From positions 1-21,411 of the IMG/VR virus record IMGVR_UViG_3300020404_000119: a stretch of DNA of 21,411 nt. The stretch is one strand, 5' to 3'. Shown piece by piece: positions 1 through 21,411 of this stretch. The position numbers were made by a program, and so were the translations under genes. Origin of the DNA: a virus. Numbering within the stretch: the stretch's first letter is position 1; every line of letters begins with the position of its first letter. The notes beneath the pieces are model-generated. The model was not told the DNA's origin. It made no database searches and was given only the letters and a program-made list of their open reading frames with translations.

Positions 1-489
1 AATTGTAATGTTAACCCTAATACATTCTCTTTTAGATTGGGCACATGCCTGAGACACATTCATTGTCTTACCATTACCAGAAAGACCAGTAACAAAGATA
101 GGATAAAATTGTTTACTAGAAACAATAGATTTAATATCTTTGAAATAACCCCATGACACGAATACAGGATCCACATCAGGAACTATATTACCAGTTAGAC
201 TTGAAACAATAAACGCAGCCTGATTAACTGTCTCATTAACAGGTGCGGTTTCAGTTTTGGGTAATTCTGCAATGATATCTTCTTTAACTTTAGGAGAGAT
301 ATCGCCGTCAATAGGAAGAGCATAAACTCCTCTAGAAACTTTGAATTGGTCTTGTTTTAACCAACTTGGATTTTTGATATTACCAATCTTGATAAAATCG
401 TTAATTTCACTTCTAGTTAAATTAGTTTTCTTGTAATGTTTATATAACAATTCAACTTGATTTAACTGTTCATTATTTAATGTAGTCAT
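1..489 (-). CDS. CobS/MoxR-like AAA+ ATPase, N-terminal part (cut by window edge)
   Basis: Frame open from an ATG at 489 to the window edge (163 codons, no stop), so the C-terminal part is missing. Residues about 25-60 form a small N-terminal domain (LTR...NPSWL...RGVYALP) that recurs in the small protein at 664-939. After a variable linker comes an AAA+ core with Walker A GLSGNGKT at residues 135-142; Walker B and the sensors lie beyond the window. The Walker A, the architecture and the neighbouring CobT-like VWA protein match the CobS-type ATPases common in marine T4-like phages. By analogy with AAA+/VWA pairs it probably remodels a protein or metal complex; cobalt chelation itself is not shown. 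The ATG has a good ribosome site (AAAGGTG, 4 bases upstream) and lies behind a perfect sigma-70 promoter. Other MoxR-family members are possible. Confidence 0.8.
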   Translation of the reverse strand, partial: MTTLNNEQLNQVELLYKHYKKTNLTRSEINDFIKIGNIKNPSWLKQDQFKVSRGVYALPIDGDISPKVKEDIIAELPKTETAPVNETVNQAAFIVSSLTGNIVPDVDPVFVSWGYFKDIKSIVSSKQFYPIFVTGLSGNGKTMNVSQACAQSKRECIRVNITI

Positions 490-511
490 AATTCACCTTT
501 GTTTTTTTCAT
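473..511 (-). other. Possible 12-codon upstream ORF overlapping the ATPase start
   Basis: An ATG at 511-509 opens the reading frame MKKTKVNYDYIK and stops with TAA at 473, overlapping the ATPase start (489) in another frame. It sits about 12 bases after the -10 box, the same geometry as the start codon of the CobT-like gene behind its similar promoter. The 16-base block TATATTATGAAAAAAA is identical at both places. It may be a leader peptide, or the relic of a duplicated promoter plus gene start. It has no ribosome site of its own. Confidence 0.25.
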
Positions 512-522
512 AATATACATAT

Positions 523-551
523 ATTATATCGAACTTTGCATAGCATGTCAA
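523..551 (-). promoter_or_regulatory. Consensus sigma-70 promoter for the CobS-like ATPase
   Basis: On the minus strand TTGACA (551-546) is followed by a 17-base spacer and a perfect TATAAT (528-523). Transcription should start near 516, giving a leader of about 27 bases with an AAAGGTG ribosome site. The block GGAATAATGCTTGACAT around the -35 box is identical to that of the promoter before the CobT-like gene, so the two genes are probably expressed together, likely early by host polymerase. Confidence 0.8.
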
Positions 552-590
552 GCATTATTCCCATTTATTCCAGATTATTCCAGATAAATG

Positions 591-608
591 TGTTGTATTT
601 TTACAACA
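591..608. repeat. Inverted repeat TGTTGTA-TTTT-TACAACA
   Basis: Perfect 7-base arms around a 4-base loop, about 40 bases upstream of the -35 box of the ATPase promoter. It is the first of three inverted repeats packed between the small gene and that promoter. It could be an operator or a transcript hairpin; nothing in the sequence decides between these. Confidence 0.4.
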
Positions 609-617
609 ATATAACAA

Positions 618-641
618 ATATGGGGGTTTTGCCCCCCATAT
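618..641 (-). terminator. Probable hairpin terminator after the small CobS-domain gene
   Basis: ATATGGGGG (618-626) and CCCCCATAT (633-641) make a perfect 9-base-pair stem with a 6-base loop. On the minus strand it lies 23 bases after the stop codon of the small gene and is followed by ATTTGTTAT rather than a clean T tract, so termination may be partial. Its G/C blocks stand out in very AT-rich surroundings. It would separate the CobT-like/small-gene transcript from the ATPase transcript. Confidence 0.5.
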
Positions 642-650
642 CAACTTTTG

Positions 651-666
651 TAATGTTATAACATTA
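651..666. repeat. 16-base perfect palindrome over a stop codon
   Basis: TAATGTTATAACATTA is self-complementary over its full length with no spacer. It covers the TAA stop codon (666-664) of the small gene. A palindrome of this kind is a typical shape for a dimeric DNA-binding protein site, but AT-rich sequence also forms such palindromes by chance. Confidence 0.35.
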
Positions 667-939
667 CTCACTATCAGAAACAGCCCCAATTTGTGGCATT
701 TCAGATTGTGATACATCAGCAACTTCAGCAACTTTCTCTAACGAAGGTAAAGAATAACTGCCTCTGCCCAATCTGTATGATTGATTTTTCATCAACCAAG
801 CAGGTTTAGTGATACCGAGTTTACTTTGAAGCGATATAATATCTTTTCTAGTAATCTCAGAAGTAAAGCCCTCTTCATTTGCCATTTTAACAAATGCTTC
901 TTGAGCTGGTTTTAGTGTAACTTTAGTTGTATTTTCCAT
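664..939 (-). CDS. Small protein sharing the N-terminal domain of the CobS-like ATPase
   Basis: Encodes 91 residues from the ATG at 939, chosen because AAAAGGAA lies about 7 bases upstream; an in-frame TTG at 957 would overlap that ribosome site. No enzyme motif is seen. The middle (ITRKDIISLQSKLGITKPAWL, then GRGSYSLP) aligns with residues 25-60 of the CobS-like ATPase (LTRSEI...NIKNPSWL...RGVYALP): shared Thr-Arg, Ile, Pro, Trp-Leu, Arg-Gly, Tyr and Leu-Pro. It is therefore a stand-alone copy of that domain, lying 30 bases after the CobT-like gene and before the ATPase. A competitor or adaptor for the ATPase-VWA interaction is a reasonable guess. The domain is not one I can name. Confidence 0.75.
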   Translation of the reverse strand: MENTTKVTLKPAQEAFVKMANEEGFTSEITRKDIISLQSKLGITKPAWLMKNQSYRLGRGSYSLPSLEKVAEVADVSQSEMPQIGAVSDSE

Positions 940-969
940 TATAATATTCCTTTTCAATTAATACAAATT

Positions 970-3387
970 TTAAGCGACTTGAGAAATAAATTTATTCAAC
1001 ACAACTCTACTATCTTTGTTTTGTTTTAAAGTAGAAGTGAAGAGTCTTTTTATTTCACTCTTTTTAGCATTCTCAGATGGTGTCGCCATTTGACCATCTG
1101 ACACTTGCAGATTACCCCCAGCAAGGAGATAAAATTCATCATAAGCAGTATTGTCTTTTACTACTAAACATTTATTTTTTCTATACTCTTGATTAATTTT
1201 TTTTCTATCATATATTTTTACGCCTTTGTCATATGAATATGAAGGAAAGTATTTGTCAATTGTATATCTATCAATTGTTTTACCACTTGAGATATAGAAA
1301 CCTAATACTTTAGTACCAGTTCTTTCTCTTAAAGCGTCAAGCAATTGGTCTGTCATTTCTCTTTGTCTTTCGATATAATATTCTTTTTTAGTTTTAGTAT
1401 CTCTTAAAACTATTTGATTATCATAACCAGTTCTAAAGATATAGTAACCACCTTTTTGTTGAGTCAGATATTTATTCTTGATATCTTCTTCACTAACATT
1501 AAACGTAGCGTATCTATCGTTACCATCAGAACAGCCATCAGTTAAAAAGATTGTATTCATTTTATCAATAGCATATTTTTTTCTGAAAGCACTAACCATT
1601 GGCATTGCAGCCATAACACAATCATTAAGAGGCGTTGAACATAACCCATAACCAACTGGTTGTGTAGGCAAGTTATGTATGTAACTTCTTAAAGCAGAAT
1701 ACTTGTCATATTCAGCATCGTCCATATTGTGCCATTTTCTTCTAGAAAAATACATTGAACTATCATATCTTTCAGCAAGTAAGAATAAGTTAATCATACC
1801 TTTTTCATATTCTTTAGCGTTCATTCTAGAAGACACAAAGTTTAAAAGTCTCAATCTTTCGTCAACTGTTACGTCACCTTCTTGATATGCAGGGTATCTT
1901 TTATTCTCAGCAGTAATATGTTTAGCATTTGAATCCCAAGCACTATGAGAACTATCATTACAGAAAGCATATACTTCAAAAGGTATATTTACTTTTTGAC
2001 AAAACATTGTTAAATTCATTAACTGGTGAATAGTAGGAGTTAGTTTGTCAGCCATACTACCTGACCAGTCTATGAACATCATCATACCGTGATTTTTGCC
2101 ATCAGGTGTGATTGCCATTCTTTTAAAGATATCATCATTATATTTGTAACTATGTAATTTAAGTGGGTCGATAACACCAGACTTATCTTGTTTAGTTCTA
2201 GAATAAGCAGAAGCAGCCTTTTTCATTTCATATTCTTTTACCATGTATGAAACTTTTTTAGACTGGTCTTTATTGAATTGTCTGTATCTAGAAATCAATT
2301 GAGTTATAGACCTTTGTTGAGACTTAGTATCATTCTCACTTAGATAAGCATTATTGTATACTTTGTCAAAATCTTTTAATACAGTTTTATAGTCAACAAT
2401 ATAATCATTAACATTTTTGTAATTGTGAATATTGATGTACTCATTGTTTTTAGATTTAGGGTCTAGTAACTGTTCTTTTTTATCTTCCCAAGACTGGTCT
2501 GTCTCAGCAGAAACTTCTTCAAACGGTGCAACTGGTTTAGAAGCACTAGCATGTAATTCTTCATCTGATTGTTGACCAGAAGAAGGCATAGCAGGTTCTT
2601 CTTTAGCATCTACTTCTTCTTCTTCTTTGTCGGAATCATTACTAGTACCCATTGTACTATCATTGTTTGTCTCTTCTTCTTCTGAATCTTCGTCATCATC
2701 ATCATAATCTTCATTATCATCATAATCAGAATCACCGTCATCATGGTCATCAAAAGAATTCATTTGCATTTCTTCTTCTTTATCTTTTTCTTCCTGTTCT
2801 TCTTTACAATATTTTGATAACTCGTCAGCGAGTTCAATCACATCTTCAAAAGTCTCTAACTTTTCCATTCTAGAAACTACATCTTTTTCATAAGCATCTT
2901 TGAATACAACAGGACTTTCTACATGAGAAGATTTAAAATGAATATTTAATCTGTCAATAAGAAGCATATCATTAAGGTCTACATCTTTTGTACCAAAGAA
3001 ATCATTATTAATAAGGTCTCTATAACCTCTAATAAATGATTGTGATAAACCAGGATATTTTCTTTTGATTAATTTTTCTATTCTTGCATCTTCGATAACA
3101 TTGCAAAATGACTTTGGTATATTTCTTTCTACAACAGCATTTTCCCAACCATCTTGTGGAGTAAATAATGCATGACCAACTTCATGTGCAATTAATAAAT
3201 CTGTAATGTCTTCATTCATATCTTTCCAGATAGGTAAGACAAGTAGTCTAGATTTTACATCAAAATAAGCAGTCTTTACTTTTTTGTGTTCTACTGATAT
3301 GTTTTCAGTAGCAAGTAACTTTGCAAGATACGATTTTGCACTCTTATTGATATTTGTTTTTTTCAATGTATTCTCACTTTTTTTCAT
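970..3387 (-). CDS. CobT-like VWA protein with metallopeptidase-like HEVGH motif
   Basis: The product has 805 residues. Near the N-terminus is a zinc-peptidase-like motif HEVGH (residues 68-72) followed by NVIEDARIE (96-104), a plausible third ligand region. Residues about 196-265 are a strongly acidic low-complexity stretch rich in Asp, Glu and Ser. The C-terminal part is a von Willebrand A domain with a MIDAS motif DWSGSM (440-445). Peptidase-like motif, acidic linker and VWA domain are the layout of CobT-like proteins in marine T4-like phages, which occur with a CobS-like AAA+ ATPase; that gene is two genes downstream here. The function in phages is unknown, and cobalamin synthesis is not implied. 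The start ATG at 3387 has no ribosome site and lies only about 12 bases after a -10 box. Sure of the domains, unsure of the role. Confidence 0.85.
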   Translation of the reverse strand: MKKSENTLKKTNINKSAKSYLAKLLATENISVEHKKVKTAYFDVKSRLLVLPIWKDMNEDITDLLIAHEVGHALFTPQDGWENAVVERNIPKSFCNVIEDARIEKLIKRKYPGLSQSFIRGYRDLINNDFFGTKDVDLNDMLLIDRLNIHFKSSHVESPVVFKDAYEKDVVSRMEKLETFEDVIELADELSKYCKEEQEEKDKEEEMQMNSFDDHDDGDSDYDDNEDYDDDDEDSEEEETNNDSTMGTSNDSDKEEEEVDAKEEPAMPSSGQQSDEELHASASKPVAPFEEVSAETDQSWEDKKEQLLDPKSKNNEYINIHNYKNVNDYIVDYKTVLKDFDKVYNNAYLSENDTKSQQRSITQLISRYRQFNKDQSKKVSYMVKEYEMKKAASAYSRTKQDKSGVIDPLKLHSYKYNDDIFKRMAITPDGKNHGMMMFIDWSGSMADKLTPTIHQLMNLTMFCQKVNIPFEVYAFCNDSSHSAWDSNAKHITAENKRYPAYQEGDVTVDERLRLLNFVSSRMNAKEYEKGMINLFLLAERYDSSMYFSRRKWHNMDDAEYDKYSALRSYIHNLPTQPVGYGLCSTPLNDCVMAAMPMVSAFRKKYAIDKMNTIFLTDGCSDGNDRYATFNVSEEDIKNKYLTQQKGGYYIFRTGYDNQIVLRDTKTKKEYYIERQREMTDQLLDALRERTGTKVLGFYISSGKTIDRYTIDKYFPSYSYDKGVKIYDRKKINQEYRKNKCLVVKDNTAYDEFYLLAGGNLQVSDGQMATPSENAKKSEIKRLFTSTLKQNKDSRVVLNKFISQVA

Positions 3388-3398
3388 AATATAAGTAT

Positions 3399-3427
3399 AT
3401 GCTACTGTACTTTGGCATATATGTCAA
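3399..3427 (-). promoter_or_regulatory. Sigma-70 promoter immediately before the CobT-like gene
   Basis: TTGACA (3427-3422), a 17-base spacer and TAGCAT (3404-3399) on the minus strand. The start codon follows 11 bases after the -10 box, so the mRNA would have a leader of only about 4-5 bases. The upstream block GGAATAATGCTTGACAT and the downstream block TATATTATGAAAAAAA are both repeated at the ATPase promoter (523-551). Confidence 0.65.
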
Positions 3428-3494
3428 GCATTATTCCATCTTTTTTGGAACTTTTTTTACTCGCAATATTTCCGTTTCTCTGTAACATACTATT

Positions 3495-3523
3495 AAGCTA
3501 CATGAGTTGGGCATGTATGTCAA
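3495..3523 (-). promoter_or_regulatory. Second, upstream sigma-70-like promoter for the CobT-like gene
   Basis: CGCTTGACATACATGCCC on the minus strand resembles the next promoter (TGCTTGACATATATGCC). With a 17-base spacer the -10 box is TAGCTT, a weak match. It gives a tandem pair in the 200-base gap between the methyltransferase and the CobT-like gene. Its -35 box is better supported than its -10 box. Confidence 0.4.
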
Positions 3524-3555
3524 GCGTTTTTTGGTACTTTTTGTGGAATAATTTC

Positions 3556-3572
3556 CCCTTGTTTTTCAAGGG
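3556..3572 (-). terminator. Weak hairpin after the methyltransferase gene
   Basis: CCCTTG and CAAGGG pair around a 5-base loop (3562-3566), 16 bases after the methyltransferase stop. On the minus strand it is followed by GAAATTATT, without a real T tract. It could be a weak terminator or an mRNA 3'-end stabiliser. Confidence 0.35.
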
Positions 3573-3587
3573 TTTAGATGATTTTGA

Positions 3588-4667
3588 CTACTTTTTGAAG
3601 ATAAAAGTGGGTTCAAATTTGCGACCTGAGACGTTAGGTCTCTGATATTCGCCCATATATTGTTGTTTTTGTTTAGTTTCTTTAGTATCACCATCTAGTG
3701 TAGATACGGCAGAGCCCCCTTGTTGAGTACTCAGAGACAACCACCATGTATCTGTATGTTCGAAACCTACTGATTTTGCAAGTGATACTGTATCTTCTTC
3801 AAATGTCTTATATTGTTTAGTATTTGCGACATTGAGTGCAAGATACTTGCCAGTTTTAAGACCTTTATATGCATTGGCAATCGTCTGTTTTAGAAACTTC
3901 TCTTTCCAGATTTCAGACGTATCAAACTTAATACTTGATTGTTCTGGTTCATCACCATATGCTTCCCAACCAAAGTAAGGTGGACTTGTAAATACGAAAT
4001 CTAGACTTTCATCTTCTGGTATAAATGTTTCACTACCTTGTCTATGAAGATAATAGTTATTGTGTGAGTTACCAAAAGTTTTACAAATTTCTGATAACCC
4101 TTTGTAAGTAGGAATACAAGGGTCAGTACCGATATAGTTTACCCCAGCTGCAATCGCACCGAGCAATCGACCACCATAACCCATACTTGGATCCCATACT
4201 GTACCTGCAACTGTACCTTCTAGTGGACTATCTTTATCTACAAATACATCATATAAGGCTGCGGCTGCAGTAGGTCTAAAATTAGAAACCATTTGAGTGC
4301 CACTATATCTTCTTAACATAGAACGCATATCTGAATCTGTAATCATGTGAGCAGCTTTCTTTTGAAAGAATGTACCTGATAATATTTTATTTAATCCTTT
4401 TTTAAGATGTTCTTCATCTTCCCATATTTCCATAGGTGTTTTCATCTTACCACATTTTATACCCCATGCGTGTTCCATATATGACCATGCAAGATTAAGA
4501 CCATGTGCTGATTGACCTATAATTTTATTCTTTCTATCAATAAGTGTATCTCGTCTAAAGTTTACTAGACTATTAAATATATCATTACGCCATTCTTTAC
4601 TTGTAGGGTAGTAAGGAAAACCTCTTTGTTTCCATTCATCATGTACTTGTTGAATATTATCTGTCAT
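3588..4667 (-). CDS. SAM-dependent DNA methyltransferase (amino type, TSPPYF)
   Basis: The product has 359 residues. A SAM-binding motif I-like segment DPSMGYGGR lies at residues 159-167, an acidic motif TDP at 181-183, and the catalytic motif IV TSPPYF at 227-232. The order motif I then motif IV about 60 residues later, with no large insertion, is that of gamma-type amino methyltransferases. The TSPPY form occurs in N4-cytosine and some N6-adenine enzymes, so the target base is undecided. The first 130 residues are an extra domain, perhaps for target recognition. No restriction endonuclease is adjacent, so an orphan phage methylase protecting its DNA or marking it for regulation is likely. 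The start overlaps the end of the upstream GNAT gene by 11 bases, which suggests translational coupling. Confidence 0.8.
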   Translation of the reverse strand: MTDNIQQVHDEWKQRGFPYYPTSKEWRNDIFNSLVNFRRDTLIDRKNKIIGQSAHGLNLAWSYMEHAWGIKCGKMKTPMEIWEDEEHLKKGLNKILSGTFFQKKAAHMITDSDMRSMLRRYSGTQMVSNFRPTAAAALYDVFVDKDSPLEGTVAGTVWDPSMGYGGRLLGAIAAGVNYIGTDPCIPTYKGLSEICKTFGNSHNNYYLHRQGSETFIPEDESLDFVFTSPPYFGWEAYGDEPEQSSIKFDTSEIWKEKFLKQTIANAYKGLKTGKYLALNVANTKQYKTFEEDTVSLAKSVGFEHTDTWWLSLSTQQGGSAVSTLDGDTKETKQKQQYMGEYQRPNVSGRKFEPTFIFKK

Positions 4668-5082
4668 ATAAGTAAACCTCTCCTGGTAGTGTACCTTTTG
4701 CCCATGTTGTTTTGCCCACTAGTTTCATATTATTCTTTATATAAAATTTCTTTGCTATTTCGTTATCACTACGAACACTCAAAAATACTCGTCTTGGTTT
4801 TACAAACTCAAAGAACTTTTGTAGTGCCTGACTTGCTGAACCATTTTTATGTTTAGCTGCTATTTGATGTAGTATACAATCACCTTGTTGAGCAATCACA
4901 TCACCTATTCTTTGTTTTCTTTTATAAAAATTATATGTAATCACTACATCATTATCATATATTAAATTTTCTTTTGCAATCATGCGTTTCATATAATCTG
5001 TACGAATATGTGGAAACCACGTCTTGTGTTGATAAAAGATTTCTTTTACCGATTCAAAGTCTATTTCTTTAGCATGATTCAT
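4657..5082 (-). CDS. GNAT-family acetyltransferase
   Basis: Encodes 141 residues with the GNAT layout: a basic stretch and short loop where acetyl-CoA pyrophosphate binds (KHKNGSASQALQKFFEF, residues about 77-93), then a strand-helix segment LSVRSDNEIAKKFYIKNNMKLVGK typical of the C-terminal half (Asn/Asp-x-x-Ala-x-x-Phe-Tyr, then Gly). The canonical R/Q-x-x-G-x-G/A loop is poorly kept, so catalytic activity is less certain than the fold. Substrate unknown. It lies in an accessory operon between an oxygenase and a DNA methyltransferase and overlaps the latter. Confidence 0.7.
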   Translation of the reverse strand: MNHAKEIDFESVKEIFYQHKTWFPHIRTDYMKRMIAKENLIYDNDVVITYNFYKRKQRIGDVIAQQGDCILHQIAAKHKNGSASQALQKFFEFVKPRRVFLSVRSDNEIAKKFYIKNNMKLVGKTTWAKGTLPGEVYLYDR

Positions 5083-5105
5083 AATTTATATTCTAACATA
5101 GTTTA

Positions 5106-5720
5106 TCAAGAAAGTAAAGCTCTCATCTTTTCATTAGAGTAGCAATCGGCAACTAGATGTATTCTATCAACGTCACTAGTATTTCGAACAGCATGAGCCT
5201 TTGTAACATCTGTATAGTAATAATGTCCAGATTTTAAAATGTGTTCTGTGCCTTCTTTGTCTTTTGTATTTTCATATAAAGTAAATACCACATTGTCATT
5301 TGTTCTAATTGGCATATGTATTCTGATTATATCACCATCATCAAAACCAATATCTTTGTCTATCTTGTCTGTATGTTTACCAATAACTTTACCTGCTTGT
5401 AATCTCATAAATCTAACTCTCTCAAACTCACATGGCAGTTTTTTAAGCATATCTAATATAGGTTTCATTGTTGTAATTACTGATAGTGTAGTCCATTGTA
5501 ATTTAGTATCTATGTCTACTGAACTCTTTAATACACCAGGTTTTAATATGTCTAAAGGGTGATTACCATATCCGTGTAAAGATACAGCGTCCCAACCACC
5601 TTTTGCATATTTTGTTTTTACGTTCTTAAAGTCCATACCATCGAGATTTGCAGCCACACTATGAAGTATTGAAATGTCGTTGTATGGTTCTATTGATAAT
5701 TCTTTTATTACAGGTCTCAT
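5106..5720 (-). CDS. 2OG-Fe(II) oxygenase, aspartyl/asparaginyl beta-hydroxylase-like
   Basis: The product has 204 residues. The iron facial triad is visible as H116-x-D118 (GKHTDK) and H176 (KAHAVRN), followed by R186 (DRIHLV), placed to bind the 2-oxoglutarate carboxylate. The surrounding pattern (GKHTD..., RIHMPI, GHYYYTDVTKAHAVRN) matches the Asp/Asn hydroxylase family, whose known members hydroxylate protein side chains. Phage members have unknown substrates. It overlaps the upstream GNAT gene by 4 bases (ATGA), so the two are probably translated together. A modifier of host or virion protein is an inference. Confidence 0.8.
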   Translation of the reverse strand: MRPVIKELSIEPYNDISILHSVAANLDGMDFKNVKTKYAKGGWDAVSLHGYGNHPLDILKPGVLKSSVDIDTKLQWTTLSVITTMKPILDMLKKLPCEFERVRFMRLQAGKVIGKHTDKIDKDIGFDDGDIIRIHMPIRTNDNVVFTLYENTKDKEGTEHILKSGHYYYTDVTKAHAVRNTSDVDRIHLVADCYSNEKMRALLS

Positions 5721-6196
5721 ATTTTATACTCAAAATTTTGTGTTGTAGAATTTATATTAATTAACTTAGCACCATTCTTTATATGAAAATGTGTGGCCAT
5801 AGGTGTTAGTGGTGATAAAGTTACTAATTGAGTTATGTGTGCTTTTTCTTTTATATACTCTAATAACTTACTAATAATTTTTCTACCTGCACCTCTTTTT
5901 CTAGACCATACTGTATATGCAACAGCAATTGTTCCAGATTGTTTTGCAGCCTGACTCATGTAATCTAATTCTTTAACTGTAGTCGGAACTTCATTAGTAT
6001 ATGCAACACAAACAATTGCCTCGATATCTTCTTTATATTTTAAACCATAGATTTTTCTATCATTAGATAAACGCCAATGTAAATCTAACTCTGGTCTTAC
6101 AGGATCCTCTGATACATCTATATCTTTTAATTCAACTAACTCTGTACCTTTGAGCCATTTAAAAAAATTGTCAACTCTGTTTTTAAATATTTTCAT
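5717..6196 (-). CDS. GNAT-family acetyltransferase, second copy
   Basis: Encodes 159 residues. The acetyl-CoA binding motif is clear: VAYTVWSRKRGAGRKIISKLLEYIKE (residues about 92-117), with Arg-x-x-Gly-x-Gly/Ala replaced by RKRGAGRK. The C-terminal ATHFHIKNGAKLI is the usual second half. It is not close in sequence to the GNAT gene at 4657-5082, so this is a separate acquisition rather than a recent duplication. It overlaps the gene upstream (6193) and the gene downstream (5720) by 4 bases each. Substrate unknown. Confidence 0.72.
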   Translation of the reverse strand: MKIFKNRVDNFFKWLKGTELVELKDIDVSEDPVRPELDLHWRLSNDRKIYGLKYKEDIEAIVCVAYTNEVPTTVKELDYMSQAAKQSGTIAVAYTVWSRKRGAGRKIISKLLEYIKEKAHITQLVTLSPLTPMATHFHIKNGAKLININSTTQNFEYKI

Positions 6197-6486
6197 TTTT
6201 GCCTCTTTCTAAAATATCTTCGCCATATTGCTGACCTCGTCATTGATACTATGGTAAAAATTATTGCGATTTGGAAGTTCTCAAATATACTAGGATGTAA
6301 ATCAAATAAAGGAAATACTGTAATCTGTATGATGATTGATAAAAAGAAGCCACTACCGACATCTATGACACTTTCTGCAATATCCCTATTAATTTTGATT
6401 TTTAGTGGGAATTGCCGTCTCATAGCCGCCCGCTGGGCGGCGTTAAAGAGCTGTCTGATACTATAGTACCCCCTAATATTAGACAT
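6193..6486 (-). CDS. Small two-helix membrane protein (DUF7220-like)
   Basis: Encodes 97 residues from the ATG at 6486; a TTG at 6498 is also in frame but less likely. Two hydrophobic segments (VIDVGSGFFLSIIIQITVF and FQIAIIFTIVSMTR) are followed by a basic tail (RRYFRKRQK). The pattern FPLFDLHPS...NFQIAIIFTIVSMTRS...RRYF fits, from memory, a short membrane-protein family widespread in phages (DUF7220); function unknown. The first 30 residues (RGYYSIRQLFNAAQRAAMRRQFP) are encoded by unusually GC-rich DNA with a perfect inverted repeat and are not typical of the family. Translation may truly begin at an internal ATG (RRQFP...). The first ATG overlaps the deformylase stop by 8 bases. Confidence 0.65.
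   Translation of the reverse strand: MSNIRGYYSIRQLFNAAQRAAMRRQFPLKIKINRDIAESVIDVGSGFFLSIIIQITVFPLFDLHPSIFENFQIAIIFTIVSMTRSAIWRRYFRKRQK
6425..6441 (-). repeat. GC-rich perfect hairpin in an AT-rich genome
   Basis: GCCGCCC and GGGCGGC pair over 7 bases with a 3-base loop (6432-6434). A 10-base palindrome TACTATAGTA (6459-6468) lies just upstream on the transcribed strand. All 17 bases but two are G or C, unlike anything else nearby. It lies inside the 5' part of the membrane-protein frame and may be an RNA element rather than coding sequence. It is not a terminator, because no T tract follows. Confidence 0.5.
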
Positions 6487-7240
6487 TTTTACTCGCAATC
6501 GTCTTTCTGAGTCTTTGTTGTTGTGCTTTGATTGTTTGTGTAACTAACTTCTTTTGTGCCTTTTTTGCTCTATCTAGTTTTAGTTTACTTACCAAATCTG
6601 TAAATACATATCCATTCATGTGTTCGTTTTCATGTTGAAATATTCTTGCTGACATGCCATGTAGATATTCTTCAACTGTCTCACCATAATCATCTGTGTA
6701 TTGTACGTTCACCCATTTAGGTCTTGAGATTGATAAGAATAAAAATGGGAATGATAAACAACCTTCTTTCATTAAAATTGTTTCTTCACTTAAATCTTTG
6801 ATGATTGGGTTATAACAGTTTCTTACTCTGCCATCTTCTATCTCTGGGTGACCACCCATAACAAACATACGAAATGGTAAACCTACTTGATTTGCTGATA
6901 AACCTATACCCCCATATTTAACCATACTGTTATACATTTTTTTAGATAATTCTACTCTATCTTTTATATTAAACTCTTTTAGCATATCATCTGTATATGG
7001 TGCTATCTTCATTAATAGTCTAGGGTCAGTAGGTGGTATTAATGGAAATGCATTAGGGTCCTTTTTCTTTAGATGTTCGTGCATATCTTTATGTATCGGT
7101 CTTGCCTGACTATCTAAAATTTTAGGTTGTTCTTGTTTGAAACTTTCGTCTTTATCTAGAATAGGAGTTTTACCACTTGTAATATCTTCATAGTATTTAG
7201 CTGCCTCTTCTATTTTTTCTGGTGTTAGTTTTTGTGCCAT
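6479..7240 (-). CDS. def: Peptide deformylase with long N-terminal extension
   Basis: All three deformylase motifs are present: GIGLSANQ (residues 111-118), EGCLS (159-163, metal-binding Cys) and HENEH (203-207, metal-binding His and catalytic Glu). The enzyme removes the formyl group from the N-terminal methionine of new proteins. Phage deformylases are usually short (roughly 130-150 residues). This one has 253, with about 75 extra residues at the front, charged and without a recognisable motif, and a basic, Gln/Lys-rich tail of about 35. Marine phage deformylases are thought to help turnover or maturation of host proteins during infection. It overlaps gp46 by one base (TAATG), so it is translated from the same message as gp47 and gp46. 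Confidence 0.9.
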   Translation of the reverse strand: MAQKLTPEKIEEAAKYYEDITSGKTPILDKDESFKQEQPKILDSQARPIHKDMHEHLKKKDPNAFPLIPPTDPRLLMKIAPYTDDMLKEFNIKDRVELSKKMYNSMVKYGGIGLSANQVGLPFRMFVMGGHPEIEDGRVRNCYNPIIKDLSEETILMKEGCLSFPFLFLSISRPKWVNVQYTDDYGETVEEYLHGMSARIFQHENEHMNGYVFTDLVSKLKLDRAKKAQKKLVTQTIKAQQQRLRKTIASKNV

Positions 7241-8955
7241 TATTCTGCCATCCTTGTAAAGTTTTTATATTTCTCAAACTTCATAACTCTTGGGAACTTA
7301 TCTATAAGAGTGTCGCCTTTGTGAGATATAACAAATACGTTTTCTTTTTTCAAAGTATAGTGAAGTATTCGCATGAACTCGTCTGTGCCTGAGCTGTCTA
7401 GTGAACTATCAAATATTTCATCTAGTATAAGTAGATTTGTATTTGTAGAATTTTTAAGTTTAGCAATTTCTCGCCATGTGAATAGTATTGCCAAATCTAT
7501 TCTTAACTTTTCACCCTCACTAAATGAGTGATAGTTAAACTCGTCTCTATGTCTAGATTTTATTGTCTCGTTAAATTCTTCATCTAGACTAAAATTAACA
7601 AAGAAATCCATACTTGCTAAATTCTTGTTAATTAATTGATTCATGATTGGTAGATATTGTTTTATAATTTTAGTTTTGATACCTGAGTCTTGCATAAGAT
7701 GTCTAGCAGTATCTATGTAAAGCATTTCTCTTTTCTGGTCTATCTTATCTTTTTCTAGTTGAGAAGATTGAGTGACTAACTGATTTAACTCACCAGTTTG
7801 TTCAGCAGTAGATACCTTTTCATCTTGTAATTCTGCTATCTCTTGTTCTAATTTAGTTGTTTGTTTTTTTATTTCTTCTATAGATGTTTCATAACGATTA
7901 ATCAATAACTCTTTTTCTCTGATTGATACCATTGTTTTATTAATAGTATCTAGTTTCATTTGACTTGTTTTAATTTCTTTATCTATTTGACCAAGCGCAA
8001 TTTCTAACTCTTGTACTTTTTCTGCCTTCTTGTTAATCATTGTAGTTTTAAATACAGCGTTAATTGATTGTTGACAGGTAGGACAATCATCATGTGACTC
8101 AAAGAAAGTTAAATCTTTTTTATGTTTGTTACAAGTATTTTCTAACTTTGCTTCCATACTATGAAGTTTATTATGTTTAGCAGTTATCTTTGTTGAGTCT
8201 AATACTAGTTTTTGTAATTTAGCAATATCTGTTCTAACTCGTTTTATATCTTCTTCATAATTAGATATATCGGTCATAGATTTATCTAAATCTGCTTTTT
8301 TAGAATCTGCTAAATCTTTACTACGATTACTAATATCATCAATATATTTTCTTTTGTCGTCAATCTTATTATCAACTAACTGAAAATTAAAATCTGTTTG
8401 TTTAATTAATTCATCTTGGTTCTTTTGTTTCTCTCTCAACAATAAATTCATTTTAGAAAATATTTCAATGTCTAGTATTTCTTCTACTACTTGTCGTCTA
8501 TGTCTTGCTCTTAATTGCATAAATGGTACAAACGAAGCATTACCTAGTATCACAACTTGAGTGAATGACCTAAAGTTTAGTTTTAGTATTTGTTGTTCTA
8601 GATGTTTCTGATAATCTCTTTGAGCGGCATCTTGATTTAACATATTACCATTACACCATATCTCAAATTTATTTGGTTTGATACCTCTTATAATCTTATA
8701 GTTTTTTTGACCTACTGTAAATTCAACTTCAACAACACAATCTTTTTCGTTGATAGAATTAACTAACTGGTCTTTCTTAATACCACGAAATGCTCTTTGA
8801 AACAAACCAAAACATAAGGCGTCTAACATTGTAGATTTACCTGCACCGTTTTCACCTACAACTAGTGTTGTGTTTGACTTATCTAAATCTATTTCTATAA
8901 ACTGATTTCCTGTACTTAAAAAGTTTTTATATCTTACTTTTTTAAATAATATCAA
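7240..8955 (-). CDS. 46: gp46-like recombination endonuclease subunit (Rad50/SbcC-like)
   Basis: The product has 571 residues and the Rad50 layout: Walker A GENGAGKST at 34-42, a long coiled coil, a zinc-hook CPTC at 291-294, a second coiled coil, the ABC signature FSEGEK at 478-483 and Walker B LLILDEIFD at 508-516. In T4, gp46 with gp47 resects DNA ends for recombination-dependent replication and host DNA breakdown. Length is close to that of T4 gp46. The start overlaps the gp47 stop by 4 bases (ATGA), as expected for subunits made in fixed ratio. Confidence 0.95.
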   Translation of the reverse strand: MILFKKVRYKNFLSTGNQFIEIDLDKSNTTLVVGENGAGKSTMLDALCFGLFQRAFRGIKKDQLVNSINEKDCVVEVEFTVGQKNYKIIRGIKPNKFEIWCNGNMLNQDAAQRDYQKHLEQQILKLNFRSFTQVVILGNASFVPFMQLRARHRRQVVEEILDIEIFSKMNLLLREKQKNQDELIKQTDFNFQLVDNKIDDKRKYIDDISNRSKDLADSKKADLDKSMTDISNYEEDIKRVRTDIAKLQKLVLDSTKITAKHNKLHSMEAKLENTCNKHKKDLTFFESHDDCPTCQQSINAVFKTTMINKKAEKVQELEIALGQIDKEIKTSQMKLDTINKTMVSIREKELLINRYETSIEEIKKQTTKLEQEIAELQDEKVSTAEQTGELNQLVTQSSQLEKDKIDQKREMLYIDTARHLMQDSGIKTKIIKQYLPIMNQLINKNLASMDFFVNFSLDEEFNETIKSRHRDEFNYHSFSEGEKLRIDLAILFTWREIAKLKNSTNTNLLILDEIFDSSLDSSGTDEFMRILHYTLKKENVFVISHKGDTLIDKFPRVMKFEKYKNFTRMAE

Positions 8956-10028
8956 TCCTTGACCTCCGTGTCTTGTGCTTCAATATACATCTCTTTAATC
9001 ATAATTTTTAATTTGTCTTTGTCTAGGTCGACAGGTAATTGGTCTACATAATTATTAACAAGTGTGATTGTATCTTCAGAGCCCTCTGTTACATCATCGC
9101 TTACATTTGTATGACTTAAATCAGAGTAGTCTTCTATTATCTTTAATTCATGTACACTAATCTCATTATATAATCTATCAAGTAGTCTATCAAACATTTG
9201 GTGGTCTCTTTTGTTTGCAACTACTAATTTAACAAACTTTTGATTGTAGCCTGTTATATCAAACTTATCATAATTTTTATCAGTATCATCATATACAAGT
9301 TTTTTAAATATTGTATGTGGATTCTTTACAAATTCAATCTCTCTTGTTTCAGTATCAAATACATGAAAACCTTTTTGATTGTTGTAATCTGACCATGTCA
9401 TTTCATATTGACTGCCTAAATAGAAAACTTGACCATCATCATTCTTGTGGTGAAAGTGACCACTATAAGTTTTCTCAAATCTAGATACAATTGATTTATC
9501 GTATCCGTGTTTCTGTACCATAGCATCCATCATTCTAAAACCATTTAGGTCAAAGTGACCCATACAAATATCAGCATTTGCTGTGTTCAACATTTCTAAA
9601 CAATGGGATTCATTTTCAGGATTAATCCAAGGCATCATCAAAATATTTAAACCATCAAAATCTACAACTTTAGGGTCTTCATATATAAATGGTTCGTTCT
9701 CGCCATCAGGTGCTGTACATAATGACTTAACAGCATTTACTTTGTTTGTATTACGATAATAGATATCATGGTTACCTATAATGATATGTGTATCAATTTT
9801 ATCTTGCCATAATCTATCCATGAACTTATGTTTAAAATTATGAGCAATCTTGTAATTAATAAACTTTCGCCTATCAACAATATCACCTAAATGAATAAGT
9901 GTTTTAATATTGTTTTCTTTCAAATAAGGAAAGAATATATTATCATAAAACTTATAAAAGTATTCATCAAATATACTACTATCATTCCTGGCACCAAAGT
10001 GGGTGTCATTCAATAATGCTATTTTCAT
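8952..10028 (-). CDS. 47: gp47-like recombination nuclease (Mre11/SbcD-like)
   Basis: The product has 358 residues with the calcineurin-like metallophosphoesterase motifs in order: NDTHFG (D8, H10), HLGDIVDRR (D49), GNHD (N86, H87), GHFD (H158) and SGHFHH (H191, H193). These bind two metal ions and catalyse the nuclease step; gp46 supplies the ATPase. The start ATG at 10028 comes directly after the stop of the gp55-like gene. It ends overlapping gp46. Residues after about 200 form the usual C-terminal cap region. Confidence 0.95.
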   Translation of the reverse strand: MKIALLNDTHFGARNDSSIFDEYFYKFYDNIFFPYLKENNIKTLIHLGDIVDRRKFINYKIAHNFKHKFMDRLWQDKIDTHIIIGNHDIYYRNTNKVNAVKSLCTAPDGENEPFIYEDPKVVDFDGLNILMMPWINPENESHCLEMLNTANADICMGHFDLNGFRMMDAMVQKHGYDKSIVSRFEKTYSGHFHHKNDDGQVFYLGSQYEMTWSDYNNQKGFHVFDTETREIEFVKNPHTIFKKLVYDDTDKNYDKFDITGYNQKFVKLVVANKRDHQMFDRLLDRLYNEISVHELKIIEDYSDLSHTNVSDDVTEGSEDTITLVNNYVDQLPVDLDKDKLKIMIKEMYIEAQDTEVKD

Positions 10029-10029
10029 A

Positions 10030-10539
10030 TTAGTCTTTTAAGTCTTCTTCTTTTAGATTTTTTTGTAGATAGTCTAACATCTGACTTTGATACTGAGTCT
10101 CATCACCAACCATTTGGTCCATCATCTGTTCAACACCCACATTAGAAATCAATTTATTTTTAATTAATGATTGTTTCTTTTCTTTCTGTATTCTTCTAAT
10201 AAATGCATAATAAATTATTTGTGTAAAGTATGCAAATGGGTTTTTACTTTTGTCTGGATTAAAGTTGTACATATATTGTAAACAGTTCTCAATACCATCA
10301 CTAATCATATCATCTCTATAAGTGTAATTGATAAAGTTTGGTCTGTAAGATAGGTGATTAGCAATCTTTAAAAAACATTCGCCAATATAGTTTGTTACTG
10401 GCGGTTTTTCTTTACCTTGCTTTTCGGCCTCCTCACATTTATCTCTATATTCTATCATCGCTTCTAGAAACTGAGCATTATTTACATAATGAGGTTTTTC
10501 TCTTGGTTTTAGTTTTACTTCTTTTTCTTCGTTTTTCAT
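10030..10539 (-). CDS. 55: gp55-like sigma factor for late transcription
   Basis: The product has 169 residues. The segment from about 64 to 123 (YRPNFINYTYRDDMISDGIENC..., then NPFAYFTQIIYYAFIRRIQKEKK) is the characteristic gp55 form of sigma region 2, which contacts core RNA polymerase and recognises the late -10 box TATAAATA. The window contains several such boxes, which agrees. It lies directly upstream of gp47 and gp46, as in related phages. Its own promoter is a host-type sigma-70 promoter ending right at the start codon, so it would be made before late transcription starts, probably from a leaderless message. Confidence 0.92.
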   Translation of the reverse strand: MKNEEKEVKLKPREKPHYVNNAQFLEAMIEYRDKCEEAEKQGKEKPPVTNYIGECFLKIANHLSYRPNFINYTYRDDMISDGIENCLQYMYNFNPDKSKNPFAYFTQIIYYAFIRRIQKEKKQSLIKNKLISNVGVEQMMDQMVGDETQYQSQMLDYLQKNLKEEDLKD

Positions 10540-10545
10540 GAGATT

Positions 10546-10574
10546 ATTATACTACATTTTTTAGTTCAATGCAA
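10546..10574 (-). promoter_or_regulatory. Sigma-70 promoter of the gp55-like gene
   Basis: TTGCAT (10574-10569), 17-base spacer, perfect TATAAT (10551-10546) on the minus strand. The start codon ATG begins 7 bases after the -10 box, at the expected transcription start itself, so the message should be leaderless. There is no ribosome site between. This fits early or middle expression of the late sigma factor. Confidence 0.7.
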
Positions 10575-10621
10575 GCCCTTTCACTAAATTAGTTAAATTA
10601 AATTTATTCCTTGGTAGGTGC

Positions 10622-10649
10622 TTGACACTTCCAGGAATCTGTGTATAAT
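10622..10649 (+). promoter_or_regulatory. Plus-strand sigma-70 promoter pointing against the genes
   Basis: TTGACA (10622-10627), 16-base spacer and perfect TATAAT (10644-10649), on the strand that carries no genes in this window. A transcript would start near 10656 and run antisense into the 3' end of the Sm-like gene. Downstream lie GACTAT (10651-10656) and ATAGTC (10691-10696), which can pair, and between them the 12-base palindrome AAGCTATAGCTT (10674-10685). A small or antisense RNA is possible. No plus-strand terminator was recognised. Confidence 0.45.
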
Positions 10650-10683
10650 CGACTATGTCGCTGCTTGAATGAGAAGCTATAGC

Positions 10684-11142
10684 TTAATGTATAGTCTTCT
10701 TATCAAGGTCTTCATATTCCGATTCTGCTTCTTCTATCTCTTCTTGTTCTCTTAATTCTCTATCTAAAACATCAGCAATCTCTAACATCTTTTCTATTTC
10801 TTGAGGAGAGTAGGCTGTTTTAATTTTAGTATTTTGTAACTTAGTCAATATCACTTCGTAATAGTTTGCTAATTCTTTTGCAGCTCTTGAAATAACCATT
10901 ACCTTATCTTTTGGAATAACAAACATTTTATCATTTGTAAATGGTACCCAAGGTGATAAAGTGTTATCATCTTTAAGACCAGTTGTAGTCATTCTTGACG
11001 TTGTAATTAGTTGTAAGGGGTTTTGTATTCTTAGAAAATCATTATCTAACGATATACTTCCAACCAATATACTGCCGTCTGTTAGTCTGACTAGCCTATA
11101 GTCTGTTAAATCGTTTGGGGCCTTTTCTAATATTTCATCCAT
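10684..11142 (-). CDS. Small conserved phage protein, possibly Sm-like
   Basis: Encodes 152 residues; I do not recognise a named family. The first 90 residues (YRLVRLTDGSILVGSISLDNDFLRIQNPLQLIT ... MFVIPKDKVMVIS, shown here in two short pieces) have the strand pattern of an Sm/Lsm-like barrel: L-x-D-G-x-x-x-x-G, then a hydrophobic strand, then I-P-x-x-x-V. Residues about 92-152 are helical and end in an acidic tail (EQEEIEEAESEYEDLD). RNA binding is only a guess. It lies between uvsW and gp55. A near-match to a late promoter (GATAAATA, 11155-11148) ends 5 bases before the start codon, inside the end of uvsW. Confidence 0.65.
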   Translation of the reverse strand: MDEILEKAPNDLTDYRLVRLTDGSILVGSISLDNDFLRIQNPLQLITTSRMTTTGLKDDNTLSPWVPFTNDKMFVIPKDKVMVISRAAKELANYYEVILTKLQNTKIKTAYSPQEIEKMLEIADVLDRELREQEEIEEAESEYEDLDKKTIH

Positions 11143-11146
11143 ATAA

Positions 11147-12634
11147 CTATTTATCTCTTTCTTTCAAGTCGATATTATGCATCTCGTAATCAAATTCTTC
11201 TTCTGTGTAGATGTTTATTCTCTCTTGAAAATGTTTAAGTGTAAAGTTTTCTTTTGATTTATAAGTTAAGTTATCTGCTATATCATATAATGTGGCGTTC
11301 ACTTTGTTATCGCCTAGTCTTAAACCACGACCTATACTTTGTAAGTTCCTGATTCTACTTTTCGAAGGACTTGCAAATATAATATTATGTAGATTTTTAA
11401 TATTAACACCAGTACTAAATGTTCCATAACTTGCAACTATAATGGCATCTTTTTCTTTCTCTACTATCCCTCTTATTGCCTCTCTTTCGTCTGCTTCAAC
11501 ACCACCAAAAATATAAAAAACTTTTCGGTTACTATCAGCTTTCTTTTTTATTATCTCATGTAAATTCTTACCATGTTTCTCTACTAACTGAAATAAAACT
11601 AAAGTGTTGCCTTTTAATTTAAGTGCTAGATTACGAATAAAGTTTTGTCTTGATACACTACTTACTAGATAGTCTATCTCGTCTTGATATTTACCACTTG
11701 CAACCATTTTACAGTTTTCATCTGTGTGTTTTAAAATTAAACAACGAACAACTAAGTTAGATAATTGTTGTTTATCCATTAGTTTTCTTGTAGATGTAAC
11801 TTTATTAACAGCACCAAATAATCCTTCTAATACTAATTTATGTGTCAGAGCACCATCTAGTGTACCAGTAAGACCGATACGATATTTACAATCTTCAAGT
11901 TTTGACATAATCTCTGTAAGTGATTTAGATTTAAATAAATGTGCTTCATCACCAAAGACACAACCAAACTGTTCAAAGTATTTCTTTGGTAGCTTATATA
12001 GTGATTGCCATGTAGATATCAAGACCTTTTTATCTGTTTGATTGGAATAACCACTATATAATCTATGACAATTTTTCTTTACATTCCAACCATATGATTG
12101 AAAATCAGAATACATCTGTTCAACTAATGAGGTTGTTGGTACAATTAATAATATTCGATTGTTAGGTTTATCTTTAATTAGATGTGAGTAGTAACGTATT
12201 AATGCATAGATGATGAATGACTTACCTGATGCTGTAGGACTCAACAGTAACGCCCTATTGAACTTTAAACTATGATATATTGCGTCTATCTGATAATCTC
12301 TAGCTTCAAACTTTTGACCTAGACTGTTAGAAAATTTAGTAACAATATCTCTGTCTACTTTATTATTAACCTCAACATCTTTTCCTGCTACAATTTTATA
12401 TCCTCTTTCTTCTGCAAAGGCTCTAATATATGGATATAATCCAAAGTATATCTCTTTTGTTTTTTGTGAAAATAATCGTATCTTACCATCCCACATACGA
12501 TTACGAAACGCAGGCATAAACTTATAACCTGGTACATAAAATGTAAAGAACTCTGATATTTCTCGCTGAATGTTAGGGTCACAATCAACTGTTATATAGA
12601 CTTCATTTTTCTTTTCGAGTATTAAAGTATCCAT
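11147..12634 (-). CDS. uvsW: UvsW-like ATP-dependent DNA/RNA helicase
   Basis: The product has 495 residues and the superfamily 2 helicase motifs: Q-like ARDYQIDAI (111-119), Walker A SPTASGKS (132-139), LIVPTTSLVEQM (163-174), DEAH box GDEAH (228-232), motif III TGTLD (256-260), and in the C-terminal half FSTGVNIK and QSIGRGLRLG (motif VI). T4 UvsW unwinds R-loops and branched DNA, shutting off origin replication and promoting recombination-dependent replication; its gene is expressed late. Length is very near T4 UvsW. The N-terminal region before residue 110 is the usual DNA-binding domain. It overlaps the upstream oxygenase by 13 bases. Confidence 0.93.
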   Translation of the reverse strand: MDTLILEKKNEVYITVDCDPNIQREISEFFTFYVPGYKFMPAFRNRMWDGKIRLFSQKTKEIYFGLYPYIRAFAEERGYKIVAGKDVEVNNKVDRDIVTKFSNSLGQKFEARDYQIDAIYHSLKFNRALLLSPTASGKSFIIYALIRYYSHLIKDKPNNRILLIVPTTSLVEQMYSDFQSYGWNVKKNCHRLYSGYSNQTDKKVLISTWQSLYKLPKKYFEQFGCVFGDEAHLFKSKSLTEIMSKLEDCKYRIGLTGTLDGALTHKLVLEGLFGAVNKVTSTRKLMDKQQLSNLVVRCLILKHTDENCKMVASGKYQDEIDYLVSSVSRQNFIRNLALKLKGNTLVLFQLVEKHGKNLHEIIKKKADSNRKVFYIFGGVEADEREAIRGIVEKEKDAIIVASYGTFSTGVNIKNLHNIIFASPSKSRIRNLQSIGRGLRLGDNKVNATLYDIADNLTYKSKENFTLKHFQERINIYTEEEFDYEMHNIDLKERDK

Positions 12635-13200
12635 GTCATTACACTATATCTATCACCACTAATTACTTTTTTAACTTCATGTGGAAACATAAAGTTTGAC
12701 GGAAAAACAATTGCTGAACCTTTTTTCTTTTCTATAGGTTCACCACATAATACAAACTCACCACCTTCATAATCATCATTTAAAAATATTAAAGATGTTA
12801 GATGTGGATAACCTTGTTTTTGACCATGACTATGATGTATATTATCTATATGTTCTTTCATAAAACCACCTGTGTCATAACAGTTAATTCTAAAGTTTGT
12901 GTATTCTTGTATTTTAATTCTATTGTGTATTGATACATAATCGTTTACAGCTATCTTAAAACCTTTTTGTATAATATAATAGTCTTGATGTTTCGGTGTA
13001 ATCCAAAACTCTTTCATATCAACTTTAGATGTGCCTAAATTTTTGTATGCATTTGAGAACGTAGAAGTTTGCCAACTATTAAATGTATCTTTATTATAAT
13101 GCTGTATTATACTATTACAAGACGCTGGGTCTAATACATGTGGATAATAATATATGTAATTATAAAGTTTGTCTTTAGAGATTGGCTGACTGGAACTCAT
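12622..13200 (-). CDS. 2OG-Fe(II) oxygenase, prolyl-4-hydroxylase-like
   Basis: The product has 192 residues. Iron ligands H117-x-D119 (KEHIDN) and H174 (FPHEV), with R184 (DRYSV) for 2-oxoglutarate, plus the core pattern LIFLNDDYEGGEF, identify a prolyl-4-hydroxylase-type double-stranded beta helix. Such genes are frequent in marine T4-like phages and their substrates are unknown. The start at 13200 has a strong ribosome site (GTAGGAGA, 5 bases upstream), which confirms the 26-base overlap with the upstream oxygenase gene. It is one of two adjacent oxygenases between uvsY and uvsW. Confidence 0.85.
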   Translation of the reverse strand: MSSSQPISKDKLYNYIYYYPHVLDPASCNSIIQHYNKDTFNSWQTSTFSNAYKNLGTSKVDMKEFWITPKHQDYYIIQKGFKIAVNDYVSIHNRIKIQEYTNFRINCYDTGGFMKEHIDNIHHSHGQKQGYPHLTSLIFLNDDYEGGEFVLCGEPIEKKKGSAIVFPSNFMFPHEVKKVISGDRYSVMTWIL

Positions 13201-13774
13201 GATGTTCTCCTACTTGACCTTTTACTTGCATATTCCAGGCTATACTTATACGATAATTTTTTGAATTGTTTTGTTGTACCCAATGTGGCAACCATGAAGG
13301 AAAAAATATTGCTCTATTTGTTTTTGATGCATAACTTAATATACTAGCGTTTAGAGTATTTGTTTCTTTTTTTCTAGGTACTATAACATCAGCTGCAGGT
13401 CTTGGGTCATGAAAAACTATACTTGCACCTTGGTCTGATTGTAGATAATAAGTACCACTTAAAAAATTATTTGAGTGTGTGTGAGCAGGGTGATGTTCAC
13501 TTTGTTTTAAAACATTTGCCCACATATCTGTTATAATTAAATCTTCTACATTATAACCCAAAGTATCACATATCTCTTTACCAGTCTTTATAATTAAATC
13601 TGAGAAGTCTTTGAACTCTTCTTTAGTATGTAAATCTGCTGACTTTGTTTGCCAGTTAGTATCATACTCTCTTTCTTTCCATAAATTATGAATGTAACCT
13701 TTCATCTCACCAGTTCCAGTCATAAAATTATCTAGTAAAAATATATTAGTTGCGAATATCTTTTGATGTTCCAT
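13175..13774 (-). CDS. 2OG-Fe(II) oxygenase of the TIGR02466 type
   Basis: Encodes 199 residues. The pattern HPAHTHSNNFLSGTYYL (H98, H100), a proline-rich FHDPRP (121-126), then FPSWLPHWVQ (H164) and NYRISIAWN (R175) matches the putative 2OG-Fe(II) oxygenase family TIGR02466 (Pfam 2OG-FeII_Oxy_5), which is common in marine phages and bacteria and of unknown substrate. The start ATG has GGAAGAG just upstream, inside the end of the preceding small ORF. Identification of the family is firm; the reaction is inferred from the fold. Confidence 0.82.
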   Translation of the reverse strand: MEHQKIFATNIFLLDNFMTGTGEMKGYIHNLWKEREYDTNWQTKSADLHTKEEFKDFSDLIIKTGKEICDTLGYNVEDLIITDMWANVLKQSEHHPAHTHSNNFLSGTYYLQSDQGASIVFHDPRPAADVIVPRKKETNTLNASILSYASKTNRAIFFPSWLPHWVQQNNSKNYRISIAWNMQVKGQVGEHHEFQSANL

Positions 13775-13934
13775 ACTCTTCCAATTTCTTTTCTGTACTT
13801 CTTTTATATAATCGGTACATAATATAATATAAAGGATATATTAGAGGAATCCAATAACAATGTTTTCCTCTTACGATTAACATGTGCCATATCCAACTTC
13901 TTTTTTTATGAGTAAATCCAATACAACCTAACAC
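13746..13934 (-). CDS. Small hydrophobic/basic protein, unrecognised
   Basis: Encodes 62 residues, starting with GTG at 13934. It has a Trp/Tyr-rich hydrophobic middle (WHMLIVRGKHCYWIPLIYPLYYIMYRLY) and a charged tail (KRSTEKKLEEYG). It fills the otherwise empty gap between uvsY and the next oxygenase and overlaps the latter by 29 bases, as other genes here do. Against it: no good ribosome site and a non-ATG start. For it: an aromatic-rich segment next to a charged amphipathic tail is not typical of random AT-rich frames. A late-promoter-like TATAAATG (13954-13947) lies just upstream. It may be a membrane-associated peptide. Confidence 0.5.
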   Translation of the reverse strand: MLGCIGFTHKKRSWIWHMLIVRGKHCYWIPLIYPLYYIMYRLYKRSTEKKLEEYGTSKDIRN

Positions 13935-13949
13935 TTAACATACTTTCAT

Positions 13950-14378
13950 TTATATTGCACCACTCGTGAACTTCTTCCACTCGATTGCGTTTTTAATTAA
14001 AAATGTTCTGTTGTTTATACTTCTTAAAACTTGTTCAAGATATGTAACAACTTGTTTTAGATATGCAGCCTTTTGGTCTGCTCTCTGTAATTCATCATCT
14101 GAATCCATATAAATGTGTACATCTGCTTTTAATACTTTTAAATCAAATGGCTTCTCAGCATAAACTGAAGGGTCTGATTTGCCTGTATAGTATTCCCATT
14201 TATGTCTTCTTAAAGTATTATAATCATACTCTGCTTTCTTGAGTAGTAAAGAAAACTTATTAAAGTGTTGTAGATACTTATTGTGTAATAAAGGTATCTT
14301 AACCGACTCAGAATCTAATTCTGTATCGTCTAACTTAAAGTCTCTATCTACTTGTTGTTGTAACTCTTCTAACGTCAT
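13950..14378 (-). CDS. uvsY: UvsY-like recombination mediator
   Basis: The product has 142 residues, close to T4 UvsY. It is highly charged and helical, with the family's recurring features: IPLLHNKYLQHFNKFSLLLKKAE, a KWEYYTGK segment about residues 60-67, and a C-terminal coiled region (RADQKAAYLKQVVTYLEQVLRSINNRTFLIKNAIEWKKFTSG; given here only to show the conserved end with IEWKKF). UvsY loads the UvsX recombinase on single-stranded DNA by displacing gp32. It lies near uvsW and gp46/gp47, so the recombination genes are grouped; uvsX is not in the window. Confidence 0.88.
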   Translation of the reverse strand: MTLEELQQQVDRDFKLDDTELDSESVKIPLLHNKYLQHFNKFSLLLKKAEYDYNTLRRHKWEYYTGKSDPSVYAEKPFDLKVLKADVHIYMDSDDELQRADQKAAYLKQVVTYLEQVLRSINNRTFLIKNAIEWKKFTSGAI

Positions 14379-14393
14379 AATAAAATCCCATTG

Positions 14394-14666
14394 TTATATA
14401 GTGTGATTGATTTCAACTAAGTAATGTGTCCACCATTGTATATCTTCATCATCAAAAAAACGAAAAGTAACTGATTCATATTTCGGAAACTTAGCTACAC
14501 TCCATGCACCTCTACAATTTTTAGCACATGCCGTTTTTGCTTTCTTTACATCTTCATCATCAAGACTAGACCACATAGTATGAAATATAGTTCCACTATT
14601 TCTGCCTGTCTTGTAATCGTTTGGTGTTTTTTGATGCCCATGCATCTCATAAAAATTTTTACTCAT
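14394..14666 (-). CDS. Unrecognised 90-residue protein
   Basis: Encodes 90 residues with many aromatic and charged positions (FHTMWSSLDDEDVKKA, CAKNCRGAWSVAKFPKYESV, FRFFDDEDIQWWTHYLVEI). It has two cysteines (CAKNC) and no membrane segment or known motif. It is preceded by a full-consensus sigma-70 promoter whose -10 box ends 6 bases before the ATG, so it is probably read from a leaderless message early in infection. It is followed after 15 bases by uvsY, which may share that promoter. Function unknown. Confidence 0.7.
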   Translation of the reverse strand: MSKNFYEMHGHQKTPNDYKTGRNSGTIFHTMWSSLDDEDVKKAKTACAKNCRGAWSVAKFPKYESVTFRFFDDEDIQWWTHYLVEINHTI

Positions 14667-14671
14667 ATGAT

Positions 14672-14700
14672 ATTATATCACCTTTCTGTTGTTTTGTCAA
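14672..14700 (-). promoter_or_regulatory. Full-consensus sigma-70 promoter inside the end of a gene
   Basis: TTGACA (14700-14695), 17-base spacer and TATAAT (14677-14672) on the minus strand. The -35 box and spacer are also the last codons (LDKTTER and TGA stop) of the gene at 14678-15466. The next ATG follows 5 bases after the -10 box, so translation would begin at or next to the first transcribed base. Strong matches in both boxes make chance unlikely. Confidence 0.75.
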
Positions 14701-15466
14701 GGCCATTAACCATTTCTTTTTGTGTAATATAGGTAAGATTATCACAATCTTTCCATTCATCTATCTCACAATCTATTGTTGATGTGCCAATAACATTTGG
14801 ATTTACTTTGTAAAATTTGACATTTTTAAATTTATTGAATGTATTTTTATGTTGCAGAATCCAGTTAAATGTTTCATCTGAATTATCAGGTCTAAATGCC
14901 ATAGAATGTTCTTCAGAATATCCTTTTGTTCCTGCATAGACGTTGTTTATATTATTATCTAAACTATATAAATCATGACCAATGATATAAACTTCTTTAG
15001 CACCTAACTCACAAGCAAGATAGATACTTCTAGTACCAGTTGCATATGCAAAGTTGTCTACATCTGGTTCTATATCTTTTACTTTATCACCATCAATCAC
15101 TCCTGTAATGTAGGTCATGCCTAAGTTATGCCCTTTTGTAAGTGTAAATACTCCATCAGCACCATGATAAACTACTTGTTCACTTTCATTCCATTCAATG
15201 TCAGTTTTATCTGCCATAGTTTTCATCATTTCTTTTGCAACAAATATTGGTACAGGTGTCCAGTATCCTAGATAACAATTATTTTTGTGTGCATATCCTG
15301 AACGATATATTTCGTGACCTATTTGTGAGTCTAACGCCACAACAATATCTGGTGTGAAATCACGATAGATTGCATTACAACCTATTACTGTTCCATGTTT
15401 TTTGAAGTCGTCTAGATTTAGACCTTTACGAGAATTACCATTACCAAAGCAAAACGCTGTCTTCAT
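14678..15466 (-). CDS. DUF115/glycosyltransferase-like Rossmann protein
   Basis: Encodes 262 residues. The beginning CFGNGNSRKG (residues 6-15), then GCNAIYRDFTPDIVVALD, and a later ATGTRSIYLACELGAKEVYIIGHD (about 140-165) recall the fold shared by DUF115 proteins and GT42-type sialyltransferases: G-N-G-x-S, G-x-N-x-x-Y, P-D, and A-T-G...G-A-x-x-I-x-x-I-G-x-D. Members often act in glycan or flagellin modification. In phages such genes are unassigned; a sugar transferred to a virion protein or host surface is possible. A ribosome site AGGAAC lies about 9 bases before the ATG. The family call is from memory of motifs and only moderately sure. Confidence 0.55.
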   Translation of the reverse strand: MKTAFCFGNGNSRKGLNLDDFKKHGTVIGCNAIYRDFTPDIVVALDSQIGHEIYRSGYAHKNNCYLGYWTPVPIFVAKEMMKTMADKTDIEWNESEQVVYHGADGVFTLTKGHNLGMTYITGVIDGDKVKDIEPDVDNFAYATGTRSIYLACELGAKEVYIIGHDLYSLDNNINNVYAGTKGYSEEHSMAFRPDNSDETFNWILQHKNTFNKFKNVKFYKVNPNVIGTSTIDCEIDEWKDCDNLTYITQKEMVNGLDKTTER

Positions 15467-15489
15467 TATATAAAAGTTCCTATATTATT

Positions 15490-16089
15490 CTACGAAGTAG
15501 AAATTTGTACTATATCATAATTCATGTAGTTAAAACTAACCGAAGCACTTAAATAGTCTACATCGGTTGCTCTAATATCATAATTTAAACTACCCAAAGA
15601 TGTTGGGTAAATATTTTGAAATCTTATTTCTGTTTTAGCAATATTCTTACTATTTAAAACTGTAAGTATTGCATCGGAATATATACCACCTTCATTTAAA
15701 GGTTGCTTTATAGAAGTACCAGTTGGCGTTGTAGTTCTACTAGAACCAGGAAATCTGTCAGTTCCAGAGGCCTGCAAATTTTGAAACTGTTCATTCTTAC
15801 TAGGAAATCCTAAACCAAGAAGCCAATCGTGTATCTCTTTATAGTTATTTAAATTTTCATCAACAAGAAACGATAAATCAAGAGCTGCAAAAGTCAACTT
15901 GTCACCAGGTAAAGGTATGTCATACAGAGTTGTATTTTGTTGTGCTGAACCTAGATTTACACCAGGTATAGTAGCACTCTGTACAAAAAACTCTACTGTT
16001 GGAAGTTTAGTGCATTTAAACCTAAACTGAAGAGGACTAGCATAATCACTCTTAGATGGTTCTCTATTGATTACATTTGTTGTTGTCAT
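15490..16089 (-). CDS. Tail-tube-fold structural protein (gp19-like)
   Basis: The product has 199 residues. Segments LQFRFKCTKLPTVEFFVQSA, ATIPGVNLG, and YDIPLPGDKLTFAALDLSFLVDENL followed by YKEIHDWL are of the kind seen in T4-like tail-tube and tube-fold baseplate proteins (gp19, gp48, gp54). The rest is beta-rich and Ser/Thr/Asn-rich, as in virion proteins. In several marine T4-like phages the gene after gp23 is tail completion gene 3, so a tail role is consistent, but which T4 gene it replaces is unclear. A perfect late promoter ends 5 bases before the ATG. Confidence 0.65.
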   Translation of the reverse strand: MTTTNVINREPSKSDYASPLQFRFKCTKLPTVEFFVQSATIPGVNLGSAQQNTTLYDIPLPGDKLTFAALDLSFLVDENLNNYKEIHDWLLGLGFPSKNEQFQNLQASGTDRFPGSSRTTTPTGTSIKQPLNEGGIYSDAILTVLNSKNIAKTEIRFQNIYPTSLGSLNYDIRATDVDYLSASVSFNYMNYDIVQISTS

Positions 16090-16094
16090 ACTTA

Positions 16095-16102
16095 TATTTA
16101 TA
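16095..16102 (-). promoter_or_regulatory. T4-type late promoter before the tail-tube-like gene
   Basis: Perfect TATAAATA on the minus strand, the box recognised by gp55. Only 5 bases separate it from the ATG at 16089, so the late message would be leaderless. It lies 29 bases downstream of the terminator that closes the AlkB-like unit, giving this gene its own transcription start. Confidence 0.7.
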
Positions 16103-16131
16103 AAAGTTTTTTAGAGATATTATTAAGGCTT

Positions 16132-16161
16132 AAAAAAACCCCTCAACTTTGCGTCAAGGGG
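16132..16161 (-). terminator. Intrinsic terminator after the AlkB-like gene
   Basis: CCCCTTGAC and GTTGAGGGG on the minus strand pair over 9 bases (two G-U pairs) around loop GCAAA, followed by seven T (16138-16132). It lies 24 bases after the stop codon of the AlkB-like gene and before the late promoter of the next gene. Confidence 0.85.
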
Positions 16162-16185
16162 TATAAAGATATTACTTCTTTTTTA

Positions 16186-17259
16186 TTATAGGAATTTACT
16201 GTTTATGATTTGAAGTTCAGCTTCTGATGCCTCTTCTTCATCCCATTTTTGTAATTGTTTTTCCATATACTTATGAAACAATGGTGGGATTAAAGCTAAT
16301 GCGAATAATGTAAAGTAACCATTACCACAATTAGGTGCCCCAACTTCATCTAACTCCCAGAAGTGTGTTTCACCTCTATCATGATGGTCTGCCTGTCTTC
16401 CTATTTCTATAAAGAACCAACTTGAGAATAATGTAGAATTATCCCATGAATGTCTATAGTCGATTGGCGAACCTTGTTCTCTAACTAAACCATAATGCTC
16501 TAAGTAGTTTAGTGCTTCTAATTCAAAGTTAGAAATTAACCATAATAGTGCCATACATGCAATCCCTGTCCATGCACCTGCATACCAGAATAATGCGATT
16601 GTAGGTAATGACATTGCATAACCTCTAATCCATCTGTTTTGATATGATAAGAAAGGTACACCTAATCTTTTTAATCTTTGTTTTTCCATTGTGTATAGGA
16701 ATTTACTTTGACCAAAATAAGATTTAGGTAAGTGTGCATATAAACTTCTACCTCTTGGTGCTGTTGCTGGGTCGTTTTCACAACCTAACTCTAAGTGGTG
16801 ATTGTATACATGTGCATAACAGAAATGTGCAGAGCCACTTAATCCCATCATCCATCTTGCGATTAAGAAACTAAATCCTTTAGTGTGTGCAAGTTCATGT
16901 CCGTAGATAATTCCTATACCAGCAAATATACCAGACGACACAACTGCACCTAAGAGTTCAGAACCTGCCATACCATTATATATTTGATATGCAAGTACAC
17001 ATTGTAGTGCTATGAATACAGGTAACATTAAATACATGACTGAATTTTGCAACCATGGTATACCTAATGTATCACCTTCTTCATCAAATCCAGCACCCAT
17101 AGTTTGTTTGGTGTATAAAGTATCAATTATGATACCTGCACCTAACAAGAATACTCCTGTCCATACCCAAGGCCCACCTGCTAATACACCGAATAACGTT
17201 GCAAGTATTAATAGTGGAGCAATTAGATATCGTACATTGATAAGAAATTTCTTCATCAT
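16186..17259 (-). CDS. AlkB-like integral-membrane di-iron hydroxylase
   Basis: Encodes 357 residues. All histidine-box regions of alkane 1-monooxygenase are present: HELAH (H121, H125), HVYNHH (H150, H154, H155) followed by the family's ENDPATA, NYLEHYGL (H255), HSW (H270) and the last box RQADHH (H292, H293). The position that is His in the usual R-H-S-D-H-H is Gln289 here (codon CAG). Hydrophobic stretches at about 12-48, 72-94, 102-120, 215-244 and 313-328 fit the usual membrane helices. AlkB enzymes hydroxylate the end of alkanes using electrons from rubredoxin; relatives (XylM type) act on other substrates. No rubredoxin gene is in the window, so host electron carriers would be needed. 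Substrate unknown: alkane, fatty acid or membrane lipid. It has ATG ATG after GGGAG. It forms a one-gene unit between gp23 and a tail gene, probably an acquired metabolic gene. Confidence 0.9.
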   Translation of the reverse strand: MMKKFLINVRYLIAPLLILATLFGVLAGGPWVWTGVFLLGAGIIIDTLYTKQTMGAGFDEEGDTLGIPWLQNSVMYLMLPVFIALQCVLAYQIYNGMAGSELLGAVVSSGIFAGIGIIYGHELAHTKGFSFLIARWMMGLSGSAHFCYAHVYNHHLELGCENDPATAPRGRSLYAHLPKSYFGQSKFLYTMEKQRLKRLGVPFLSYQNRWIRGYAMSLPTIALFWYAGAWTGIACMALLWLISNFELEALNYLEHYGLVREQGSPIDYRHSWDNSTLFSSWFFIEIGRQADHHDRGETHFWELDEVGAPNCGNGYFTLFALALIPPLFHKYMEKQLQKWDEEEASEAELQIINSKFL

Positions 17260-17268
17260 TGTACTCCC

Positions 17269-17310
17269 GACCGAACGGCCTGTGTGCTACAAATTTATTA
17301 TGAAATTTGT
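17269..17310 (-). promoter_or_regulatory. Structured leader of the AlkB-like gene
   Basis: Just after the expected transcription start, ACAAATTT (17310-17303) and AAATTTGT (17296-17289) form a perfect 8-base inverted repeat with a 6-base loop. A shorter GC-rich hairpin GGCC-GTTC-GGTC (17280-17269) follows, immediately before the ribosome site GGGAG (17268-17264). The leader is about 50 bases, unlike the near-leaderless messages of other genes here. It could stabilise the message or control its translation. Confidence 0.45.
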
Positions 17311-17315
17311 TTCTA

Positions 17316-17344
17316 ATACTATTTATATCATATCAGTATGTCAA
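17316..17344 (-). promoter_or_regulatory. Overlapping sigma-70-like and late promoters of the AlkB-like gene
   Basis: On the minus strand TTGACA (17344-17339) is followed after 17 bases by TAGTAT (17321-17316), four of six matches. Within the spacer is a perfect late box TATAAATA (17327-17320). So the gene could be read by host polymerase early and by the gp55 holoenzyme late. It is the only promoter region between the gp23 terminator and the gene. Confidence 0.6.
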
Positions 17345-17403
17345 AGTCAAGCAGCTAGACCAATGTACATGTTTTGTATAAAAAAATCTATACAAAATAG
17401 ACC

Positions 17404-17432
17404 AAAAAAAAAGGGCGCCGAAACGCCCTTTT
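17404..17432 (-). terminator. Strong intrinsic terminator after gp23
   Basis: AAAAGGGCG and CGCCCTTTT pair over 9 bases around a 6-base loop (17418-17423), followed on the minus strand by nine T (17412-17404, partly in the stem). It lies 23 bases after the gp23 stop and isolates the head operon from the AlkB-like unit. Confidence 0.9.
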
Positions 17433-17455
17433 CTATATATCGAGATGAATCGAAA

Positions 17456-18781
17456 TTACATGATGTTTGTAACTTTAACTCTTCTGTAGTATAGGTTTTG
17501 TTCACCAGCAGCAACTGCGCCTGAGTTATCAAGTGCACCAGTTCCGTTTGATGTAGCAAAAGGATTTTGAACCATTCCGTATCTAGTTTTAAATCCAATT
17601 TTTGGTTGGAAACTGTCTTGACCAACTGCACGAACCATTTGTAATGGAACGTATGGGCAATAGAACAGACCAGAATCGTAAGGTGAAGTTCCTTTGTAAC
17701 CAATTACATAGTACTGACTTGCAGATACGTTAGCAGCATATGGGTCAACATACACTTTAAACTTACCATTAAGAACACCAGCAAAAGTATTACCTGTGTC
17801 ATCAACATTTAAGTTAGAGTTTAACGCAGGAGCGTAATCTAAAACACCAGCCATTTGTAATGCAGAAGCAACATCAGCAGAACAAATAATGATGTTCCCT
17901 TTACCTCTACGAGTTTGTTGACCGATAGCGTTAGCGTCTCTCTCTAGTTGATATAATAATCCTTTGAATTTCTCAACTGACCATCTACCGTTTGAGTCAG
18001 TATCTAAATCGAAGATACCAGCAGTAGTTGTGTTCACTTGAGCACCTGCTTTTGCGTGACCGTAAATAGTTCTAACTACTTCACGGTTAATCTCAGCAAG
18101 AATTTCACTTGAAAGGATGTTTGCAAGTTCTGTCTCTGCGTCTAAACCATGGATTGCTTTTAAGTCTTGTGCAAGTTCCATTGTGTATTCTGCTTTTAGA
18201 GCACGTGATTTAGCAGTAACAGTTACTTTGTCGATTGAGAATGCCATTTCAGCAAACTCATCTGTGCCATCACCTAATGTTTCTGCCTGAGCAGTTGTGA
18301 AACCAGAACCAGTTGTGTAAGTTCCAGCAGAAGGTGAATCGTTTAATGTTGCAGGGTTAGTACCAGCCTGAGCGTCAGGGGAACCTGAACCTCCAGCGGC
18401 ATCTCTACTTGAGAAGTCTGAATCTGCTTCGTTGAATAGTGCTTCTGCACCAGCCTGTGAACCAAATCTTGATTTCATAGCGAAGATTAAGCCTGTTGGA
18501 CCAGTCATTGGTTGTACACCACAAATATCGTAAGCGATAAGATTAGGCATAGCACGTCTAACTAGTGATATTAAAACTGGATCAAAGTTATCAACAGAAG
18601 AACCAGTTGCGTTTGTTGGTGCAGCCTCAGCCATAAAGCTTCGGTCTTCCCTAACTGATTTCTCTTGGTTTTCTAAAATCACAGTAGTTACAGCTCTTTT
18701 ATAAGCATCTTCGATTTTTGGCAAATCTGGATGTTCTAGGACTGGCTGCCACTTTTCCTGTAAGTTTTCAGTAAGATACAT
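17456..18781 (-). CDS. 23: Major capsid protein gp23
   Basis: The product has 441 residues. The segment FMAEAAPTNATGS contains the likely prohead-protease cleavage after E52, followed by VDNFDPVLISLVRRAMPNL and IAYDICGVQPMTGPTGLIFAMKSRFGS, which are hallmark gp23 sequences of marine T4-like phages. The C-terminal part (ASQYYVIGYKGTSPYDSG, LFYCPYVPLQMVRAVGQDSF, KTRYGMVQNPF) is equally typical. The protein assembles the head shell and is cut by gp21 during maturation. It is shorter than T4 gp23 (about 520 residues), as in cyanophage-type members. The ribosome site AAGGAGAG is strong, which suits a very abundant protein. A strong terminator follows. Confidence 0.97.
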   Translation of the reverse strand: MYLTENLQEKWQPVLEHPDLPKIEDAYKRAVTTVILENQEKSVREDRSFMAEAAPTNATGSSVDNFDPVLISLVRRAMPNLIAYDICGVQPMTGPTGLIFAMKSRFGSQAGAEALFNEADSDFSSRDAAGGSGSPDAQAGTNPATLNDSPSAGTYTTGSGFTTAQAETLGDGTDEFAEMAFSIDKVTVTAKSRALKAEYTMELAQDLKAIHGLDAETELANILSSEILAEINREVVRTIYGHAKAGAQVNTTTAGIFDLDTDSNGRWSVEKFKGLLYQLERDANAIGQQTRRGKGNIIICSADVASALQMAGVLDYAPALNSNLNVDDTGNTFAGVLNGKFKVYVDPYAANVSASQYYVIGYKGTSPYDSGLFYCPYVPLQMVRAVGQDSFQPKIGFKTRYGMVQNPFATSNGTGALDNSGAVAAGEQNLYYRRVKVTNIM

Positions 18782-18798
18782 TTATCTCTCCTTGTTAT

Positions 18799-18806
18799 TA
18801 TTTACA
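18799..18806 (-). promoter_or_regulatory. Possible late promoter for gp23 (one mismatch)
   Basis: TGTAAATA on the minus strand, one base from TATAAATA, 17 bases before the gp23 start codon and leaving room for the strong ribosome site. It would allow extra gp23 message beyond that read from the gp22 promoter. The mismatch lowers certainty. Confidence 0.4.
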
Positions 18807-18825
18807 TTTGTTAAAAACATTAAGA

Positions 18826-19881
18826 TTATCTTGACACCTTAACGTTTTTGGTTATTGCGGCTGTATATGCAGCCATAGCATCGGACTTGCCAGCATTAAA
18901 ATCAGCTGGTTCGTTTGCCGCCACAGAATCAACAGAATCATTTTCTGTTATCTCTGCTTTCGTTTTAGGGAAGTAAGACTCTTTAATAGTCTCTAACTTT
19001 TCTCTAAATTTCTCAGCACTATCGTACTCAACATTCTCAGCCATAGATACAAACTTTTCTTTTTCTGTTTCTGCTAAATCAGCAGTCACTTCAACGATAG
19101 CCTGTGTCTTATGGAACTCAGAAACTTCTTTTGAAAGATTTACGTTCTTCTCAATCTGTTCGTTAAGTTTAGTTTCTAAATCTTTTGATTGATTTGTTAA
19201 GTCTTCTAGCACGTTATACTTTTCTTCTGGAACATCAATGTAATGTTCTTTGAATAAAGATTTTAGTCCAGATATGAAATCTTCAGCAATCTCGGTACGA
19301 ATACCTCTTTCTACTGCCAATTCATTTTCTTTCATCCATTCTTCAACAACATAGTTTAGATATGAGTCTACTTTCTCGACCATAGCTTCTTTTATTGTTT
19401 CAGTTTCTTTTGAAAGTTTTTCTTCATACTGAGACTCTAACACTTTAACCTGTTCTTGTATTCTTGTCTTAACAGCAGTTTCAAAAATAGTTGCAGCCTT
19501 CTCTTTGAATTCCTCAGATAAGTCAGCGTCTGTTGAAACTAATGCCTTAACGTCATCAGATAGGTCAATATCCATTTCAGTTTCAGTAGTAGTTTCAGCA
19601 ACAGTTTCCACACCGTCTTTTACTTCTACTTCTTCTTCCTTCATGTCAGATGGTTTTTGGTCATTTGGTAATGAACCGTCTTTCGCATCTTTATTAACCT
19701 GGTCCGATACTTTAGATACCTTTTTAACAGCGGTTTGGCCATCAGGGTCAGTAGGTTTAACCACTGCCTTGCCCAAATCTTCGCCGTCGTTTTTAAGGTG
19801 AGTAGGTTCAGCGGCAACTGCATCTTTATTAGCAGCATTAACCACTTCGTCTAACTCTTTTTGTACTTCGGTTTCAGACAT
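18826..19881 (-). CDS. 22: gp22-like prohead core scaffold protein
   Basis: Encodes 351 residues, very acidic and mostly helical. Residues about 130-310 are heptad-rich coiled coil (IQEQVKVLESQYEEKLSK, DLETKLNEQIEKNVNLSKEV), with a long charged N-terminal region rich in Asp, Glu and Lys and a short C-terminal segment. Position between gp21 and gp23 and this composition fit gp22, the core on which the prohead shell assembles and which gp21 later degrades. Similarity is by character and order; gp22 diverges fast. It has AAGGAGAG as ribosome site, and a perfect late promoter upstream. Confidence 0.85.
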   Translation of the reverse strand: MSETEVQKELDEVVNAANKDAVAAEPTHLKNDGEDLGKAVVKPTDPDGQTAVKKVSKVSDQVNKDAKDGSLPNDQKPSDMKEEEVEVKDGVETVAETTTETEMDIDLSDDVKALVSTDADLSEEFKEKAATIFETAVKTRIQEQVKVLESQYEEKLSKETETIKEAMVEKVDSYLNYVVEEWMKENELAVERGIRTEIAEDFISGLKSLFKEHYIDVPEEKYNVLEDLTNQSKDLETKLNEQIEKNVNLSKEVSEFHKTQAIVEVTADLAETEKEKFVSMAENVEYDSAEKFREKLETIKESYFPKTKAEITENDSVDSVAANEPADFNAGKSDAMAAYTAAITKNVKVSR

Positions 19882-19930
19882 AAGGTCTCTCCTTAATATT
19901 TAAAAATTAATTAATTCTTATTATTGCTAT

Positions 19931-19938
19931 TATTTATA
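19931..19938 (-). promoter_or_regulatory. T4-type late promoter before gp22
   Basis: Perfect TATAAATA on the minus strand, 49 bases before the gp22 start, in the 104-base gap after gp21. It would drive gp22 and gp23 up to the terminator at 17404-17432. Confidence 0.75.
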
Positions 19939-19985
19939 CATCTTACCATCTTAAACCATGCGCTTCCTTAAAAGCTGCGTAGGTT

Positions 19986-20630
19986 TTAGAATTTAGATAT
20001 AAAATCCTTGAAGATATTTGCTTTAACTTCTGCAAGTTCTTTGCGTTTAGTCTTTTCAATCTCTTCTTTATATTGTTCAACTTCTATACTTTTCAGTATT
20101 CCGTTATCCCATACCCATTCTTTATTCTCCATAATACCTTCTACGAACGCATCAGGAGCAGATGGGTCTGCAACTATATCAGCTGCGGTTGCAAGATAGA
20201 AGTCTTTTCCAACAACATTTCGTCCTTGAGATTGTTGAATAGAACCCATACCTCTTGAAGATACACCCAACTGAGCACCCTCGTCAATTAAATTCTTAAC
20301 GATTTTGCCGTAAGGAGTATCCATTACTTTTGCCTCGCCAATAAAGTTTTTACCTTCTGGTTTTAGACTAGTAATCATATGCGAAACTCTTTCAAGATTA
20401 ACTGTTGGTCCGTCTGGATGTCCTAGTTCACCGAAAGCACGTTTCTTGTTAATAAACTCTTTTGTGTATCTGTTTACTTCTTTTTGTAAAGTCTCTACTG
20501 GATAAATTCGACCGTTACGGTTCTTTATATCCGCTTGCATAAAGACACCCTTTATCTTGTACGACTTACCACCATTAGTGTCTTCAGTCAATACTTCGAT
20601 ATCTTCGATTGTTTCTGTAATTAGTTTCAT
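19986..20630 (-). CDS. 21: gp21-like prohead maturation protease
   Basis: The product has 214 residues, the usual length. Family signatures are NGRIYP (39-44), GELGHP with catalytic H71, and GVSSRGMG with the serine pair S124/S125, as in the herpesvirus-assemblin-like fold of T4 gp21. It cleaves gp23, gp22 and other head proteins at Glu sites during maturation. It overlaps the 61-residue gene upstream by 4 bases (ATGA) and is followed by gp22 and gp23, the standard order. Confidence 0.95.
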   Translation of the reverse strand: MKLITETIEDIEVLTEDTNGGKSYKIKGVFMQADIKNRNGRIYPVETLQKEVNRYTKEFINKKRAFGELGHPDGPTVNLERVSHMITSLKPEGKNFIGEAKVMDTPYGKIVKNLIDEGAQLGVSSRGMGSIQQSQGRNVVGKDFYLATAADIVADPSAPDAFVEGIMENKEWVWDNGILKSIEVEQYKEEIEKTKRKELAEVKANIFKDFISKF

Positions 20631-20812
20631 TTATCCACCTTTTGTTTATTATTGTAAATTTTGTCTACAACTTCTCTCTTTAATTCTTCTTTTGCAACTC
20701 CGTACTTCTCTGCAAAAGCCTTTCTAAATTCGTCTGCAATCTGACTTTTAGATTTTGTTCCTACAATTCTTTCTAAAATTGCTCTTGAATAATCTTTTTT
20801 CTTCTTTCCCAT
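20627..20812 (-). CDS. Small basic protein of the head module, unrecognised
   Basis: Encodes 61 residues, Lys-rich at both ends (GKKKKDYSRAILERI, KIYNNKQKVDK) and predicted helical in the middle (SQIADEFRKAFAEKYGVAKEEL). In T4 the small head-core genes 67 and 68 lie just before gene 21, so a core or packaging-accessory role is possible from position alone; there is no sequence evidence. The start follows the stop of the previous gene directly (TAAATG), and the stop overlaps gp21, so it is translated within the same operon. Confidence 0.7.
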   Translation of the reverse strand: MGKKKKDYSRAILERIVGTKSKSQIADEFRKAFAEKYGVAKEELKREVVDKIYNNKQKVDK

Positions 20813-21232
20813 TTATCTCACTTCTAAAATAATTGTATAGTTATCGCCTGCAACAAACCCTTTTGTTGAAAGTAGTATGTCGCCTGCAGGAGATGTATTT
20901 GCTGTCAATGTTGCATTGTTAGGAATACTATTACCAGCAGTAAAGTAATCATGAAAACCACGACCAGAGAAAAATCCTATAGTTGCATTAGCAGAACTTG
21001 TTCCACTGCCTGCCCATAATAATTCTACGCCTGATTTACCATTTGTTGTATTGACTGCCCAATATATTTTTGCAATTACTCTATTCGCATCTTCTGACAT
21101 AAAGTTTAATGCACTAGCATCCATTTTAGTCACAAGTGTTTCACCTGAGCCGTCACTTATATTAGTAAACTTCATAACAGTTTTAACTCCAACTGTATCT
21201 GCTATTGTTTGTGTTGTAACAACATCTGCCAT
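20813..21232 (-). CDS. Probable structural protein, unrecognised
   Basis: Encodes 139 residues, rich in Thr, Ser, Ala, Asn and Gly with a beta-strand pattern (VKTVMKFTNISDGSGETLVTK split by turns, ELLWAGSGTSSANATIGFFSG, YTIILEVR). This composition is usual for virion surface or head-decoration proteins. Its position beside gp21 agrees. The ATG at 21232 has ribosome site TAGGAGAA inside the end of the preceding gene. I cannot name the family. Confidence 0.65.
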   Translation of the reverse strand: MADVVTTQTIADTVGVKTVMKFTNISDGSGETLVTKMDASALNFMSEDANRVIAKIYWAVNTTNGKSGVELLWAGSGTSSANATIGFFSGRGFHDYFTAGNSIPNNATLTANTSPAGDILLSTKGFVAGDNYTIILEVR

Positions 21233-21411
21233 TTAATTTCTCCTAAACTCTGTAATTAACAAATAACTCTTAACATTCGAATCAGTTGTTAATTTTATTA
21301 TTTTATCATTGCCAAATTTTAACTGGTCAGGTCGTAATCCATACTTACCATTTCCAGTAAAACTCAAATCATCTTTTTCACTTTCGGCACTTATCTTTAA
21401 AGTACCTGTAC
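21233..21411 (-). CDS. C-terminal part of a probable structural protein (cut by window edge)
   Basis: An open frame enters from the window edge and ends with TAA at 21235-21233, directly before the ATG of the next gene (TAAATG). The visible 58 residues include ESEKDDLSFTGNGKYGLRPD and KIIKLTTDSNVKSYLLITEF. The beginning is outside the window. The region is evidently coding because the frame is open, ends at the next start, and contains that gene's ribosome site. Short alternating strands and its position suggest a virion protein; the family is not recognised. Confidence 0.6.
   Translation of the reverse strand, partial: TGTLKISAESEKDDLSFTGNGKYGLRPDQLKFGNDKIIKLTTDSNVKSYLLITEFRRN

Follow-up and report, generated by a model that had tools for sequence, protein, structure and literature searches.

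Phage-borne metabolic genes and AlkB-fold enzymes are both known kinds. In the AlkB of Fontimonas (FtAlkB), one iron (Fe1) is held by His137, His141, His167, His172 and His314, and the other (Fe2) by His171, His272, His311 and His315 together with Glu271 (PMC10113152). The histidine at position 311 is reported to be invariant and needed in AlkB (PMC10110569), whereas front-end desaturases have a glutamine at the same position of a third box of the form QxxHH (PMC4404247). Hydrocarbon genes in viruses ("vHYDEG") were proposed by Ru et al. 2023, as cited in PMC13343209.

The window, by which we mean the whole 21,411-nucleotide stretch of viral DNA analyzed here, carries the following gene:

16186..17259, minus strand: putative QxxHH-type AlkB-like membrane diiron oxygenase gene; ATG at 17259, 357 aa

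The open frame is real and begins and ends exactly where a sequence-only reading of the window had placed it, on the minus strand, and the description of its product in that reading as an AlkB-type membrane diiron protein is borne out. Pfam finds PF00487 (FA_desaturase, 99 bits) alone in the 357 residues, with no cytochrome b5 domain, and among proteins of solved structure the sequence-level relatives are only the two Fontimonas AlkB entries, 8SBB (E 6e-30) and 8F6T (E 3.5e-27). The AlphaFold model (pLDDT 78.8, pTM 0.82) has the AlkB fold, matching AlkB by Foldseek (E 2e-12, TMq 0.81) and by VIA (Z 34.5 over 342 residues at 2.7 Å, with the next unrelated row at Z 11.2); judging from the model, AlkB is the only solved fold that the protein strongly matches. 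PHROGs and NCBIfam contain no family for the protein, and no BFVD entry matched the model at E 0.001 or better. Besides AlkB, the model (m0bb3f7c5672a) matches two chains of chloroplast FtsHi motor complexes, 8xks_K and 8xqw_M, at Z 10-11, a likeness that perhaps reflects a distant AlkB-like fold or a mere arrangement of helices.

Aligned with AlkB and XylM references, the protein keeps eight of the nine iron-ligand histidines of AlkB (H121, H125, H150, H154, H155, H255, H292 and H293), one short of the nine-histidine feature of AlkB alkane 1-monooxygenases. Glu254 is the equivalent of FtAlkB Glu271, and it is kept in most relatives, with Gly instead in the SAR86/OCS116 branch. The exception lies in box 3, RQADHH, where Gln289 stands at the place of the Fe2 ligand His311; the AlkB, XylM and Polaromonas fusion references all have histidine there. 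Every one of the 157 viral and cellular clade members scored by script has Gln at this first position, and two further cellular rows that the script misread (L133 and L137) both show RQCDHH. The sequence motifs quoted in the earlier reading are therefore all present, but the "full set" of histidine boxes that it claimed is not, because Gln289 replaces an Fe2-ligand histidine. We assume that the glutamine form is active, from its conservation and from the precedent of the front-end desaturases. The model has pLDDT under 50 in the active-site loops around boxes 2 and 3 (residues 156-161, 267-273 and 294-304), so the geometry at Gln289 is beyond judging from it.

The closest cellular relatives, 81% identical overall and about 90% over residues 90-353, belong to uncultured marine gammaproteobacteria, and the wider set of cellular carriers includes SAGs labelled Thiothrix, sponge symbionts (Porisulfidus), Thiodiazotropha, SAR86 and others. 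In a non-random sample of carrier genomes, SoxZ was found in 16 of 22 and rhodopsin in 10 of 22; the two genomes nearest the window's gene (G001 and G002) have rhodopsin, and SoxZ was seen in neither. The scan for relatives used the patterns WFFIEIG and GETHFWE, which favor the QxxHH clade and leave the interval of about 34%-52% identity unsampled. On a tree with a small reference sample, a 100/100 branch splits this clade from the AlkB, XylM and fusion references, placing the window protein in neither the AlkB clade nor the XylM clade with HxxHH. A loop of about 15-20 residues (at about window residues 94-96, relative to L083) is absent from most phage versions and present in the cellular relatives and in phages L061 and L064. 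Three sponge-symbiont loci (L094, L096 and L097) have, a few kb from the QxxHH gene, a second AlkB relative at 28% identity with box 3 RHADHH; in G003 the second relative is an open frame of about 818 aa.

In cellular genomes the AlkB-like gene is followed by a donor module, or the module sits elsewhere in the genome. Its members are a small Fer4_19-type ferredoxin (a Pfam assignment in L117, made by eye for the other loci), a GST-like protein, a small membrane protein and a reductase. The reductase has the same Fer2, FAD and NAD domains as XylA of pWW0 and is 37-40% identical to it; this XylA-type partner, as known for XylM, was found in the cellular relatives only. In the SAR86 and OCS116 relatives a lone [2Fe-2S] ferredoxin comes next. 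An MsrB-like gene (by eye) precedes the module in the nearest cellular genomes (L278-L280, L286), which may point to a connection with oxidative stress or with sulfoxides. The rubredoxin that had been suggested as partner finds no support: a motif search near the viral and cellular loci gave none, G001, G002 and G005 have none, and G004 and G006 have one each on contigs other than that of AlkB, all of these genomes being incomplete. Neither Fer2 nor rubredoxin occurs in the 24 viral records tested, which are mostly fragments, so that absence there proves little. With the XylA-like module conserved instead, the gene content makes a [2Fe-2S] reductase of this type the likely partner rather than rubredoxin. 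Since the viral records contain no donor, electrons would come from the host or from unassembled parts of the phage, and reliance on a host donor is most likely.

We think it probable that the gene is an auxiliary metabolic gene (AMG) for the catalytic membrane subunit of an XylMA-like, AlkB-fold diiron oxygenase with Gln in place of one His, which borrows the host's reductase late in infection. The phage would then make large amounts of this single subunit, which would insert in the host inner membrane and receive electrons that pass from host NAD(P)H to the FAD and then the [2Fe-2S] center of a XylA-like reductase, perhaps with the small 4Fe-4S ferredoxin as an intermediate between reductase and subunit. 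With O2, the subunit would oxidize a C-H bond of a hydrophobic substrate (a hydrocarbon, a terpenoid or an acyl chain), and this oxidation would sustain or redirect host metabolism. Cyanophages supply PsbA, and we liken the proposed supply of an AlkB-like subunit to theirs. As for the substrate, the XylA-like partner and the gene neighborhood of a Polaromonas relative would favor a hydrocarbon-like molecule; a lipid is possible, since the nearest cellular genes have FabA as a neighbor and box 3 has Gln, and alkanes are possible as well.

The strongest competing explanation differs in the substrate and is compatible with the borrowed-reductase oxygenase just described: the product could be a lipid- or fatty-acid-modifying enzyme, either a hydroxylase or a desaturase, that alters the host envelope. 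Cyanophages carry lipid desaturases, a point in favor of such an enzyme; among the matches that tblastn found in INPHARED at up to E 10, none was an annotated phage desaturase. The nearest cellular genes have FabA and a MerR-type regulator beside them, the commonest neighbors across 80 cellular loci include no obvious set of alcohol and aldehyde dehydrogenases, and QxxHH is the third-box form of the front-end desaturases (PMC4404247). We nevertheless consider a lipid enzyme rather unlikely, because the protein has the AlkB fold, which its authors report to be unlike that of SCD1-type desaturases (PMC10110569), because it has no cytochrome b5 domain and a XylA-like partner reductase, and because its highest-scoring plasmid relative among the matches listed, a ferredoxin-reductase-AlkB fusion of Polaromonas CJ2, lies in a hydrocarbon-type cluster with genes for a GMC oxidoreductase, an acyl-CoA ligase and an aldehyde dehydrogenase.

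An AlkB alkane 1-monooxygenase in the strict sense, coupled to rubredoxin and letting the host burn hydrocarbons, seems to us improbable. The fold and the Glu271 equivalent would suit it, and activity has been reported for an AlkB fusion that is coupled to ferredoxin (PMC8918992). Set against this are the exchange of an Fe2-ligand histidine for glutamine, a clade separate from AlkB at 100/100, and a rubredoxin that is near no locus by motif and in neither G001, G002 nor the viral records. Because the nine-histidine feature is incomplete and the protein falls outside the AlkB clade, we would not classify the gene as an alkane monooxygenase, although its product may still work like one.

The gene's surroundings are those of a T4-like phage, with the following features around it:

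17456..18781, minus strand: major capsid protein gp23, the upstream neighbor (PF07068, 496 bits; phrog_138)
17407..17434, minus strand: intrinsic terminator after gp23, a 12-pair hairpin followed by a T run
17320..17327, minus strand: T4-type late promoter motif TATAAATA, which begins 68 nt upstream of the AlkB start codon
17264..17268, minus strand: Shine-Dalgarno-like GGGAG, 4 nt upstream of the AlkB start codon, read directly from the sequence
16138..16162, minus strand: intrinsic terminator after AlkB, a 10-pair hairpin followed by a T run
16095..16102, minus strand: late promoter motif 13 nt upstream of the tail gene's start codon
15490..16089, minus strand: tail tube/tail completion (gp3-like) protein, the downstream neighbor (phrog_45)

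The position between gp23 and a tail gene, as earlier described, stands. The tail gene is 48.5% identical to the gene directly after gp23 in Pelagibacter phage Mosig, and "tail completion" (gp3-like) is its better name because Mosig has another tail tube gene beside the sheath. Beyond it lie a phrog_30607 protein, UvsY, more genes and a UvsW-like helicase, and beyond gp23 on the opposite flank are the gp22 scaffold and the gp21 protease. The window also encodes, at 5106-5720, an aspartyl/asparaginyl beta-hydroxylase domain protein (PF05118); a protein with such a domain is part of the pelagimyophage core (PMC7029224).

The window has three exact copies of the late motif, each of them intergenic and on the coding strand. 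With one mismatch allowed, the total for this short, AT-rich motif is not above chance, so the argument for a promoter is one of conserved position. The motif stands 67-71 nt before AlkB in all distinct contigs of two of the three lineages that have the gene in this slot (A and C), and in most of lineage B the distance is 119-152 nt; of random 150-base windows of the gp23-slot loci, 3-7.5% contain the motif. Among other genes of the same loci, 83 of 194 have the motif; since late structural genes make up most of this control set, the motif is a mark of late genes at large and not of AlkB alone. Downstream of gp23, each distinct contig of the three lineages has a hairpin terminator, the stems differing in sequence, and AlkB is followed by a second terminator in lineage A and in most but not all of B and C. 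The terminators and the usual late motif make the AlkB gene a self-contained monocistronic cassette. From these sequence features we infer late expression in the T4-like gp23-slot phages, and the late-infection role suggested earlier gains support from this dedicated motif, as motif evidence. Late expression is not universal, because the motif is absent in the gp41-slot and L065-L080 types of phage. In almost all gp23-slot contigs that extend as far as the tail completion gene, this gene has a late motif of its own 13 nt ahead of the ATG; with that spacing, transcription from a T4-type promoter would begin at the ATG or right beside it, which suggests a leaderless mRNA.

A place beside capsid and tail genes, a late motif and one altered iron ligand might also fit a structural, lysis or superinfection-exclusion membrane protein that has no catalytic role. 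We judge this very improbable, since the remaining metal ligands are strictly conserved in the viruses and in the cellular relatives alike.

The isolates whose gp23 is closest to the window's, at 75% identity, are Mosig and Methylophilales phage Melnitz, and in these gp23 and the tail gene are adjacent, 89 and 95 bases apart, with the AlkB site empty; HTVC008M has one small ORF there. The order gp23-AlkB-tail gene is repeated in contigs from four metagenomes (L001-L004) with AlkB identities of 94-99%. These independent contigs with the same junctions exclude chance and chimerism, and together with the empty site they uphold the earlier claim that the gene is phage-borne. A bacterial contaminant or assembly chimera, brought to mind by INPHARED "phage" AlkB matches that are in fact bacterial chromosome, can be dismissed with near certainty, because the junctions recur in independent contigs, three lineages share the slot, the GC content of the gene is close to that of its flanks and the viral records include long ones.

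Relatives of the window's AlkB are carried by well over 100 viral contigs, the records being mostly fragments. The wider scan showed the gp23-AlkB-tail slot to be occupied in two T4-like lineages beyond the window's own, one with gp23 about 78% identical to the window's (L194, L202, L207, L209-L226 and others) and one with gp23 about 74% identical (L247-L260). Elsewhere the gene lies beside T4-like neck genes (L005-L014, and by eye L062), near a helicase loader and an exonuclease (L015-L020), or after an apparent gp41-type helicase (L195-L204), and it occurs in a phage with a phrog_2 terminase (L074) and in one with another terminase-like gene (L064, by eye). We rejected a reading of L195-L204 as capsid, AlkB and two tail genes; by eye the neighbors look like the gp41-type helicase and 2OG-oxygenases, and the slot is thus a different one. 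Scanning the viral sequences with the SAR86-type protein turned up nothing. Genes for an IscU-like (NifU_N) protein, uroporphyrinogen decarboxylase, PRPP synthase and a class 3 lipase lie next to or near AlkB in L055-L060, L043/L048/L050/L068, L034 and L026. We rejected as a phage precedent the alkB1 of "Acinetobacter phage MD-2021a" in INPHARED, whose surrounding DNA is bacterial chromosome; in that record (CAKLQH020000011.1) an isc operon and siderophore genes surround alkB1, and CAKLQF020000009.1 has the same match.

On the tree of all groups, the viral label requires 12 changes, at least 8 of them forced by well-supported branches, and transfer between hosts and phages has therefore been repeated. 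Phage L202 pairs with cellular L141 at 100/100, and phage L244 with cellular L139 at 99/83. Viral groups nest within the cellular ones, and most transfers therefore appear to have gone from host to phage. The capsid relatives of the window phage infect SAR11 and OM43, whereas its AlkB relatives are gammaproteobacterial. The gene combines a probable host origin, a place in a phage genome and, at dN/dS values of 0.04-0.15 (NG86), purifying selection, as is expected of an AMG.

Our literature search found no paper describing a phage AlkB of the QxxHH kind, nor, any overlap with vHYDEG set aside, the QxxHH clade, its repeated capture or its fixed cassette. Two apparent precedents fell away: the "alkB" of an OM43-phage paper is a DNA-repair protein in the reference list, and the pelagimyophage "stearoyl-CoA desaturase" is, judged by name, of another family. 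At the Pfam level the clade is visible only as "fatty acid desaturase", and its AlkB-fold enzymes have an iron site that breaks the nine-histidine rule. Phages rarely keep a metabolic gene unless their yield benefits; repeated capture, the same capsid-side slot in three T4-like lineages and the late motif point to a reaction consuming O2 and electrons that would matter late in the infection of marine gammaproteobacteria, which suggests that oxidizing some hydrophobic molecule helps the phage at that stage. More tentatively, it is possible that the QxxHH clade is a distinct oxygenase, not an alkane hydroxylase, of importance to marine sulfur-oxidizing, often rhodopsin-bearing gammaproteobacteria, and that phages have captured its subunit many times, in T4-like phages as a late cassette, making it a counterpart of psbA.

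Compared with known systems, the window protein is closest in structure to AlkB (FtAlkB, 8SBB; FtAlkBG, 8F6T), sharing its fold at Z 34.5, eight of nine ligand histidines and the equivalent of Glu271; it differs in having Gln289 for His311, in an identity of 23-25%, in its separate clade and in that the rubredoxin partner was not seen. With XylM (XylMA, pWW0) it shares full-length homology at 28.7% and, through its cellular relatives, the XylA-type reductase, but XylM has NHxxHH with histidine, and Gln where the QxxHH clade and AlkB have Glu254. The Polaromonas CJ2 plasmid fusion of ferredoxin-reductase, ferredoxin and AlkB (33.9%, E 3e-42) uses the same type of donor; its parts are fused and it has histidine at the place of residue 289, whereas in the QxxHH clade the donors are encoded separately and the residue is Gln. 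Front-end desaturases likewise have Gln first in the third box, yet they have another fold and a cytochrome b5 donor as a fused domain, which the window protein does not have, and the likeness is probably convergent. The phage AMGs psbA, pmoC and amoC resemble the gene described here in that a membrane catalytic subunit is carried by the phage while the rest comes from the host, with repeated exchange between the two; the enzyme is a different one, and the AlkB-like gene stands as a fixed cassette between gp23 and the tail gene.
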